64,000 bases of DNA from Nitrospirae bacterium MYbin3 (GTDB lineage: Bacteria; Nitrospirota; Thermodesulfovibrionia; Thermodesulfovibrionales; Dissulfurispiraceae): assembly GCA_002753335.1 (NCBI GenBank), contig PEAD01000002.1:1-64000 (forward strand), given 5' to 3'. A program made the translations under genes and the position numbers. Below the pieces are notes generated by a model. It did no database searches, was not told the origin of the DNA, and saw only the letters and a program-made list of their open reading frames with translations. Shown one piece after another: positions 1 to 64,000 of the stretch (the stretch's first letter is position 1; each line of letters starts with the position of its first letter).

Positions 1-140
1 GGGTAGTACTCAATCCTATGCTACGCAAGCCAGACCTACGTTTAGTCGTTCTGGCTTGGGAGCGGGGTTCTCTAATTTCATTTTATCACCTGACCAGAAT
101 GATGTCAAAATTCGGGTGGATGTGTGTAGAGAATACATAA

Positions 141-239
141 ACTGTCCGCATCTGTAAAATGCATCGAGGGGAAAGGAACTACGACAATTCTACGACAGTC
201 GGGGTAAAAGAAAAAGGGATTGCCTGCGCAACCCCTTGA
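141..239 (+). pseudogene. Possible relic of a recombinase C-terminal tail
   Basis: An open frame of 32 codons, closed upstream by TAA at 138-140, ends with the residues KEKGIACATP and TGA at 237-239. This is the same ending as the recombinase stump at 1315-1521, because both run into the same 54-bp repeat in the same frame. Upstream of the repeat the two differ but show weak nucleotide similarity (around 184-200 against 1463-1482). This suggests the tail of a second, different integrase left at the other end of the island. It is too short to prove. Confidence 0.35.
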
Positions 240-254
240 TTTCAATGGCGTCCC
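201..254. repeat. Direct repeat copy 1, putative att site
   Basis: These 54 bases match 1483-1536 at 53 positions; the only difference is t205 against a1487. In copy 2 the right end of the repeat is the 3' end of tRNA-Glu (encoded CCA, discriminator base and the first acceptor-stem bases). Here the tRNA sequence stops after the shared bases. A direct repeat ending in a tRNA 3' end is the usual scar of site-specific integration by a tyrosine recombinase. Confidence 0.7.
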
Positions 255-593
255 GAGCGGAACTCTCAACAAAACTTTTTTACATACAAATTTAGCTTTT
301 TGATGGTTCCCACGCAGATGCATAATCCGAAGACATCATATCATTTGGTTAGCGAAAATATGATTGTCGTCAGAAAAAAATGTCTTGGTTTGTTTGGGCA
401 CCTTGAAACATTTTTAAAATGATAAACCGCTTTGCCTCATACTGCTACTATTTCCTACAACTTTTTTGCCAGAAAACTAACATAATCAGTATATGCAAGC
501 TTTTATGAAAATTCGGTTTTTTAAATGTGCTTTGTGGGCAAAAAGCTGCTACAAAATAAAATACGTTAATATATTTCAGAAAGGAGATGCCGC

Positions 594-642
594 AATAAAC
601 TCACGTTGACTAAAGTGTTTATTGTAGTTACAATATAATTGT
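594..642. promoter_or_regulatory. Palindromic operator cluster at the brnTA promoter
   Basis: Three inverted repeats lie close together. ATTGTA and TACAAT (621-626, 629-634) are separated by 2 bp and overlap the -10 box. ACAAT and ATTGT (630-634, 638-642) are separated by 3 bp and overlap the start codon. AATAAAC and GTTTATT (594-600, 617-623) flank the -35 box. Alternating ATTGT half-sites at about 9-bp steps fit binding of ribbon-helix-helix dimers, and BrnA is an RHH antitoxin known to repress its own operon. Binding here is inferred. Confidence 0.5.
606..634 (+). promoter_or_regulatory. Sigma70-type promoter of brnTA
   Basis: The -35 box TTGACT (606-611) and the -10 box TACAAT (629-634) are separated by 17 bp. 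A start site about 7 nt downstream falls on the GTG codon at 641, and no ribosome-binding sequence is present, so the message would be leaderless. Confidence 0.7.
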
Positions 643-916
643 GAAGTACGAATGGGATGAAGAAAAGCGTACAGAGAATATCAAAAAGCATGGAGTTGAT
701 TTTGTTGATGCAGTTGATTTTGTCTGGGATACGGCCCTTATAGGGGTTGATAAGCGGCAGGACTATGGGGAGCAGCGTTATAAATCTCTTGGATTTATTG
801 ATGATAGACTTTATTGTTTGGTCTATACATTACGCAGTACCGTTGTCCGAATCATAAGTTTAAGAAAAGCAAACAAACGAGAGAGGAGTGTTTATGAAAA
901 AATCATACAAGGATAA
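641..916 (+). CDS. brnT: BrnT family toxin (ribonuclease)
   Basis: This 91-residue protein has the BrnT layout: an N-terminal YEWDEEKRTENIKKHGVDF block typical of the family, a central DKRQDYGEQRYKSLG stretch, and a C-terminal VVRIISLRKANKRER segment. BrnT toxins are RelE-fold ribonucleases that stop translation and are neutralised by BrnA. The start is GTG at 641, placed by the family N-terminus (VKYEWDEEK). There is no Shine-Dalgarno sequence and the promoter sits immediately upstream. The gene overlaps brnA by 23 nt, which suggests coupled translation. The pair lies inside the att-bounded island and probably stabilises it. No inactivating change is visible. Confidence 0.9.
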   Translation: MKYEWDEEKRTENIKKHGVDFVDAVDFVWDTALIGVDKRQDYGEQRYKSLGFIDDRLYCLVYTLRSTVVRIISLRKANKRERSVYEKIIQG

Positions 917-1271
917 ATCTAACGTAGTATCGTACACGATGGATGAACTTCGGGGAATGAGGAAGAAGAAAAAGGTATCTCATATAAATACGGATGCAGA
1001 AGAGGCTGCGATTAAGCGCGGCATTTCTCTTGATCCTGATAATCCGGAACTGACTGATTCAGATTTTGAAAAAATGCGTCCGGCTTCTGAGGTAATGCCG
1101 CAGCTTGTAAAGGCATATCGCCGCACACGCGGCCCACAAAAAAATCCTACTAAGACGCAGTTGACTGTAAGGCTTTCACAGGATGTTGTGGAGTTTTTTA
1201 AATCGTCAGGGCGTGGTTGGCAAACTAATATCGATAAAGCACTGAAAGAATATGTAAGGTCTCACGCGTAG
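894..1271 (+). CDS. brnA: BrnA family antitoxin
   Basis: A 125-residue antitoxin partner of BrnT. The N-terminal half is charged (MRKKKKVSH, then an acidic DPDNPELTDSDFEKM stretch). The C-terminal half, from about residue 83, is the RHH DNA-binding part with TKTQLTVRLSQDVVEFFK and a GRGWQTNIDKALKEYV helix, as in BrnA. I place the start at ATG 894, which has a GAGG motif 7 nt upstream, rather than GTG 888. BrnA binds BrnT and represses the operon in characterised systems; palindromes over the promoter at 594-642 fit that role here. Confidence 0.88.
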   Translation: MKKSYKDKSNVVSYTMDELRGMRKKKKVSHINTDAEEAAIKRGISLDPDNPELTDSDFEKMRPASEVMPQLVKAYRRTRGPQKNPTKTQLTVRLSQDVVEFFKSSGRGWQTNIDKALKEYVRSHA

Positions 1272-1314
1272 CTGATTTAAATGCGTTAAAAGTTTAACCT
1301 ACCTACTTCTGCTT

Positions 1315-1521
1315 ATGCTTAGAAAGACAAAGAACCTTGTTGACGTTCAACACGCTATGGGGCATAAGGACAGCAGGATGACAATGCGATATGCACACTT
1401 GATGCCAGAAGACCTGAAAGATGCTTTCACAGCGATTGACAACATGGGGACAGCAAAAATTCTATCACAATTTTATCACGTTGGGGAAAAAGAAAAAGGG
1501 ATTGCCTGCGCAACCCCTTGA
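1315..1521 (+). pseudogene. Tyrosine recombinase (integrase), C-terminal fragment
   Basis: The 68 residues match only the end of a phage-type integrase: VDVQHAMGHKDSRMTMRYAH carries the late catalytic His (GHK) and the nucleophile Tyr (MRYAH). The N-terminal DNA-binding domain and the RxxH/Arg box are missing, and the frame upstream to 1273 adds nothing recognisable. The last codons (KEKGIACATP) lie inside the att repeat, as in integrases whose gene ends at their own attachment site. It reads toward the tRNA-Glu 3' end. It must be non-functional. The ATG at 1315 is probably internal and not a true start. Confidence 0.8.
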
Positions 1522-1536
1522 TTTCAATGGCGTCCC
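1483..1536. repeat. Direct repeat copy 2, att site at the tRNA-Glu 3' end
   Basis: The 54-bp partner of 201-254 (53 of 54 identical). Its right end covers the last bases of tRNA-Glu and its left part encodes the end of the recombinase stump. The intact tRNA on this side shows that integration restored the gene. Confidence 0.7.
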
Positions 1537-1605
1537 CAGCGGGATTCGAACCCGCGTTACCGCCTTGAAAGGGCGATGTCCTAGGCCGGGCTAGACGATA
1601 GGGAC
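1528..1605 (-). tRNA. tRNA-Glu (anticodon TTC)
   Basis: Read on the minus strand from 1605 to 1528. The acceptor stem GTCCCTA pairs with TGGGGAC (one G-U), the T arm contains GGTTCGAATCC, and the anticodon stem-loop with CCCTTTCAAGG gives TTC. CCA is encoded at 1530-1528. The 3' end is the integration target of the adjacent island. tRNA-Lys lies directly upstream on the same strand. Confidence 0.93.
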
Positions 1606-1606
1606 A

Positions 1607-1679
1607 TGAGCCGCGTTGGATTCGAACCAACGACCCACGCCTTAAAAGGGCGTTGCTCTACCAACTGAGCTAGCGGCCC
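1607..1679 (-). tRNA. tRNA-Lys (anticodon TTT)
   Basis: Read on the minus strand from 1679. The acceptor GGGCCGC pairs with GCGGCTC, the D arm has AGCTCAGTTGGTAGAGC, the anticodon loop CTTTTAA gives TTT, and the T arm has GGTTCGAATCC. CCA is not encoded. It is probably cotranscribed with tRNA-Glu, one base away. Confidence 0.93.
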
Positions 1680-1700
1680 TCAACAACCACAAGAATTTAT

Positions 1701-1730
1701 AATTTACTATTATAAGCTGAATTTTGTCAA
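1701..1730 (-). promoter_or_regulatory. Candidate promoter of tRNA-Lys/tRNA-Glu
   Basis: On the minus strand a perfect TTGACA (1730-1725) is followed after 18 bp by TAAATT (1706-1701), about 20 nt ahead of the tRNA-Lys 5' end. The -10 box is weak, so the exact start is uncertain. Confidence 0.45.
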
Positions 1731-1782
1731 TTTGAATCTGTGAGAAAACGGCAATTTTGGTACAGAAACGTTGCAGGAGAAA

Positions 1783-2532
1783 TTAGGTGGAGATTTTTGT
1801 AAAATCCGGCACTACAGCAGCTGTTTTGGGCACAGTAATACTTTGCTTGTTTTGAGCAAAAGCATCGTAATCTGCAATTATGTCTTTAAGGCCGTTCATT
1901 CTGTTCATCCAGCCTTTTAGATATTTTGCATAAAGATGTGGTTTTGCTGAGGCCAGCCTTTTATAGCGTTGCTCTCTTAGCTTGATATAAGTATCTATAT
2001 CGCCATCAGACTTCTCTAGGAATTTCTTTGCAGCATTCGGGCTGTTCACATAAGAATCGAAATGAACAAGGCTCATTGGGTAGGAAAGCTCCGCTGCTCC
2101 TGATTTGTCCCATATTTTTTTGTATATGGCTTCGGCTTCGGTTAAGGTCAGGTTTTTAATGTTTCCTTTATAGCCGTAGGTTCTTGCAGTCGTTTCAAGT
2201 ATTCCGTATTTTGATGCTCCCCTTGAGCCGTCCTCTTTTACGTATGCCTTACCCTCATGTTTAATGACTACTTTAAATATTTCCTTGAATTTCGAGGAAC
2301 TGTCTTGTAATCTGTTGTCGGTGTGTTCAATTATCGGGAAGGGTACCGAAAGCGGCTTGTTTGGAATTGCTATGATGGAACCCTGTTTTACAGGTTCCGT
2401 AATTTTGAGAGATTCGTTAATGATTGAGTTAAAAGATCCTGCGCTGTCCGGAAACTTGCCGGGTAGCTTAGGCAGTTTTATCTGTGTTGTTTGCTGAGAG
2501 CCGTCTATTTTAGAGATGCCGCGGTGATACAT
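1783..2532 (-). CDS. GH108-type muramidase-like protein
   Basis: A 249-residue protein with no obvious signal peptide. Residues about 85-185 match the glycosyl hydrolase 108 family (phage-type N-acetylmuramidases): VIKHEGKAYV contains the His-Glu-Gly motif with the expected catalytic Glu, followed by DGSRGASKYGI and a helical NLTLTEAEAIYKKIWDK region. The segment around LVHFDSYVNSPNAAKKFLEK resembles the accompanying peptidoglycan-binding helical domain. The N-terminal 80 residues are low-complexity. A non-lytic or remodelling role is possible, since there is no holin or other phage gene nearby. It is divergent from the TPR lipoprotein gene. Confidence 0.72.
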   Translation of the reverse strand: MYHRGISKIDGSQQTTQIKLPKLPGKFPDSAGSFNSIINESLKITEPVKQGSIIAIPNKPLSVPFPIIEHTDNRLQDSSSKFKEIFKVVIKHEGKAYVKEDGSRGASKYGILETTARTYGYKGNIKNLTLTEAEAIYKKIWDKSGAAELSYPMSLVHFDSYVNSPNAAKKFLEKSDGDIDTYIKLREQRYKRLASAKPHLYAKYLKGWMNRMNGLKDIIADYDAFAQNKQSITVPKTAAVVPDFTKIST

Positions 2533-2644
2533 TGTCCGTCTTTTCTCCCCAGATGAGGTTGCTTTTCAAACATTGTATCATATCTTTTGCCTAAATGTGT
2601 AAGATATTTGCTAAAATAAAGCCCAAAAATATTCGGAGGAGAAT

Positions 2645-3193
2645 ATGAGAAAAATTCTATTATTTTTTGTGCTTACAATAGTAGTTGTTTCGTGCCAGCC
2701 AAAGGAGGAGCCAAAAGGCCAGCTTCAACCGCAACAGCAACCCTATACAGGCCAGCAGGCGCCTATGGTAAACATGCAGATGGATCAGGAGATTAGGATT
2801 CTCGAAGGAGCGGTGAAATCAGATCCTAGAAATGTCGGGGCATGGATCAAGTTGGGCAATATTTTTATGGACTCGGCGCGCTTTAACGAAGCTGTAAATG
2901 CTTACAGCAAGGCTCTCGAGATTGACGGCAAAAATGTGGATGTGTGTGTGGACATGGGTACCTGTTATCGCAATAGCGGCAGGGCAGACAAAGCGGTTGA
3001 AGAATACAGAAAGGCGTTGAAGATTAATCCAAACCATTTGAACGGACGTAAAAATCTTGGCGTAGTGCTTGCGTTTGATCTGAAAGACAAACAGGGCGCA
3101 ATAAAAGAATTCGAAAAATATCTGCAGCTTGCTCCGAACGCGCCGGATGCAGTTCAGGTAAAACAGGAAATAGAAAACCTTAAAATAAAATAA
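2645..3193 (+). CDS. TPR-repeat lipoprotein
   Basis: A 182-residue protein with a hydrophobic leader ending in the lipobox VVSC (Cys17), then a Gln/Pro-rich linker and about three tetratricopeptide repeats (from about residue 55; for example AWIKLGNIFMDSARFNEAVNA). It should be anchored to a membrane by lipid and act as a protein-interaction scaffold in the periplasm. The ribosome-binding sequence GGAGGAG ends a few bases before the ATG. It converges with tadA, and a strong hairpin lies between them. The partner is unknown. Confidence 0.85.
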   Translation: MRKILLFFVLTIVVVSCQPKEEPKGQLQPQQQPYTGQQAPMVNMQMDQEIRILEGAVKSDPRNVGAWIKLGNIFMDSARFNEAVNAYSKALEIDGKNVDVCVDMGTCYRNSGRADKAVEEYRKALKINPNHLNGRKNLGVVLAFDLKDKQGAIKEFEKYLQLAPNAPDAVQVKQEIENLKIK

Positions 3194-3204
3194 TTTCTAA
3201 AATA

Positions 3205-3229
3205 GGGCTCAGGCTTTATGCCTGAGCCC
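3205..3229. terminator. Intergenic hairpin between TPR lipoprotein gene and tadA
   Basis: Perfect 10-bp arms (3205-3214 and 3220-3229) with a TTTAT loop overlap the last codons of tadA. Leftward of the stem the minus strand is T-rich (reads TATTTTAG), so it should terminate the tadA operon, and it may also serve the converging TPR gene. The core CTCAGGC-N5-GCCTGAG recurs inside hypA. Confidence 0.65.
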
Positions 3230-3667
3230 GCCAAAGAATCTTCTCAGCAAACCTGCGCATTCTTCTTCAAGGATTCCGGCAACGATTTGAACCTGATGGT
3301 TAAGCCTTCTGTCTGACAGCAGATGATAAAGGCTTTTTACTGCACCGCCTTTTGAGTCCGAACATCCATAGACAACGCGGCCGAGACGTGAATTGAGCAT
3401 TGCGCCGGCACACATAACGCAAGGCTCTTTTGTGACATAAAGCGAGGCCTCACTTAGCCGCCAGTTTTGAGTTTTTTGAGAGGCTTCTCTTAGGGCAAGT
3501 ATCTCCGCGTGCGCGGTTGGATCAAATGTTGATTCTCTTTTGTTTTGTGCTTGGGCGATTATTTTGCCGTCGAGCACGACCACAGCGCCTACGGGTACTT
3601 CGCCTTCATCGAAGGCCGCCTTGGCGCCCTCGATGGCAAGCCTCATGAAGTCAGCGTCTGAAGCCAT
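3209..3667 (-). CDS. tadA: tRNA-specific adenosine deaminase TadA
   Basis: The 152-residue zinc enzyme converts the wobble adenosine of tRNA-Arg(ACG) to inosine. The cytidine-deaminase-fold signature is complete: HAEI (zinc His and catalytic Glu) and PCVMCAGAM (two zinc Cys), with EVPVGAVVV near the N-terminus. The start at 3667 overlaps hypB by 25 nt and best fits the family N-terminus. An alternative ATG at 3646 overlaps the hypB stop as ATGA and would give a product seven residues shorter. It is the last gene of the leftward operon and ends in a hairpin. Confidence 0.93.
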   Translation of the reverse strand: MASDADFMRLAIEGAKAAFDEGEVPVGAVVVLDGKIIAQAQNKRESTFDPTAHAEILALREASQKTQNWRLSEASLYVTKEPCVMCAGAMLNSRLGRVVYGCSDSKGGAVKSLYHLLSDRRLNHQVQIVAGILEEECAGLLRRFFGGLRHKA

Positions 3668-4287
3668 CCTGTCCAGTCGTTAATACCCTGTCCGGTTTTG
3701 CATGAAACTTCAAATATCTTTGTTGCAGGATTCAGTGAAAGCGCATCTTTTCGTATTTTTTCAACATCCACATCAAGGTATGGCTTTAAGTCTGTTTTAT
3801 TTATAAGCAGGGCCGCCGACTCCTGAAACATCAGCGGATATTTAAGAGGCTTGTCATGTCCTTCTGTCAGGCTAAGTATCATTACTTTAAGATTTTCGCC
3901 CACCTTGAACTCGGCCGGGCAGACGAGGTTGCCGACGTTTTCGATGAAAAGCAGATCAAGACTTTTTAGATCAAGGTCTCCGAGCGCTTCGTATATCATA
4001 TTTGCGTCTAAATGGCATGCCCCGCCAGTGTTTATCTGCACTACGGGCACTCCGAGTTTGTCTATTCTTGCGGCGTCGTCCGTCCCTGTGATGTCGCCTT
4101 CTATTACGCCTATTTTCAGTTTTCCGCTTAATGCCTTAATTGTGCTTTCAAGCAATGATGTTTTGCCTGCGCCTGGCGAACTCATCAGGTTGATAACATA
4201 TACGCCGCTTTCGGTGAAAATTCTCCGGTTTTCCTCCGCAAGCCTGTCGTTGGCGCCAAGTATCTTGGAAGCTACTTTAAGTTTCAT
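3643..4287 (-). CDS. hypB: Hydrogenase/urease nickel-insertion GTPase HypB
   Basis: A 214-residue GTPase that delivers nickel to [NiFe]-hydrogenase with HypA. Visible motifs are the P-loop SSPGAGKTSLLE, the metal/switch region GDITGTDDAARI, LLFIENVGNLVCPAEF with the conserved Cys, and LINKTDL. This is the short form: the His-rich or CxxCGC N-terminal metal-binding extension of some HypB proteins is absent. It begins one base after hypA stops, so the two are translated together. No hydrogenase structural genes or other hyp genes lie in the window. Confidence 0.93.
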   Translation of the reverse strand: MKLKVASKILGANDRLAEENRRIFTESGVYVINLMSSPGAGKTSLLESTIKALSGKLKIGVIEGDITGTDDAARIDKLGVPVVQINTGGACHLDANMIYEALGDLDLKSLDLLFIENVGNLVCPAEFKVGENLKVMILSLTEGHDKPLKYPLMFQESAALLINKTDLKPYLDVDVEKIRKDALSLNPATKIFEVSCKTGQGINDWTGWLQTLTS

Positions 4288-4288
4288 T

Positions 4289-4633
4289 TCAAAAAACCTC
4301 CAGTTCTGTTATATCAAGTTCTCGTCCGGATATAACCCTGAACGAGGAGCTTTCGCAGTGTGGACAGCAAAGCAGATAGCTGTCTTCGGTTTCAAAATTT
4401 TTTTCGCAGTACAGGCATATTCCTGCCAAAGGGACTTCCTCTATGTCGAGCACCGCTTCACTTGCTATTGTATCAGGCTTCATAGCATCAAACGCAAAAA
4501 GCAAGGCCTCAGGCATGACGCCTGAGGCCTTGCCTATCTTAATTGACACTTTTTCTATCTTGCCATATCCGCTTTTTTTGCACTCATTTACTGCGGTCGC
4601 CAAAAGGCCTTCGGCGATCGAAACTTCATGCAT
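4289..4633 (-). CDS. hypA: Hydrogenase nickel-insertion protein HypA
   Basis: A 114-residue nickel metallochaperone. The N-terminus MHEVSIAEGLL supplies the conserved nickel ligand His2. The zinc-ribbon cysteines are present as CLYC (about residues 73-76) and CPHC (about 89-92). It sits directly upstream of hypB in the leftward operon. Its middle contains a perfect 14-bp inverted repeat at 4501-4533, covering codons for the KASGVMPEAL segment. Confidence 0.93.
   Translation of the reverse strand: MHEVSIAEGLLATAVNECKKSGYGKIEKVSIKIGKASGVMPEALLFAFDAMKPDTIASEAVLDIEEVPLAGICLYCEKNFETEDSYLLCCPHCESSSFRVISGRELDITELEVF
4501..4533. repeat. Perfect 14-bp inverted repeat inside hypA
   Basis: Arms at 4501-4514 and 4520-4533 are exact reverse complements with a 5-nt loop, giving a very stable stem in coding RNA. 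The inner CTCAGGC-N5-GCCTGAG core is the same as in the terminator at 3205-3229. Confidence 0.7.
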
Positions 4634-4635
4634 AT

Positions 4636-4938
4636 TTATTTATGCACTTCTTTTGCGTAGGCCTCTTTTCCTGCTTCCAAAGCAGCGTTTATCGCTGACT
4701 TCTCTTTTTCATAAAAACCCTTGCTTCTTTCTACCGATTCGTGAACCTTGCTTTTTGCGTCATCGATGTAATGATCTCCTTTTTCTTTAAGATCATCGGC
4801 AAGTTCGCGTATTCTTCTTCTTGTCTCGGTGCCTGACTGCGGAGCTAAAAGCAAAGCCAATCCTGCGCCCACCATTCCTCCAAGCAAAAAAGACAAAAGT
4901 ACAGAGCCTGAACTGAAACCACATTCGTCATTTCTCAT
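4636..4938 (-). CDS. YtxH-domain membrane protein
   Basis: A 100-residue protein with one hydrophobic glycine-rich helix (residues about 12-31, LLSFLLGGMVGAGLALLLAP), the PQSG turn typical of YtxH proteins, and a long charged helical tail that should form a coiled coil. YtxH proteins are small envelope or stress-associated proteins of uncertain function. It lies 1 nt downstream of the DUF948-like gene, a pairing often seen in other genomes, and directly precedes hypA. Confidence 0.8.
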   Translation of the reverse strand: MRNDECGFSSGSVLLSFLLGGMVGAGLALLLAPQSGTETRRRIRELADDLKEKGDHYIDDAKSKVHESVERSKGFYEKEKSAINAALEAGKEAYAKEVHK

Positions 4939-4939
4939 A

Positions 4940-5353
4940 TTAAAACCTCCTTTCTTTTATTTCGTTTAACAACACTGCAAATCCGGCTTTTAAGCCTGCC
5001 TTCAGGCCGGAAGCCCTGAGGTTCATGCCTGTTCTTAAGCCGCTTATCATAGCGCTAATTGCTCTGACATTTTCGGCAACCTCATAGATGGAATATGAAA
5101 GTTTCCTTACATTGCCTGTCACAACACCGGCATCGTCGCTGACAACCCTGAAGCTTTTTAAAGTTTGCTCTACTTCGCAAAGCACAGGTCCAAGCCGTTC
5201 ATCGGTCCGTCTCAGGAAATCACTCATAGAAGCGGCTGTTTTTCTTATTTCGAGCGCAGCATATATAAGAAATGCTATTGCGAACAAAAAACCTATAAGC
5301 AACAAGAAAAACCCGATGCTAAAAAAGATTATCCAAGTTTGGCTAACTATCAT
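4940..5353 (-). CDS. DUF948-like membrane protein
   Basis: A 137-residue protein with an N-terminal membrane helix (residues about 8-32) followed by an amphipathic helical region (LRRTDERLGPVLCEVEQTL, then VRKLSYSIYEVAENVRAIS), matching the DUF948 pattern. The function is unknown. It pairs with the YtxH protein and probably forms a membrane-bound coiled-coil assembly with it. It is part of the hsp20-to-tadA leftward operon. Confidence 0.7.
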   Translation of the reverse strand: MIVSQTWIIFFSIGFFLLLIGFLFAIAFLIYAALEIRKTAASMSDFLRRTDERLGPVLCEVEQTLKSFRVVSDDAGVVTGNVRKLSYSIYEVAENVRAISAMISGLRTGMNLRASGLKAGLKAGFAVLLNEIKERRF

Positions 5354-5398
5354 GTCCGCACCTCATTTTGTAAGTATATCATACTTTGCCTCCTAAAT

Positions 5399-5968
5399 TT
5401 ATTGCTGGCGGCTGGCATGGTATACATGCATAATCCTTTGAATGACCGTTAGATGCGTAAGCACAAAAAGGGCGGCGATGACAGGAAAAATAAAGCCGCT
5501 AATGCATCCTAAAGCAAGCAGGATAAGTCTTTCCGGTCTTTCCATAAGTCCAACACTGCATTGTATGCCAAGTCCTTCTGCACGTGCCCTGACATAGCTT
5601 GTAAGCAATGCTCCGGCAAGTCCACCTAAGCTTAGCAGAGAGCCTGCAATATTTTTTTGTTCATAAAAAAGCCATGCTACCGCCATGAACAAGAAGAAGT
5701 CTGAGTAGCGGTCGAGAGTGGAATCAAGAAAAGCTCCGAATGCCGTTTTCTTGTTGTTAACCCTTGCAACAACACCGTCAAGCGCATCGAAGAAACCGCT
5801 GAAAAGAATAAGCAGTCCTCCCGAATATGCATCGAATAAAATGGCGACAGCTGCGAACGCGTTCAGAATAAAACCTGTAAGGGTGATGATGTTTGGACTT
5901 AAGCGGATTTTTTTTGCAAGAGGCTCCAGTGGTTTATCCAATACATGACCGAGCTTTGCTCCGAACAA
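5399..5968 (-). CDS. CDP-alcohol phosphatidyltransferase, probable phosphatidylinositol-phosphate synthase
   Basis: A 189-residue integral membrane enzyme with the CDP-alcohol transferase signature DG-x2-AR-x8-G-x3-D-x3-D, seen from DGVVARVNNKK to LDSTLDRYSD at about residues 63-86, and several membrane helices. The family joins CDP-diacylglycerol to an alcohol. The gene starts at the base after the inositol-3-phosphate synthase gene ends. That abutment makes inositol 1-phosphate the likely acceptor, as in actinobacterial PIP synthase. A PgsA-type glycerophosphate activity is the alternative. Family certain; substrate inferred from context. Confidence 0.82.
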   Translation of the reverse strand: MFGAKLGHVLDKPLEPLAKKIRLSPNIITLTGFILNAFAAVAILFDAYSGGLLILFSGFFDALDGVVARVNNKKTAFGAFLDSTLDRYSDFFLFMAVAWLFYEQKNIAGSLLSLGGLAGALLTSYVRARAEGLGIQCSVGLMERPERLILLALGCISGFIFPVIAALFVLTHLTVIQRIMHVYHASRQQ

Positions 5969-7069
5969 TTATCGGTCCCTCTTGCCTGCTATGAACTCCT
6001 CCACCATTTTTCTTGCGTCTTCGTCCGAATACTGGGCGATTGGATGCTTCATAAAATATGCTGAAGGGGATAAAAGCACGCCTCCGATACCCCTGTCTTT
6101 GGCTATTTTGCAGCATCGTATAGCGTCTATGACCACCCCGGCGCTGTTGGGGGAGTCTTCGACCGACAGCCTCAATTCAAGGTTCATAGGCACGTTCCCA
6201 AACCCGTGGCCTTCAATACGCAAGAAGCATACTTTGTTATCATTCATCCAAGGCACATAATCGGAGGGGCCTATATGAATGTCATCTCCGGTAAGATCGT
6301 GCGTAACCTGTGACGAAACAGCTTCGGTTTTTGATATTTTTTTTGACTTTAGGCGGCTTTGGTTAAGCATGTTTAAGAAATCTGTGTTGCCGCCTACATT
6401 AAGCTGGTATGTGTGATCAATCTTGACGCCTCGGTCCATAAACAGCTTAGCGAGAGTTCGGTGAATTATAGTTGCGCCAACCTGCGATTTTACATCATCA
6501 CCGATTATGGGTATGTTTTTTTCCTCAAAGCGTTTTGCCCAGATGTCGTTAGAGGCGATAAAGACAGGAACGCAGTTTACGAATGCAACCTTCGCTTCAA
6601 GGCAGGCTGATGCATAGTATTCGGTTGCTTTTTGAGAGCCTACCGGCAGGTAGCTCAGAAGTATATCTGCCTTTGAATCTTTCAGAATCTGCGCTACGTC
6701 GCAAGGTTTTTCATCAGCAGCAATGAACCGTCTGTCCTCAGGATATTCGGCCATGTGGGGGGATATTCCATCAAGAACCTCACCCATCAGAACAGCGACC
6801 TGATATTCAGGCAAATCGCCATTGAAGACCATAGTGCAATTAGGCTTGGCAAAGAGGGCCTCCTTAAGAGGCTTATTGACCTTTCTTTTGTCTATGTCGA
6901 ACGCAGCAACAACTTCTATGTCTTGCGGGTTGTATCCGCCTAAATCATAGTGCATTAGTCCGGTTGAGACCGACGCAGCACTTGATAACGATCTGTAATA
7001 TTCTATCCCTTGCAGCAAAGAACTGGCACAGTTGCCTATTCCGGCAATTGCAATACGCACTTTCCCCAT
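5969..7069 (-). CDS. Inositol-3-phosphate synthase
   Basis: A 366-residue NAD-dependent enzyme that cyclises glucose 6-phosphate to inositol 3-phosphate. The N-terminus VRIAIAGIGNCASSLLQG is the NAD-binding loop. AFDIDKRKVNKPL, SYLPVGSQKATEYYA, GDDVKSQVGATI and LNVGGNTDFLNM are typical of the prokaryotic (actinobacterial/archaeal) form. Length fits that subfamily, which is shorter than eukaryotic Ino1. It abuts the phosphatidyltransferase gene, so the operon should make an inositol phospholipid. An inositol-monophosphatase-like gene lies at 56386. Confidence 0.93.
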   Translation of the reverse strand: MGKVRIAIAGIGNCASSLLQGIEYYRSLSSAASVSTGLMHYDLGGYNPQDIEVVAAFDIDKRKVNKPLKEALFAKPNCTMVFNGDLPEYQVAVLMGEVLDGISPHMAEYPEDRRFIAADEKPCDVAQILKDSKADILLSYLPVGSQKATEYYASACLEAKVAFVNCVPVFIASNDIWAKRFEEKNIPIIGDDVKSQVGATIIHRTLAKLFMDRGVKIDHTYQLNVGGNTDFLNMLNQSRLKSKKISKTEAVSSQVTHDLTGDDIHIGPSDYVPWMNDNKVCFLRIEGHGFGNVPMNLELRLSVEDSPNSAGVVIDAIRCCKIAKDRGIGGVLLSPSAYFMKHPIAQYSDEDARKMVEEFIAGKRDR

Positions 7070-7089
7070 TTAGGCCCTTCCCTTTGAGA

Positions 7090-7518
7090 TCATTTAATTT
7101 CTATATGCTTAGGCAGGTCTTCCGCCTCTATAGCTTTTTTCGGCAGAAGAATTTTCAGAACACCATCACGCAGAGATGCTTTAATGTTGTTTTCTTCAAT
7201 AATAGACGGGAGCATGAAGGACCTGTAGAAATTCCCGAAAGACCTTTCAACCTGATAATAGCTGCGACCCTCTCTTACAAGCCTGCGCCGGCCTGAAATC
7301 CTCAGCACGTTTCCTTCAACCGTAATATTGATATCTGCATCAGATACCTCCGGCAGATCCGCTTTTACTATGTATTCACTTTCCATTTCGTATATATCTA
7401 TTGCAGGAGCCCATGAGGATGAATTAGTCCTGTTATGAATAATATGTGTGTCCTCAAAAAGTTTGTTTATGCGCTCCTTCAGGGCGAATACATCTTTAAG
7501 CGGGTCCCAGCTGTCCAT
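7090..7518 (-). CDS. Small heat shock protein, Hsp20 family
   Basis: A 142-residue alpha-crystallin-type holdase. The N-terminal arm (WDPLKDVFALKERINKLFED) is followed by the alpha-crystallin domain from about residue 40 (PAIDIYEMESEYIVKADLP), the DGVLKILLPK strand and a C-terminal IEI motif that docks neighbouring subunits. It is the first gene of the leftward operon. The Shine-Dalgarno sequence lies in a predicted hairpin (7521-7542) that occupies most of the short leader, which suggests temperature-controlled translation. Confidence 0.92.
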   Translation of the reverse strand: MDSWDPLKDVFALKERINKLFEDTHIIHNRTNSSSWAPAIDIYEMESEYIVKADLPEVSDADINITVEGNVLRISGRRRLVREGRSYYQVERSFGNFYRSFMLPSIIEENNIKASLRDGVLKILLPKKAIEAEDLPKHIEIK

Positions 7519-7520
7519 TA

Positions 7521-7542
7521 TTTTAAAGGAGCTCCTTCAAAA
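7521..7542 (-). promoter_or_regulatory. Candidate RNA thermometer in the hsp20 leader
   Basis: In the transcript 7542-7534 pairs with 7529-7521 (9 bp, one G-U, mostly A-U) around an AGCU loop (7533-7530). The left arm plus loop contains the only Shine-Dalgarno sequence (AAGGAG), so folding hides it. With a start near 7548, the hairpin fills most of a leader of about 30 nt. Small weak hairpins that melt on heating control hsp20 genes in other bacteria. The 13-nt gap from AAGGAG to AUG is longer than usual. Confidence 0.5.
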
Positions 7543-7554
7543 ACGAAATACGAT

Positions 7555-7584
7555 TTTATAAATTAACCGGCGAAAGAATGTCAA
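7555..7584 (-). promoter_or_regulatory. Sigma70-type promoter of the hsp20 operon
   Basis: On the minus strand TTGACA (7584-7579) is followed after 18 bp by TATAAA (7560-7555). The predicted start near 7548 gives a short leader. No CIRCE element is seen. Confidence 0.65.
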
Positions 7585-7620
7585 GCAACGCCTTATTTTT
7601 AGAGCGTTCACACAGGCTAT

Positions 7621-7965
7621 TTAATGTCCGGGTTTCAGCTGGAATTTTAGCTGCGATTGATGCGGGTCATGGCATTTTATACAGATGACTTCTTTGGAGC
7701 TGGCGTGGACGCCTTTGTTCATATCTATTCTGTCCGGATGGCATTTATAGCAAAGCGTCTCGGTCTTTTTTGACAGTGCAAACTTATGCTTCCCGGTTTT
7801 TTTGTGGCAGACGGTGCATTCGCCCACAGCAACCGGACCGTGAACGAATTCCCCTCGGCCCATATTAACATGACAGATGTCGGTTACGCATGAGTCTTTA
7901 GCTTGGACGGATGATATTCCTAAAACTAGCACTGCGTGAATAACAATACATAAAAGCCTTATCAT
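7621..7965 (-). CDS. Small multihaem c-type cytochrome
   Basis: A 114-residue secreted protein: signal peptide (cleavage after SVQA at about residue 22), then CTVCH, CYKCH and CIKCH haem motifs and an additional CVTDICH, which has the CX4CH spacing found in some c3-type cytochromes. Three or four haems are therefore expected. It resembles the doubled-CXXCH cytochrome family and should work in periplasmic electron transfer. I start at ATG 7965, which follows a GGGGGC purine run; a TTG at 7977 is the alternative. No partner enzyme is adjacent. Confidence 0.82.
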   Translation of the reverse strand: MIRLLCIVIHAVLVLGISSVQAKDSCVTDICHVNMGRGEFVHGPVAVGECTVCHKKTGKHKFALSKKTETLCYKCHPDRIDMNKGVHASSKEVICIKCHDPHQSQLKFQLKPGH

Positions 7966-7986
7966 TCCTGCCCCCAATAAATTTTA

Positions 7987-8017
7987 TTGCAACAAAACAC
8001 GCAATCTATTTTATAAT
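7987..8017 (+). promoter_or_regulatory. Candidate promoter of the gene at 8065
   Basis: TTGCAA (7987-7992) and a consensus TATAAT (8012-8017) are 19 bp apart. A near-palindrome (8025-8040, one mismatched pair) lies at the predicted start of the transcript and might be an operator. Confidence 0.45.
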
Positions 8018-8064
8018 AAAAGGTGGAATTTTAAAACTCCCATATATTCGGAGGGTTTGCTGAA

Positions 8065-8307
8065 ATGGACAGAAAGAACTGCATGTTGATAATGGCGATA
8101 GGTTCGGCTATTGGCGGCATCGCCGGACTGCTCGCAAAACCGCAAAACCCTAAGGAAGGCGGTTTTCTTGGTATTGCGGCAGGAATTATTGCCGGCGCGA
8201 TGGGAGCTGCAGCTTACTCGCTTATAGCGAAAGACAATGACGGCATAGGGTATTATTCAAAGTCCTCGCCCCTGTATGACGATTCGGGCGAAAGTTCTTG
8301 TTTTTAA
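8065..8307 (+). CDS. Small glycine-rich membrane protein, unknown function
   Basis: An 80-residue protein with two hydrophobic glycine/alanine-rich helices (residues about 7-24 and 32-54), each with GxxxG-type spacing, and a polar C-terminus. The GGAGG ribosome site 10 nt before ATG and the promoter upstream support it as a gene. I do not recognise the family; glycine-zipper-like helices suggest self-association in the membrane. Two other glycine-rich small membrane proteins are encoded at 19460-20133, without clear sequence identity. Confidence 0.65.
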   Translation: MDRKNCMLIMAIGSAIGGIAGLLAKPQNPKEGGFLGIAAGIIAGAMGAAAYSLIAKDNDGIGYYSKSSPLYDDSGESSCF

Positions 8308-8308
8308 A

Positions 8309-8749
8309 TTAACGCATATTGCACTTGGTGCCGCAATGCTTCCAGAGGGGCTTCAAATCGGCGTCTCTGAACAGTATAGTCTTATCCGAATCAGCATATT
8401 TTATCTGCCGTGCAATTATATACAGAACCCCGTCTTTGCTTAGGTATCTGGATCCTGTAACCTCTACAGATGTTTGTGGCTTGAATGATATGTCTTGTTC
8501 TGCAAGGTACCAGGGCGGCCCCGTAATTACCTTATAGCTTTTGCCTTCGGCCGCAACAACGAGGATTATCGGGCCTCTATCCCTGCTTAGGGTTTCTTTG
8601 AGCTTTCCTTTTATGGTTATCTCGGTATTTTCGTCATAGCCTTCTCCTTGAATATCTGCCGCAAACAGCGATCCGGCCGAGGATATCAGGCAAAAAGCTG
8701 TTGCCAGCATAGTTGCAAAATAGACAAGCAGACTGTTTTTAGATTTCAT
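8309..8749 (-). CDS. Secreted OB-fold-like protein, unknown function
   Basis: A 146-residue protein with a signal peptide ending at about residue 30 (SLFAA) and a domain of alternating beta strands (TEITIKGKLKETL, ILVVAAEGKSYKVITGPPWYL, SVEVTGSRY, LYIIARQIKY), a pattern like periplasmic OB-fold proteins. Nothing catalytic is seen. Its start overlaps the stop of the upstream lipoprotein gene (ATGA at 8749-8746), so the two are translated together and probably act together in the envelope. Confidence 0.6.
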   Translation of the reverse strand: MKSKNSLLVYFATMLATAFCLISSAGSLFAADIQGEGYDENTEITIKGKLKETLSRDRGPIILVVAAEGKSYKVITGPPWYLAEQDISFKPQTSVEVTGSRYLSKDGVLYIIARQIKYADSDKTILFRDADLKPLWKHCGTKCNMR

Positions 8750-9099
8750 TTTCCCATACGCCTCATGCCTTTGGGGCTATCATCCCCAGAGCATGAATAT
8801 GAAATTACAATACTTGAATTGTCAAGCAAGGCCTCAAGAGAGAGTGCATCTTTTTTATATGCTAGCATGCTTATGGCACCGTCATTGCTGAATCCCACCG
8901 GTTTCCCGAATTTTTTTTCCAGTTCCTCCCGGCTTGTCTGTCCCGGTTTTATGGTTTCGCATTCTGAGAGGTCTGCTTTTTGTGCAGAGGTGAATAAATT
9001 TTTCATTCCACCACCGCCTCCTAAAATCATGCCAGGACCTATACATCCGGATAAGGATAGCGTTAAAATAATCGATACGGTAATTGTAAAAATATTCAT
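8746..9099 (-). CDS. SmpA/OmlA(BamE)-like lipoprotein
   Basis: A 117-residue lipoprotein: hydrophobic leader with lipobox LSGC (Cys19), a glycine-rich stretch, then a small domain with IKPGQTSREELEKKFGKP, the helix-turn of SmpA/OmlA-domain proteins. BamE of the outer-membrane assembly complex has this fold, but many unrelated lipoproteins share it. It is the first gene of a two-gene leftward unit with the OB-fold-like protein. The specific role is unknown. Confidence 0.7.
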   Translation of the reverse strand: MNIFTITVSIILTLSLSGCIGPGMILGGGGGMKNLFTSAQKADLSECETIKPGQTSREELEKKFGKPVGFSNDGAISMLAYKKDALSLEALLDNSSIVISYSCSGDDSPKGMRRMGK

Positions 9100-9136
9100 G
9101 TTAAATATTCCTTATCATAATTATGAACGGTAATAG

Positions 9137-9173
9137 AGAGGCAGGGTATATGGTTGTCTCACACCCTGCCTCT
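9137..9173. terminator. Intergenic hairpin between two leftward genes
   Basis: Perfect 11-bp arms (9137-9147 and 9163-9173) with a 15-nt loop lie between the zraP-like gene and the lipoprotein gene, both leftward. There is no run of T residues on either side, so intrinsic termination is only possible; it may instead protect the 3' end of the zraP-like message. Confidence 0.5.
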
Positions 9174-9192
9174 TCGTGGTTAATAATAACTA

Positions 9193-9642
9193 CTACTGCC
9201 TTTTGCTTTTTATGTTTTTCCCTGACTTGCCATAATCACCCACATCACAACAACTTCCGCACGAGCCGCAGCCTCTACTTTTGCCGCAATAGCCCTGTCC
9301 CATGCCTTGAACGCCAGATTCTTTGGCTTTTTTCTGCATCTCGGTGCGAATATCAACAATCTGTTTTTCTTTGTCCGCTATCGCCTTCCAATCAGGATTA
9401 GTCTGCGCTCTAAGTTCAGAAAGTTCTGTTCTAACTTCCATCATCTTCTGCCTTAACTGAAGTGTCTCCCTCTGAAACTTAGCAAATTGCTGAGTCTGTT
9501 CAGGAGTCTGGTTAGTCTGTGAAACGCAGCCCGGCCCTGAGCCCATGCCTCCGCAAGGACCTACCGCCATCGCACCTGTGACTAAAGCTACAGCCAAAAC
9601 CATGGCCAAACCTATTATTGTTATCTTTTTCATGTTTTTCAC
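9193..9642 (-). CDS. ZraP/Spy-like periplasmic metal-responsive protein
   Basis: A 149-residue secreted protein. Signal peptide to about residue 26 (TGAMA), then a Cys/Gly motif (GPCGGMGSGPGC), then a helical LTXXQ-like core (LRQKMMEVRTELSELRAQTN, WKAIADKEKQIVDIRTEM) and a Cys/Gly-rich tail (YCGKSRGCGSCGSCC) able to bind metal. ZraP of enterobacteria is a zinc-binding periplasmic chaperone controlled by the sigma54 system ZraSR. A strong ribosome site (GGAGGTG) and a sigma54-like promoter (9683-9698) lie upstream, and a kinase/sigma54-regulator pair lies 1.6 kb away. ZraP identity is by architecture and context. Confidence 0.72.
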   Translation of the reverse strand: MKNMKKITIIGLAMVLAVALVTGAMAVGPCGGMGSGPGCVSQTNQTPEQTQQFAKFQRETLQLRQKMMEVRTELSELRAQTNPDWKAIADKEKQIVDIRTEMQKKAKESGVQGMGQGYCGKSRGCGSCGSCCDVGDYGKSGKNIKSKRQ

Positions 9643-9682
9643 CTCCTTTCAAAAAATGTTTTTATCAGCTTAATTTGTTAAT

Positions 9683-9698
9683 TGCAAAATGCATACCT
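9683..9698 (-). promoter_or_regulatory. Sigma54-like promoter of the zraP-like gene
   Basis: On the minus strand GG (9697-9696), ten bases, GC (9685-9684); the -12 element TTGCA is perfect and the -24 element reads AGGTATG against consensus TGGCACG. The start would be near 9672, with the ribosome site and ATG 9642 downstream. It resembles an inverted copy of the site at 9749-9764 (12 of 16 bases). Confidence 0.45.
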
Positions 9699-9748
9699 GT
9701 TTTAACCCGTTGTATTTCGGGCGTTTGCAATGCCTAAGCTCTTTAACT

Positions 9749-9764
9749 AGGTGCAAATTTTGCA
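9749..9764 (+). promoter_or_regulatory. Palindrome / second sigma54-like site facing fumC
   Basis: TGCAAA-T-TTTGCA (9752-9764) is a perfect palindrome. Read with the preceding AGG it also has GG-N10-GC spacing and a perfect TTGCA -12 element, pointing toward fumC. It could be a sigma54 promoter or a regulator-binding site. A further hairpin, GCATCT-TGC-AGATGC, follows at 9782-9796. Confidence 0.4.
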
Positions 9765-9786
9765 TTTAACGCGCAATTATTGCATC

Positions 9787-9815
9787 TTGCAGATGCCAAC
9801 CCTTTTTAGTATAGT
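9787..9815 (+). promoter_or_regulatory. Sigma70-type promoter candidate of fumC
   Basis: TTGCAG (9787-9792), 17 bp, TATAGT (9810-9815). The -35 box lies within the palindrome 9782-9796, so a protein bound there would block it. The predicted start near 9822 gives a leader of about 44 nt to the CTG start. Confidence 0.45.
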
Positions 9816-9865
9816 TATGTAAGGCATAGACTTGCACAAAGCATTTCTTAGGCATAGGAGCTAAT

Positions 9866-11224
9866 CTGAACGATTTCCGCAAAGAATATGATTCTATCGG
9901 TGAAGTGAGTGTTCCTATAGATATGCTTTATGGAGCACAGACACAGAGAGCAATAGACAACTTCAAGATAAGCGGCATAAGATTTCCGCGTATTTTTATT
10001 TGTTCGATAAGCTTAATTAAGGCGGCTGCAGCTGAGGTTAACTCAGAGCTTGGATTGCTTGATAACAGCCTTTCAGAGGCGATAAAAGCTGCGGCTGATG
10101 AAGCTGCTTCAGGTTTGTGGGATGTTCAATTTCCTGTGGATGTTTTTCAGACAGGATCAGGCACCAGCACAAATATGAACGCCAATGAAGTGATAGCAAA
10201 CAGGGCGATGCAGATACTTGGCGGGGGTATTAAGGTGCATCCTCATGACCATGTGAACAGATGCCAGTCTTCAAACGATGTGATACCTTCGGCGCTGACC
10301 ATAAGCGCATATTTAGAAGTCAGAGATAATCTTCTGCCCGCATTAAAGGCGCTCTCGGCCTCTTTTAGTGACAGGGCTGCAGAATTTAAAGATGTAATAA
10401 AAACCGGCCGAACTCATCTTATGGATGCGGTTCCTCTTGCAATGGGGCAGGAGATAGGAGGATGGGCTTTTCAGGTGGATCAATGCATCGAAAGGGTTTC
10501 ATCCTGCCTGCCACGCCTTGCTATGCTTGCAATTGGCGGCACCGCAGTCGGTACAGGAATGAACGCACATCCTGAGTTCGGCAAAAAGATGGCAGCAAAA
10601 CTTTCTGTAATGACAGGACTGCCGCTGGTCGAGAGCCCTAACCATTTTGCAACCCAGTCCTCTATGGATGCTGCTTCAGAGCTGAGCGGACATTTAAAAG
10701 TTTCGGCTTCATGCATCTTAAAAATTGCTAATGACATTAGGTGGATGTCCAGCGGGCCTGTAGCAGGATTGAACGAGATAAGCCTGCCTTCGCTTCAACC
10801 CGGATCGAGCATTATGGGAGGCAAGATAAATCCTGTGGTCTGCGAAGCTGTTATGATGGCCTGTGTGCAGATTATCGCAAATGATACTGCCGTGGCAATC
10901 GCAAATTCATTCGGAAATTTTCAGCTAAATACAATGATGCCGCTTATAGCGCATAATCTTTTAGAGTCATTAACACTTTTGGGCAGCAGTGCGGCAATGC
11001 TTTCGGAGAAGGTATCAAAAGGCTTTGAGGTAAACAGCGAGAGGCTTGCCTTGGTGTTTGAACAGAATGCTATTATGGCAACAGCGTTGACCCCTGTAAT
11101 AGGATATGAAATGACAGCTAAAATTGTAGAAAAAGCGCGGGCAGAAGGCCGCCCGTTTAAGCAGGTTGCAGCCGAGGTGTCCGGGATGCCGGAATCCGAG
11201 ATAGAGAAAATTCTCTCCCGATAA
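9866..11224 (+). CDS. fumC: Fumarate hydratase, class II
   Basis: A 452-residue enzyme of the fumarase/aspartase superfamily that interconverts fumarate and malate. Signatures seen: GSGTSTNMNANEV, SSNDVIP, the catalytic-His region TGRTHLMDAVPLAMGQE, KIANDIRWMSSGP, and the mobile loop GSSIMGGKINP, where the usual Pro after SSIM is Gly. No ATG, GTG or TTG fits the family N-terminus. CTG 9866 has AGGAG five bases upstream and yields MNDFRKEYDSIGEV, the standard fumarase opening, so I call a CTG start; GTG 9905 would lose 13 conserved residues. Aspartase is a less likely alternative. Confidence 0.86.
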   Translation: MNDFRKEYDSIGEVSVPIDMLYGAQTQRAIDNFKISGIRFPRIFICSISLIKAAAAEVNSELGLLDNSLSEAIKAAADEAASGLWDVQFPVDVFQTGSGTSTNMNANEVIANRAMQILGGGIKVHPHDHVNRCQSSNDVIPSALTISAYLEVRDNLLPALKALSASFSDRAAEFKDVIKTGRTHLMDAVPLAMGQEIGGWAFQVDQCIERVSSCLPRLAMLAIGGTAVGTGMNAHPEFGKKMAAKLSVMTGLPLVESPNHFATQSSMDAASELSGHLKVSASCILKIANDIRWMSSGPVAGLNEISLPSLQPGSSIMGGKINPVVCEAVMMACVQIIANDTAVAIANSFGNFQLNTMMPLIAHNLLESLTLLGSSAAMLSEKVSKGFEVNSERLALVFEQNAIMATALTPVIGYEMTAKIVEKARAEGRPFKQVAAEVSGMPESEIEKILSR

Positions 11225-11246
11225 AAACCTAACAAAGAGGACTGTT

Positions 11247-12551
11247 GTGTTTACGTTGAGATTAAATGACAAACCCAGAATTTATATTCTTTTGCTGTGT
11301 TCGATAGCAACTGCGGTGACGCTTATAAGCTCTTATCTCACATATATGAATGCTTTGTCTGCAGCCAAAGATTCGCTGAAGCTTCAGGCTCTCGGAATAG
11401 GCGTGAGCCTTGAAGCGGTATTGAAAGACAGCTACGGCTGGGTTGCGGCCGGGACTAAGAAAAATATTTTCGGTGAGGTAATAGCGGATGGAAGCCAGAG
11501 AGGTATAGCATATATAGCTCTTTACAATAATAAGGGTACGACGCTTATGCATTCCAATGATAGATTGGTCGGGCGAATAGTCTCGGACAACGTCATAGCC
11601 GAGGTTGCACAAAGAGGCAATCCTTTTTACCGTCAAGCTGAGCTTGCCACAGGCGAGGAAGTTTTTATTATGGACTTTCCGGTTCATATCAAATCAGAAG
11701 CTTTTGTACTAAGAATAGCGCTTCATACGTATCCGGCTGAGGCGGCTGTGCGGCAGGCAAACCTGCAGCTTGTGAGCGTTGCGGGCATAATAATTGTGCT
11801 GTGGATTGCAGGGTTTCTTTTTATCAGGGCGGCTGAACGCTCCGAAAGGCTGGAAGCTGACTTGAGACAAAAAGCGAGGCTGGCTATGCTTGGCGAAATG
11901 GCCTCGGTGCTTGCGCATGAGATTCGAAACCCTCTGGGCAGTATAAAAGGGTTTGCCCAGTATTTAATCGAAGAATCAGAAAATATCGGCAGCCAAGAGA
12001 GCTTGGAAAAATACAATAAAATATTGAAGGAGCAGCTTGGAATTGTTGTTGATGAGTCAGGAAGGCTCGAAAAGCTGACCGAAGACCTTCTCCTTTATGC
12101 TCGTCCTGTTGAGGTCAGACCTGAGGAGTTTACCCTCAAGGCGCTCGTTGATGAATCTGTCAGTGCCATGACCAGTCAGGGCAACATTGATCTGCTGATT
12201 TCTGTTCCCGAAGATATACGGATTACAACCGACAGGGACAAGCTGAGGCAGATAATTTCGAATCTTATCCAAAACGCGGCTGATGCGGCATCAGACAATG
12301 GAATTTTGGAGATCAGCGCAAAACTCTCAGGAAACAAAGTATTAATTTCTTTCAAAGACAACGGTTGTGGAATGAACAATGATATTGTGGTAAAAGCATT
12401 TGACCCGTTTTTTACTACCAAGGCAAAGGGCACTGGGCTTGGGCTTACTATAGTCGGGAGGCTGACCTCTGCGCTGTCCGGTTCTATAGAGATCCAAAGC
12501 AAGACAGGACGCGGCACTATAGTGATCATAACGCTACCGAGCAAACTATAA
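11247..12551 (+). CDS. Membrane sensor histidine kinase (ZraS-like layout)
   Basis: A 434-residue kinase: membrane helix at residues 10-30, periplasmic sensor of about 145 residues, second helix at about 177-197, a short linker, HisKA with HEIRNPLGSIKGF (phosphoacceptor His224), and a HATPase domain with NLIQNAAD (N box), FKDNGCGM (G1) and TKAKGTGLGLTIV (G2). There is no HAMP or PAS domain. The start is GTG 11247 with AGAGG 6 nt upstream. The sigma54 regulator gene follows after 18 nt, so they form a two-component pair. Layout and the nearby zraP-like gene suggest metal or envelope-stress sensing. Confidence 0.88.
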   Translation: MFTLRLNDKPRIYILLLCSIATAVTLISSYLTYMNALSAAKDSLKLQALGIGVSLEAVLKDSYGWVAAGTKKNIFGEVIADGSQRGIAYIALYNNKGTTLMHSNDRLVGRIVSDNVIAEVAQRGNPFYRQAELATGEEVFIMDFPVHIKSEAFVLRIALHTYPAEAAVRQANLQLVSVAGIIIVLWIAGFLFIRAAERSERLEADLRQKARLAMLGEMASVLAHEIRNPLGSIKGFAQYLIEESENIGSQESLEKYNKILKEQLGIVVDESGRLEKLTEDLLLYARPVEVRPEEFTLKALVDESVSAMTSQGNIDLLISVPEDIRITTDRDKLRQIISNLIQNAADAASDNGILEISAKLSGNKVLISFKDNGCGMNNDIVVKAFDPFFTTKAKGTGLGLTIVGRLTSALSGSIEIQSKTGRGTIVIITLPSKL

Positions 12552-12569
12552 AACCAACTATAATAGGAA

Positions 12570-13901
12570 ATGACCAATAACGAATTTAGGATACTTGTTG
12601 TTGATGACGAGAAGTCGTTTCTTCTTTTGCTCACCAAAATACTTGAGAATGAAGGGTATGCGGTAAAGGGGGTAGTTGATCCGAAAGCTGCTCTGAAAAT
12701 TGCCGATAATTTCATGCCGCATCTTGTGATAACCGACATGAGAATGCCCGAGATGGATGGGCTTGCGCTTATGAACTCGATATCAGGCAAAAACTCAGCA
12801 ACAGAGTTCATCATGATAACAGCATTTGCAACGGTTGAAGGGGCGGTTGATGTTATTAAAAAGGGGGCGGTTGATTACATAACGAAGCCTCTGAAGAATC
12901 CTGAACAGCTGAGAACTGTTGTGGCCAAAGTTTACGAAAGATATAGAAGCCTGAGCGGGGCGGCCGAAAATGAAAGCTTTAAGGACCTGCCCCCTATGGA
13001 AATAATTTTTGCCGGAATGAATGATGTTTTGAAAGAGATAAAACATGTTGCTGCGACCGATGCATCCGTTATCCTTTATGGAGAAACAGGAACCGGTAAA
13101 AGCCTGATAGCAAAAACTATCCATGGGCTCAGCGGAAGGGAAGGCTCTTTTGTTGATATTAATTGCGCGGCGATTCCTGAGAATCTTCTGGAGTCTGAGC
13201 TTTTCGGGTACGAAAAAGGTGCTTTTACCGGCGCGGTCACATCCAAGAAGGGTAGATTCGAGATGGCTAATGAGGGCACCATCTTTTTGGATGAAGTTTC
13301 GGAGATGAGCATTATGCTTCAAGCCAAGCTGCTTAAGGTTTTGCAGGAAAAAACTTTTGAGAGGCTGGGTTCGGTCAACACACTCAAAAGCAACGCCAGA
13401 GTTATTGCTGCGACTAACAGAAACCTTTCTGAACTGGTGTCAGAAAAAAAGTTTAGAGAAGACCTTTATTACAGGCTGAATGTATTTCCAATAAACATAC
13501 CGCCGCTTAGAGACAGAAAAGAACATATCGCTTCGATTGCGTCTTTTATAATACAGGCAGTTGCAAAGCGATTTGGCAAAAATATAAGGGGATTGACCGC
13601 TGAATCGCTTGGCCGGCTTGCTGTATACCCATGGCCCGGCAACGTACGCGAGCTTGAGAACCACATAGAGCGGGGGGTTATTATGACCAAGGGGCAGGAG
13701 TTCTCATTGCCTGAATTCAGCTCCACCGAAATGTCCAATCTTGAGAAAACAAAAGAGACCGACCTTAGGAGCGTCGAAAAGGTTGCGATCGAAAAGGCGC
13801 TGATAAAAACGGACAGTAACAGGAAAAAGGCGGCCGAACTGCTCGGAATATCCCTGCGAGCGCTGCAGTATAAGATAAAAGAATACGGGATTAATCTCTA
13901 G
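12570..13901 (+). CDS. NtrC-family sigma54 response regulator (ZraR-like)
   Basis: A 443-residue regulator with three domains. The receiver (residues 7-120) has phosphoacceptor Asp56 in VITDMRMP and Lys in ITKPLK. The AAA+ domain has GETGTGKS, the sigma54-contacting loop GAFTGA and ATNRNLSEL. The C-terminal Fis-type helix-turn-helix (NRKKAAELLGISLRALQYKI) binds enhancers. All residues needed for sigma54 activation are present. It is paired with the kinase upstream. Candidate targets are the sigma54-like sites at 9683-9764 and 19412-19427. Confidence 0.92.
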   Translation: MTNNEFRILVVDDEKSFLLLLTKILENEGYAVKGVVDPKAALKIADNFMPHLVITDMRMPEMDGLALMNSISGKNSATEFIMITAFATVEGAVDVIKKGAVDYITKPLKNPEQLRTVVAKVYERYRSLSGAAENESFKDLPPMEIIFAGMNDVLKEIKHVAATDASVILYGETGTGKSLIAKTIHGLSGREGSFVDINCAAIPENLLESELFGYEKGAFTGAVTSKKGRFEMANEGTIFLDEVSEMSIMLQAKLLKVLQEKTFERLGSVNTLKSNARVIAATNRNLSELVSEKKFREDLYYRLNVFPINIPPLRDRKEHIASIASFIIQAVAKRFGKNIRGLTAESLGRLAVYPWPGNVRELENHIERGVIMTKGQEFSLPEFSSTEMSNLEKTKETDLRSVEKVAIEKALIKTDSNRKKAAELLGISLRALQYKIKEYGINL

Positions 13902-13970
13902 ATCCGGTAATTGCAGCAAAAAATAGAGTTGTGATAGAATTTCATCTTTATTAAATCTCGGGCGGGGTAT

Positions 13971-14552
13971 ATGAGCACTACAAACATACTGTTTTCAGGA
14001 GTTGGCGGCCAAGGTATAATCTTGGCTAGCAGGCTTGTTGCAAAATGCGCCTTCAATGCAGGCATTATGGTCAAAGAAAGCGAGCTGCACGGCATGGCGC
14101 AGAGGGGCGGAAGCGTTGTAAGCCATGTGCGCTATGGAGATGAAGTGAACTCTCCTCTTATTCCGGCAGGACATGCCGACGTTCTTGTTGCGATGGAAGA
14201 GCTTGAAGGTCTGCGTTACACACATTTCTTAAAAGAGGGCGGCAAGGTGATATTAAATCTCAGAAAGATTCCGCCGCCGAACATTAATCCCTCAACGCCT
14301 TATCCGGATGACGCTCCGGCGAGGCTTGCATCGATGGGTTTTGGTGTCGTTACTCTTGATGCAATGGCTATTGCCAAGGATTGCGGCACACCCAAGGCCG
14401 AAAACATAGTGTTGGTAGGCGCTCTCTCGAACTATCTTGCTTTTGATACACCGCTATGGGAAGAAACAATTAAAGAATCTGTTCCGGCAAAATTTCTGGA
14501 TGCCAACCTTACCGCATTCCATAAAGGCCGAGAAACAACCGCCTTCAAATAA
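13971..14552 (+). CDS. iorB: Indolepyruvate ferredoxin oxidoreductase, beta subunit
   Basis: The 193-residue gamma-domain subunit of 2-oxoacid:ferredoxin oxidoreductases: GVGGQGIILASRLVA at the N-terminus, ESELHGMAQRGGSVVSHVRYG and PLIPAGHADVLVAMEELE are the IorB signature. With IorA it oxidises aryl pyruvates to aryl-acetyl-CoA. IorA (the TPP and ferredoxin subunit) is not encoded in this window. The CoA ligases downstream act on arylacetates, so the locus fits anaerobic aromatic amino acid breakdown. The ribosome site is a G-rich GGGCGGGG just before ATG 13971. Confidence 0.9.
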   Translation: MSTTNILFSGVGGQGIILASRLVAKCAFNAGIMVKESELHGMAQRGGSVVSHVRYGDEVNSPLIPAGHADVLVAMEELEGLRYTHFLKEGGKVILNLRKIPPPNINPSTPYPDDAPARLASMGFGVVTLDAMAIAKDCGTPKAENIVLVGALSNYLAFDTPLWEETIKESVPAKFLDANLTAFHKGRETTAFK

Positions 14553-14557
14553 TTAAG

Positions 14558-15850
14558 ATGTTCTGGCAGCAGGATTTAGAGACCATAGACCGCAAGAGGC
14601 TTGAAGAAGTTCAGACAGGCCGCCTGCAGGACACTGTGCAGCGAATCTGGGACAATGTACCATTTTATCGGGACAGGATAAATTCAGCCGGAACAAAACC
14701 TGAAGATATAAAATCAGTATCCGATATAAAAAAGCTGCCGTTCACCTCAAGAGAGGACCTTCTTAAAAACTATCCTTTCGGACTAGTGGCGGTGCCGCGT
14801 GAAAGCATCGTCAGGGTTCATACTTCGAGCGGCACTACCGGCAAACCCAAGGCTATATTCTTTACTAAAAACGACATTGATAGAGGCGCTGAGCTTATTT
14901 CTCGCTGTCTTGTAATGACCGGAATGAGAAAAAATGATGTGCTGCAGAATATGATGACCTATGGTCTTTTCACCGGAGCGCTTGTCATGCATTACGGGGC
15001 CGAAAAAGTGGGAGTTCTTGTAGTGCCTTCAGGCCCGGGCAATACCGACAGGCAGATAGCTTTGATGCAGGATTTCAAAACTACCGCTATTCATATCACT
15101 CCGAGTTATGCCCTGTATCTCTCGAATGTTTTTATTCGCAAAGGAATAGATCCCCGGAAAGATTTAAATCTGAAGAGGGCTTATTTGGGGGCAGAACCGT
15201 ACTCGGAAGAGACGCGGAAAAAAATCGAGGAATTTTTTGGCATAGACGTATTCAATTCCTACGGCCTCTCCGAGATGAACGGCCCGGGCGTCGCGTTTGA
15301 GTGTCAGGAGAAAAACGGCATGCATCTTTGGGAGGACAACTTCCTGCTCGAAATAATAGACCCTGCAACTGGCGAGCAGGTTTCTGACGGAGAACGGGGA
15401 GAGATGGTCCTCACATCATTATGCCGAGAAGGCATGCCGATAATAAGGTATAGAACAAGAGACCTTGCATCAGTAATGCCGGGGAAATGCCCATGCGGCA
15501 GAACCCATCGCAGAATCACACGTATCACCGGCAGGACCGATGACATGTTTATCGTAAAAGGCGTTAATATCTTCCCGCAGCAGATAGAAAATGTTTTGAT
15601 GGGCATAAAGGGTGTGGCCCAAAATTACCTGATTGTGCTCGAATCGCTTGACCACATGACTGTTCAGGTCGAAATAGAGAAAGAGTTGTTTGACGGAAAT
15701 GTAACGCATCTGGTCAACCTTCAGAATGCTATTACCGAGAAGCTTAAGAACGAGATACTCGTAAAACCCAAGGTGGAGCTTCACGAACCCGGCAGCCTGC
15801 CGGCAAGTGAAGGAAAGGCCCAAAGGGTTATCGACAACAGAACCCTATAA
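14558..15850 (+). CDS. paaK: Phenylacetate-CoA ligase, copy 1
   Basis: A 430-residue adenylate-forming enzyme that makes phenylacetyl-CoA (or a related aryl-acetyl-CoA) from acid, ATP and CoA. The AMP-binding P-loop [11 protein letters not shown] (about residues 88-98), YGLSEMNGPGVAFEC, and the C-terminal lid CGRTHRRITRITGRTDDM with VKGVNIFPQQIE are present. It starts 5 bp after iorB and is followed by a tandem-ACT protein. A second ligase with the same layout lies at 16320. Run in reverse, such enzymes can conserve ATP during amino acid fermentation; that is inference. Confidence 0.92.
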   Translation: MFWQQDLETIDRKRLEEVQTGRLQDTVQRIWDNVPFYRDRINSAGTKPEDIKSVSDIKKLPFTSREDLLKNYPFGLVAVPRESIVRVHTSSGTTGKPKAIFFTKNDIDRGAELISRCLVMTGMRKNDVLQNMMTYGLFTGALVMHYGAEKVGVLVVPSGPGNTDRQIALMQDFKTTAIHITPSYALYLSNVFIRKGIDPRKDLNLKRAYLGAEPYSEETRKKIEEFFGIDVFNSYGLSEMNGPGVAFECQEKNGMHLWEDNFLLEIIDPATGEQVSDGERGEMVLTSLCREGMPIIRYRTRDLASVMPGKCPCGRTHRRITRITGRTDDMFIVKGVNIFPQQIENVLMGIKGVAQNYLIVLESLDHMTVQVEIEKELFDGNVTHLVNLQNAITEKLKNEILVKPKVELHEPGSLPASEGKAQRVIDNRTL

Positions 15851-15863
15851 CAGGGAGGTGGCT

Positions 15864-16280
15864 ATGGGTGAGCTAAAGCAGTTATCGGTCTTTGCAGAAA
15901 ACAAGCCGGGCAAGATCGAAAAAATCACAAAGGCGCTGGCTGATGCGGGCATAAATATTTTAGCCATATCAATATCAAGCAGCGGTGATTTCGGGGTGAT
16001 TAAATTTATAGTGGATAAATGCGATGATGCTTTGAAGAAACTTAAGGAAGCAGGCTTTACAGCATCTCTGAACGATGTTCTCGGCATCGAGCTTCAGGAC
16101 AGGCCCGGAGGGCTTCACTCTGTTGTTCAGGCGCTCGGGAACCGCAGCATCAATGTCGAAAACGCCCATGTATTTGTTGCAGGATCGAGAGACAGGGCGT
16201 ATCTCATCATAGAAGTTGACGATATAAACCATACCCGGGAACTCCTGAAAAACGATGGTTTGACCTTTTACAACTCGTAA
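15864..16280 (+). CDS. Tandem ACT-domain protein, copy 1
   Basis: A 138-residue protein made of two ACT domains (residues 4-65 and 72-135; first LSVFAENKPGKIEKITKAL, second GIELQDRPGGLHSVVQAL). ACT pairs bind amino acids and act as regulatory modules. A strong GGGAGGT lies 4 nt before ATG 15864, which sets the start. Always next to a phenylacetate-CoA ligase here, it may sense phenylalanine or other aromatic amino acids for this pathway. It is paralogous to 17633-18064. Confidence 0.88.
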   Translation: MGELKQLSVFAENKPGKIEKITKALADAGINILAISISSSGDFGVIKFIVDKCDDALKKLKEAGFTASLNDVLGIELQDRPGGLHSVVQALGNRSINVENAHVFVAGSRDRAYLIIEVDDINHTRELLKNDGLTFYNS

Positions 16281-16319
16281 GAGATTTTAGATTAAATTTT
16301 ATTCGCAAGGAGCTTTGAT

Positions 16320-17621
16320 ATGATTTGGGACAAGAAAGCGGAATGCATGACGCAAAAGCAAAGAGAATCTCTTCAGCTTGAGCGGATGCAAAAAACAGTT
16401 AAGTACGTTTATGAAAAAGTGCCGTTTTATAAAAAACGTTTTAATGAGTCGAAAATAAAACCTGCCGAAATAAAGAGCCTTGCCGATATCAGCAAGCTGC
16501 CGTTTACGGCTAAAGCTGATTTAAGGGAGGGCTATCCGTTCGGCATGTTCGCTGTTCCGCGCGAGCAGATAGTCGAGATACACACCTCATCCGGAACCAC
16601 CGGAAAGCCTGTGGTTGCCGGATACACAAGAAACGACCTCGCAATGTGGGGTGAGGTGATGGGGCGCACGCTCACAATGATAGGCGCAAATCAAAATGAT
16701 GTCATACAAAACTGCTACGGATACGGATTATTTACGGGCGGACTCGGTATTCATTACGGGGCACAAAGAATCGGCGCTACGGTTCTGCCGATATCTGCAG
16801 GACAGACCAAGAGGCAGCTTCAGGTTATGCAGGATTTCGGCTCTACGATTCTTACCTGCACCCCGTCTTACGCACTATATCTTGCCGAGGTTGCGGAGGA
16901 AGAAGGCATCACCGCCAAAAAGCTTAAACTGAAGGCGGGTTGTTTTGGGGCAGAGATGTGGACCGAAAAGATAAGAGATGAAATAGAAAAAAGGCTGCAT
17001 CTTACGGCTCTGAACATTTACGGCCTTACAGAAATAATCGGCCCTGGAGTTGCTCAGGAATGTCCTAAAAAGAACGGACTGCATATTGCCGAAGACCATT
17101 TCTATCCTGAGATAATATCTCCTGATACCCTTGAAGTTCTTCCTGAAGGCGAAAAGGGAGAACTGGTGCTAACAGGCATAACTCGCGAAGGAATGCCTAT
17201 GATTCGCTTCCGCACAAAAGATGTAACCGCTCTGCGGCGCGGCAAATGCGGATGCGGTAGAACTCTGGTCAGAATGGACAGGATAACTGGCAGAAGCGAT
17301 GACATGCTCAAGATTAGGGGTGTAATCGTATTCCCGTCGAACATAGAAAAGGCGCTGCTTGAAGTTAAAGGCGTGGAGCCTCACTACCAGATAATAGTTA
17401 CAAGGCCTCAATTCCTTGATGAAATAGAGGTGAAGGTCGAGATAACCAAGAAGATGTTTTCGGACGAAGTGAAACATCTCGAAAAGCTAAAGCAAGAAAT
17501 CGAAGACCATATCGAAGAAAAAATAGGCTTGAGGATAAAAGTAACTCTTGTTGAGCCTAAGAGCCTTCCGCGCAGCGAAGGCAAGGCGCAGCGTGTAGTT
17601 GACATGAGAAACTTTAAATAA
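16320..17621 (+). CDS. paaK: Phenylacetate-CoA ligase, copy 2
   Basis: A 433-residue paralogue of the ligase at 14558, with [46 protein letters not shown] and [12 protein letters not shown]. Differences in the substrate-facing segments suggest the two copies prefer different aryl or branched acids (for example phenylacetate against indoleacetate). A clear ribosome site (AAGGAG) precedes ATG 16320. It forms a second ligase-ACT cassette with the gene at 17633, so the region arose by duplication. Confidence 0.92.
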
Positions 17622-17632
17622 GGAGCGATGCT

Positions 17633-18064
17633 ATGAAACTGAAACAGATATCCGTTTTTCTCGAAAACAAAAAGGGGCATCTTCTGGAAGTGCTGAATGT
17701 TCTGTCAAAAGCCAAGATAAATATCCGTGCTCTTTCGATCGCTGACACCTCCGATTTTGGGATTCTGAGGCTTATACTGCCTGACCCTGATAAGGCTGCG
17801 AAGATACTTTCCCAAAACAAAATTACGGTCAAAGAAACCGAGGTTATTGCGGTGGGGGTTTCGGATAAGCCGGGAGGCCTTGCCGAAGCGCTTCAGGCAT
17901 TAAACAGCGCAAACCTGAATCTCGAATATATGTATGCGTTTGTAGCGAAATCAAAGGAAAAAGCGGTCGTTGTCTTCCGCACCGAAAACATTAACGCAGG
18001 AATTAAGGCGCTGAAGAAGGCCGGTATTCCTATGCTGAAAGCTGAAGAAATTTACAGAATTTAA
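17633..18064 (+). CDS. Tandem ACT-domain protein, copy 2
   Basis: A 143-residue two-ACT protein (ISVFLENKKGHLLEVLNVL, then AVGVSDKPGGLAEALQAL), paralogous to 15864-16280. AGGAGCG is placed 7 nt before the ATG. It lies 11 bp after the second ligase and 3 bp before the HD-GYP gene. A ligand-sensing role in aromatic amino acid or arylacetate metabolism is inferred from context only. Confidence 0.88.
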   Translation: MKLKQISVFLENKKGHLLEVLNVLSKAKINIRALSIADTSDFGILRLILPDPDKAAKILSQNKITVKETEVIAVGVSDKPGGLAEALQALNSANLNLEYMYAFVAKSKEKAVVVFRTENINAGIKALKKAGIPMLKAEEIYRI

Positions 18065-18067
18065 AGC

Positions 18068-19312
18068 TTGCACTCTATCCATAAGAAACTTGCCGCACGT
18101 CTGATAATTGCGTGGTTTGTGTTATCTGTTGTTATAGGTGCGGCCGTTTATTTTATCGAACACGAGAAGATAGACGACTTTGTCGTAAACCTTGCTACTG
18201 ATGCGGCAAAAGAGTTTGTGACAGATGAGGTCAACTACATCAATAATCCTGCAGGTTATGCAACCCTTCACCAAAAGAGCATGGAGCATCTTGCGAAAGG
18301 CAATTTTGTTGTTGTCGAATTTTATGACAAAAATAAAAATCTTGCAATCGAAATCTCAAAGCCGGGCTACGAAGCTGTCGAAAAACATCTTAATACTTAT
18401 AAGCATACTTTTCTTATAGCCGATACAATACAATACGAAAAAGTTCATATCGGAAACGAAATGTATGTCCGTGTTATCACCCCACTTAAGGCAAACGGAT
18501 TGATTATGGGGTATTTTGAAGGGGCGTACAGGGTTGAACCTAGAATAATGTCGGACATCAACAGCCGGGTTGTTTTTTCTTTGGTTCAGGTAGTGGCTAC
18601 GGTATTCATCGCAACAATAGTTCTTTATCCTATAATTATCTCTCTGCATAAAAACCTGATTCGATATTCGACCGACCTGTACAATGCAAATATCGGGATG
18701 CTTGAAGTTCTCGGAAACGCTATAGCCAAAAGGGACAGCGACACAAATGCGCATAATTACAGGGTCACGCTCTATTCGATAAAGCTTGGCGAAGCGCTCA
18801 AACTTAACAGAGAAGGTATGCAGGAGTTGATAAAGGGGGCCTTTCTTCACGATGTGGGGAAAATAGGAATAAGCGACTCCATTCTGCTAAAGCCGGGAAA
18901 ACTTACCGAAGATGAATTTGAGATTATGAAAACGCATGTTCTGCATGGCATCGAAATAATAAAAAATTACGGTTGGTTGCAGGATGCGGCAAACGTTGTC
19001 AGTAATCATCATGAGAAATATTCAGGAACAGGATATATGCACGGATTGAAAGAAAACGAGATACCGATTACCGCCCGCATATTTGCTGTTACCGATGTTT
19101 TTGATGCGTTGACCTCTAAGCGTCCATACAAAGAGCCGTTTTCTTTTCGGGAATCAGTAGAAATATTGATTCAGGGCAAAGAAAATCATTTTGACCCCGC
19201 AATAATTGACGCGTTTAATAAAATAGCCGCGACCCTCTATAAAGAGTTCAGCAATGCTGATGAGTCGGCATTGAAAAAGATGCTGAGAGAGCTGATTCTT
19301 AAATATTTTTAA
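18068..19312 (+). CDS. Membrane HD-GYP domain protein (putative c-di-GMP phosphodiesterase)
   Basis: A 414-residue protein: membrane helix (about residues 11-30), periplasmic sensor region (about 30-175), second helix (about 176-197), then HD-GYP. The HD pair is in GAFLHDVGKIGI; LLKPGKLTEDEF and FDALTSKRPYK are family blocks. The GYP tripeptide reads GYM (HHEKYSGTGYMHG), a change at a residue used to recognise the domain, so activity should be checked. The start is TTG 18068, four bases after the preceding stop and without a ribosome site, suggesting translational coupling to the ACT gene. Confidence 0.85.
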   Translation: MHSIHKKLAARLIIAWFVLSVVIGAAVYFIEHEKIDDFVVNLATDAAKEFVTDEVNYINNPAGYATLHQKSMEHLAKGNFVVVEFYDKNKNLAIEISKPGYEAVEKHLNTYKHTFLIADTIQYEKVHIGNEMYVRVITPLKANGLIMGYFEGAYRVEPRIMSDINSRVVFSLVQVVATVFIATIVLYPIIISLHKNLIRYSTDLYNANIGMLEVLGNAIAKRDSDTNAHNYRVTLYSIKLGEALKLNREGMQELIKGAFLHDVGKIGISDSILLKPGKLTEDEFEIMKTHVLHGIEIIKNYGWLQDAANVVSNHHEKYSGTGYMHGLKENEIPITARIFAVTDVFDALTSKRPYKEPFSFRESVEILIQGKENHFDPAIIDAFNKIAATLYKEFSNADESALKKMLRELILKYF

Positions 19313-19411
19313 GCAGCAGACTTTGCATTTATGCAAGGCCGGAACCCTCTATTAGCAGTTCTGCAAAATATCTGTTTAATTAATTCTATTAAAATTCAAT
19401 AATATTTTGTC

Positions 19412-19427
19412 TGGCATGAATCATGCA
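19412..19427 (+). promoter_or_regulatory. Sigma54-type promoter of the 19460-20133 genes
   Basis: TGGCATG-N4-ATGCA with exact GG-N10-GC spacing (GG 19413-19414, GC 19425-19426) differs from consensus TGGCACG-N4-TTGCA at two bases. The start would be near 19438, 22 nt before ATG 19460 and ahead of its AGGAGGG ribosome site. Confidence 0.6.
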
Positions 19428-19459
19428 AAATCTTTTCTGCGAAACAAAAGGAGGGCAGG

Positions 19460-19783
19460 ATGAAAATGGAAGCGGCTGCAAAAAAAGGATTTTATATAGG
19501 AGGCGGAGCAGGATTGGCTCTTTTTGCGGTAATCGGCTTGCTACCAGGTTCTTTTGTAGGAGGCATAATAGGCCTGAACATTGCGGCAAAGATCTTCGGT
19601 TTATCCCTAAATACCGAACTTATGCCAAGGATGATCGTGGCTTTTTTTATGGTTTTTGGAGTGATGATATCGGCTATAGTTTTTATGCTCGGTTCGGCCT
19701 TGCTAGGTCTTATTGCAGGCCAGCTTATTGATTTTCTTTCGCGGGGGAAAGAGGCCTTGAGGGTTCCGGTAAAAATGAAATGA
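19460..19783 (+). CDS. Small glycine-rich membrane protein, paralogue 1
   Basis: A 107-residue protein with about three hydrophobic segments (residues 9-27, 30-44 and 60-92). A GLLPGSFVGGIIGLNIAAKIFG motif is matched by GILPGFSFGGYAAIMILKKLFG in the next gene, so the two are tandem paralogues (not quoted further). An ideal AGGAGGG precedes ATG 19460. The stop overlaps the next start (ATGA). I do not recognise the family. The sigma54-type promoter suggests expression under a specific stress or nutrient signal. Confidence 0.72.
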   Translation: MKMEAAAKKGFYIGGGAGLALFAVIGLLPGSFVGGIIGLNIAAKIFGLSLNTELMPRMIVAFFMVFGVMISAIVFMLGSALLGLIAGQLIDFLSRGKEALRVPVKMK

Positions 19784-20133
19784 AGGTGCAAAGTAACAGC
19801 CCTATAAAATGGGGCATAAGAGCAGGAGCTATAATCGGGGGTCTTATCTTTCTGTCTTTTGGAATCTTGCCGGGATTTTCTTTTGGTGGATATGCGGCAA
19901 TAATGATTTTGAAAAAACTGTTTGGCGGACCTCTCGAACCAACTCTATTTACTCGGATGGTTGTTGCGTCAGGAATTGCCTCAGGTATTTTATCCGCTTT
20001 TGCCGCATGCATCAGCGCAGGCGCAATTTTAGGCGCTTCGGCTGGATGGTGCTTATATAGGACACAAATCGGTGTTTTAGCAGGCAAGGAATCGAACGAA
20101 GATAAAGGCATAAAAGAATTTGAGCCTGTATGA
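19780..20133 (+). CDS. Small glycine-rich membrane protein, paralogue 2
   Basis: A 117-residue membrane protein paralogous to the preceding one, with matching LPG...GG and LF/FTRM(V/I)VA blocks and two or three hydrophobic helices (about 12-30, 34-45 and 58-88), then a polar acidic tail. It starts in a 4-bp ATGA overlap, so both are made in step and may form a hetero-oligomer. Function unknown. Confidence 0.72.
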   Translation: MKVQSNSPIKWGIRAGAIIGGLIFLSFGILPGFSFGGYAAIMILKKLFGGPLEPTLFTRMVVASGIASGILSAFAACISAGAILGASAGWCLYRTQIGVLAGKESNEDKGIKEFEPV

Positions 20134-20182
20134 TGCATGTCATAAAAATATATCCCGAGAGTGTTGTACCATAAAATCATGT

Positions 20183-20237
20183 CCTGAAGGGTTCAGGAAG
20201 AATTTGTGGCTAACAGCCCTCCGTTTCTGAAACGGAG
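20183..20237 (+). promoter_or_regulatory. Two-hairpin leader ahead of the gene at 20256
   Basis: Hairpin 1: CCTGAA-GGG-TTCAGG (20183-20197). Hairpin 2: CTCCGTTT-CTG-AAACGGAG (20219-20237), both perfect. The second ends a few bases before the AGGAGGA ribosome site. I cannot match this to a known riboswitch class. It may be a cis-regulatory leader or a terminator/attenuator for the upstream membrane-protein operon. Confidence 0.4.
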
Positions 20238-20255
20238 AAAACAGGAGGATATAGT

Positions 20256-20693
20256 ATGGAATGCCCATCGTGTGCACCTATCAAACCGGCAGCACCGGAA
20301 AATGCGTCAGACTACAGGCTGACTCACTGGCCGATTCAAATCAAACTTATGGGTACGGTTATCCCTTTTCTTGAAAACGCAGACCTTTTGGTTGCTGCCG
20401 ACTGCACCGCTTTCGCAGCGCTCAATTTTCAGGACCGTTTTTTAAAGAACAAGAAAGTGCTTATCGGCTGCCCCAAACTTGATGATGCAACTTCGTATGT
20501 CGAGAAGTTTACCGAGATATTCGGCAACGGAACTGTTCAAAAAGTAACCTGCCTCAGGATGGAAGTGCCGTGCTGCGGCGGCATGACGGCGGTTCTCAGA
20601 GAGGCTATTAAAAGGTCAGGCAAGAATATACCTTTTACAGAAATAGTTATCAGCATTAAAGGGGACCTTTTGAGCGAAAAACAGATTGCGTAG
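20256..20693 (+). CDS. Domain of iron-sulphur-cluster-associated protein, ferredoxin part absent
   Basis: A 145-residue protein resembling the C-terminal domain that often follows two [4Fe-4S] ferredoxin motifs in anaerobes: THWPIQIKLM, DLLVAADCTAFAALNFQDRFL, VLIGCPKLDDATSYVEKFTEIF, MEVPCCGGM and VISIKGDLL. Conserved cysteines remain (AADC, IGCP, VPCCGG), and MECPSC opens the protein. The ferredoxin module itself is missing, so this is a stand-alone version. Function is unknown; a redox or cofactor-handling role is guessed from the family's company. A strong ribosome site and a structured leader precede it. Confidence 0.68.
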   Translation: MECPSCAPIKPAAPENASDYRLTHWPIQIKLMGTVIPFLENADLLVAADCTAFAALNFQDRFLKNKKVLIGCPKLDDATSYVEKFTEIFGNGTVQKVTCLRMEVPCCGGMTAVLREAIKRSGKNIPFTEIVISIKGDLLSEKQIA

Positions 20694-20702
20694 AAATTCA
20701 TC

Positions 20703-20732
20703 GAATAGGCAGTCTGTTTAGCCTGCCTATTC
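20703..20732. terminator. Hairpin between 20693 and the LysR gene
   Basis: Perfect 10-bp arms (20703-20712 and 20723-20732) with a 10-nt loop. It begins 10 bp after the upstream stop codon, where a terminator belongs, but no T-run follows. It lies 29 bp before the LysR -10 box, so it could also be the autoregulatory binding site of that regulator. Confidence 0.5.
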
Positions 20733-20785
20733 AATGTGTATAAGATAATGTTTGTTTGCGTATAATAAATTTTTATGTTATATTT

Positions 20786-21703
20786 ATGACTATGGGACTG
20801 GAAGATCATAAACTGAAAGTTTTCTGCACCGTTGCAGAAACAAAAAGTTTCTCTAAAACATCCGAGATTATTCATTTAACTCAGCCTGCAGTAAGCCTTC
20901 AGATACAGGCGCTCGAAGAACTCTACGAAACTAAGCTTTTTGATCGTTCAAGCTCAACAATAAATCTTACCGCTGCCGGCGAGATTCTTTACAAGTACTC
21001 TAAAGATATACTTGCTCTTTATACCGAACTCGGCAAGGAAATAGGCAAAATAACTGGCCTGATAAAAGGCAGTATAACTATCGGCGCAAGCACAACTATA
21101 GGCAACTATATTCTTCCTTCGCTGATTCTTGATTTCAAGAAAAATCATCCCAAGATAAAAATTAATGTCTTTATCAAAAACACACAAAAAATACTTGAAC
21201 TTATGAACTCCGGCATTATTGATATGGGGCTTGTCGAGGGCGAGATTTCGAGGCAGAAAATTAAGTCGGAGCCTTTTATTACTGACGAGCTTGCCCTTAT
21301 CGTACCGACCGCACATCCCTGGGCTAAGAAAAAACTGATTTCTGTTCTTGACCTTATAAAGGAACCATTTATTATAAGAGAAGAAGGTTCGGGCACGCGT
21401 CAGATGATCGAAAAATATCTTGCCGGACATGGAATCAGTCCTTCTGATATGAGCATCGCACTTGTATTCGGCAGCACCGAATCAATCAAAGAGGCTGTTG
21501 AAGGCGGCAGCGGGGTTTCTATTGTTTCTAGGTGGGCTGCAAAGAAGGAGGTTAAATACGGTACCTTAAAGCTTATTACTTTTAAAGAAGAAAAAATGAT
21601 GCGTCATTTTTCGATTATAATGCCTAAAAATACTGTGCTGCCGTATGTTGCTGAAGAATTTCTGTCATTTGTAAGGTCTTATCCCTACGCCGAACACTTA
21701 TAG
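20786..21703 (+). CDS. LysR-family transcriptional regulator
   Basis: A 305-residue regulator. The winged helix-turn-helix is at residues 3-62 (LKVFCTVAETKSFSKTSEI, then LTQPAVSLQIQALEE and LFDRS), followed by the periplasmic-binding-like effector domain (ITIGASTTIGNYILP, VEGEI, GSGTRQMIEKYL). The closest general type is CysB/CysL-like. A TATAAT at 20761-20766 predicts a start near 20773, so I begin at ATG 20786 (20792 is also possible) rather than the upstream TTG. No ribosome site is evident. The end overlaps the convergent GH57 gene by 19 bp. Target genes are not evident. Confidence 0.88.
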   Translation: MTMGLEDHKLKVFCTVAETKSFSKTSEIIHLTQPAVSLQIQALEELYETKLFDRSSSTINLTAAGEILYKYSKDILALYTELGKEIGKITGLIKGSITIGASTTIGNYILPSLILDFKKNHPKIKINVFIKNTQKILELMNSGIIDMGLVEGEISRQKIKSEPFITDELALIVPTAHPWAKKKLISVLDLIKEPFIIREEGSGTRQMIEKYLAGHGISPSDMSIALVFGSTESIKEAVEGGSGVSIVSRWAAKKEVKYGTLKLITFKEEKMMRHFSIIMPKNTVLPYVAEEFLSFVRSYPYAEHL

Positions 21704-23283
21704 CAGTCATCAATAGACATCCATCCAAAGACGGAATCTTTTTTTTCGGCATCTTCAACTGCTTCCAAAGCAATCTCCCCAGATTGCACCATTTTAAAAA
21801 GCTTATTGAAGGTTTGAATATGTCTATCCAGTCTCGCTTTGGCATATTCCTCTGCACGCTGATTTTCGATCAGAAAAAGCCAATCACTAGACTGGGCAAG
21901 CAGCATCTCCCGCAAAGCCTGATTTATTAATCTTTTGCAGAGTAGAGCTTTTTTGCTGTTTTTCGATCCAATCGCTGCGTTCATTTCCGCAAGTATCCGC
22001 ATTTTACCTGACATGGCATGCAGTTCTTTATGATATTTTTTGTTTCTGGTGCTTATCCAAAACTCATTATGCCCGCTAAACCCCCAGCTTGAGGGGGCAG
22101 GTTCAATCACATCTAAAACTTGGTCTGTTGCTTTTTTAAGATATGACCGTGGGGTATTAAATATTAACTTTTTTGATGAACCGGCTTTTAAAACGTATTC
22201 TAGCCACTCAATGCCCTCAAACCACCAATGTCCGAAGAGCTCTGCATCGAACGCCGAAAGTATAACCGGCTTGCATTCATGGACAATTTTGCGAAAGTCA
22301 TTCTCTCTGCTTTTGACAAAATGGGCGGCATGTTCTTTTGCTTTTTTGATCGCAAGCCTTCTTTCATAAATTGCTTTGTCTTGGGTCTTGCCTGTTATGC
22401 GGTGGTATTTCAATCCGGTGAATGTTTGGATATTTATTTGCGTATGTTTTGCTATGTAGTCGTTTGTCAGGTCGAAGCCAATGTCTCTGTAGAAATCACG
22501 ATAAGCATAATCTCCCGGATATCCTGTTTCGGCGCACCACACCTGCTTTGCGGAGTTGGAATCTCTGCCGAATGCGACAAGCCCTGAAGTCAGAACAGCA
22601 GGCATAGAAACCCCAAACCTAGGTTTGGGGGTGCCTTTAGTCAGACCGTGAGATTCCAGGAAAAAGTAGCGGATACCCTCTTTTTTCAGCAATGCATCAA
22701 GCCCTCTGTAATAGCCGCATTCAGGAAGCCAGAACCCGGAGGGCGCTCTGCCGAAATTTTTTTTGTAACTCAGTATTCCGGCAGTTATCTGCACCTGTGC
22801 CAAATCAGGATAGTGTTCGAACGCGGGCAGAAATGCATGGGTTGCAGATGTTGCGATAATTTCCACAACACCTTCCGACTGAAGCCTTCGCAGCCTCTTT
22901 ATTATATCTTGGCCGTAAGAGGCTGTATAAAGCTCGAGTATTTTTTTAAGTTTTCTGTTATAAAATATTGCAACTTCCTCAAGAGGCGTGTTGCGAAGCC
23001 TTTTCATTTCTGAGCAGGATAGATTTATCAGGTTTTCGGTTGAACGGACAAATCTCGCCCTTAGCATAGGGTCGTTTAGCATTTCGCAAAGAGTCGGGCT
23101 TACCGTCATGGCAATGCGGGGACGCAGGCCTTTAGCAGCAAGCCTTTCGAGCATTTCTATCAGAGGGACATATGTTTCTCTGATAGCTTCAAAAAGCCAG
23201 TTTTCCTCAAGAGAATATTCGTGCTCCGGATGTTTTACAAAAGGTAGATGCGCGTGGAGAAGCAGTATCAGGGAGCCATTCAT
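21685..23283 (-). CDS. GH57 family 1,4-alpha-glucan branching enzyme
   Basis: A 532-residue glycoside hydrolase family 57 protein, of the branching-enzyme type (about 530 residues, with a C-terminal helical DUF1957-type region). Conserved motifs in order: HAHLPF near residue 10, FWLPECGYY with nucleophile Glu188, and SAFDAELFGHWWFEG with acid/base Asp346. The enzyme creates alpha-1,6 branches in glycogen-like polymers. No glycogen synthase or phosphorylase is adjacent. There is no signal peptide, so it is cytoplasmic. Confidence 0.9.
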   Translation of the reverse strand: MNGSLILLLHAHLPFVKHPEHEYSLEENWLFEAIRETYVPLIEMLERLAAKGLRPRIAMTVSPTLCEMLNDPMLRARFVRSTENLINLSCSEMKRLRNTPLEEVAIFYNRKLKKILELYTASYGQDIIKRLRRLQSEGVVEIIATSATHAFLPAFEHYPDLAQVQITAGILSYKKNFGRAPSGFWLPECGYYRGLDALLKKEGIRYFFLESHGLTKGTPKPRFGVSMPAVLTSGLVAFGRDSNSAKQVWCAETGYPGDYAYRDFYRDIGFDLTNDYIAKHTQINIQTFTGLKYHRITGKTQDKAIYERRLAIKKAKEHAAHFVKSRENDFRKIVHECKPVILSAFDAELFGHWWFEGIEWLEYVLKAGSSKKLIFNTPRSYLKKATDQVLDVIEPAPSSWGFSGHNEFWISTRNKKYHKELHAMSGKMRILAEMNAAIGSKNSKKALLCKRLINQALREMLLAQSSDWLFLIENQRAEEYAKARLDRHIQTFNKLFKMVQSGEIALEAVEDAEKKDSVFGWMSIDDCYKCSA

Positions 23284-23337
23284 TCTATGCAGCCAATAAT
23301 GAAGGCTAGCGAAATCTTGTAGGGGGAAACAAAAAAA

Positions 23338-23640
23338 TTACGCGTTGCAAGAAGTTGAGCAATGAACCCCGATCATATAAAAGTCGGTTTCGATACTTTT
23401 TACCCAACGAACCATAGCTGTTTTGCATGGAGCAGGAAGCTCGCTGTTTATGCTGATTATATCGCCTTCCTTAATAGGGTTAAAGACATAAAGGCACATT
23501 CCAGAACTGCTTATGTTTACAGAAATGCCCTTTAAACAATCGCCTGCTTCGCAATATTTCATGCTAAAATCTATTTTTTTTGCAAAAGGGAATCTTTCTT
23601 CGCGTCTCAAATTAGAGTTGTCAGAAATAATCTTGGGCAT
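23338..23640 (-). CDS. PilZ-domain protein (c-di-GMP receptor)
   Basis: A 100-residue single PilZ domain. The c-di-GMP-binding RxxxR motif is in LRREERFPF, and the N-x-S-x-x-G motif is NISSSGMCLY. The ligand-binding residues appear intact. GGGAGAG precedes ATG 23640 by 8 nt. Single-domain PilZ proteins work as adaptors for pili, flagella or polysaccharide enzymes. It is 3' to nothing obvious; the GH57 gene follows downstream on the same strand. Confidence 0.85.
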   Translation of the reverse strand: MPKIISDNSNLRREERFPFAKKIDFSMKYCEAGDCLKGISVNISSSGMCLYVFNPIKEGDIISINSELPAPCKTAMVRWVKSIETDFYMIGVHCSTSCNA

Positions 23641-23858
23641 TTTTTTTCTCTCCCTGTCGAGAAATTTTTATTTACAATAAATTAACATAAATTTTACACC
23701 AAATTTTCACATTCCTGTCAAGTGCTCGAATTGCGAAAACTGAAAAGCTTGTCGGTGTTAGCGTAACAGGCATATTGGCCGCATCATTATGACTAATGTT
23801 AATATAACAACTAATATTTTACTGCGGTCTAATAGGCGCAATATTTCAGGAGGCTTAA

Positions 23859-24920
23859 ATGGTTAAAACAATAGAGTGGAAAGACGGCAAGGTGTTGATG
23901 CTAGACCAGAGCAGGCTTCCGCTTGAGGTAAATTACGTTGAGTGCAGTGACTACCTGAAAGTTGCCGAAGGCATCAAAAAGCTTTGGATTCGCGGTGCGC
24001 CCGCAATAGGCATAGCCGCTGCAATGGGTATTGCTCTCGGAGCTCAGGATATAACGGCATCAAATTACAAAAATTTCAAAACAGGTCTTCAGAAGGTTAT
24101 GGATGATATGCTCGCCACCCGTCCGACTGCGGTCAATATCAAGTGGGCGGTAGAGAGAGTAACAAAACTTTTGTCTGACAATAAAGACAGAACAGTTGAT
24201 GAACTTAAAGCTATGCTTATCGCCGAAGGAATAAAGGTTCTGGAAGAAGACATAGAAATTAACAAGGCTATTGGCAGGTGGGGCGGACAGTTTATCAAGG
24301 ACGGCGATACTATACTCACCCACTGCAATGCAGGAAGCCTTGCCACAGGCGGGTACGGGACGGCCACAGCGCCTATGCTGGTTGCTATTGAACAGGGCAA
24401 GCGGATACAGGTTATTGCTGATGAGACTAGGCCGGTGCTGCAGGGCGCGCGCCTTACCTCATGGGAGCTTATGCAGGCCGGTGTTCCGGTAACGCTTATA
24501 ACAGACAATATGGCCGGGGCGATTATGAAAAAAGGCAAGATAGACTTGGCGATAGTGGGCACCGACAGGACTACCCGTAACGGAGACGTTGCCAACAAAA
24601 TTGGAACCTATACCGTAGCAATTCTTTGCAAGGAGCACAAAATTCCTTTTTATGTGGCAGCCCCATTAAGCAGCATAGATTTTAAAATGAGCTCGGGGGA
24701 TAAGATACCGATAGAGGAGAGGGCTCCGGAAGAGGTTACAACTATCTGGGGCCACAGGGTTGCGCCTGAAGGTGTTAATGTAATAAACTTAGCCTTCGAT
24801 GTTACACCGGCAAAATATGTGTCGGCGCTCTTTACCGAAAAGGGCGCTTACAGGCCGCGCGATATTAAAAGTCTTGCAAAAAAGGATATGGACCTCGAAT
24901 CTATCAGGCTGAAACCTTAA
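23859..24920 (+). CDS. mtnA: S-methyl-5-thioribose-1-phosphate isomerase
   Basis: A 353-residue enzyme of methionine salvage that isomerises methylthioribose 1-phosphate to the ribulose form. It belongs to the eIF2B-like family: RGAPAIGIAAAMG, LTHCNAGSLATGGYGTA with the catalytic Cys, DETRPVLQGARLT, and VGTDRTTRNGDVANKIGTY with the catalytic Asp. A strong AGGAGG precedes the ATG. No other mtn genes lie nearby, so the partner pathway may be the anaerobic salvage route. It overlaps the next gene by 1 bp. Confidence 0.95.
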   Translation: MVKTIEWKDGKVLMLDQSRLPLEVNYVECSDYLKVAEGIKKLWIRGAPAIGIAAAMGIALGAQDITASNYKNFKTGLQKVMDDMLATRPTAVNIKWAVERVTKLLSDNKDRTVDELKAMLIAEGIKVLEEDIEINKAIGRWGGQFIKDGDTILTHCNAGSLATGGYGTATAPMLVAIEQGKRIQVIADETRPVLQGARLTSWELMQAGVPVTLITDNMAGAIMKKGKIDLAIVGTDRTTRNGDVANKIGTYTVAILCKEHKIPFYVAAPLSSIDFKMSSGDKIPIEERAPEEVTTIWGHRVAPEGVNVINLAFDVTPAKYVSALFTEKGAYRPRDIKSLAKKDMDLESIRLKP

Positions 24921-25894
24921 TGAACTGCGAAGATATTTTTAAAACCTATGCCGTAGAACTCAAAAAGACAGAGGAGAGGCTTGCCGAGATTTTCAAGAGC
25001 AATGTTTTTCTGCTGCCTATGATCGGCCGCCATATCGCGGGCAGCGGAGGCAAAAGACTAAGGCCTTTATTTCTTCTTCTGAGCGCAGGCATCTGTGGCT
25101 ATAAAGGCGACAAGAAAAATCTTCTCGCCGCAATAATCGAAGCTATACACACCGCCTCTTTACTTCACGATGACGTGATTGACGGAGCCGACACGCGAAG
25201 AGGCAAGCCTGCTGCCAACGCGTTGTGGGGGAATCAGGTTGTGATACTTGTTGGAGATTTTCTTTATTCTAATGCTCTTAAGCTGGCTGTTCTCCAGAAA
25301 AACCAGAAGATAATGGAAGCGCTCTCAGAAGCCACTACAAAAATGACCGAAGGGGAAATTCTGCAGCTAAGCAAAATAGGAGACCCTGATATAACAACGG
25401 ATGAATATTACGAGATTATTTCGGCCAAAACCGGCGTGCTGATTTCGGCCGCTTGCAAAATCGGCGCGATACTCGGTGGGGCCAACTCCAAAAAAGAAGC
25501 TGCCCTTGCTGCATACGGCATGAAAATAGGCATAGCGTTTCAGCTTGCTGACGACATACTCGATTATGTGGCTCAGCAGAAAAATTTAGGCAAGAAGTTG
25601 GGGAAAGACCTTGAGGAAGGCAAAATAACCATGCCGATGATTCGGTTGCTTAAAAATGCCTCCAAGTCGGAGGTGCAGGAGATAAAGAGCATAATAAAGG
25701 AGCAAAAGAAAGGCGCTAAAAAGCTACAAAGAATTATAGAGCTTTTTGAAAAATACAACGCAATCGGCGAATCTCTTTGTATTGCACAGGCGCTTGTTGA
25801 TGAAGCGAAAAAAGAGCTTCGTGCTTTTCCATCGTCCAAACAAAAAAGAGACCTTCTTTTGATGGCCGATTATGCAATGCAGAGACAGCATTAA
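24920..25894 (+). CDS. Trans-polyprenyl diphosphate synthase (IspA/IspB type)
   Basis: A 324-residue isoprenyl chain-elongating enzyme. Both Asp-rich motifs are present: [15 protein letters not shown] (first) and [13 protein letters not shown] (second), with GGKRLRP near the N-terminus for IPP binding. Length and motif context fit a long-chain (hepta- to octa-) prenyl synthase for quinone side chains. Chain length cannot be read with confidence. It starts in a TAATG overlap with mtnA and is followed 1 nt later by the AMMECR1 gene. Confidence 0.92.
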
Positions 25895-25895
25895 G

Positions 25896-26405
25896 ATGAA
25901 TCCTCTCGTTGTTCTTGCAAAAACAGCGATCGCCGAATTCGTAAAGCATAAGAAAAAACTTTCTGCACCACAAGACCTGCCCGAAGATATGAAGCAACAG
26001 GCGGGCGTTTTTGTATCTCTGAAAAAAGAAGGGCAGCTGCGCGGCTGTATCGGGACTTTTTTGCCGACAGCAAAAAATATTCATCAAGAGATCGTTAAAA
26101 ATGCTATTGCCGCAGCTACTGAAGATCCCCGGTTTGAGCCTGTACGGGCGGATGAGTTGGATGCTTTGACCTACTCGGTGGATGTGCTTTCTTCTCCAGA
26201 AAAAGTAAGCGGTATCGAAGATCTCGATACTAAGAAGTACGGAATAATAGTATCAAAAGGCTATCAGAGGGGGCTGCTGTTGCCTGATCTTGAAGGCGTT
26301 GACACAGTGGAGGACCAGATCAGAATTACCAAGATGAAGGCAGGAATTAATCCCTACGACAATGACGTAGATATCTATCGTTTTACCGTAACAAGATACA
26401 AATAG
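25896..26405 (+). CDS. AMMECR1-domain protein
   Basis: A 169-residue protein of the AMMECR1 family: [20 protein letters not shown] with the invariant [27 protein letters not shown], and [17 protein letters not shown]. The family is widespread and unassigned; in many anaerobes it is linked to MEMO-like proteins and radical-SAM AmmeMemo systems, which are not seen here. I start at ATG 25896, one base after the prenyl synthase stop, instead of the overlapping ATG at 25872. Confidence 0.88.
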
Positions 26406-27002
26406 CTATCCCTTTCCATCCGACAGTTCAAGGCTGTTAAAAAGAATATATTTTTTGATGATATTCCTGGCCGCGTTTGTGGTGTTCACGAATGAAAGAG
26501 CGCAGCGGGTTGGCGTGACTCTGACAAAGATGGCATCGGCGGTTATTGTTCCTGCTCCAGGGAGTTCTACGTTTACTTCGGAAGCCTTATTACCTTCAAC
26601 TATACCTTTTGTATCGGTTTCCAAGAGCAGACCGCCTTCAGATATGTCGATCACTTTAGCAAATCTTTTCTTCTTAAGCTCAAACACCCATAAATATGTG
26701 ACAACCGAAAAAAATACCCGTATCTTGCCGCCCTTGCCGACGGCATATCTCTCAAATTTCCTTTTGTTGTTTGCCAAGCTTAAGCGATATTGCCGCACCT
26801 CTTCGTCATAAGCTGTCTTCTTCAGTTTTTGCTGCATGATTAGCAGATAAATCCACAACAATATGAAAAAATAATTAAGCCACGAAAGCTTTGCTGCGAG
26901 CGGAGAAAAGCTTATAACCAGTATGGCAACGATGATAGCGATGAGTATGAAAATAATTCTGTTTTCATTGCGTTTGATATTGTATGTATTAATTTTCAGC
27001 AT
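26406..27002 (-). CDS. Membrane-anchored PilZ-domain protein
   Basis: A 198-residue protein with two adjacent membrane helices (residues about 16-34 and 40-56), a basic linker, then a PilZ-like domain: RKFERYAVGKGGKI carries the Arg motif and VIDISEGGLLLET the D-x-S-x-x-G motif. It should bind c-di-GMP at the inner membrane. The converging AMMECR1 gene ends one base away. It is the second PilZ protein in this window. Confidence 0.8.
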   Translation of the reverse strand: MLKINTYNIKRNENRIIFILIAIIVAILVISFSPLAAKLSWLNYFFILLWIYLLIMQQKLKKTAYDEEVRQYRLSLANNKRKFERYAVGKGGKIRVFFSVVTYLWVFELKKKRFAKVIDISEGGLLLETDTKGIVEGNKASEVNVELPGAGTITADAIFVRVTPTRCALSFVNTTNAARNIIKKYILFNSLELSDGKG

Positions 27003-27071
27003 AAGATCTATCTAACCCCTTCCCCCTTAAAGCCTTTGCGATAGTTTAAGCAGAGAGCTTCATCATGTCAA

Positions 27072-27554
27072 TCATTTTTTCTTTTTTCTCTTGAACTCGC
27101 CGCTCTTTCCGCCTCTTTTTTCGAGCAGCATAATGTCCGAGATTATCATTTCTTTATCGACAGCTTTGCACATATCGTAGATGGTAAGCGCAGCCACTGA
27201 TGCAGCGGTGAGCGCTTCCATTTCAACGCCTGTTTTGTCCATTATTTTGACCCGTGACAATATGCGGATTGCACTTTCCTTTTCGTCAAACTCAAAATCA
27301 AGCGCGATGTGAGAAATATTAAGCGGATGGCACATAGGTATGAGGGCCGCCGTTTTCTTTGCGGCCATGATGCCCGCAACCCTTGCAACCGCAAGCACAT
27401 CACCCTTTTTGAGTTTGTTGTCTTTTATGAGTTTCAGAGTATCCGGCTTCATAACAACCGCAGCTGATGCCATAGCTTCGCGTGCTGTTACGGACTTGCC
27501 GGATACATCAACCATCTTTGCTTTGCCCTGTTCATCAATGTGTGAAAGCTTCAT
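27072..27554 (-). CDS. moaC: Cyclic pyranopterin monophosphate synthase MoaC
   Basis: A 160-residue molybdenum cofactor enzyme that turns 3',8-cyclo-GTP into c[21 protein letters not shown] at the N-terminus, [18 protein letters not shown] and [21 protein letters not shown] are the diagnostic blocks. GGGGAGG precedes ATG 27554. No other moa genes are adjacent. The C-terminal lysine-rich tail ([15 protein letters not shown]) is common. Confidence 0.95.
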
Positions 27555-27640
27555 CGGAAATACCTCCCCTGCTTGGTTGTTAATTCTACATCCCGGCCGA
27601 ACCAGAAAACAATCACCGGTGTTTTTTGCTGTGATTTGAA

Positions 27641-27670
27641 TTTACACGACAAACTAACAACGAGTATAAT
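27641..27670 (+). promoter_or_regulatory. Promoter of the glcD-like gene
   Basis: TTTACA (27641-27646), 18 bp, perfect TATAAT (27665-27670). ATG 27680 is 10 nt past the -10 box and there is no ribosome site, so the leader would be 0-3 nt. Confidence 0.6.
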
Positions 27671-27679
27671 TTCTCATAT

Positions 27680-29038
27680 ATGAAATCTTCAGAAATTCTT
27701 CAGGGCATCGAAATATCCGAGGCTCCAGAAGACATTATTTCGTACAGTTACGATTCTTCCATAGCTGAGCCGGCAAAGCCTAAAGCGGTTGCATGGCCTA
27801 AAAACAGCGAGCAGGTTTTGAAGCTGCTTAACTTTGCGAAGGAGCGCAATTTTTCGATTATTCCAAGAGGAGCAGGAAGCGGCATGGCCGGGGCATCGGT
27901 GCCTGTTGGAAAGGAATGCATCGTCATGAGTTTCGAAAAAATGAGAAAGATAATTGATATCGACACCAGAAACATGACGGTTGTTGTAGAGCCCGGCATA
28001 ATAAATGGGCGACTGCAAAGGGAGCTGGAATACCTGGGATACTTTTATCCTCCAGATCCGGCAAGCCTGAATATCTGCACAATAGGCGGAAATGTCGCAA
28101 CAAATGCGGGGGGGCCCCGCGCCGTAAAATATGGCGTGACAAGGAATTATGTGATGGGGATAGAGGCGGTGCTTGCGGACGGCACTCCTATCAGCGCAGG
28201 AGGCAGGACGCACAAACGCACGGTAGGCTATGACCTGCGTAATCTGTTGACAGGTTCGGAGGGAACGCTTGCTTTATTTACCCGTATCCGGCTTAAGATT
28301 CTGCCGCTTCCCGAAGATGTAATAACACTGCTTCTAATTTTTCGAGATATAGAATCGGCAGGGGCTTTGCCGGCAAAGATATCAACCGCAAAAGTTATAC
28401 CACGCACTATGGAATTTATGGATCGCGCTGCAATAGATGCTATAGAGAAATATAAGCCGACAGGTTTTCCGGCAGAAGCAGAGGCTGTTTTGCTGGTGGA
28501 GCTTGACGGCTATCCTTCCACAATAAGAAAAGAGGCCGAAAGGGTGGTGGATATCTGCAGAACCCTTGGAGGTGAAGCGATAATTGCAGAAGACGACTCG
28601 GCTCGTGAAAGCCTTTGGGATGCCCGGAGAGTTTTGTCTCCTGCCCTTTACAAGATTAAGCCCAATAAGCTTAACGAAGATATTGTTGTGCCGAGGGACA
28701 AACTGGCTCCGGCTCTGGCTGCGTTTAGAAAAATTTCTGAGGACAGCGGCATAAAAATAGTCTGCTTCGGACATGCGGGCGACGGCAATATCCATGTGAA
28801 TATAATGATTGACAAGCTGCAAAAAGAGGAATATCAAAAGGGGCTTGAACTTGTTCGGGATGTTTTTGATGTGGCGCTAAGGCTTGGCGGCTCAATATCC
28901 GGAGAACACGGCATAGGACTTGTAAAAAAACCTTACATAGGCATGGAGATAAAAGACAGGGAACTCGAACTGATGGGCGGTATTAAAAGACTGTTTGATC
29001 CTGAGGGGCTACTTAATCCGGGGAAAATAATTCCGTAA
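27680..29038 (+). CDS. FAD-linked 2-hydroxyacid dehydrogenase (GlcD/lactate dehydrogenase type)
   Basis: A 452-residue flavoprotein. The N-terminal PCMH-type FAD domain has IIPRGAGSGMAGASVPVG and ICTIGGNVATNAGGPRAVKYG. The C-terminal domain has FGHAGDGNIHVN and GSISGEHGIGLVKKPYIG. It oxidises glycolate or D-lactate, passing electrons to a partner. GlcE, GlcF or an electron-transferring flavoprotein is not next to it; a two-[4Fe-4S] ferredoxin gene ends 10 bp downstream on the opposite strand. Substrate unassigned. Confidence 0.9.
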   Translation: MKSSEILQGIEISEAPEDIISYSYDSSIAEPAKPKAVAWPKNSEQVLKLLNFAKERNFSIIPRGAGSGMAGASVPVGKECIVMSFEKMRKIIDIDTRNMTVVVEPGIINGRLQRELEYLGYFYPPDPASLNICTIGGNVATNAGGPRAVKYGVTRNYVMGIEAVLADGTPISAGGRTHKRTVGYDLRNLLTGSEGTLALFTRIRLKILPLPEDVITLLLIFRDIESAGALPAKISTAKVIPRTMEFMDRAAIDAIEKYKPTGFPAEAEAVLLVELDGYPSTIRKEAERVVDICRTLGGEAIIAEDDSARESLWDARRVLSPALYKIKPNKLNEDIVVPRDKLAPALAAFRKISEDSGIKIVCFGHAGDGNIHVNIMIDKLQKEEYQKGLELVRDVFDVALRLGGSISGEHGIGLVKKPYIGMEIKDRELELMGGIKRLFDPEGLLNPGKIIP

Positions 29039-29048
29039 CCGGTTTGTG

Positions 29049-29276
29049 TTATTCCCGCCAGACCTCTATCGCGATATCAGGACAGATCTGGGCGCATATG
29101 GCGCAGCCGGTGCATCTGTCCGGATGTTCAAAAAATGCAGGAAAATATCCCATCTCGTTGAAGATGTTTTCTATGGCGAGGGCTTTTTCGGGGCATGAGA
29201 CAACACAGTATCTGCAGCCTTTGCATAGCTCTCTGTCGATAATTATTTTACCCTTAGTTTTTTTTGCTGTTTTCAT
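29049..29276 (-). CDS. Ferredoxin, two [4Fe-4S] clusters
   Basis: A 75-residue ferredoxin. Cluster motif 1 is CKGCRYCVVSCP and motif 2 is CTGCAICAQICP, separated by a longer insert (IENIFNEMGYFPAFFEHPDR) like the delta subunits of 2-oxoacid oxidoreductases (KorD type). Such a subunit normally precedes korA, but no oxidoreductase gene follows here. It may serve as a free electron carrier, for example for IorAB. Confidence 0.88.
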   Translation of the reverse strand: MKTAKKTKGKIIIDRELCKGCRYCVVSCPEKALAIENIFNEMGYFPAFFEHPDRCTGCAICAQICPDIAIEVWRE

Positions 29277-29345
29277 TTTGCTTCTGCCCGCTGCTTTTTT
29301 ACCCGCACATTTTAGTATTTAACATAAAACCGGGTCAACGCAATT

Positions 29346-29618
29346 TTAAAGGCCCGGAGGTTTTTTCGTCATTTTATAAACAAACGCCAGTATTTCGGCT
29401 ACAGCCTTATATAGCTCGGGCGGTATTTCCTGATGCATGTCCAAACCCGACAGCACTTCGATGAGCTGAGGGTCTTCTTTAAGCGGGATGTTGTGCTCTT
29501 TGGCGACCGCAAGGATTTTTTCGGCAATGAAGCCGCTGCCTTTTGCCACAATTTTAGGCGCACTGTCTTCTGCCGGCTTGTACCGGAGCGCGGCCGCTTT
29601 TTGTCGTTTGGGATTCAC
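29346..29618 (-). CDS. FlhB C-terminal-domain homologue (FlhX-like)
   Basis: A 90-residue protein equivalent to the cytoplasmic C-terminal domain of FlhB: AALRYKPAEDSAPKIVAKGSG, then IPLKEDPQLIEVLSGLDMHQEIPPELY. The NPTH self-cleavage site of full FlhB is not included. GTG start at 29618. It lies 3 bp after a fliK-like gene on the same strand, a known pairing. A role in the flagellar export substrate switch is inferred. Confidence 0.82.
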   Translation of the reverse strand: MNPKRQKAAALRYKPAEDSAPKIVAKGSGFIAEKILAVAKEHNIPLKEDPQLIEVLSGLDMHQEIPPELYKAVAEILAFVYKMTKKPPGL

Positions 29619-29621
29619 CGT

Positions 29622-33444
<3,823 letters not shown>

Positions 33445-33452
<8 letters not shown>

Positions 33453-34044
33453 TGTTTTTTCTCCAAACATCAACACCAAATTCTTGCAAGACCTCTGCGA
33501 GTTTGGCTATAGGAAGCCCGACGACGTTGTAGTAATCGCCCGATATTTTCTCGATTAGCAAGGCTCCAAGACCCTGGATAGCGTAAGCGCCGGCTTTATC
33601 GAGCGGTTCCTTGGATCTTATATAGGCTTTAATCTGTTTGGGGGCAAGTTTTCTGAAGCTGACCATAGTGGCTACCGATTTAGAAACCAGCCTGTTGTTT
33701 TTCGTATCGAGCACCGTGAAACCGGTAATAACTTTGTGTTTATTTCCGCTTAACAACCGGAGCATTTTCTCAGCGGTCTGTGCGGTATGCGGCTTGCCTA
33801 GTATTTTGCCCTTGAATTCTATGAAAGTATCTGCGGCGATAATAATCGAATTCTTGTGTTTATAGGCCACAGACAAAGCCTTTTCTTTTGACAGGAACTG
33901 CGCGAGCTTGTATGGACTAAGTTCAGCTCTGATGTCTTCTTCAAATTCGGACTTATCGGTTTCGAAATCTAACCCGATAAGGTTAAGCAGAGATTTTCGT
34001 CTCGGCGAAGAGGATGCAAGCACTATTTTTCTGGAAACAGTCAT
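33445..34044 (-). CDS. maf: Maf family nucleotide pyrophosphatase
   Basis: A 199-residue house-cleaning NTP pyrophosphatase (removes dTTP, UTP or modified nucleotides). The nucleotide-binding loop ASSSPRRKSLL at residues 10-20, the catalytic-base region AADTFIE (usual AADTVV) and KAGAYAIQGLGA are present. It overlaps the DUF401 gene by 8 bp. Divergent from pilB. Confidence 0.92.
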
Positions 34045-34063
34045 CCATGTATATTACCATTAA

Positions 34064-34093
34064 TTGACTTTAAGGTATTAATTTCAGTATGTT
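34064..34093 (+). promoter_or_regulatory. Candidate promoter of pilB
   Basis: TTGACT (34064-34069), 18 bp, TATGTT (34088-34093, weak). ATG 34099 is 6 nt past the -10 box and no Shine-Dalgarno sequence is present, so the transcript would be leaderless. Confidence 0.45.
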
Positions 34094-34098
34094 ATAAA

Positions 34099-35844
34099 AT
34101 GGCTTCAAGTACGCCATTATTGGGGCAGCTTCTAATTAAAGCCGGTCTTGTAACCGAAAGTCAGCTAAACGAAGCCTTGCGGGTTCAGAAACTTGAGGGG
34201 AAAAGGCTGGGTTCTGTTCTCTTAAAGTTGAGCTACCTGACAGAAGAAGGCCTAATAACTTTCTTGAGCAGGCAGTATAATGTTCCTGCTATAAATCTTT
34301 CGGATCACAAGATAGATATTTCATTGCTCAAGGTGATTCCTTACGAAACCGCCAAAAAATACCAGCTTGTGCCTATTTCTAGAGACGGCGCTTCTTTGCG
34401 CATAGCCATATCTGACCCTTCCAATAATTTTGCGCTTGATGATATTAAATTTCTTACCGGAATGAAAATTTCGGTGTATGTTGCTTCTGAAACATCAATA
34501 ATCGAAACGATAGAGAAGCATTACCGCAAGGAGCAGACGGTCAAGGTGGCTGTTGCGGGTGGAAAAGCTGGCGATGCAAATGAGCTTGATGATCTGAGCA
34601 AGATAATCGGCAATGTGATGGATGACTTTGTCATCGTGGAAGAAAAAGAAGATAAGGATATCCCCAAGGAAGGCGATGCCCCTGTTGTAAAGCTTGTCAA
34701 CGGAATTCTCCTGAACGCGCTTAAATCGAGGGCCAGTGATATTCATGTTGAGCCTGCCGAAGAATTGATAAGGGTAAGATATAGGATTGACGGGGTTTTG
34801 CAGCCGGTTTTGAAGCTTCCGGTGAAGATGAAAAATGCGATCACTTCACGTTTGAAAATTATGTCCCACCTTGATATTTCGGAAAGACGGCTGCCTCAGG
34901 ACGGAAGGATAAAGTTGAAGATGAGCGAGAACAGGGAGATAGATTTTCGTGTCTCGACACTGCCCACTCTTTTTGGTGAAAAAATAGTGCTCAGGCTTCT
35001 CGATAAATCTAATCTTCAGCTGGAGCTGCCTAAACTTGGCTTTGACGAAAAACAGTTGCTCGATTTTCTGGATGCTATTGAGCGGCCTTATGGAATGATC
35101 CTTGTTACCGGACCAACAGGAAGCGGAAAGACCACCACACTTTATTCGGCCCTTATGCATCTTAATAAGCCCGGCGTGAATATTATGACCGCTGAGGACC
35201 CGGTAGAGTATAATTTTTTCGGTATAAATCAGGTTCATATAAGAGACGATATCGGTCTAAATTTTGCTACCGCGCTCAGGTCATTTCTGAGACAGGACCC
35301 TGACATAGTGCTCGTGGGAGAGATAAGAGATTTCGAAACCGCAGAGATTGCGATAAAAGCGGCTTTGACCGGCCATCTTGTTCTTAGCACGCTTCACACG
35401 AATGATGCTCCGAGCACGATATCAAGGCTGATCAATATGGGCATAGAGCCGCTTATGGTTGCGACCTCTACTGTTTTGATAGTGGCCCAGAGGCTTGCGA
35501 GGAAGATCTGTCCGGACTGCAAAGAGGAAGATACAGGCATATCAAAAGTAACGCTTCTCAAAGTTGGGGTTTCTGAGGACCAGGTTGACAACGTAAAATG
35601 TTATATAGGGAAGGGCTGCGGATACTGCAACAGCACCGGTTACAGAGGCCGTGTAGCGGTCCATGAGATTATGCCTGTGAAGGACGAGCTTAGAGAGCTT
35701 ATCTTGCAGGGTGCTCCGGCAGTGGAGATAAAGAAAGAGGCGATAAGGCTCGGTATGTCGAGTCTCAGGCAGAGCGCTATACGAAAGATGACCGAAGGCA
35801 TAACAACCCTCGAAGAAGTCCTGAGAGTCACTATTGAGGACTGA
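34099..35844 (+). CDS. pilB: Type IV pilus assembly ATPase PilB
   Basis: A 581-residue GspE/PilB extension motor. The N-terminal MshEN-type domain (residues 1-150; GSVLLKLSYLTEEGL, LSRQYNVPAINLS) can bind c-di-GMP in relatives. The core has Walker A GPTGSGKTTTLYS at about 337, the Asp box, Walker B DPDIVLVGEIRD, and the His box GHLVLSTLHTNDAPST. The zinc tetracysteine is CPDC...CGYC. pilT follows after 15 bp. A minus-strand maf gene diverges upstream. Confidence 0.93.
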   Translation: MASSTPLLGQLLIKAGLVTESQLNEALRVQKLEGKRLGSVLLKLSYLTEEGLITFLSRQYNVPAINLSDHKIDISLLKVIPYETAKKYQLVPISRDGASLRIAISDPSNNFALDDIKFLTGMKISVYVASETSIIETIEKHYRKEQTVKVAVAGGKAGDANELDDLSKIIGNVMDDFVIVEEKEDKDIPKEGDAPVVKLVNGILLNALKSRASDIHVEPAEELIRVRYRIDGVLQPVLKLPVKMKNAITSRLKIMSHLDISERRLPQDGRIKLKMSENREIDFRVSTLPTLFGEKIVLRLLDKSNLQLELPKLGFDEKQLLDFLDAIERPYGMILVTGPTGSGKTTTLYSALMHLNKPGVNIMTAEDPVEYNFFGINQVHIRDDIGLNFATALRSFLRQDPDIVLVGEIRDFETAEIAIKAALTGHLVLSTLHTNDAPSTISRLINMGIEPLMVATSTVLIVAQRLARKICPDCKEEDTGISKVTLLKVGVSEDQVDNVKCYIGKGCGYCNSTGYRGRVAVHEIMPVKDELRELILQGAPAVEIKKEAIRLGMSSLRQSAIRKMTEGITTLEEVLRVTIED

Positions 35845-35859
35845 TTTGCCCGAAATATT

Positions 35860-36954
35860 TTGACCATTCTTGCAGACCTTCTTAAGCTGATGATAGAGCG
35901 TGGAGCCTCGGACCTCCATCTAACAACAGGCAGTCCGCCCAGACTCAGGATTGTGGGCAAACTACTGCCTATCGAAGACCATCCGACACTTTCGCCCGAG
36001 AACACTAAAGAGTTGTGTTACAGCATAATGACCGATCCACAGAGGGCCAAGTTTGAGGAAAACAACGAACTTGACCTCTCGTTTGGCATCAAAGGCTTAA
36101 GCAGGTTCAGGGCCAATATTTTTATGCAGCGCGGCGCTCTGGCCGGAGTTTTTCGGTCTGTTCCGTTTGTTATTAAAAATATGTCAGATCTTGGCTTGCC
36201 GTCCGCAATCAGCGACATGGTAGCTAAAAAACATGGCCTGGTAATCGTCTCGGGACCGGCCGGCAGCGGAAAATCGACCACCATCGCTTCGATGATCGAC
36301 AGCATAAATTCCGAAAGGGAAGCCCATATCATTACGCTTGAAGATCCGGTTGAATTTCTTCATCATCACAATAAGAGCATAATAAACCAAAGGGAGATAT
36401 CTGCCGATACTGCTTCATACAGTGCAGCGCTGCGTTATATACTCCGCCAGAATCCGGATATTGTTTTTCTGGACGAGATGCAGAGCATAGACACGATCGA
36501 GTCGGTTTTCAGGATTGCAGAGACCGGCCATTTGGCGCTTGCTACTCTCCGCACAAAATCTGCGCTGCAGACCATCAGCCGTATAATAGAAATCTTCCCC
36601 CCTCATCAGCAGGAACAGGTGCGGATTCAGCTGGCATCAATACTTGAGGGCATAGTATCACAGCGGCTTATTCCGACAAAAGACGGACAAGGACGGGTGC
36701 TTGCGCTTGAAGTGCTTATCCCCTCAGCTGCTGTACGAAGCCTTATGAGGGAAAATAAGCTCTCGCAGATATATTCTATAATGCAGACCGGAGGGGAAAG
36801 TTCAGGCATGATTACCATGAACCAGTCAATAGCCGGTTTTTTCTCTAAGGGGCTTGTGAGCTACGAAGACGCGGTAAATCATTCGCCCTTACCTGAGGAA
36901 CTGGCGCAGTTGCTTGCAAAAAAGAATGCACCCGAAAGCCGGTACAGAGTTTAG
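35860..36954 (+). CDS. pilT: PilT/PilU-like pilus retraction ATPase with altered His box
   Basis: A 364-residue PilT-family motor: MIERGASDLHLTTGSPPRLRI at the N-terminus, Walker A GPAGSGKSTTIAS at about 132, Walker B NPDIVFLDEM, and the C-terminal VLIPSAAVRSLMRE segment in place of the usual AIRNLIRE. In the His box, GHLALATLRTKSALQT, the second His of the standard GHLVFATLHTNSA is Arg and Asn is Lys. Walker B is also LDEMQ where GEMRD is usual. These may alter ATPase activity, so it may be a PilU-like accessory motor. TTG start. Confidence 0.85.
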   Translation: MTILADLLKLMIERGASDLHLTTGSPPRLRIVGKLLPIEDHPTLSPENTKELCYSIMTDPQRAKFEENNELDLSFGIKGLSRFRANIFMQRGALAGVFRSVPFVIKNMSDLGLPSAISDMVAKKHGLVIVSGPAGSGKSTTIASMIDSINSEREAHIITLEDPVEFLHHHNKSIINQREISADTASYSAALRYILRQNPDIVFLDEMQSIDTIESVFRIAETGHLALATLRTKSALQTISRIIEIFPPHQQEQVRIQLASILEGIVSQRLIPTKDGQGRVLALEVLIPSAAVRSLMRENKLSQIYSIMQTGGESSGMITMNQSIAGFFSKGLVSYEDAVNHSPLPEELAQLLAKKNAPESRYRV

Positions 36955-36981
36955 GTCGGGGCGAATAAAGGAATCTAATTT

Positions 36982-37155
36982 TTGAAAAATACCGATGCAC
37001 TCCTCTTCCTTTTTTTTGTAGGCCTTGTAGGCATTAACTGGCCGACGCTCGATATATTCCGGACGAATGTTGTTCTGTATCTTTTTGTGTTTTGGTTCTT
37101 TTTGATATGCGCCATAGCTGCTGTTTCTTTTTTTGTAGGTGATGGCAAGCGATGA
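36982..37155 (+). CDS. 57-residue two-helix membrane protein upstream of the CbrA-like kinase
   Basis: TTG 36982 with AAAGGA 9 nt upstream opens a 57-codon frame ending TGA 37153-37155. The protein has two hydrophobic helices (about residues 6-18 and 30-53) joined by a short loop with INWPTLDIFR. It stands 36 bp before the symporter-type sensor kinase, which has no ribosome site of its own. Symporter small subunits (DUF4212) and the small CbrX protein upstream of cbrA in Pseudomonas have a comparable place and design. Sequence homology to either was not tested. Confidence 0.6.
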   Translation: MKNTDALLFLFFVGLVGINWPTLDIFRTNVVLYLFVFWFFLICAIAAVSFFVGDGKR

Positions 37156-37191
37156 GCGGATACTCATTTCTGCATAACCCGGCCATAAAAA

Positions 37192-40149
37192 ATGTTCGAA
37201 GCGTATAACCTTTTTTTTATAGTAATCTGCTACCTGCTTTTGCTTTTTGCTCTGGCCTATTATGCAGAGAGAAAGGAAGGGCAGGGCAAAAGCATTGTAA
37301 ATAATCCGTACATCTATTCCTTATCCCTTGCTGTTTATTGCACATCATGGACTTTTTACGGAAGCGTCGGAAAGGCCGCCACCTCGGGGCTTTCATTTTT
37401 AACCATTTATCTCGGCCCCACATTGATGGCGGTTCTTTGGCTTGTTTTTCTGCGCAAGGTTGTGAGGATATCAAAGGCCAATCGCATAACTACTCTTTCG
37501 GATTTTATAGGGTCTCGCTATGGGAAATCGCTCAGCATGTCAGCGATCGTAACGGTTATCTCTGTTCTCGGCATAACACCATATTTGGGTCTGCAGATAA
37601 AGGCGATAATAACCACCTTTTCGATAATAGGTGGAGAAAAGGGCAGTTCGGCTGCAGGACTGTACATTACGTTGTTGCTGGGGGCTTTTGCTATTATTTT
37701 CGGAGCCCGACGGCTCGATTCCTCGGAGCGCCACGGCGGGCTTGTTTTCGCTATAGCCTTCGAATCTATTGTTAAGCTCATTGCATTTTTGCTGGTCGGC
37801 ATTTTTGTTACTTACGGCTTGTTCGACGGCTTTCATGACATATACGAAAAGATTCAGGATTCGGAATATTCGGTACTGCTTTTTTTAGGCACCGGCACCG
37901 GCACCGATTATCCAGAATGGCTTGCGCTTGTATATCTTTCGATGATGGCGATAATGTTCCTTCCGAGGCAGTTTCAGATGTCGGTGGTCGAAAACTACGA
38001 TGAAGCTCATATAGCAAAGGCTGCATGGCTCTTTCCTTTGTACCTTTTTTTAATAAATATATTTGTGCTTCCGATAGCCTTTGGAGGGCTGCTTCTTGGG
38101 GGCACAGAGAAAATGGCAGACTATTTTGTTCTCACAATTCCGTGGAGCCATGGCAAGGAATTTCTGGCACTGCTGGCGTTTGTCGGCGGCTTTTCGGCAG
38201 CCACAGGAATGATTATAGTGGAATCGCTCGCATTGAGCACTATGGTTATGAACAGCATAATCATGCCCACCCTTGTTGATTTTGAAGCTCAATCAAGCTT
38301 GAGATTTCCTGCACACGTTTTGAATATAAAACGAATGGTGATAATGGCAATAGTCTTTATGGGCTATCTTTTTGCTGCTTATATAGGAGAGTTTTACAGT
38401 CTTGTCGAGATAGGCCTGAAGTCGTTCGAGGCTGTAAGTCTTTTTGCGCCAGCTTTTTTCTTCGGCCTTTATTGGAAGGGCGGAAATAAGAACGGAGCTA
38501 TGGCGGGGCTTGCGGCCGGATTTGCGGTATGGTTTTACACGTTGATGCTTCCGGCGCTTATAAAATCAGGAATAGTGAAAGATGTCGGTTTTGTTAATTT
38601 TCTTATAAACTCCGAGCTATTTAATCCAGAGGCTTTGTTCGGCATAAAGTCTTTGGGCAAATGGGGCAACTCGTTGTTCTGGAGTCTTTTGTTCAATGTG
38701 TTGCTTTATGTGGGCGTTTCGGTCTATACGAAACAGACAAAAGATGAAGAAATGCAGTCGCTCGTATTTGTAGAATCTTATGAAAGGGCCAAAGATCGTC
38801 TTACCGCAAGCTCTTATACCGTAGAGGATGTCGAGGCTGTTCTGGCTCTTTATATCGGCAAGTCAGAGGCAAAGGATGCTATTGATGCCTACCTTTTTAG
38901 AGGGAAAAAGAAGCGCGCGAGCCTTAACTCAAAAGAGATGTTCGAACTCAGGCATGAAGCAGAAAGAATCCTTGCCGGGGCCATAGGCTCTTCTATGGCA
39001 TCGATAATATTTGAGGACAAGCTTGTTTTGACCGAAAAGGAAAGGGGTGAGCTTTCGGAGTCGGCCAAACAGATAGCGGAACGTCTCAGATTGTCAAGGC
39101 AAGAACTTGCAGATGCCAACAGAGAGCTTTCTTATCTTAAAGAGTTCAGCGAGAATATTATCGAGAGCGCTCCTTTAGGTATAGCAACCATTGACGTACT
39201 TTTGCGGGTAAATTATTGGAACAGGGAGATGGAAAATATTACCGGCATAGATAAGGATGATGCCTTCAACAGATATCTTATAGCGTTGCTGCCTTGGATT
39301 GCTTCAACTACGCTTGTTCAGAGCGAACAAAAGGAGATAGTTGTTCAGTCGCCCGAAAACAGGAGCTTTAAAATGAACTTAAGCCCCTTTAAAGACCCTT
39401 CAGGTGGTTTTGTTGTGATACTCGAAGACATTACAGAAAAAAAGAAGATGGAGGAGCAGCTGCTGCAGACGTCCAAACTTGCGAGCATTGGAAAACTGAC
39501 CGCCGGAATCTCTCACGAGATCGGCAACCCGCTTGCATCCATATCTTCTCTGGTTCAGGAGATGAAAACATTGAAGCTTGAATCAAGCGAAGATGTCGAA
39601 TTTACGGGGGCCTCCTTAAAGACCATAAACAGCCACATTGAGCGTATAGCAAAGATTGTGAGGAGCCTCGGTGATTTTGCTCGCATCTCATCCACAGACA
39701 AGAGCCTTACTTCGATAGCGGATGTTTTGGACCGGACTATAGGGTTGATAAAATATGACAAGCGGTTTAAAAATACTGAGCTTGCCCTCGATATTCCGGA
39801 ACTGCCGCCAATACTTATAAATCCGGATCAGATGCAGCAGGTTTTCTTGAATCTTATACTGAATGCCCTTGATGCAATGCCTTACGGAGGAATGCTGCAT
39901 ATATCTGCTGTATGCAGTGATAAAGATCTTGAGCTTACGTTCAGCGATACGGGTATGGGCATAGACGGGTCTGATATGGACAGAATTTTTGATCCGTTTT
40001 TTACCACAAAGCCGCTCGGAAAGGGCACCGGCTTAGGACTGAGCATCTGTTATGGTATAATCAAGGAGCACAACGGAACCATCAGCTTTAAAAGTGCAAA
40101 AGGGGAAGGCACTACGCTCATAATAACTCTCCCTGTTGATTATAAATGA
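37192..40149 (+). CDS. Symporter-type sensor histidine kinase (CbrA-like)
   Basis: A 985-residue kinase. Residues 1 to about 490 form a sodium:solute symporter (SLC5/SSS) domain with about 13 helices (ITTLSDFIGSRYGKS and LPRQFQM are conserved). Then a linker of the STAC type, a coiled coil, a PAS domain (about 655-760), HisKA with SHEIGNPLASISSLVQ (phosphoacceptor His775), and HATPase with NLILNALDAM, FSDTGMGI and GKGTGLGLSICYG. This is the CbrA arrangement, which couples nutrient sensing to an NtrC-type partner. ATG 37192 is forced by a stop codon two codons upstream; no ribosome site, so coupling to 36982-37155 is plausible. Confidence 0.93.
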   Translation: MFEAYNLFFIVICYLLLLFALAYYAERKEGQGKSIVNNPYIYSLSLAVYCTSWTFYGSVGKAATSGLSFLTIYLGPTLMAVLWLVFLRKVVRISKANRITTLSDFIGSRYGKSLSMSAIVTVISVLGITPYLGLQIKAIITTFSIIGGEKGSSAAGLYITLLLGAFAIIFGARRLDSSERHGGLVFAIAFESIVKLIAFLLVGIFVTYGLFDGFHDIYEKIQDSEYSVLLFLGTGTGTDYPEWLALVYLSMMAIMFLPRQFQMSVVENYDEAHIAKAAWLFPLYLFLINIFVLPIAFGGLLLGGTEKMADYFVLTIPWSHGKEFLALLAFVGGFSAATGMIIVESLALSTMVMNSIIMPTLVDFEAQSSLRFPAHVLNIKRMVIMAIVFMGYLFAAYIGEFYSLVEIGLKSFEAVSLFAPAFFFGLYWKGGNKNGAMAGLAAGFAVWFYTLMLPALIKSGIVKDVGFVNFLINSELFNPEALFGIKSLGKWGNSLFWSLLFNVLLYVGVSVYTKQTKDEEMQSLVFVESYERAKDRLTASSYTVEDVEAVLALYIGKSEAKDAIDAYLFRGKKKRASLNSKEMFELRHEAERILAGAIGSSMASIIFEDKLVLTEKERGELSESAKQIAERLRLSRQELADANRELSYLKEFSENIIESAPLGIATIDVLLRVNYWNREMENITGIDKDDAFNRYLIALLPWIASTTLVQSEQKEIVVQSPENRSFKMNLSPFKDPSGGFVVILEDITEKKKMEEQLLQTSKLASIGKLTAGISHEIGNPLASISSLVQEMKTLKLESSEDVEFTGASLKTINSHIERIAKIVRSLGDFARISSTDKSLTSIADVLDRTIGLIKYDKRFKNTELALDIPELPPILINPDQMQQVFLNLILNALDAMPYGGMLHISAVCSDKDLELTFSDTGMGIDGSDMDRIFDPFFTTKPLGKGTGLGLSICYGIIKEHNGTISFKSAKGEGTTLIITLPVDYK

Positions 40150-41492
40150 CAGGCAAACTTCTTATAGTCGAAGACGAAGAAACCCTCCGCTCATCTCTTA
40201 AGCGTGTATTTATGCGTGACGGATACAATGTAGAAAGCGCTGCAAGCGCAGAAGATGCGCTTGAGATGGTAGATGAGCTGCTTTTCGATATCGTAATCAC
40301 AGATATAATCCTTCCCGGCATGGACGGCATAGAACTACTCAAGAAGATTAAGGAAAAAAGTGCTGAACAAATCGTGATTGTTGTAACCGCCTATGCATCA
40401 CTTGAGACGGCGGTCGAGGCGCTTAGGGCCGGAGCATACGATTATGTTGTCAAACCTATAATTCATGAAGAGATAAAGCAGATAGTAATAAATGCCCTTA
40501 AGCAGCGGTCGCTTCAGGCCGAGAACCAAATTCTCAAGAAACAGATCGAAAAGCAGTATGATTTCAGCCATATCATCGGCGAGAGCCCCGAGATAAAAAA
40601 AATTATCGAAGAGGCCAAAAAAATAGCTGACGCTAAAAGCAACGTTCTTCTTCTCGGTGACACCGGCACAGGAAAGGAGTTGATTGCCCGGGCAATACAT
40701 TACAACAGCACAAGGGCTGACAAGCCATTTATCCCTATAAACTGCAGCGCTATCCCAGAGAACCTTCTTGAATCGGAGCTGTTTGGCCATGTGCGCGGAG
40801 CTTTTACCGGAGCAGTTTCTTCTAAGAAGGGTCTGTTTGAAGAGGCCAGCGGTGGAACCGTGTTTCTTGATGAGATAGGAGAGCTTGGCATGGGGTTGCA
40901 GGCAAAGCTTCTAAGGGTAATAGAAGACCAGGTGATAAGGCCTGTTGGCGGCACGCAGAGCGTAAAGATAGATATCCGTTTTATAACCGCTACAAACAGA
41001 AATCTTGAAACGGGGGTCAAACAGGGGCAGTTTAGGGAAGACCTTTATTACAGGATAAATGTGGTAACTATAAAGCTGCCGCCGCTGAGGGGAAGAAAAG
41101 AGGACATAGAACTTCTTGTTAAACATTTTATGGAAAAATTTTGCGTTGAGCTGGGGAAAAATATTAAAGAAATAGACGGACAGGCTATGGAGCTGCTTAT
41201 CGCTTACCAGTGGCCCGGAAACATTCGCGAACTAAGAAACATTATAGAGCGCGCGGTGCTTATTGCCGAGCCCGGAGGTGGCATTACAAAAGAGCATCTG
41301 CCTGAGGGGGTAAGCACAGAAAAGGATTGTACTCAGGAGATTTTTGCAGGAAAACTTTCTATTGAGGAGTACACTAAGGCCTTCATAAAAAAATATCAGG
41401 CCGACTATACGGAACAGCATATAGCGGACATGTTAGGCATTACTAGGAAATCCTTGTGGGAAAAGCGGAAAAAATGGGGGATGCAAAAGTAG
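40146..41492 (+). CDS. NtrC-family sigma54 response regulator (CbrB-like)
   Basis: A 448-residue regulator overlapping the kinase gene by 4 bp (ATGA). Receiver: phosphoacceptor Asp53 (VITDIILPG), VKPI with conserved Lys. AAA+ domain: GDTGTGKE, GAFTGA, FLDEIGEL, ATNRNLE. C-terminal Fis-type helix: HIADMLGITRKSLWEKRKK. It is fully equipped to activate sigma54 RNA polymerase. Its targets are unknown; see the sigma54-type sites near 9.7 and 19.4 kb. Confidence 0.93.
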   Translation: MTGKLLIVEDEETLRSSLKRVFMRDGYNVESAASAEDALEMVDELLFDIVITDIILPGMDGIELLKKIKEKSAEQIVIVVTAYASLETAVEALRAGAYDYVVKPIIHEEIKQIVINALKQRSLQAENQILKKQIEKQYDFSHIIGESPEIKKIIEEAKKIADAKSNVLLLGDTGTGKELIARAIHYNSTRADKPFIPINCSAIPENLLESELFGHVRGAFTGAVSSKKGLFEEASGGTVFLDEIGELGMGLQAKLLRVIEDQVIRPVGGTQSVKIDIRFITATNRNLETGVKQGQFREDLYYRINVVTIKLPPLRGRKEDIELLVKHFMEKFCVELGKNIKEIDGQAMELLIAYQWPGNIRELRNIIERAVLIAEPGGGITKEHLPEGVSTEKDCTQEIFAGKLSIEEYTKAFIKKYQADYTEQHIADMLGITRKSLWEKRKKWGMQK

Positions 41493-41554
41493 CATCTCCT
41501 AAGATGTAATAACTTGCTGATAAATTGGTATAAGAAAATATAATCGCTAAATTC

Positions 41555-41584
41555 TTGACAAAAAATACGTTATATTGGTATCGT
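41555..41584 (+). promoter_or_regulatory. Candidate promoter of the ATP synthase operon
   Basis: A perfect TTGACA (41555-41560) is followed after 18 bp by a weak TATCGT (41579-41584), about 56 nt before the first start codon from the likely start site. An alternative TATAAT stands at 41539-41544 with TTGCTG 19 bp upstream. Confidence 0.45.
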
Positions 41585-41646
41585 TTTTCACTTTTGTTGT
41601 AAGGGCTTAAAATAATTAACCGAGAACGCAAAGGCAAGGTGAAGTC

Positions 41647-42066
41647 ATGTTAGAGTTTAATGCTTGGTTTTTTGTCCTTCTGGCGAACTTTCTTATTCTG
41701 TTGGTTGTTCTGAACAAGATTCTTTTTCAGCCTCTTGCAAAGATCATGAAAGAAAGAGAGACTGCTGTTAACGGTGCTCTTGATGAAGCAAAATCACTCA
41801 CATCTAAAAAAGATGAAGCAATAGTAAAGATGAATTTGGAGCTGCAGGCAACGAGGCAAAAGGCAAAAAATGTTTCGGACTCAATCAGGGCCGAAGGCCA
41901 AGCTGTTCAAAAGGACGCTCTTTCCAAAGCCGAAGCCGAAGCCGTAAGCATGATCGAAGCTGCACGCGCCGAGCTTAAGGCCAAGGCTGAGAAGGCGAGA
42001 GTAGAACTTAAAGCGGACATAGAAAAGTTCTCAGAAGAAATAGTCAACAAGCTGGTGAAGGCATGA
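41647..42066 (+). CDS. atpX: ATP synthase F0 subunit b'
   Basis: A 139-residue stator subunit: one membrane helix at residues 7-27 (WFFVLLANFLILLVVLNKIL) then a long charged helix rich in Ala, Lys and Glu that runs to F1. With the b subunit from the next gene it forms a b/b' heterodimer, as in phototrophs, Nitrospirota and many Desulfobacterota. It overlaps the next gene by 4 bp. The F0 a and c subunits are not encoded next to it, so the operon is split in this genome. Confidence 0.9.
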   Translation: MLEFNAWFFVLLANFLILLVVLNKILFQPLAKIMKERETAVNGALDEAKSLTSKKDEAIVKMNLELQATRQKAKNVSDSIRAEGQAVQKDALSKAEAEAVSMIEAARAELKAKAEKARVELKADIEKFSEEIVNKLVKA

Positions 42067-42650
42067 AGATTATTTCAGGGGGCAAACTAAAACTCTCAAA
42101 GGCGCTAGTGTTGTTTTTCTTTGCCAGTCTTTTTTCACCTGCAGCTGTTTTAGCGAGCGGCGGAGGCGAGGGAAATTCTCCTATGGAATGGGTGTGGCGC
42201 TTTGTTAATTTCGGGCTTCTCGTTATTATTCTTGTAAAGTTCCTGAACAAACCTCTTCGTGATTATTTTGCACAGAGAAAAGAGCTGATAGCCAAGAGCA
42301 TAAAAGAGTCTCAGGAAGCGAAAGAGCTTGCGGTTAAGGCACTTGCAGAAGTTGAGGAAAGGCTGAAGCTAAAGGATAAGGAAGTACAGGAGATACTTGA
42401 GGCCGCAAAGGCGAGCGGAGAGAGAGAGAGGCAGCGTCTTATAGCCGAGGGAGAAAAACTTAAGGCAAAGGTGCTTGAGCAGGCAAAGACAAATATAGAA
42501 TATGAGTTGAAAAGGGCAAAGGAAGTTATCAAGTCAGAGGCTGCTGAGGTTGCTCTTAAGCTTGCTGAAGAAAAAATAAAGGACAGGCTTTCCAAAGAAG
42601 ATCAGGAAAAACTATTGCAAAATTCCCTCAAAATGCTGAGCAAGAACTGA
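42063..42650 (+). CDS. atpF: ATP synthase F0 subunit b
   Basis: A 195-residue stator subunit. It has an N-terminal hydrophobic, signal-like stretch (residues 12-31) ahead of the main membrane helix (about 40-60; WVWRFVNFGLLVIILVKFLN), then the long coiled-coil arm. The extra leader (cleavage possible after VLASG) is seen in b subunits of related anaerobes. Starts in an ATGA overlap with atpX. Confidence 0.9.
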   Translation: MKIISGGKLKLSKALVLFFFASLFSPAAVLASGGGEGNSPMEWVWRFVNFGLLVIILVKFLNKPLRDYFAQRKELIAKSIKESQEAKELAVKALAEVEERLKLKDKEVQEILEAAKASGERERQRLIAEGEKLKAKVLEQAKTNIEYELKRAKEVIKSEAAEVALKLAEEKIKDRLSKEDQEKLLQNSLKMLSKN

Positions 42651-42658
42651 GAGGATAG

Positions 42659-43198
42659 ATGAAAAAGGTAAAAGGCATAAAAAAATATGCACGGCAGCTT
42701 ATAAAGAGCCTTGATATAAATGAGGTGCCGGCCGCAATTGAACAGCTCAACGCTATTGCCGGTCTAATGGATAAGGACAAAAATCTGCGGACTTTGCTTA
42801 CCAGCCCCTTGTTCAAGAAAGAAGAAAAGCAGAAAGCGGTTCTGTTTCTTGCAAAGAAAGTTAATATGTCAGAGAAAACCACCAAGTTTCTCGACTATCT
42901 GGCTGCATCGGGTGTGATTATAGCTCTTTCTGCGATAATTAGCGCCATGCAGGCTATATATTTCGAAATGAAACAAAAAGCCAAAGCGGTTGTTTCTGCA
43001 GCTTCAGAGATAAGCGGTGACAACAGGCAGAAGCTTGCAGAAGCATTGAAAAAAGTTACCGGAAAAGATATAGAGGTCTCATTTTTAATTGACCCTTCTT
43101 TGCTTGGAGGCGTCAGCATAAGGGTCGGCAGCACGCTTTACGACAGTAGTATAAAAGGCCAGTTAGGGCTTTTAAGAGATAAGCTTATAAAGGGGTGA
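42659..43198 (+). CDS. atpH: ATP synthase F1 subunit delta
   Basis: A 179-residue OSCP/delta subunit linking the stator to F1. N-terminal helical domain ([11 protein letters not shown]), ANIL-type middle, and the C-terminal strand-helix [20 protein letters not shown], the most diagnostic motif of the family. Between atpF and atpA, in the standard order. Confidence 0.92.
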
Positions 43199-43202
43199 AA
43201 TA

Positions 43203-44711
43203 ATGGAGATCAAGGTTGATGAAATCAGTGCGCAGCTAAAAAGCCAGATTGCCGATTTTGAAAAGCGCGTCGATGTCAGCGAATTCGGCATAGTAACCGG
43301 AGTCGGTGATGGCATAACAAGGATATACGGTCTCGACAACTGCATGACGTCGGAACTGCTCGAGTTCCCGAATAATATATTCGGAATGGCGCTCAATCTT
43401 GAAGAAGATACTGTCGGAGCTGTTTTGTTTGGCGAAGACACCTTTGTTAAGCAGGGCGATGTGGTTAAGAGAACAGGTAAGATTATGTCTGTTCCTGCAG
43501 GCGATGAGATGGTGGGAAGAGTAGTTAATGCTATAGGACAGCCTATAGACGGCAAAGGGCCTGTAAATGCAAAATCGAGCAGAATAGTTGATATTGTAGC
43601 ACCCGGAATTGTTGACCGGCAGCCTGTTAGAGAGCCCTTGCAGACAGGGGTGAAGGCTGTAGATGCGATGATACCGATCGGCCGCGGACAGAGAGAACTT
43701 ATAATCGGCGACCGTCAGACAGGAAAGACCGCCATTGCAATAGACGCAATAATCAATCAAAAAGGCAGCGGTGTTATATGCATATATGTTGCGGTAGGCC
43801 AGAAGAGGGCGAGCGTGGCAAGGGTTGTCAAGACCCTTGAGGAGCACGGCGCTATGGAGCATACAATAGTTGTTTCCGCAACAGCCAGCGAGCCTGCGCC
43901 GCTCCAGTATCTTGCACCTTACACAGGCTGCGCTCTTGGAGAGTTCTTTAGAGACAACGGCCGCCATGCGCTCATTATTTATGATGACTTGAGCAAGCAG
44001 GCAACAGCATACAGACAGCTTTCGCTGATACTCAGGCGTCCTCCGGGACGTGAGGCGTATCCGGGCGATGTATTCTATCTCCACTCGAGACTTCTCGAAA
44101 GGGCCGCAAAACTCAGTGATGAACTCGGCGGCGGATCTCTCACCGCTCTGCCTATAATCGAGACTCAGGCAGGAGACGTTTCTGCATATATACCGACAAA
44201 CGTTATTTCGATTACGGACGGACAGATATATCTTGAACCCGATCTTTTCTATGCCGGTGTCAGGCCTGCGGTTAACGTAGGTCTTTCTGTTAGCCGTGTT
44301 GGTAGCGCCGCGCAGACAAAGGCTATGAAACAGGTTGCCGGAACCTTGAGGTTGGATCTTGCCCAGTTCAGAGAGCTTGCGGCCTTTGCGCAGTTCGGTT
44401 CGGATCTTGACAAGTCAACTCTTGCACAGATCGAGAGAGGCAAAAGAATGGTCGAAATTCTAAAGCAGGACCAGTATGTACCGCTACCTGTTGAGGAGCA
44501 GATAATGATTCTTTTTGCAGGTTCTCAGGGATATCTCGATGATGTGCCGGTTACTTCTCTAAAACGGTTTGAGGCGGACTTCATCAGTTTTATAAGAGAT
44601 AGAAAAGCTGACATAAAGAGCGAGTTGAAGACCAAAAATGCTATTGACGATTCTTTGAAAGAGAAGCTGACCGCCGCTATTCTTGAGTTCAAAAAGGGCT
44701 TTGCGGCTTAA
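43203..44711 (+). CDS. atpA: ATP synthase F1 subunit alpha
   Basis: A 502-residue regulatory nucleotide-binding subunit. P-loop [13 protein letters not shown] at about 169, [17 protein letters not shown] just before, [14 protein letters not shown], and the signature [11 protein letters not shown] are all present. It lies between delta and gamma. Confidence 0.97.
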
Positions 44712-44726
44712 GCAGGGGATTTTCGG

Positions 44727-45593
44727 ATGGCAGGATTAAAAGAAATACGAAAACGCATAAGCTCGGTAAAGAGTACCAAGCAGATAACAAAGGCTATGAA
44801 GATGGTCTCGGCCGCCAAGTTCAGGAGGGCTCAGACCAGAATCCTTGAACTGAGGCCATATGCCGAAAAGATGCAGACGGTGCTTTCAAATCTTGCGGCC
44901 ACTGTGGATACCGGTCATCCATTGCTCGAAATCAGGATAAAGAAAAAGGTTGAAATAATTGCGCTGACAGGGGACAAGGGGCTTTGCGGTGCATTTAATA
45001 CCAATATAATGAAGGCTGTAATAAAGACGGTAAAAGAAAAACAGTCTGAAGACGTAGAGGTCAGCTTGAGCGCGATCGGCAAAAAAGGAACGGACCTTGT
45101 AAAACGCAGAGGCTTGCCGCTCAGACAGTCATGGACAGGACTTGCAGGCAGGATCAGCTACCTTAACGCTCAGGAAATAGCAAAAGACATTATCGAAAAT
45201 TACATAAATGAGACTTTTGATGAGGTGGTGCTGGTTTACAATGAATTCAAATCAGCGCTTGTGCAGAAGGTTTCTGTTGTTCGGCTTTTGCCTCTTGCAA
45301 AGGTTGTATCGGAAGAACCGCAGGAGTTTTCGCTGCCGTTCGCTTATGAGCCTTCACAGCAGGCGATTTTCGATACTATGCTGCCGAAGAACCTCGAGAT
45401 ACAGATATTCAGGGCTTTGCTCGAATCACAGGCTTCTGAGGAGGCGGCGAGGATGACCTCAATGGAGAACGCGACAAAGGCGGCTGATGATATGATCGCA
45501 TCTCTTACCCTTCAGTACAACAAAGCGCGTCAGGCCTCGATCACAAAAGAGCTTATGGATATCGTGGGCGGCGTCGAAGCCCTTAAACATTAG
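44727..45593 (+). CDS. atpG: ATP synthase F1 subunit gamma
   Basis: A 288-residue rotor shaft subunit. The N-terminus LKEIRKRISSVKSTKQITKAMKMV and the C-terminal block MENATKAADDMIASL...YNKARQASITKELMDIVGG are the family anchors. 15 bp after atpA. Confidence 0.97.
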   Translation: MAGLKEIRKRISSVKSTKQITKAMKMVSAAKFRRAQTRILELRPYAEKMQTVLSNLAATVDTGHPLLEIRIKKKVEIIALTGDKGLCGAFNTNIMKAVIKTVKEKQSEDVEVSLSAIGKKGTDLVKRRGLPLRQSWTGLAGRISYLNAQEIAKDIIENYINETFDEVVLVYNEFKSALVQKVSVVRLLPLAKVVSEEPQEFSLPFAYEPSQQAIFDTMLPKNLEIQIFRALLESQASEEAARMTSMENATKAADDMIASLTLQYNKARQASITKELMDIVGGVEALKH

Positions 45594-45620
45594 GAAAAAG
45601 TATTCTAAAGATTTATATAG

Positions 45621-47048
<1,428 letters not shown>

Positions 47049-47051
47049 AAT

Positions 47052-47453
47052 ATGGAAGGCAGGATTAAGCTGGATATAGTAACTCCTCACGGTTTGGTTC
47101 TCAGTGAGGATGTAGATGAGATAACCGCCCCCGGAAGCGAGGGTGAGTTTGGCGTGTTGGCGGGCCATGAATCGTTTATTACGAGTCTCAGCATAGGTGT
47201 TCTGACATGCAAGGCAGGCAGCAAAACAGAATATGTCTTTATAAACTCAGGCTATATAGAAGTAACCGCCGAAAGAGTTATAGTTCTTGCCGACAGCGCT
47301 GAGCGTTCAGAAGATATCGATGCTGAAAGGGCAGCAGCAGCCAAGCAGCGTGCGGAAGAAAGATTGAAACATGCCGACAACGTAGATTTTGCTCGAGCCA
47401 CGGCAGCGCTAGAAAGAGCGACAACCAGAATTCAACTAGTACAGAAAAAGTAA
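47052..47453 (+). CDS. atpC: ATP synthase F1 subunit epsilon
   Basis: A 133-residue rotor subunit: the N-terminal beta sandwich (LDIVTPHGLVLSEDVDEI, PGSEGEFGVLAGHE) and a C-terminal helical hairpin (DAERAAAAKQRAEERLKHA) that can inhibit ATP hydrolysis. It is the last gene of the operon; the PLD-type gene converges 2 bp later. Confidence 0.95.
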   Translation: MEGRIKLDIVTPHGLVLSEDVDEITAPGSEGEFGVLAGHESFITSLSIGVLTCKAGSKTEYVFINSGYIEVTAERVIVLADSAERSEDIDAERAAAAKQRAEERLKHADNVDFARATAALERATTRIQLVQKK

Positions 47454-47455
47454 TA

Positions 47456-48619
47456 CTAAAGTCTTCTCCTGAACATAGCGCAGAAGGTTTCTAAAAATTT
47501 CTCGATGAAAGGCCTATTTTTCCATTCATCGAGATTTATTTTTTGAGCCTTTTTAATATCCTCTTCAAAAACCCCGGCCATTTCGCTGCCAAAACTTTTG
47601 TCATAAATCCCGACATTCCCCTCGTCGTTGTACCGGAGGGACTGGAAATCGAGATTTGTTGACCCGATAATGCTCCAGCAGTCATCAAACAGAAATGTTT
47701 TTGCATGCAGGATTTCTCCTTGGTAGGCATAAATTTCGATACCCGCCTTCAACAGTCTTGCAAACAAGGCTTTTCCTGCATATGAAGCAACAGGCACATC
47801 GCTTACATCTGGAACGATTAACCTTACTTTTACGCCGCGCCTTACAGCTCCTTCGAGCGTTTCGAGCATTCTTTTGCTTGGGATAAAATATGCGGTGGTC
47901 AGCGATATACTTTTTGTGGAGTTGTTTATGCTGTGATACAAAAGTTTTCTCATTCTGCGGCGGCTTCGTATGGATGACACAAAAACCGGAATTGCGGCTA
48001 TCACTGACTGACTGTTTTTGTTGTTCGCTATTTCTGAATGGTTGTTTGGTATGGAGTTGCCTCCCCAGAGGCGCCAACTTTTTTCGAAATGTGTAAACAG
48101 GTCTTGGACAATTGCACCTTTAATCATCACTCCTGTGTCACGCCATCCGCGGCCCTTTATTCGGAGGTGAAAGCCGCTGTATTCGTTTGCTACGTTCAAA
48201 CCGCCGGTGAATGCCTTTTCCCCATCTATTATTAGCAGCTTGCGGTGGTCTCGGTGAACATAATGGCCGGGGCGGGTCCATTTAAATGGGCGTGATGCCT
48301 TTATCTGAACGCCTGCATCAGCTAGCTCATGCCAGAACTGGATTGGTGTTTTAAATGAGCCGAAATGGTCATAAAGCAAATATACTTGGACGCCTTCTTT
48401 GCTTTTTTGTTTTAGGATGTTTGCAAGTGAGGTTCCAGTTTCGTCGTTTCTGAAGATATAAAATACTAGGCAGATGAATTCCTTTGCATTTTGAACAGCC
48501 TCAAAGATGCTTTGAAAAGACTCTTTGCCTTTCCATAAAAGCTTTATGTCGGAGGCATTCGAAAAATCAGCTCTAAGAATCTCTTCTATCTGTGAAATAG
48601 AAAAGTTTTCGCATTTCAT
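47456..48619 (-). CDS. Phospholipase D family protein, cardiolipin synthase-like
   Basis: A 387-residue protein with two HxKx4D motifs, DHRKLLIIDG with GGLN (about residues 129-150) and HAKTFLFDDCW with GSTNLDFQSL (about 307-330). This is the two-domain PLD layout. Without the two N-terminal membrane helices of ClsA it looks more like ClsB. It probably joins phosphatidylglycerol with another glycerophospholipid. Substrate inferred. Confidence 0.86.
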   Translation of the reverse strand: MKCENFSISQIEEILRADFSNASDIKLLWKGKESFQSIFEAVQNAKEFICLVFYIFRNDETGTSLANILKQKSKEGVQVYLLYDHFGSFKTPIQFWHELADAGVQIKASRPFKWTRPGHYVHRDHRKLLIIDGEKAFTGGLNVANEYSGFHLRIKGRGWRDTGVMIKGAIVQDLFTHFEKSWRLWGGNSIPNNHSEIANNKNSQSVIAAIPVFVSSIRSRRRMRKLLYHSINNSTKSISLTTAYFIPSKRMLETLEGAVRRGVKVRLIVPDVSDVPVASYAGKALFARLLKAGIEIYAYQGEILHAKTFLFDDCWSIIGSTNLDFQSLRYNDEGNVGIYDKSFGSEMAGVFEEDIKKAQKINLDEWKNRPFIEKFLETFCAMFRRRL

Positions 48620-48645
48620 TAGCTGAATCTTTCGGCATCATACCA

Positions 48646-48867
48646 TTATTTATTGTTTTCTCCACCCTGTTTTTTAAATTCGCGAATAATGTTTTGGGCT
48701 TCTTCCGATTGGGCATCTATGGTTCTTGCTTTATTGCCCCGCACATATTCTGACTCATAGACATCGTAATTGCCGTGCTGGTTTACGACATATTTTATAT
48801 CGTTGACCTCATAACAGGTCACCAGCAGGCCGTTGTAGAATGATTTGATAAGTTTCTTTGTTATCAT
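48646..48867 (-). CDS. Small hypothetical protein
   Basis: A 73-residue soluble protein with an AGAGGA ribosome site before ATG 48867. A beta-rich first half (LIKSFYNGLLVTCYEVNDIKYVV) and an acidic helical end. I recognise no family. It lies just upstream of the PLD-type gene on the same strand (26 bp), so it may be cotranscribed. No membrane segment or metal motif. Confidence 0.6.
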   Translation of the reverse strand: MITKKLIKSFYNGLLVTCYEVNDIKYVVNQHGNYDVYESEYVRGNKARTIDAQSEEAQNIIREFKKQGGENNK

Positions 48868-49092
48868 AAATCCTCTTTTTCTATTTCAAAATGGTTTGGC
48901 ATCTCTGTACGAGATGCTGTTTGCTATAGTATATATGTTTAGTTCTCAACTATTAAGTTTAATCCGAAGACAAAAATTTTACAAGCTTTTTGCTTAACAG
49001 TTTGATTAACGGTGCAGCACAGCAGCTAGATTAACTTGGATTTCTTTTAATTCTTGTGGTTTAATAATACTATAAAGGACGGTACGAACTTT
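48868..49092. other. Intergenic region ahead of the HAMP-cytochrome module
   Basis: Two hundred and twenty-five bases between divergent genes. A hairpin GCATCTC-TGTAC-GAGATGC lies at 48899-48917. The AT-rich right half probably holds the promoter of the HAMP gene, but no consensus pair stands out. Confidence 0.5.
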
Positions 49093-49617
49093 ATGATAAT
49101 AGAATCTAAGTTTCGCACACAATTTGTAGTTAAGTATATAAGCATAGTTTCATTCGGACTTCTCGTAATACTGCTTCTGCTTTTTCTTGGTCTGCCGAAG
49201 GCAACCATACTTAACTACGGCGCTACGCTCTCATCTTTTTATGATGCAAATAAATTTCTGCCTATGCTGCTGATTGCTGCATTTGCAATAGACTCTCTGA
49301 CTATACCTCTTACGGTTGCGGTTATAGCTGTCCTTGCATCCCACAAAATTGCAGGACCGATTTATCGTATGCAGCAATTTATCAACGATATGGCTAATAC
49401 GAGAAAAGCCCGGCATATAAAGTTCAGGAATCATGACCAACTGCAAGAGACAGCAGATGCGCTAAATACTATGATTAGGGACCTCGAAGGAAAGATGGAT
49501 GCTATTTATGTGGCCCACAGGGAGTTTGAAAGTGCGCGGTTGGGTTCTGCCTCGCCTGACGAACTGAAGATGAAGGTGGATAAGATTGAAAAGGCTATCA
49601 ATAGATTCAGTTTTTAA
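49093..49617 (+). CDS. HAMP-domain membrane protein without output domain (1)
   Basis: A 174-residue protein: membrane helix 1 (about residues 12-34), short periplasmic loop, helix 2 (about 52-76), then one HAMP domain (SHKIAGPIYRMQQFINDMA, followed by FRNHDQLQETADALNTMIRDLE) and a coiled-coil tail. No kinase, methyl-accepting or cyclase domain follows. I start at ATG 49093 (AAGGACGG upstream). It overlaps the next gene by 32 bp, so it is made together with a seven-haem cytochrome. A membrane partner or redox-linked signalling role is inferred. Confidence 0.78.
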   Translation: MIIESKFRTQFVVKYISIVSFGLLVILLLLFLGLPKATILNYGATLSSFYDANKFLPMLLIAAFAIDSLTIPLTVAVIAVLASHKIAGPIYRMQQFINDMANTRKARHIKFRNHDQLQETADALNTMIRDLEGKMDAIYVAHREFESARLGSASPDELKMKVDKIEKAINRFSF

Positions 49618-50377
49618 ATGGTTTTTTGTTTTTGCGGTTATTGTTTTCATGCCGCTCATTATTACGGCAAAGAAAACAGTGCATAATTTTGACGGCAAAT
49701 GCGACACTTGTCATATGTCAACTCCACCCGATGGCAGACACTTTGTGAAGGAAATAGATTTTCTCTGCATACCGTGTCATCCGCAGACAGGACCTTCACA
49801 TCCTTCTGGGATTAAGCCTTCCATGAAGCCTCCTGCTGGGTTTCAGCTCGATTGGGCAGGGAGGATGACATGCTCAACATGTCACGATGTCCACGGTCAA
49901 AGCGAATCTCTGCTTAAAGGTCAAAAGCCTGGCAAGATGTTCTGCTTTAAGTGCCACAAAGGGCTTGATACCAGCCACAGCTTATTGCCGGAGAAGCTTC
50001 ATACAAGAGAAAATCTGGATGTTACAAAGATGAGCTTTGCTGTTACCAATACCGGCTCCGATATAGACAGGACATCAAAAGAATGCCTTGGATGCCATGA
50101 CGGCGCACTCGGCACCTTAGCTGATGTTAGCGCAAATGTAGGTTCGGGCATCTGGAATCACGGCAATGGGGTCTCGCATCCCATCGGTGTGGACTACATG
50201 GATTCATATCGAAGAAAGGGCAAGCTTGTTCCTATTCACTCGGTTAATTCTGCGATAAAATTTTATAACGGAAAGGTTGGCTGCGGTAGCTGCCATAGTG
50301 TTTTTGCGGGAGATAAATTCAAGCTCGCATTGCCTATGAAAGGCAGTGCGCTCTGTTTTGCGTGCCACAACCTGTGA
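49586..50377 (+). CDS. Seven-haem c-type cytochrome
   Basis: A 263-residue exported cytochrome of the doubled-CXXCH type: CDTCH, CIPCH, CSTCH, CFKCH, CLGCH, CGSCH and CFACH, seven haem sites. An N-terminal hydrophobic stretch (residues about 11-28) either is cleaved or anchors it to the inner membrane. TTG start at 49586 with AAGGTGG 6 nt upstream, overlapping the first HAMP gene by 32 bp; a second HAMP gene follows after 18 bp. It should carry electrons in the periplasm. No oxidoreductase is encoded alongside. Confidence 0.88.
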   Translation: MKRLSIDSVFKWFFVFAVIVFMPLIITAKKTVHNFDGKCDTCHMSTPPDGRHFVKEIDFLCIPCHPQTGPSHPSGIKPSMKPPAGFQLDWAGRMTCSTCHDVHGQSESLLKGQKPGKMFCFKCHKGLDTSHSLLPEKLHTRENLDVTKMSFAVTNTGSDIDRTSKECLGCHDGALGTLADVSANVGSGIWNHGNGVSHPIGVDYMDSYRRKGKLVPIHSVNSAIKFYNGKVGCGSCHSVFAGDKFKLALPMKGSALCFACHNL

Positions 50378-50395
50378 GCCAGGGGGATAAATAAA

Positions 50396-50977
50396 TTGAC
50401 TGAGCCATATAAAAGGAAACACTATTTTATCAATAAAAAATTTCAGGGCAAGTTCGCTGCCCTCTTTCTGGTTGTAGGTCTTATCGTAACCCTTTCAACA
50501 ACGATAATCATCTGGTCTCTTTCTGTCGAGGAACTCGAAAATTTTCTATACAGGTCGCATCTTCCGAAAATATCACCATTGGATATAGTTATCCCTATAG
50601 CGCTCAAATCGATTGCTATAGGTGGAGTTGTGCTTTTGCTTGTATCCTATTTGCTGACGAATTTTATCTTTTGGAGAATTTCAAAAAGACTTAAAGCCTT
50701 TGATGATGCGGTGCTGCAGATAGGTAAAGGAGACCTGAACCTTCAACTTCCTATTGAATCCCTTCAGGAAGTGAGCGGTGCGTTTAACAATATACTTCAA
50801 CTTATTGAAACTCTTAAATCCGATCTCTCTCATCTGGCTTTAATTCAGCAAAAACTCGGCGCAGCGGTTGAGAAGGCTGGTCAAAACCCGGCCTGCACTG
50901 AAACTCTCAAGCAGATAGAGTCTTTGAGCAGAGAGTTTGAAGCTAAGCTGGCTGTTTCCAAATTGACGCTCGAATAA
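50396..50977 (+). CDS. HAMP-domain membrane protein without output domain (2)
   Basis: A 193-residue protein: helix 1 (about residues 18-42), short periplasmic loop (VEELENFLYRSHLPKISP), helix 2 (about 63-89), HAMP domain (RISKRLKAFDDAVLQIGKGDL, VSGAFNNILQLIETLKSDL), and a coiled-coil tail. Again there is no output domain. TTG start with AGGGGG 8 nt upstream. It is distinct from the first HAMP protein in sequence but the same in design. Converges with the TlpA-like gene 3 bp away. Confidence 0.78.
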   Translation: MTEPYKRKHYFINKKFQGKFAALFLVVGLIVTLSTTIIIWSLSVEELENFLYRSHLPKISPLDIVIPIALKSIAIGGVVLLLVSYLLTNFIFWRISKRLKAFDDAVLQIGKGDLNLQLPIESLQEVSGAFNNILQLIETLKSDLSHLALIQQKLGAAVEKAGQNPACTETLKQIESLSREFEAKLAVSKLTLE

Positions 50978-50980
50978 TTG

Positions 50981-52054
50981 CTATTCGAAACTGGCCTGCA
51001 AATTCAGCTCAAGCGCTTTACGGTAATCTGCCGAGGAATTCTTAAGCATAGATTTTAGCTCGAACATTTCGGCTCTTATCATATGAAACTGCTGTTTATC
51101 TTTGATTTCGGCATATGCGGCATCAAAAAGCTTGATCCCATCGTTCAGATCAATTTTAAAACTGGTCACATAAGCATGATAAAGTGATGCGAGCGGATAA
51201 TCACCGATGCTCACAGCCCTCTCCGTAAATGAAAATGCCTCTTGAAATCTTCCGATTCTCGCTAACAAAAAGCCCAATTCTGCCGGCACACTGGGGTCAC
51301 CAGGAGCTATCGACTGCGCTTTTCTTAAAACAGCTTCGGCAGCATCTTTTCTGTTTTCGATAGAATAAAGGTTTGCAAGCACTATATATGAAAGTACATA
51401 AGCGGGGTCTATTTCTATTGCTCTTGCAAGTAAAGGGTAGGCAACTTCATAGCTTTTTTTCTTGATATATTCAACGGCAAGGCTTGCATCCGAAACCGCC
51501 TGAGGTTTTGGAACATGGGCTGTTTTATGTATATGAGCAGGCATGTCTCCAGCCAGATTTTTCAGGTAGTCAAACATATTTTCAACCCCTGTCAAAGGAT
51601 AGCCTGGGAGCTCATACAGCACCTTGCCGCCAGAAATTACAACTGTTGAAGGTATTGCAACAACGTCATAAGCTGCAAAAGTCTTCAACCCCTCATCGAT
51701 CAGAGCCGTGAACGAAACATCAAGGTTATGCAAAACTTTTTTTATATGCTTGATATCTTCAGGAGTTATGTTTTGATGTTCGACATTAACCGCCACAACA
51801 TTGACACCCTTTGATGAATACTTGCGGTAAAATTCATCGAAGCGTTTGAGCGCTGATTCTGAATGCTCGCTTTCTGTGGACCAAAAAAGCAGCACCAATA
51901 CCTTTCCAGACATAAATTCCGAAATGTTTGCAGGTTTGCCATCACCGTCCTTCAAAGAAAATTCAGGGGCGGCTGCGCCTTTCTGGATAAGCCCATACGC
52001 GGGACTGCAGAATAGAATGACAAAGAGAAAACAAAATGAAAATCCTGATCGCAT
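50981..52054 (-). CDS. TlpA-like thioredoxin-fold protein with TPRs, lacking the CXXC site
   Basis: A 357-residue secreted protein: signal peptide (to about residue 20), thioredoxin/AhpC-TSA-like fold (residues about 26-165; APEFSLKDGDGK, VLVLLFWSTESEHSE, VVAVNVEHQ, IPSTVVISGGKVLYE), and C-terminal TPRs (about 190-340). At the place where TlpA has WCxxC the sequence is WSTESEHS, so both cysteines are missing and disulphide chemistry is impossible. It may be a chaperone or binding module. Last gene of a leftward cluster. Confidence 0.8.
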   Translation of the reverse strand: MRSGFSFCFLFVILFCSPAYGLIQKGAAAPEFSLKDGDGKPANISEFMSGKVLVLLFWSTESEHSESALKRFDEFYRKYSSKGVNVVAVNVEHQNITPEDIKHIKKVLHNLDVSFTALIDEGLKTFAAYDVVAIPSTVVISGGKVLYELPGYPLTGVENMFDYLKNLAGDMPAHIHKTAHVPKPQAVSDASLAVEYIKKKSYEVAYPLLARAIEIDPAYVLSYIVLANLYSIENRKDAAEAVLRKAQSIAPGDPSVPAELGFLLARIGRFQEAFSFTERAVSIGDYPLASLYHAYVTSFKIDLNDGIKLFDAAYAEIKDKQQFHMIRAEMFELKSMLKNSSADYRKALELNLQASFE

Positions 52055-52064
52055 TGGTTTTACC

Positions 52065-53942
52065 TCAGTTTTTAAAGGACATTTTCAGGGAACACATATC
52101 CTCTTCCCACTTTTTGTTTATTTCAAAGCCCGCATTTTCGAACACATGAAGCATCGAAAAGTTGTCAGAAAGAAGCTCGGCCGTAAAACCGTTCAGGCCG
52201 TTTTTCTTTGCAAGAAAGGTCATGTATGCCAGTATCTCTGCCCCGATGCCGTGGTTGCGGTAGTCTTCGCGCACTACGAACGCAACCTCGGCGGTATTTG
52301 AGTTTTCGTCAATAATATATTGTCCCATTCCTGTTATCTTTTCATGGCCGGTGTCATTTATCACAGAAAGTATCACCATTTCTTTGGAGTAGTCTATTAT
52401 TACGAAAGGCTGCAGACGCTCATGTGGCATGTCTATTCTTGAAGACACAAATCTTTTGTGCATCGAGTCTGAGGAAAGAGAATAGAAAAAATCTTTAAGA
52501 AGAGGTTCGTCGCTGATCTTGACCGGCCTGAGGAATATTTTTAAGCCTGATTTGGTGACTTTATGCTTTTCAAGCTCCTCCGGATAAACCCCTCGTTCTC
52601 CGGGTATGAAGGCCTGATCGCTATAAATCAATCCCAATCCCTTTGCTTTTTCTATAAGCTCCTGCCTGAATTTAGGGTGGGCTATAGATATAAGATCCAT
52701 AGCCCTTTCACGCACATTTTTTCCATGCAGGTACGCGACGCCCCATTCGGTTATGACATAATGGATGTCCCCTCTGGTCAGAGTAACTCCTTCCCCTTCG
52801 CTCAACAAAGGCGCTATGCGGGAAACCTCGCCGTTTTCGGCTGTTGACTCAAGCGCCAGTATTGTTTTGCCTCCATCTGACAATATAGCGCCGCGCATAA
52901 AGTCTGCCTGTCCGCCAATGCCGCTGTAAAACAGCCTTCCTATTGATTCTGCGGTGGCCTGTCCTGTGAGGTCTATTTTAAGAGCGCTATTGATTGCGAT
53001 CATATTGCTGTTTCTCGAAATATTGAGCGGGTTGTTGGTGTAGCTTACCGGTCTGAATTCTATACTCGGATTGTCATTAATGAATTCGTAAGTCGAGCGT
53101 TTGCCCATGCAGAAAGCGGCTACCGACTTGCCTTTGTTGAGTTCTTTCCTGCTGTTGTCTATAACGCCTTTTTTCATAAGCTCCACTATACCATCTGTCA
53201 GCAGCTCGGTATGAACGCCGAGGTTTTTTTTGTTGTCTAGGTGGCAAAGAATCGCGTTTGGTATTTTCCCGTATCCTACCTGTATGGTGTCTCCGTCCTG
53301 TATTATGCGTGCCACATGTCTGCCTATTTTCTGTGCGATGTCATCAGAGACTTTTGATTCAAACTCCATAAGAGGTTCATTGTGATGAACTATAAAGTCA
53401 GCATCACTAACGTGTATAAATGTTTCCCCATGCACTCGCGGCATATTTTCGTTTATTTGTATTATTACAACTGATGCGGCTTCTGCAGCAGCTTTGGTTA
53501 TATCAACACTGATTCCGAGGCTCATATATCCATGCTTGTCCGGCATTGATGTCTGGATTAGGGCCACATCTATCGGCACAATTTTTCTGCGAAAAAGCTC
53601 CGGCACGGCTGATAAGAAAACCGGAGTATAATCTGCCGCCCCTTTGTTTATAGCATCCCGGCTATTGTCGCTGATGAAAAATGAATTGTGCCTGAAATTA
53701 TGCTTGAATTTCTTGTCGGTGTATGGAGCGACACCAAGCGTCCATACCTGAAGCACCTCTGCATCGAAGAACGCTTTCGGATGCGAGCCCACATGCTTTA
53801 TCAGGGCATTGACAAGATATTGCGGCTCGCCGCAGCCTGTGCCTATAAAAATTCTGTTGCCGGCATGGATATGCCCGAAGATATGGGCTTCTGCGGCAAA
53901 TTTTTCGGAGTGCTGTTTTTTTAATAGCTCAATTGAGTCCAT
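52065..53942 (-). CDS. Acetyl-CoA hydrolase/transferase fused to GNAT acetyltransferase
   Basis: A 625-residue fusion. Residues 1 to about 450 are an acetyl-CoA hydrolase/CoA-transferase (4-hydroxybutyrate CoA-transferase type; QVGYGKIPNAILCHL, GIGGQADFMRGA, VTEWGVAYLHG). Residues about 465-625 are a GNAT domain (ITGMGQYIIDE, VAFVVREDYRNHGIGAEIL). The fusion pattern is known in Desulfobacterota and relatives. The GNAT part may regulate acetyl-CoA enzymes by lysine acetylation. Substrate unassigned. Confidence 0.88.
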   Translation of the reverse strand: MDSIELLKKQHSEKFAAEAHIFGHIHAGNRIFIGTGCGEPQYLVNALIKHVGSHPKAFFDAEVLQVWTLGVAPYTDKKFKHNFRHNSFFISDNSRDAINKGAADYTPVFLSAVPELFRRKIVPIDVALIQTSMPDKHGYMSLGISVDITKAAAEAASVVIIQINENMPRVHGETFIHVSDADFIVHHNEPLMEFESKVSDDIAQKIGRHVARIIQDGDTIQVGYGKIPNAILCHLDNKKNLGVHTELLTDGIVELMKKGVIDNSRKELNKGKSVAAFCMGKRSTYEFINDNPSIEFRPVSYTNNPLNISRNSNMIAINSALKIDLTGQATAESIGRLFYSGIGGQADFMRGAILSDGGKTILALESTAENGEVSRIAPLLSEGEGVTLTRGDIHYVITEWGVAYLHGKNVRERAMDLISIAHPKFRQELIEKAKGLGLIYSDQAFIPGERGVYPEELEKHKVTKSGLKIFLRPVKISDEPLLKDFFYSLSSDSMHKRFVSSRIDMPHERLQPFVIIDYSKEMVILSVINDTGHEKITGMGQYIIDENSNTAEVAFVVREDYRNHGIGAEILAYMTFLAKKNGLNGFTAELLSDNFSMLHVFENAGFEINKKWEEDMCSLKMSFKN

Positions 53943-53969
53943 AAGAAGGAAAAGTTTGTTCTGAACTAT

Positions 53970-54701
53970 CTATTTTGAAGAACCGTATTTTTTTCTGACC
54001 TCTTTTATTTTTCCGCACGAATAATCTCCTTCAGGACAAGGCGCGTAGAGACATCCGGGCCCTGCCTTCTGAAATATTACGGGAGAAGTTTTCTTGGCAA
54101 GTTTAAGCATTTCTTCGGCCATCCGCCTTATCTCCCACTGTGCTCGGTTACAGCACCTCTGCCTGAAAAAATGCAGCAATTCTCGTGCATTCATGGTGAC
54201 TATTATCTTTGTTTCGGCCGCATTTGGCAGGACAAAACGCGCGTCCTGATTTGCAGACTCCCCCTTGACGCCTTTTTCGTTGAGTTTTGCGACGAGCTGA
54301 CTGTATGCCATTTGCGCTTCGTTCATAAGTCCAATAAAAAGCTTTTTTAGTTCTTTGTCCTCCCCGATTATGGGCGGCACAATATAATCAAAGCCCGACT
54401 CTTCGCTCACATATCTCTGTGACTGTTGGCTGTATGAAGCGAGTCTGTGGCGGACAAGCTGGTGGGAGCAAGCCCTGGATATGCCTTCAACAGCGAAGGT
54501 GAATGAAGCGTGTTCTATAGGACTCATATGCCCCATCTTCATCAGCTTTTCGACAAAGGCAAGCTGGTCCTTTGCTTCTATTTTGCCCTTGAGGTTTTCG
54601 ATATCGGAATGACTGTAGCAGAGCTTTGCGGCCATGGCCACAGTCTCTTCCGGAGCAGGCGTGTGCTTGAGCAGTATTACCTTGAGTTTGGCTTCAGACA
54701 T
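53970..54701 (-). CDS. thyX: Flavin-dependent thymidylate synthase ThyX
   Basis: A 243-residue FAD enzyme making dTMP from dUMP. The ThyX motif RHRLASYSQQSQR (RHRx7S; the Asn in the more common RHRxxSxN is Ser) and the C-terminal MNARELLHFFRQRCCNRAQWEIR fit the family. It overlaps the stop of hisB by one base (TAATG). Confidence 0.93.
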   Translation of the reverse strand: MSEAKLKVILLKHTPAPEETVAMAAKLCYSHSDIENLKGKIEAKDQLAFVEKLMKMGHMSPIEHASFTFAVEGISRACSHQLVRHRLASYSQQSQRYVSEESGFDYIVPPIIGEDKELKKLFIGLMNEAQMAYSQLVAKLNEKGVKGESANQDARFVLPNAAETKIIVTMNARELLHFFRQRCCNRAQWEIRRMAEEMLKLAKKTSPVIFQKAGPGCLYAPCPEGDYSCGKIKEVRKKYGSSK

Positions 54702-55285
54702 TACAGCTTTCCTTTTGTTGTTGGGACGCCTTTCATGCGAGGGTCTATGGACACAGCTTCTCTCAATGCCCTGCCGAAGGCCTTGAATATTGCCTCGAAA
54801 ATGTGGTGAATATCACGGCCGTAGCTGACAGTTATATGCAGGTTCATCATAGCATGGTTTGTGAATGACCTGAAGAAATCCTCAAAGAGCGAGATTTCAA
54901 GCCCTCTCAGTGTGTGCATTGTCGGCTCCACGTTATAGATAAGATAAGGTCTGCCGCTCAGGTCTATAGCAACCTGCGCAAGGCTCTCATCCATAGGCAC
55001 AACCGCCGCCCCGTATCTTGTTATGCCTTTTTTGTCACCGAGAGCTTTCTTCAGGGCCTCACCCATAGTTATGCCCAAGTCCTCCATAAGGTGATGGTAG
55101 TCTATTTCAATGTCGCCTTTTGCTGCCACACGCAGGTCAATAAGCCCGTGAAAAGAAAACAGGTTTAGCATGTGGTCAAGGAACGGTATCGAGGTGCTTA
55201 TATCGGCTGTGCCTTTGCCGTCAAGCGAAAGCTCCACAGAAATTTCGGTCTCCTTTGTTTTTCTCTCAAGCGTTGCAGTTCTCAT
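54701..55285 (-). CDS. hisB: Imidazoleglycerol-phosphate dehydratase
   Basis: A 194-residue monofunctional dehydratase of histidine synthesis. Conserved metal-binding motifs: FLDHMLNLFSFHGLIDL, DYHHLMEDLGI, and DIHHIFEAIFKAFGRAL. No phosphatase domain is fused. It overlaps hisC by 4 bp (ATGA) and precedes thyX. Other his genes are elsewhere. Confidence 0.95.
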   Translation of the reverse strand: MRTATLERKTKETEISVELSLDGKGTADISTSIPFLDHMLNLFSFHGLIDLRVAAKGDIEIDYHHLMEDLGITMGEALKKALGDKKGITRYGAAVVPMDESLAQVAIDLSGRPYLIYNVEPTMHTLRGLEISLFEDFFRSFTNHAMMNLHITVSYGRDIHHIFEAIFKAFGRALREAVSIDPRMKGVPTTKGKL

Positions 55286-56322
55286 ATATTCCTCCTCAAG
55301 GCTCTTTCGAGCGACTTTATGAACATATTATTTTCATCAGGGGTGCCGACGGTAACGCGCAGCGAGTTTTTTACAACACCCGAAAGATTTCTCACAAGCA
55401 CTCCGGATTTCAAAAGTTTCTTGTATATCAAATCCGCGTTTTCAACTGCGAATAGTATGAAGTTGGCTTCAGAAGGATAAGGGGTGACCCCTTTCATTTC
55501 GGCCAGCACCTTTGTCAGTCTATCTCTTTCTGTTGAAATTGACTTGACCGCACAGATTATAGCTTTTTTCTGTTTGAATGCATCAAGTGCGATTGCCTGA
55601 GATATTGAGTTCAGATTGAACGGGAGTCTTACCTTGTTGACCTCGTCTATCAATAGTCTATCTGCAATCATAAAACCTGTTCTCAGTGCAGCTAAGCCTA
55701 TCTTGCTGAGCGTACGCATTATTGCAAGGTTTGCGTAATCGTTCAGAAAGGGCAAGAAGCCCTGCTCGCTCGCAAAAGGCTGATATGCCTCATCAACGAT
55801 AACAATATTTCTTGAGGCCTCGATTATCTTCAGAATCCGGTCGGCCGAAAAGCAGTTGCCTGTAGGATTGTTTGGAGAACTTAGGAATATGAGCTTGGGC
55901 TTGTATTTCTTTATGGCTGCAATCATTTTATCGGTGTCAATATCAAACTCTTTGTCGAGAGGAATGCCTATAAATTTTTCACCTAGCGCCTGAGATATTA
56001 TGGCGTACATCGAAAATGTCGGCACAGGAGCAAGCACCGGCCCGCCAAAGGTTATTATGAGGTAGTAAATCAGCTCATCAGAGCCGTTGCCCAAAAGTAT
56101 ATTTTCCTTGTTTATCCCCAAATCCTTTGCAATAGCTGTTTTCAGAAGATTGGCATCAGGGTCCGGATAGCGGTTGAGTTTTTCTAGAATTTCAGGGGAT
56201 AGTTTGGAATTGATGCAATAAGGGCTTTCATTCGCATCAAGCTTAACCGCACACGGTAATTCTTCCGCTTTATAAGGCTTGAGCGAGCGGATATTTTTTT
56301 TGGTCAGAACCGAGAAATCCAT
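55282..56322 (-). CDS. hisC: Histidinol-phosphate aminotransferase
   Basis: A 346-residue PLP aminotransferase: NGSDELIYYLI, SPNNPTGN, VDEAYQPF and the PLP-Lys region RTLSKIGLAALRTGF are conserved. It transfers the amino group to imidazole-acetol phosphate. First gene of a leftward unit. Its promoter shares a -35 hexamer with the divergent gene, and its predicted transcript starts at ATG 56322. Confidence 0.93.
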   Translation of the reverse strand: MDFSVLTKKNIRSLKPYKAEELPCAVKLDANESPYCINSKLSPEILEKLNRYPDPDANLLKTAIAKDLGINKENILLGNGSDELIYYLIITFGGPVLAPVPTFSMYAIISQALGEKFIGIPLDKEFDIDTDKMIAAIKKYKPKLIFLSSPNNPTGNCFSADRILKIIEASRNIVIVDEAYQPFASEQGFLPFLNDYANLAIMRTLSKIGLAALRTGFMIADRLLIDEVNKVRLPFNLNSISQAIALDAFKQKKAIICAVKSISTERDRLTKVLAEMKGVTPYPSEANFILFAVENADLIYKKLLKSGVLVRNLSGVVKNSLRVTVGTPDENNMFIKSLERALRRNI

Positions 56323-56327
56323 GCTTT

Positions 56328-56356
56328 ATATTATATTGACAGTCATGTGTTGTCAA
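56328..56356 (-). promoter_or_regulatory. Promoter of hisC
   Basis: On the minus strand TTGACA (56356-56351) is followed by TATAAT (56335-56330, 15-bp spacer) or TAATAT (56333-56328, 17-bp spacer). The start would fall at ATG 56322 (leaderless). Confidence 0.6.
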
Positions 56357-56378
56357 CGAAAAGCCTGTCGGTTATAAT
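56350..56378 (+). promoter_or_regulatory. Promoter of the inositol-monophosphatase-like gene
   Basis: TTGTCA (56350-56355), 17 bp, perfect TATAAT (56373-56378). Start codon ATG 56386 lies 8 nt past the -10 box. The -35 hexamer overlaps that of hisC by five bases on the opposite strand. Confidence 0.65.
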
Positions 56379-56385
56379 TAACACT

Positions 56386-57168
56386 ATGGAAATTCAAGAC
56401 CTTAGAGGTATAGGGAAGAGGCTTTTTGCCGGAATCGGCAGAACGAGGCTGCGCCCTTTTGAATCAGTATCAATCGGCAAGGGGGCTGGAGGGGACAAAA
56501 CTTTTCCGATCGATAAACAGGCCGAAGACATAATAATAGCAGGGCTTGAATCGCTTAATGAGCCTTTGAGCATAGTCTCGGAAGAGGCAGGCATCAAGGA
56601 GATAAAAGGCGGTGGAGCGAGGGTTCTCATTGATCCGATAGACGGCAGTAAAAATGCGATAAGCGGCGTGCCTTTTTATTGTTCATCCATCGCTGTTGCG
56701 GACGGCAATAGGGTTGGAAATGTTTTTATGTCGTATGTTATCAATCTGCTTACGGGCGATGAGTTCTGGGCAGAAAGGGGCAAGGGCGCTTACTTCAATG
56801 GTATTAGGATTGCAACACAAAAAGATGATATTTTTTATTTCATCGCATACGAGGCGCAGATTCCGAAAAGAGATATCCCCATTATTACAAAGCTGCTTGG
56901 AGAAGCAAGAAGGGCAAGATGCTTCGGTTCTATGGCCCTTGACCTTGCATATCTCGCATATGGTTCTGTGAGTGTATTTGTAATGCCTGAGCCTTCGCGC
57001 AGTTTTGATTATGCTGGCGGCTGGCTTCTTGTAAAGGAGGCCGGCGGCATTATAACCGATACAAAAGGGAATTCTATAGACGATGAAGAGACCGGTTTGG
57101 GGCGAGGCGCCACGATACTTGCATCAGGGAATGCAGGCTTGCATGACAAGGCACTAAAGCTGCTTTAA
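56386..57168 (+). CDS. Inositol monophosphatase / FBPase-type phosphatase
   Basis: A 260-residue magnesium-dependent sugar or inositol phosphatase. Metal-binding motifs: SEEAG (first Glu), DPIDGSKNAI (WIDPIDGT box) and SFDYAGGWLLVKEAGG at the C-terminus. Like archaeal-type IMPase/FBPase enzymes it may act on inositol phosphate, fructose bisphosphate or NADP. Its presence fits the inositol synthesis genes at 5.4-7.1 kb. ATG 56386 is chosen by the promoter; a longer frame starts at 56347. Confidence 0.85.
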   Translation: MEIQDLRGIGKRLFAGIGRTRLRPFESVSIGKGAGGDKTFPIDKQAEDIIIAGLESLNEPLSIVSEEAGIKEIKGGGARVLIDPIDGSKNAISGVPFYCSSIAVADGNRVGNVFMSYVINLLTGDEFWAERGKGAYFNGIRIATQKDDIFYFIAYEAQIPKRDIPIITKLLGEARRARCFGSMALDLAYLAYGSVSVFVMPEPSRSFDYAGGWLLVKEAGGIITDTKGNSIDDEETGLGRGATILASGNAGLHDKALKLL

Positions 57169-57184
57169 TATACAGCGGATGAAA

Positions 57185-57260
57185 TGGGGTGGGCGACGGG
57201 GATTGAACCCGCAACCACTGGAGCCACAGTCCAGTGCTCTGCCATTGAGCTACGCCCACC
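57185..57260 (-). tRNA. tRNA-His (anticodon GTG)
   Basis: Minus strand, 57260 to 57185. The acceptor GTGGGCG pairs with CGCCCAC; an extra 5' G (G-1, from c57260) faces discriminator C, the tRNA-His hallmark. The anticodon stem-loop CTGGACTGTGGCTCCAG reads GTG. CCA is encoded at 57187-57185. Confidence 0.93.
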
Positions 57261-57274
57261 GTGTGAAGCGCTTT

Positions 57275-57351
<77 letters not shown>

Positions 57352-57384
57352 TTGCACGCCGGGAATCCAAAACATCAGGAGCGG

Positions 57385-57464
<80 letters not shown>

Positions 57465-57472
57465 AAACGATT

Positions 57473-57502
57473 AGATTAATAGAATATTTGAAAAAATGTC
57501 AA
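57473..57502 (-). promoter_or_regulatory. Promoter of the tRNA-Pro/Arg/His cluster
   Basis: On the minus strand a perfect TTGACA (57502-57497), 18 bp, TAATCT (57478-57473), ending 9 bases before tRNA-Pro. Confidence 0.55.
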
Positions 57503-57535
57503 TTTAATATGATTTGCCGGCTCTGATTGCAGGGG

Positions 57536-57563
57536 TTGACAATGCATGGAAAGCGGGTATAAG
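57536..57563 (+). promoter_or_regulatory. Promoter of the three-haem cytochrome
   Basis: TTGACA (57536-57541), 16 bp, TATAAG (57558-57563). ATG 57574 is 11 nt past the -10 box; no ribosome site is seen, so the leader is at most about 4 nt. Confidence 0.6.
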
Positions 57564-57573
57564 TTAATACCAT

Positions 57574-57900
57574 ATGAGCAATGTAAAGTATTTGACCTGT
57601 CTATTCATTGGCATAACAGCTATATGTATCACTGCATCAAGTGTTCAGGCTGTGCCTCCCGGAAAAATAATTGATTGGAAAAGTCCTATGGGAAGGGTTG
57701 TTTTTGATGGCAAAAAGCATGCTGATAAAGGGCTTGAGTGTGGCAGGTGCCATCCGGCTATATTTGAGCAGAAAAAAGGAGCGGACAATTTCAGGATGAC
57801 CGACATAAAGATCAGAAAATTCTGCGGAGAGTGTCATAATGGAACAGATGCTTTCAGCGCAACCGAAGGGCATAACTGCAAAAGGTGCCACAAAAAATAG
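57574..57900 (+). CDS. Three-haem cytochrome c (c7/c3 type)
   Basis: A 108-residue periplasmic protein: signal peptide (cleavage after SSVQA at about residue 26), then CGRCH, CGECH and CKRCH. Three CXXCH motifs, three spaced His residues (KKHADKG, EGHNC) and length match c7-type cytochromes, which carry electrons in metal- or sulphur-reducing anaerobes. Convergent with the diguanylate cyclase gene. Confidence 0.87.
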   Translation: MSNVKYLTCLFIGITAICITASSVQAVPPGKIIDWKSPMGRVVFDGKKHADKGLECGRCHPAIFEQKKGADNFRMTDIKIRKFCGECHNGTDAFSATEGHNCKRCHKK

Positions 57901-57906
57901 TCTTTG

Positions 57907-59121
57907 CTACGTCAATGAAATTCTGTCTCTGCCTGCCTGTTTTGATTTGTAAAGCCCCTCATCAGCCCTGTTGATAGCCGAATTAAGCTCTTCATTGCCC
58001 ACGGTGCAGGTTGCACCTAAACTGAGCGTTACTTTGCACTGACCGACACTTTTTTCTCTAACCGCGTTCCATATTCTCTCGGCTACCAGTTTAGTTTCTT
58101 CTATGCTGGAGTTGGGAAGCAGGATAAGAAACTCTTCTCCTCCATAGCGTCCCACCATATCGTACTTGCGCACAGATGTTTTAATTCTATGCGCAACTTC
58201 TTTTAGAACTTCATCACCAGTTAAATGTCCATAATTATCGTTTATTTTTTTGAAGTAATCGATATCAGCCATTATAAGCCCCATCGACGGCACTTTTTTG
58301 CGCGTTACGCGGTCGAACTCCTCTTCCACCCGCAATATCATATAGCGCCTGTTATAAAGCTTGGTAAGCCCATCCGTAATCGCCATAAGGTGAAGTTCTT
58401 CCTGCGTTTTCGAGAGCTGTCCTGTTATGCGGGACATCAGAAAATACAGTACCCCGAAGACAAAAACAAGAACAACAGAAAGTACTACGACCGAATAGGT
58501 GACAACTTTTCTTATTTCTTGATACGAATGGGTTACATCGATATAGACTTCGAAACTCCCAACTATGTCGTGGTTATCGTCGATAATCGGCAGATATGTT
58601 TCGACCACATCAACTTCGTATCTTTTTTCTCCGACAAGGTCGAGCACAGAACCTTTCTGCACTATTTTGGAATCTGTCTGTCCTCTAAGCGCCTTTGCAA
58701 GCGCCTGGTTTGTTTTATCTGTTTTACCGATTATCGAGTGGTCTGTGCTGTAAACTATCTTGGTATCGGTGCTGAAGAACTTTATCTTGAACATGTTAAG
58801 AGGATGCAGGTATTTTTTCATCCGGTCGTCGAGCATCGCAAAGGCTTCTTCTTTTACATGGATTGTCGCTTTGCCCGAGGCGTCTGTTGATAGGAGGTAT
58901 TTGCGCTCCTGATCAAAAATTGTATATGCGATTCTTATAGCGTTATCTTCGGCATTTCTGATTATGTAGTCGTAATTGATTTTGTAAAGACCTATTCCGA
59001 CCAATAGTAGTATAGTAGCAATAGAAAAAATGGAAAATAAGGTAAAGAGCTTCAGTACGTATTTGGGATTCTTTTTTACATGCTTTAATGCATTTATTAT
59101 TAAGCCTGCGTCTTTGATCAC
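57907..59121 (-). CDS. Membrane diguanylate cyclase (GGDEF)
   Basis: A 404-residue c-di-GMP synthase: helix 1 (about residues 25-47), periplasmic sensor (about 48-200), helix 2 (about 201-222), then the GGDEF domain with active site RYGGEEFLILLP. The inhibitory RxxD (RKYD) lies five residues ahead, so product inhibition is likely. I start at GTG 59121, which follows AGGAGGT by 10 nt; an ATG at 59151 lacks a ribosome site. PilZ and HD-GYP proteins elsewhere in the window complete the c-di-GMP circuit. Confidence 0.88.
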   Translation of the reverse strand: MIKDAGLIINALKHVKKNPKYVLKLFTLFSIFSIATILLLVGIGLYKINYDYIIRNAEDNAIRIAYTIFDQERKYLLSTDASGKATIHVKEEAFAMLDDRMKKYLHPLNMFKIKFFSTDTKIVYSTDHSIIGKTDKTNQALAKALRGQTDSKIVQKGSVLDLVGEKRYEVDVVETYLPIIDDNHDIVGSFEVYIDVTHSYQEIRKVVTYSVVVLSVVLVFVFGVLYFLMSRITGQLSKTQEELHLMAITDGLTKLYNRRYMILRVEEEFDRVTRKKVPSMGLIMADIDYFKKINDNYGHLTGDEVLKEVAHRIKTSVRKYDMVGRYGGEEFLILLPNSSIEETKLVAERIWNAVREKSVGQCKVTLSLGATCTVGNEELNSAINRADEGLYKSKQAGRDRISLT

Positions 59122-59215
59122 AACCCTTTTTACCTCCTGCCCGCGAGTCATGATTTGGGTTCAATTATGATACCTGAATTCGTATAAAAAAACATATACA
59201 ATGCAACTATTATTA

Positions 59216-59245
59216 TTGACACGGAAAAGACTAAACCCTTATTAT
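59216..59245 (+). promoter_or_regulatory. Promoter of dppD
   Basis: TTGACA (59216-59221), 18 bp, TATTAT (59240-59245). ATG 59252 is 7 nt past the -10 box, no ribosome site: predicted leaderless. Confidence 0.6.
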
Positions 59246-59251
59246 GCTTTC

Positions 59252-60214
59252 ATGTCCGAGCTTTTAAAAATCAGAGGCCTTTCGATTTCTTTCGTGTTAG
59301 GCAGGGGACTTACAAATGCTGTATCTGCGCTGTCTTTTGCTATAAACGAAAGTGAAGTTTTTGGACTGGCGGGTGAAAGCGGCTGTGGCAAGAGCTTAAC
59401 AGCCTTGTCAGTTTTAGGAATTCTGCCTCCCAGCGCTGTTGCCGAAGGGCAAATATTGTTCAAAGAAAAAAATCTGCTTGCGCTAAAAGAGGCCCAGATG
59501 CGGGGCATAAGAGGCAAAGATATATCGATGGTTTTTCAGGAGCCGATGACGTCGTTGAATCCTGTATTGACGGTAGGCTACCAGATAGCCGAAACTCTTA
59601 CAACCCACTACAATATGTCCAAGCGCGAAGCTATGGATAAGGCGGTGGAGCTGCTCAAGGCTGTTAAGATACCTTCTCCAGAGCTTAGAGTAAAAGATTA
59701 TCCGCACCAGATCTCGGGCGGGATGCGCCAGCGTGTTATGATCGCTATGGCCATAGCCTGCAACCCTTCGCTGCTTATCGCTGATGAGCCTACAACAGCT
59801 CTCGATGTAACAATACAGGCGCAGATACTGGATCTGATTCAAGGGTTGAGAAGAGATCGGCATATGTCTGTACTGCTGATAACTCATGATTTGGGCATTA
59901 TTTCTGAGCAGGCAGACAGGGTTGCGATAATGTATGCGGGGAGGATCGTGGAACTGGCTGACACGCAAACAATATTTGATAATCCCATGCACCCTTATAC
60001 TCGGGGCCTTCTTGAATCTTTGCCGGTATCTAAGGGCAAAAACCTGAGGCCTATAAAGGGAGTAGTGCCTTCTCCAGGGTATCTGCCGCAGGGCTGCAAG
60101 TTTTCGGACCGCTGCGGAATGGCGATTGCCGCGTGTTCAGAAAAAGAGCCGGAACTAATAAGCATTTCTGAAAAACAATCAGTGCGATGCATAGTAACCA
60201 CAGGTAAAGCATGA
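59252..60214 (+). CDS. dppD: Dipeptide/oligopeptide ABC transporter ATP-binding protein
   Basis: A 320-residue ATPase: Walker [16 protein letters not shown]-loop [12 protein letters not shown], signature [14 protein letters not shown], Walker [14 protein letters not shown], and the C-terminal oligopeptide-transporter domain with [10 protein letters not shown] (a cysteine pair). It overlaps dppF by 4 bp. The permeases and binding protein are not in the window, so they are encoded elsewhere or upstream in another locus. Confidence 0.92.
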
Positions 60215-61191
60215 ATACAGAACAAAACTTATTATCCGTTGAAACTCTAAAAAAATATTTTGAGCTGAAAAGCGGTTTCGGCAGCCCGAAGAAGTTTCTG
60301 AAAGCGGTTGACGGCGTGAGTTTTGATGTTAATGGAAATTCGGTCTTTGCGATAGTCGGCGAAAGCGGCTGCGGAAAAACAACCATTGCGCGGCTTTTAA
60401 TGAAGCTTCTTGATCCCACAGATGGCAGGATTATATTCAAAGGGCAGGATGTTTCAGCATTGAGAGGCGAGGCTTTGATGGGTTTCAGGCGCTCTGTGCA
60501 GATAGTTTTTCAGGACCCTTTTGCATCTTTGAACCCTCGCATGAGAATTGTGGATGCGCTTTCTGAGCCCTTTAAAATACATAAGCTCGCTCCCAAACAT
60601 GAAATAAAAGACAGGGTGACGGAGCTTCTTATGAAGGTCGGAATCACAGACGAGGCGCTTTACAGATATCCGCATGAGTTCAGCGGAGGACAGAGGCAGC
60701 GCATCTGCATAGCCAGAGCCCTTACGGTTTCACCAAGCCTGATAGTTGCGGATGAACCATTGTCGGCGCTCGATGTCTCGATACAGGCTCAGATACTCAA
60801 TCTGCTTCAGGATATTAAAAAGGAGACCGGCATAGCGCTTATTCTTATAAGCCATGATTTGCGGGTTGTCCATTATCTCAGCGATGAAGTGGCGGTAATG
60901 TATTTAGGCAGGATAGTTGAAAGGGCCAAGACAGAAGATATATTTAAAGAACCGCTTCATCCTTATACTCATCTGCTTCTTGCATCAGCTCCAGAAATAA
61001 GGCACGCAAAATCAGCAAATAGAATTCGTCCTGCTGAGCAGGGTGATGTGCCCAGCCCGGTTGATCTGCCGCAGGGATGCTCCTTCCATCCGCGCTGTTC
61101 GAAGAAACTGGCTATCTGCGATAAGATCGAACCTGTATTAAAAGAAAAAAATGGCAGGCATATAGCCTGCCATTTGTATAATTCCGAATAG
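60211..61191 (+). CDS. dppF: Dipeptide/oligopeptide ABC transporter ATP-binding protein
   Basis: A 326-residue partner ATPase: Walker [16 protein letters not shown]-loop VFQDPFASLNPR, signature FSGGQRQRICIARAL, Walker B LIVADEPLSALDV, C-terminal PQGCSFHPRC. Heterodimer with DppD. The end of the gene contains an 11-bp inverted repeat (61149-61175). Confidence 0.92.
   Translation: MNTEQNLLSVETLKKYFELKSGFGSPKKFLKAVDGVSFDVNGNSVFAIVGESGCGKTTIARLLMKLLDPTDGRIIFKGQDVSALRGEALMGFRRSVQIVFQDPFASLNPRMRIVDALSEPFKIHKLAPKHEIKDRVTELLMKVGITDEALYRYPHEFSGGQRQRICIARALTVSPSLIVADEPLSALDVSIQAQILNLLQDIKKETGIALILISHDLRVVHYLSDEVAVMYLGRIVERAKTEDIFKEPLHPYTHLLLASAPEIRHAKSANRIRPAEQGDVPSPVDLPQGCSFHPRCSKKLAICDKIEPVLKEKNGRHIACHLYNSE
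61149..61175. terminator. Hairpin at the dppF 3' end
   Basis: Perfect 11-bp arms (61149-61159 and 61165-61175) with a 5-nt loop lie within the last codons of dppF (NGRHIACHL). T-rich sequence appears only later (61196-61206). It could terminate or stabilise the dpp message, or end converging dapA transcripts. Confidence 0.5.
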
Positions 61192-61206
61192 CTGTTTGTT
61201 TTTTTT

Positions 61207-62082
61207 CTATTTCACAAATCCGTAAGCCTTGAGCACAGCCTTGAGCTTATCTCTATTTGCGGCCGACATCTCGCAGAGAGGCATCCTGAACTCTTCTTCT
61301 ATTTTGCCCATCAGTGCAAGCGCGGTTTTTACCGGTATCGGATTCGTCTCGATAAACATGGCGTTGTTTAAGGGCTCCAGCATATAGTGAAGCTCGCGTG
61401 CTTTCTTCATGTCCCCCTTTTCCCATGCATTGAAGATTCCAGCGCTTTCTTTTGGGGCCACGTTTGCTGTTACCGAAATTGAGCCTTTGCCTCCGAGCGC
61501 AAGCAAAGGAAGTGTTGTGAAGTCATCGCCCGAGATCACAGAAATCCTGTCGCCGCACAATCTCAATAGCTCGCTGGCCTGCTTCATATCACCGGTAGCC
61601 TCTTTAATGGCCACGATGTTTTTGAACTCAAGCAGCCGGGCAACTGTTGACGGAAGCATATTTACGGCGGTCCTTCCCGGCACATTGTAAAGTACTATCG
61701 GGAGATCTACCGCTTCGGCCACAATTTTGTAGTGCCTGTAAAGGCCTTCCTGAGTGGGCTTGTTGTAGTACGGGGTGACTAGCAGCGCGCCGTCAGCGCC
61801 GAGCTTCTTTGCTTTTTGGGTTAGAGTTACTGCTTCATCCGTGGAGTTTGCGCCTGTTCCGGCAATAACCGGTATGCGTTTATTGACAGCTTTTACCGCG
61901 ACTTCGATGACCCTGAAATGTTCGTCAAAGTCCAGAGTAGAGGCCTCGCCTGTTGTGCCGCAAGGAACGATTCCGTGCGTGCCTTGGCTAATATGCCATT
62001 CGATAAGTTCGCAGTAAGTCTTTTCGTCGAAAACGCCTTTTTTAAAGGGGGTAACTATTGCTACTATTGAACCTTTGAACAT
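61207..62082 (-). CDS. dapA: 4-hydroxy-tetrahydrodipicolinate synthase
   Basis: A 291-residue aldolase for lysine and peptidoglycan precursor synthesis. Catalytic Lys in IVAIKEATGD, Tyr in VLYNVPGRT, GTTGEASTL near residue 43. Start at ATG 62082, preceded by GGAGGT; a longer frame runs into dapF. Third gene of lysA-dapF-dapA. Confidence 0.95.
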   Translation of the reverse strand: MFKGSIVAIVTPFKKGVFDEKTYCELIEWHISQGTHGIVPCGTTGEASTLDFDEHFRVIEVAVKAVNKRIPVIAGTGANSTDEAVTLTQKAKKLGADGALLVTPYYNKPTQEGLYRHYKIVAEAVDLPIVLYNVPGRTAVNMLPSTVARLLEFKNIVAIKEATGDMKQASELLRLCGDRISVISGDDFTTLPLLALGGKGSISVTANVAPKESAGIFNAWEKGDMKKARELHYMLEPLNNAMFIETNPIPVKTALALMGKIEEEFRMPLCEMSAANRDKLKAVLKAYGFVK

Positions 62083-62101
62083 GTTATACCTCCGTCTATT
62101 T

Positions 62102-62935
62102 TTATTCTCTGATTTGCCCTTCAAAAACTTCAACTGCCGGACCGGTCATGTAAACATGATTGTTCGGCGCCCATTCTATGATCAAATCACCTCCAGAAAG
62201 ACTGACTGTAACCGTTTTATCAGAAAGCCCTTTCAACATTCCGGCAACCCCTGTTGCTGATGCCCCTGTGCCGCATGCGAGGGTTTGGCCTGAACCTCGC
62301 TCCCAAACTCTCATTACGAGCCTGTCTTTGCCCTTTGCATTCACAAACTCAATGTTGGCTTTATTAGGGAATATAGGATGGTTCTCTAAGAGGGGCCCAT
62401 ATTTTGATATTGGGAACTCTTCAAGGTCATCATCTATGAATATAACAGCGTGAGGATTTCCCATAGAAACAAATGTGGCTCTGAATCCTCTGTCTTCTAT
62501 CACCAGTGAATAATCTTTAACTGGGTATGCGATATCTTTTGCAACCGCAACCGGAATTTTAGAAGGTTCAAAAACAGGCTCTCCCATGTCAACTCTGACC
62601 ATATCGCCAGCCATTTCAGGTTTAATGATGCCTGCCAGTGTTTCTATGTTCAGAATTTTTTTCTCTGACAATTTCCGATCCCAGATATACTTTGCAAGGC
62701 AGCGTATGCCGTTGCCGCACATTTCAACCTCGCCGCCGTCCGCGTTATAAATAAGCATTTTGAAATCCGCTTTTTCTGACGGGTAGAGAAGGATAAGCTG
62801 GTCAGCCCCTATGCCAAAGCGTCGGTCGCAGAAAACAGCTGCAAATCTTGACGGGTCGCTCAGGGGATTCTCTAGGCAGTTGACAACGATAAAATCGTTG
62901 CCGAGACCGTGCATCTTTGTAAAAGCGATTTTCAT
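62102..62935 (-). CDS. dapF: Diaminopimelate epimerase
   Basis: A 277-residue epimerase converting LL- to meso-diaminopimelate. Two active-site cysteines: EMCGNGIRCLAKY and LACGTGASATG. MKIAFTKMHGLGNDFIVV at the N-terminus is typical and fixes the start at ATG 62935, one base after the lysA stop. Confidence 0.95.
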   Translation of the reverse strand: MKIAFTKMHGLGNDFIVVNCLENPLSDPSRFAAVFCDRRFGIGADQLILLYPSEKADFKMLIYNADGGEVEMCGNGIRCLAKYIWDRKLSEKKILNIETLAGIIKPEMAGDMVRVDMGEPVFEPSKIPVAVAKDIAYPVKDYSLVIEDRGFRATFVSMGNPHAVIFIDDDLEEFPISKYGPLLENHPIFPNKANIEFVNAKGKDRLVMRVWERGSGQTLACGTGASATGVAGMLKGLSDKTVTVSLSGGDLIIEWAPNNHVYMTGPAVEVFEGQIRE

Positions 62936-62936
62936 T

Positions 62937-64000
62937 TTAGACAAGCTCAGGCACCGTCTCACCCTTTAACAGGTCTTTTAAGGTTTCGCGGCTTCTTATC
63001 AGCGCATGTTTACGGCCTTTTACCATAACTTCCGCAACCTTCGGACGGCTGTTGTAATTTGAAGACATGCTGAAACCGTAGGCCCCGGCGCTCATAACAG
63101 CAAGCAGTTCTCCCTTTTTTACTCCGGTTATCTCACGGCCCTTAGCCAGAAAATCTCCTGATTCGCATATTGGACCAACTATATCGGCAGCAATAATCGC
63201 CCGCTTGTTCTTGACGACCGGCTGTATATGATGGTAAGCATCATATAGTGATGGACGCATAAGGTCGTTCATTCCTGCGTCAACTATAACAAATTGCTTA
63301 TCCTGCCCTTCTTTAAGGTAAAGGGTTTTTGTCAGGAGTATTCCGGCGTTGCCCACAATAGACCTGCCCGGTTCCAGAACAACAGTAAGGTCTCTTTCTT
63401 TTAAAAGCGGCAGAAGGCTCTTTGCGAGCTGGGAGGGATGAGGAGGGACTTCATCCCTGTAAGTGATTCCCAACCCTCCGCCTATGTCGAGATTTCTTAT
63501 ACGTATCCCGTTTTTCTGCAGCTCGTCCACCAGCAGAAGAATCCGCTTGAGCGCATCAACAAAAGGCGAAATCTTCGTAAGCTGCGACCCGATATGCTTA
63601 TGTATTCCGACTGTTTCTATATTTTTAAATTTGTGTGCGAGTTTGTAATGGACAAGTGCGTTTTCTATAGGTATCCCAAATTTGTGTTTTTTGAGGCCTG
63701 TTGAAATGTATGGATGAGTTTCTGCGTCAATGTCCGGATTGATTCGCAGGGCAATCGGGGCCTTGACCCGCATGTTTCCGGCAACTCTGTCTATTTCGTT
63801 AAGTTCATCGCCTGATTCAACATTGAACATAAGTATCTTATTTTTAAGCGCATAGCGAATCTCTTCCTCGGTCTTTCCCACCCCTGCGTAAACAATTTTA
63901 TTTGCTGGGATTCCGGCTTTCAGCGCTCTATACAGTTCTCCGCCCGAAACCACGTCTGCACCGCCGCCGTGCTTTCCGAAGAGATTTAGTATCGCAAGAT
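62937..64000 (-). CDS. lysA: Diaminopimelate decarboxylase, 5' end outside the window
   Basis: The frame is open to the right edge, so about 355 C-terminal residues are present and the N-terminus with the PLP-binding Lys is missing. GKHGGGADVVSGGELYRAL, VGIHKHIGSQ, LDIGGGLGITY, LEPGRSIVGNAG and GPICESGDFLAKGRE are the LysA blocks. It makes L-lysine from meso-diaminopimelate. First of three genes (lysA-dapF-dapA). Confidence 0.94.
   Translation of the reverse strand, partial: LAILNLFGKHGGGADVVSGGELYRALKAGIPANKIVYAGVGKTEEEIRYALKNKILMFNVESGDELNEIDRVAGNMRVKAPIALRINPDIDAETHPYISTGLKKHKFGIPIENALVHYKLAHKFKNIETVGIHKHIGSQLTKISPFVDALKRILLLVDELQKNGIRIRNLDIGGGLGITYRDEVPPHPSQLAKSLLPLLKERDLTVVLEPGRSIVGNAGILLTKTLYLKEGQDKQFVIVDAGMNDLMRPSLYDAYHHIQPVVKNKRAIIAADIVGPICESGDFLAKGREITGVKKGELLAVMSAGAYGFSMSSNYNSRPKVAEVMVKGRKHALIRSRETLKDLLKGETVPELV

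Follow-up and report, generated by a model that had tools for sequence, protein, structure and literature searches.

Two output-less HAMP proteins beside a seven-haem cytochrome: a gene trio recurring across bacterial phyla

What do two HAMP proteins that lack an output domain do on either side of a seven-haem cytochrome? HAMP domains are familiar as the relays of receptors and generally serve in signalling; outputs normally attach to the C-terminal coil after the HAMP. Multihaem cytochromes and HAMP domains are each well known. In the window (the whole 64,000-nucleotide stretch of DNA analysed, from a genome, G000, of 2.93 Mb and 93.7% completeness), three consecutive genes bring them together. 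A preliminary description of this DNA had pictured a membrane complex in which redox change of the cytochrome is sensed by, or anchored through, HAMP helices, possibly with mixed coiled coils formed with another signalling protein. What stands of this picture is a conserved HAMP-cytochrome-HAMP unit that probably forms a membrane complex; redox sensing through the HAMPs and mixed coiled coils are not supported. At the inner membrane, the trio probably keeps an electron carrier in place and may also use it for sensing.

Architecture of the three proteins

HAMP1, the heptahaem cytochrome c and HAMP2 are encoded head to tail on the + strand of the window, in the arrangement first described. The genes are as tightly packed as was then noted, with an overlap of 32 nt between HAMP1 and the cytochrome gene and a gap of 18 nt between the latter and HAMP2. 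The features are as follows (TM, transmembrane).

49093-49617, + strand: HAMP1 (ATG start at 49093, stop at 49617, 174 aa), a two-TM protein with a HAMP domain and a helical tail, no output domain
49129-49191, + strand: HAMP1 TM1, residues 13-33, approximate, from hydropathy and model
49192-49275, + strand: HAMP1 periplasmic loop, residues 34-61, including a Tyr42 that is invariant in 57 sequences
49276-49338, + strand: HAMP1 TM2, residues 62-82, approximate, from hydropathy and model
49339-49500, + strand: HAMP1 HAMP domain, residues 83-136, with a conserved SHKIAGP start (profile-profile E 1.8e-6)
49586-50377, + strand: heptahaem c-type cytochrome (TTG start at 49586, stop at 50377, 263 aa), seven CXXCH motifs
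49601-49666, + strand: cytochrome N-terminal hydrophobic helix, residues 6-27 (model), membrane anchor or signal sequence
50396-50977, + strand: HAMP2 (TTG start at 50396, stop at 50977, 193 aa), a two-TM protein with a HAMP domain and a helical tail, no output domain
50414-50446, + strand: HAMP2 conserved cytoplasmic N-terminal motif, residues 7-17 (R7 96%, Q17 100%)
50666-50827, + strand: HAMP2 HAMP domain, residues 91-144 (profile-profile E 2.2e-8)

The 5' side of the trio holds ATP synthase genes and a gene for a phospholipase-D-type protein, and no cytochrome. The latter gene (phospholipase-D family, cardiolipin-synthase-like; 47456-48619, - strand) separates the ATP synthase operon from the trio. 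On the 3' side, a convergent gene (50981-52054, - strand) encodes a redoxin/AhpC-TSA domain fused to TPR repeats, which is not a cytochrome. No other multihaem gene is found within 5 kb of the window copy, and a promoter scan at the trio gives no clear excess over shuffles.

HAMP1 and HAMP2 share one build: two hydrophobic helices, then a HAMP domain and a helical tail, after which the chain ends. As single sequences searched against Pfam, HAMP1 has no HAMP match and HAMP2 stays below threshold (E 0.013). PF00672 is matched at E<0.01 by 6 of 17 HAMP1 relatives and 7 of 18 HAMP2 relatives. When the post-TM2 parts of the family alignments are compared, profile to profile, with the HAMPs of neighbouring histidine kinases, both families match (E 1.8e-6 for HAMP1 and 2.2e-8 for HAMP2, against 0.1-0.55 for column-shuffled controls). 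In the PDB, the HAMP2 profile matches Tsr, HtrII (E 4e-10), Af1503, and NarQ, and the HAMP1 profile matches Tsr and HtrII amid unrelated coiled coils. The AlphaFold model of HAMP1 displays TM1, then TM2 continuous with AS1, followed by the connector, AS2, and the tail (pLDDT 88.8). The VIA-align matches of this model are generic helical ones, the Aer2 poly-HAMP and the Af1503 HAMP among them (Z 5.4-5.7), and are therefore not taken as proof of a HAMP domain; Foldseek against the PDB returned nothing significant for the two predicted models, those of the cytochrome and HAMP1. Both proteins carry an AS1-connector-AS2 segment with the PF00672 family pattern right after a TM helix. HAMP1 and HAMP2 are HAMP-domain proteins, as the preliminary description had recognized.

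The absence of an output domain is likewise confirmed. HAMP1 and HAMP2 end 38-49 residues past the HAMP, their relatives are mostly 170-215 aa long, and a domain profile search found neither an EAL/GGDEF domain nor a folded periplasmic output domain in either of them. Only ~25-28 residues separate the two TM helices, and a periplasmic sensor domain is absent. Both paralogues retain the HAMP core. Across the two proteins, conservation is highest at the HAMP2 N-terminus (RRxYxIxxxxQ; mean entropy 2.23) and lowest in the C-terminal coil (2.98-3.01). At 60%, the TM helices show no conserved His or other polar residue.

The cytochrome passes the doubled-CXXCH families PF09699 and TIGR01905 (57 bits for a cut-off of 20.6, and 54 for 25.2, respectively). 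Besides its seven CXXCH motifs it has seven further conserved His (H33, H72, H103, H131, H139, H192, and H198), which are exactly the His outside CXXCH that are invariant in 19 sequences of the window's order. Across 64 wider sequences from several phyla, five of these His are invariant, H192 is present in 59, and H131 in 50, the sequences without H131 carrying Pseudomonadota titles. Since seven CXXCH motifs and seven other His are conserved in the order, all seven haems are probably bis-His ligated; a count of seven candidate distal His for seven haems points to an electron carrier and not to an enzyme or a gas sensor. In the model, the N-terminal helix ends about six residues before the ligand H33; small-x-small motifs, as for signal-peptide cleavage, are found in some relatives only. 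The nanowire cytochrome OmcE is among the best matches of PDB profile searches (E 5e-8 and 1.1e-9) and is the only row returned by VIA-align (Z 4.2, 112 aligned residues, rmsd 4.3). This match is partial and weak, and the window cytochrome differs by its seven haems and its likely membrane helix.

Spread and descent of the trio

The gene order is widely kept. Once identical copies are removed, 86 family cytochromes have sufficient flank, and 76 of them have HAMP genes on both sides; the ten others have a HAMP gene on one side only (five) or none (five), at least one of these exceptions (L123) being a gene-calling miss. The two Nitrospinae-titled loci are among the five cytochromes without flanking HAMP. 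The order is also kept in most further family members examined beyond the 86. The three genes thus stay together in relatives, and a chance neighbourhood is ruled out by the 76 of 86. The possibility that the HAMP genes are truncated chemoreceptors of a single strain is dismissed by the same synteny, by the lack of a second HAMP2 copy in the window's own genome, and by the age and constant length of the families.

The trio spans at least five bacterial phyla. A contig scan of genomes yields 80 loci, with titles of Nitrospirae, Aminicenantes, Acidobacteria, Deltaproteobacteria/Desulfobulbaceae, Geopsychrobacter, Burkholderiales, Gammaproteobacteria, Magnetococcales, and Nitrospinae. The cytochrome is found in 42 of 296 genomes of the phylum, in 24 of 136 genomes of the order of Geopsychrobacter, and in 3 of 200 and 2 of 198 genomes of two Pseudomonadota orders. 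Many genomes of the window's order carry HAMP-cytochrome-HAMP, in flanking contexts that vary. All 26 trio genomes of this order have at least seven doubled-CXXCH matches, versus 63 of 121 others, a comparison with some circularity, since the matches of the trio are counted too. One genome (G021) holds two separate trio copies (L100 and L101), one of them beside 4-, 21-, and 9-haem cytochromes.

In a tree of 158 HAMP proteins, the HAMP1s form one side and the HAMP2s nearly so (one and two label changes, respectively). This separation indicates, at the sequence level, that HAMP1 and HAMP2 are old paralogues issued from an old duplication. Patristic distances correlate between the cytochrome and HAMP1 (r 0.89), the cytochrome and HAMP2 (0.90), and HAMP1 and HAMP2 (0.93). 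The three agreeing gene trees fit an obligate trio, although common vertical descent alone also yields such a correlation. The three genes are under purifying selection, with dN/dS values of 0.09, 0.08, and 0.12 against a same-genus relative, which are approximate as dS is above 1.

In the order of Geopsychrobacter, some genomes harbor the trio and others a HAMP-less cytochrome, so the cytochrome can function without the HAMP proteins. In the cytochrome tree, the midpoint root has HAMP-bearing members on either side, and those without HAMPs are dispersed; HAMP loss thus looks repeated. The HAMP-less cytochromes of this order adjoin a PKD/seven-haem protein, a thrombospondin-type-3-repeat protein, and a peptidyl-prolyl isomerase (PPIase). 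The HAMP-less seven-haem relatives at L233, L234, and L242 have a PPIase on one side. The L233 locus, checked with Pfam, encodes a thrombospondin-type-3-repeat protein and a 1135-residue PKD protein with seven CXXCH, and genes of similar size are present in L234 and L242.

Neighbouring genes and related HAMP modules

Another multihaem gene lies within 5 kb in 33 of 55 trio neighbourhoods, versus none of 11 for a related, polysaccharide-type HAMP module; in the other 22 trio neighbourhoods, as in the window, there is none. Frequent neighbours are 11-haem cytochromes with NHL proteins, as well as 13-haem and 5-haem genes. Some of the 11-haem/NHL loci add PPIases or long Pfam-less proteins that look like beta-barrels. 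These sets resemble the Uet pathway, which comprises an undecahaem cytochrome, an NHL protein, a PPIase, and a porin (PMC10734462). Many trio relatives adjoin the 11-haem cytochrome and the NHL protein, and the set is partly present around some of them; as listed in that paper, however, Uet names neither a HAMP protein nor a heptahaem cytochrome, and its gene set is absent next to the window trio. A tetrahaem gene directly follows HAMP2 in 18 of 73 trios, and in 24 of the 73 HAMP2 is not followed by a gene on the same strand.

A fixed kinase, receptor, or cyclase partner was also sought in these neighbourhoods and rejected: two-component genes are near the trio in only 15 of 55, and GGDEF and HD-GYP genes are sporadic. 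At L178 (6309-7676) and L243 (8852-10126), a two-TM GGDEF protein, a possible separate output, is encoded directly after HAMP2, and in L119 an HD-GYP response regulator follows HAMP2.

HAMP proteins of the same build are also found away from heptahaem cytochromes. In exopolysaccharide clusters of the window's order, one is encoded between a SurA/PpiC-like protein, which has an N-terminal hydrophobic helix, and a small secreted HExxH-like protein. This module is present at L068, L070-L072, L078, L080, L082, L083, L086, L088, L093, and L096, many of them in exopolysaccharide clusters, and its HAMP proteins form one supported group in the tree of 158. At L085 (6001-7797) and L087 (3126-4814), a single output-less HAMP protein of this family comes after a five-haem cytochrome. 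The N-terminal motif of HAMP2 is common to both types, as RRxYFIxxxxQ in the polysaccharide type and in a looser form beside the five-haem cytochromes. As the PPIase/HExxH module and the five-haem module carry same-family HAMPs, the output-less HAMP proteins of this family pair, as judged from gene context, with different periplasmic partners. The paralogous module hints at a general use of such proteins as membrane platforms.

Platform or relay

The reading preferred here, to which a probability of about one in two is given, is that the trio forms a heteromeric inner-membrane complex, in which a HAMP1/HAMP2 bundle holds the cytochrome as a periplasmic docking platform for electron transfer. 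The products of the three genes would make up a single complex, with HAMP1 and HAMP2 most likely assembled as a heterodimer (or a 2+2 bundle) through contacts of the TM helices and HAMP coils. The short loops on the periplasmic side, that of HAMP1 with its invariant Tyr, would keep the cytochrome at the periplasmic face of the membrane. The cytochrome would act as an electron carrier with seven probably bis-His haems and, in many relatives, may exchange electrons with the tetrahaem partner and with larger outer or extracellular multihaem cytochromes. The HAMP pair would thus serve mainly as a membrane platform for a periplasmic carrier, with the cytoplasmic N-terminus of HAMP2 as the probable docking site of a partner in the cytoplasm or the membrane.

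Such a platform is favoured by partners that are exchangeable, a C-terminal coil that is poorly conserved, the lack of a constant signalling gene, and the electron-transfer neighbourhoods. Against it, HAMP domains usually signal and the HAMP core is kept here, the window copy and 22 of 55 relatives have no other multihaem gene nearby, and HAMP-less cytochromes exist. Signalling is favoured by this kept core, by the conserved HAMP2 N-terminus, and by the precedents of sensory rhodopsin II/HtrII (PMC5292967) and LapD (PMC4359373). The present data do not separate the two.

In a possible but doubtful alternative, the trio is a redox sensor with a separate output. A change in the redox state of the cytochrome would move the TM helices together with the HAMP1/HAMP2 bundle, and this would reach a kinase, receptor, or cyclase encoded elsewhere via the cytoplasmic coil or the HAMP2 N-terminus, much as sensory rhodopsin II acts on HtrII. 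That system likewise pairs a cofactor-bearing membrane protein with a separate two-TM HAMP protein, and HtrII is matched by the HAMP2 profile. HtrII, however, possesses a second HAMP and parts for methylation and CheA docking (PMC5292967); the trio has two HAMP paralogues and no output. The HAMP core kept in both paralogues, the strong conservation of the HAMP2 N-terminus, the two-component genes near 15 of 55 trios, and the GGDEF and HD-GYP genes after HAMP2 in three loci speak for such sensing. However, no signalling gene is constant, about a third of the trios (24 of 73) have no same-strand gene after HAMP2, the coil that would form mixed coiled coils is the least conserved part, and seven bis-His haems far exceed the needs of a sensor. 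Furthermore, the paralogous HAMP accompanies haem-free proteins, the PPIase and the HExxH protein, and some distant cytochromes are HAMP-less, which argues against redox sensing as the core role. In a broader and equally tentative form, an output-less HAMP heterodimer would convey the redox state of the periplasmic haems through the inner membrane to a separate partner in the cytoplasm; the trio would then exemplify a broader class of output-less HAMP platforms with an exchangeable periplasmic partner (a heptahaem or five-haem cytochrome, or a PPIase with an HExxH-like protein).

Control in the opposite direction, from the cytoplasm outwards, is unlikely. By analogy with LapD, a cytoplasmic input on HAMP1/HAMP2 would switch the docking, assembly, or release of the cytochrome. 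LapD, which acts on the periplasmic LapG, is indeed a two-TM HAMP protein controlling a periplasmic partner (PMC4359373), the PPIase and HExxH-like protein of the paralogous module look like periplasmic outputs rather than sensors, and the HAMP2 N-terminus is conserved. LapD, however, has a cytoplasmic cyclic-di-GMP receptor and a folded periplasmic output domain, and neither HAMP protein has a cytoplasmic ligand-binding domain or such an output domain. Least probable is a new type of membrane quinol dehydrogenase, in which the anchored cytochrome would take electrons from quinol at the membrane face and the HAMP proteins would form the quinone pocket: like NrfH, CymA, and NapC, the cytochrome has a single N-terminal hydrophobic helix before its multihaem domain, its first haem ligand lies a few residues from this helix, and it shows a weak profile similarity to NrfH (E 6e-6 and 0.003), but it reaches 26.3 bits, far under the curated NrfH cut-off of 134.2, it differs from these proteins by its seven haems and HAMP partners, the HAMP-protein TM helices have no conserved His or polar residue, and, with seven distal His conserved, no haem stands out as unusual.

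The preliminary description knew of no system of this form, and a search of the open-access literature found no description of a HAMP-heptahaem cytochrome-HAMP trio either. The trio seems undescribed; output-less HAMP proteins as such are already precedented by Af1503 of Archaeoglobus fulgidus, called a non-signalling TM protein (PMC3585426). Like HAMP1 and HAMP2, Af1503 is a membrane protein that ends in a HAMP without a cytoplasmic output, and its HAMP is matched by the HAMP2 profile; it differs in that PMC3585426 links it neither to a cytochrome nor to a second HAMP protein. In the trio, a multihaem cytochrome has kept two HAMP paralogues devoid of input and output domains at its side in at least five phyla, often amid genes of the extracellular-electron-transfer type. 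If the complex proposed above is real, it would be a missing inner-membrane component of such pathways or, alternatively, a new coupling of redox state to the cytoplasm, either of which is directly testable.

Two further gene contexts have been observed. At L116, L128, L130, and L152, the trio lies directly 5' of a GspE-type ATPase gene and GspF-like and pseudopilin-like genes, as in type II secretion or a pilus. At L240 (9914-11317) and L241 (6303-7697), a protein with a trypsin-like domain and a predicted TM helix is encoded directly after HAMP2.
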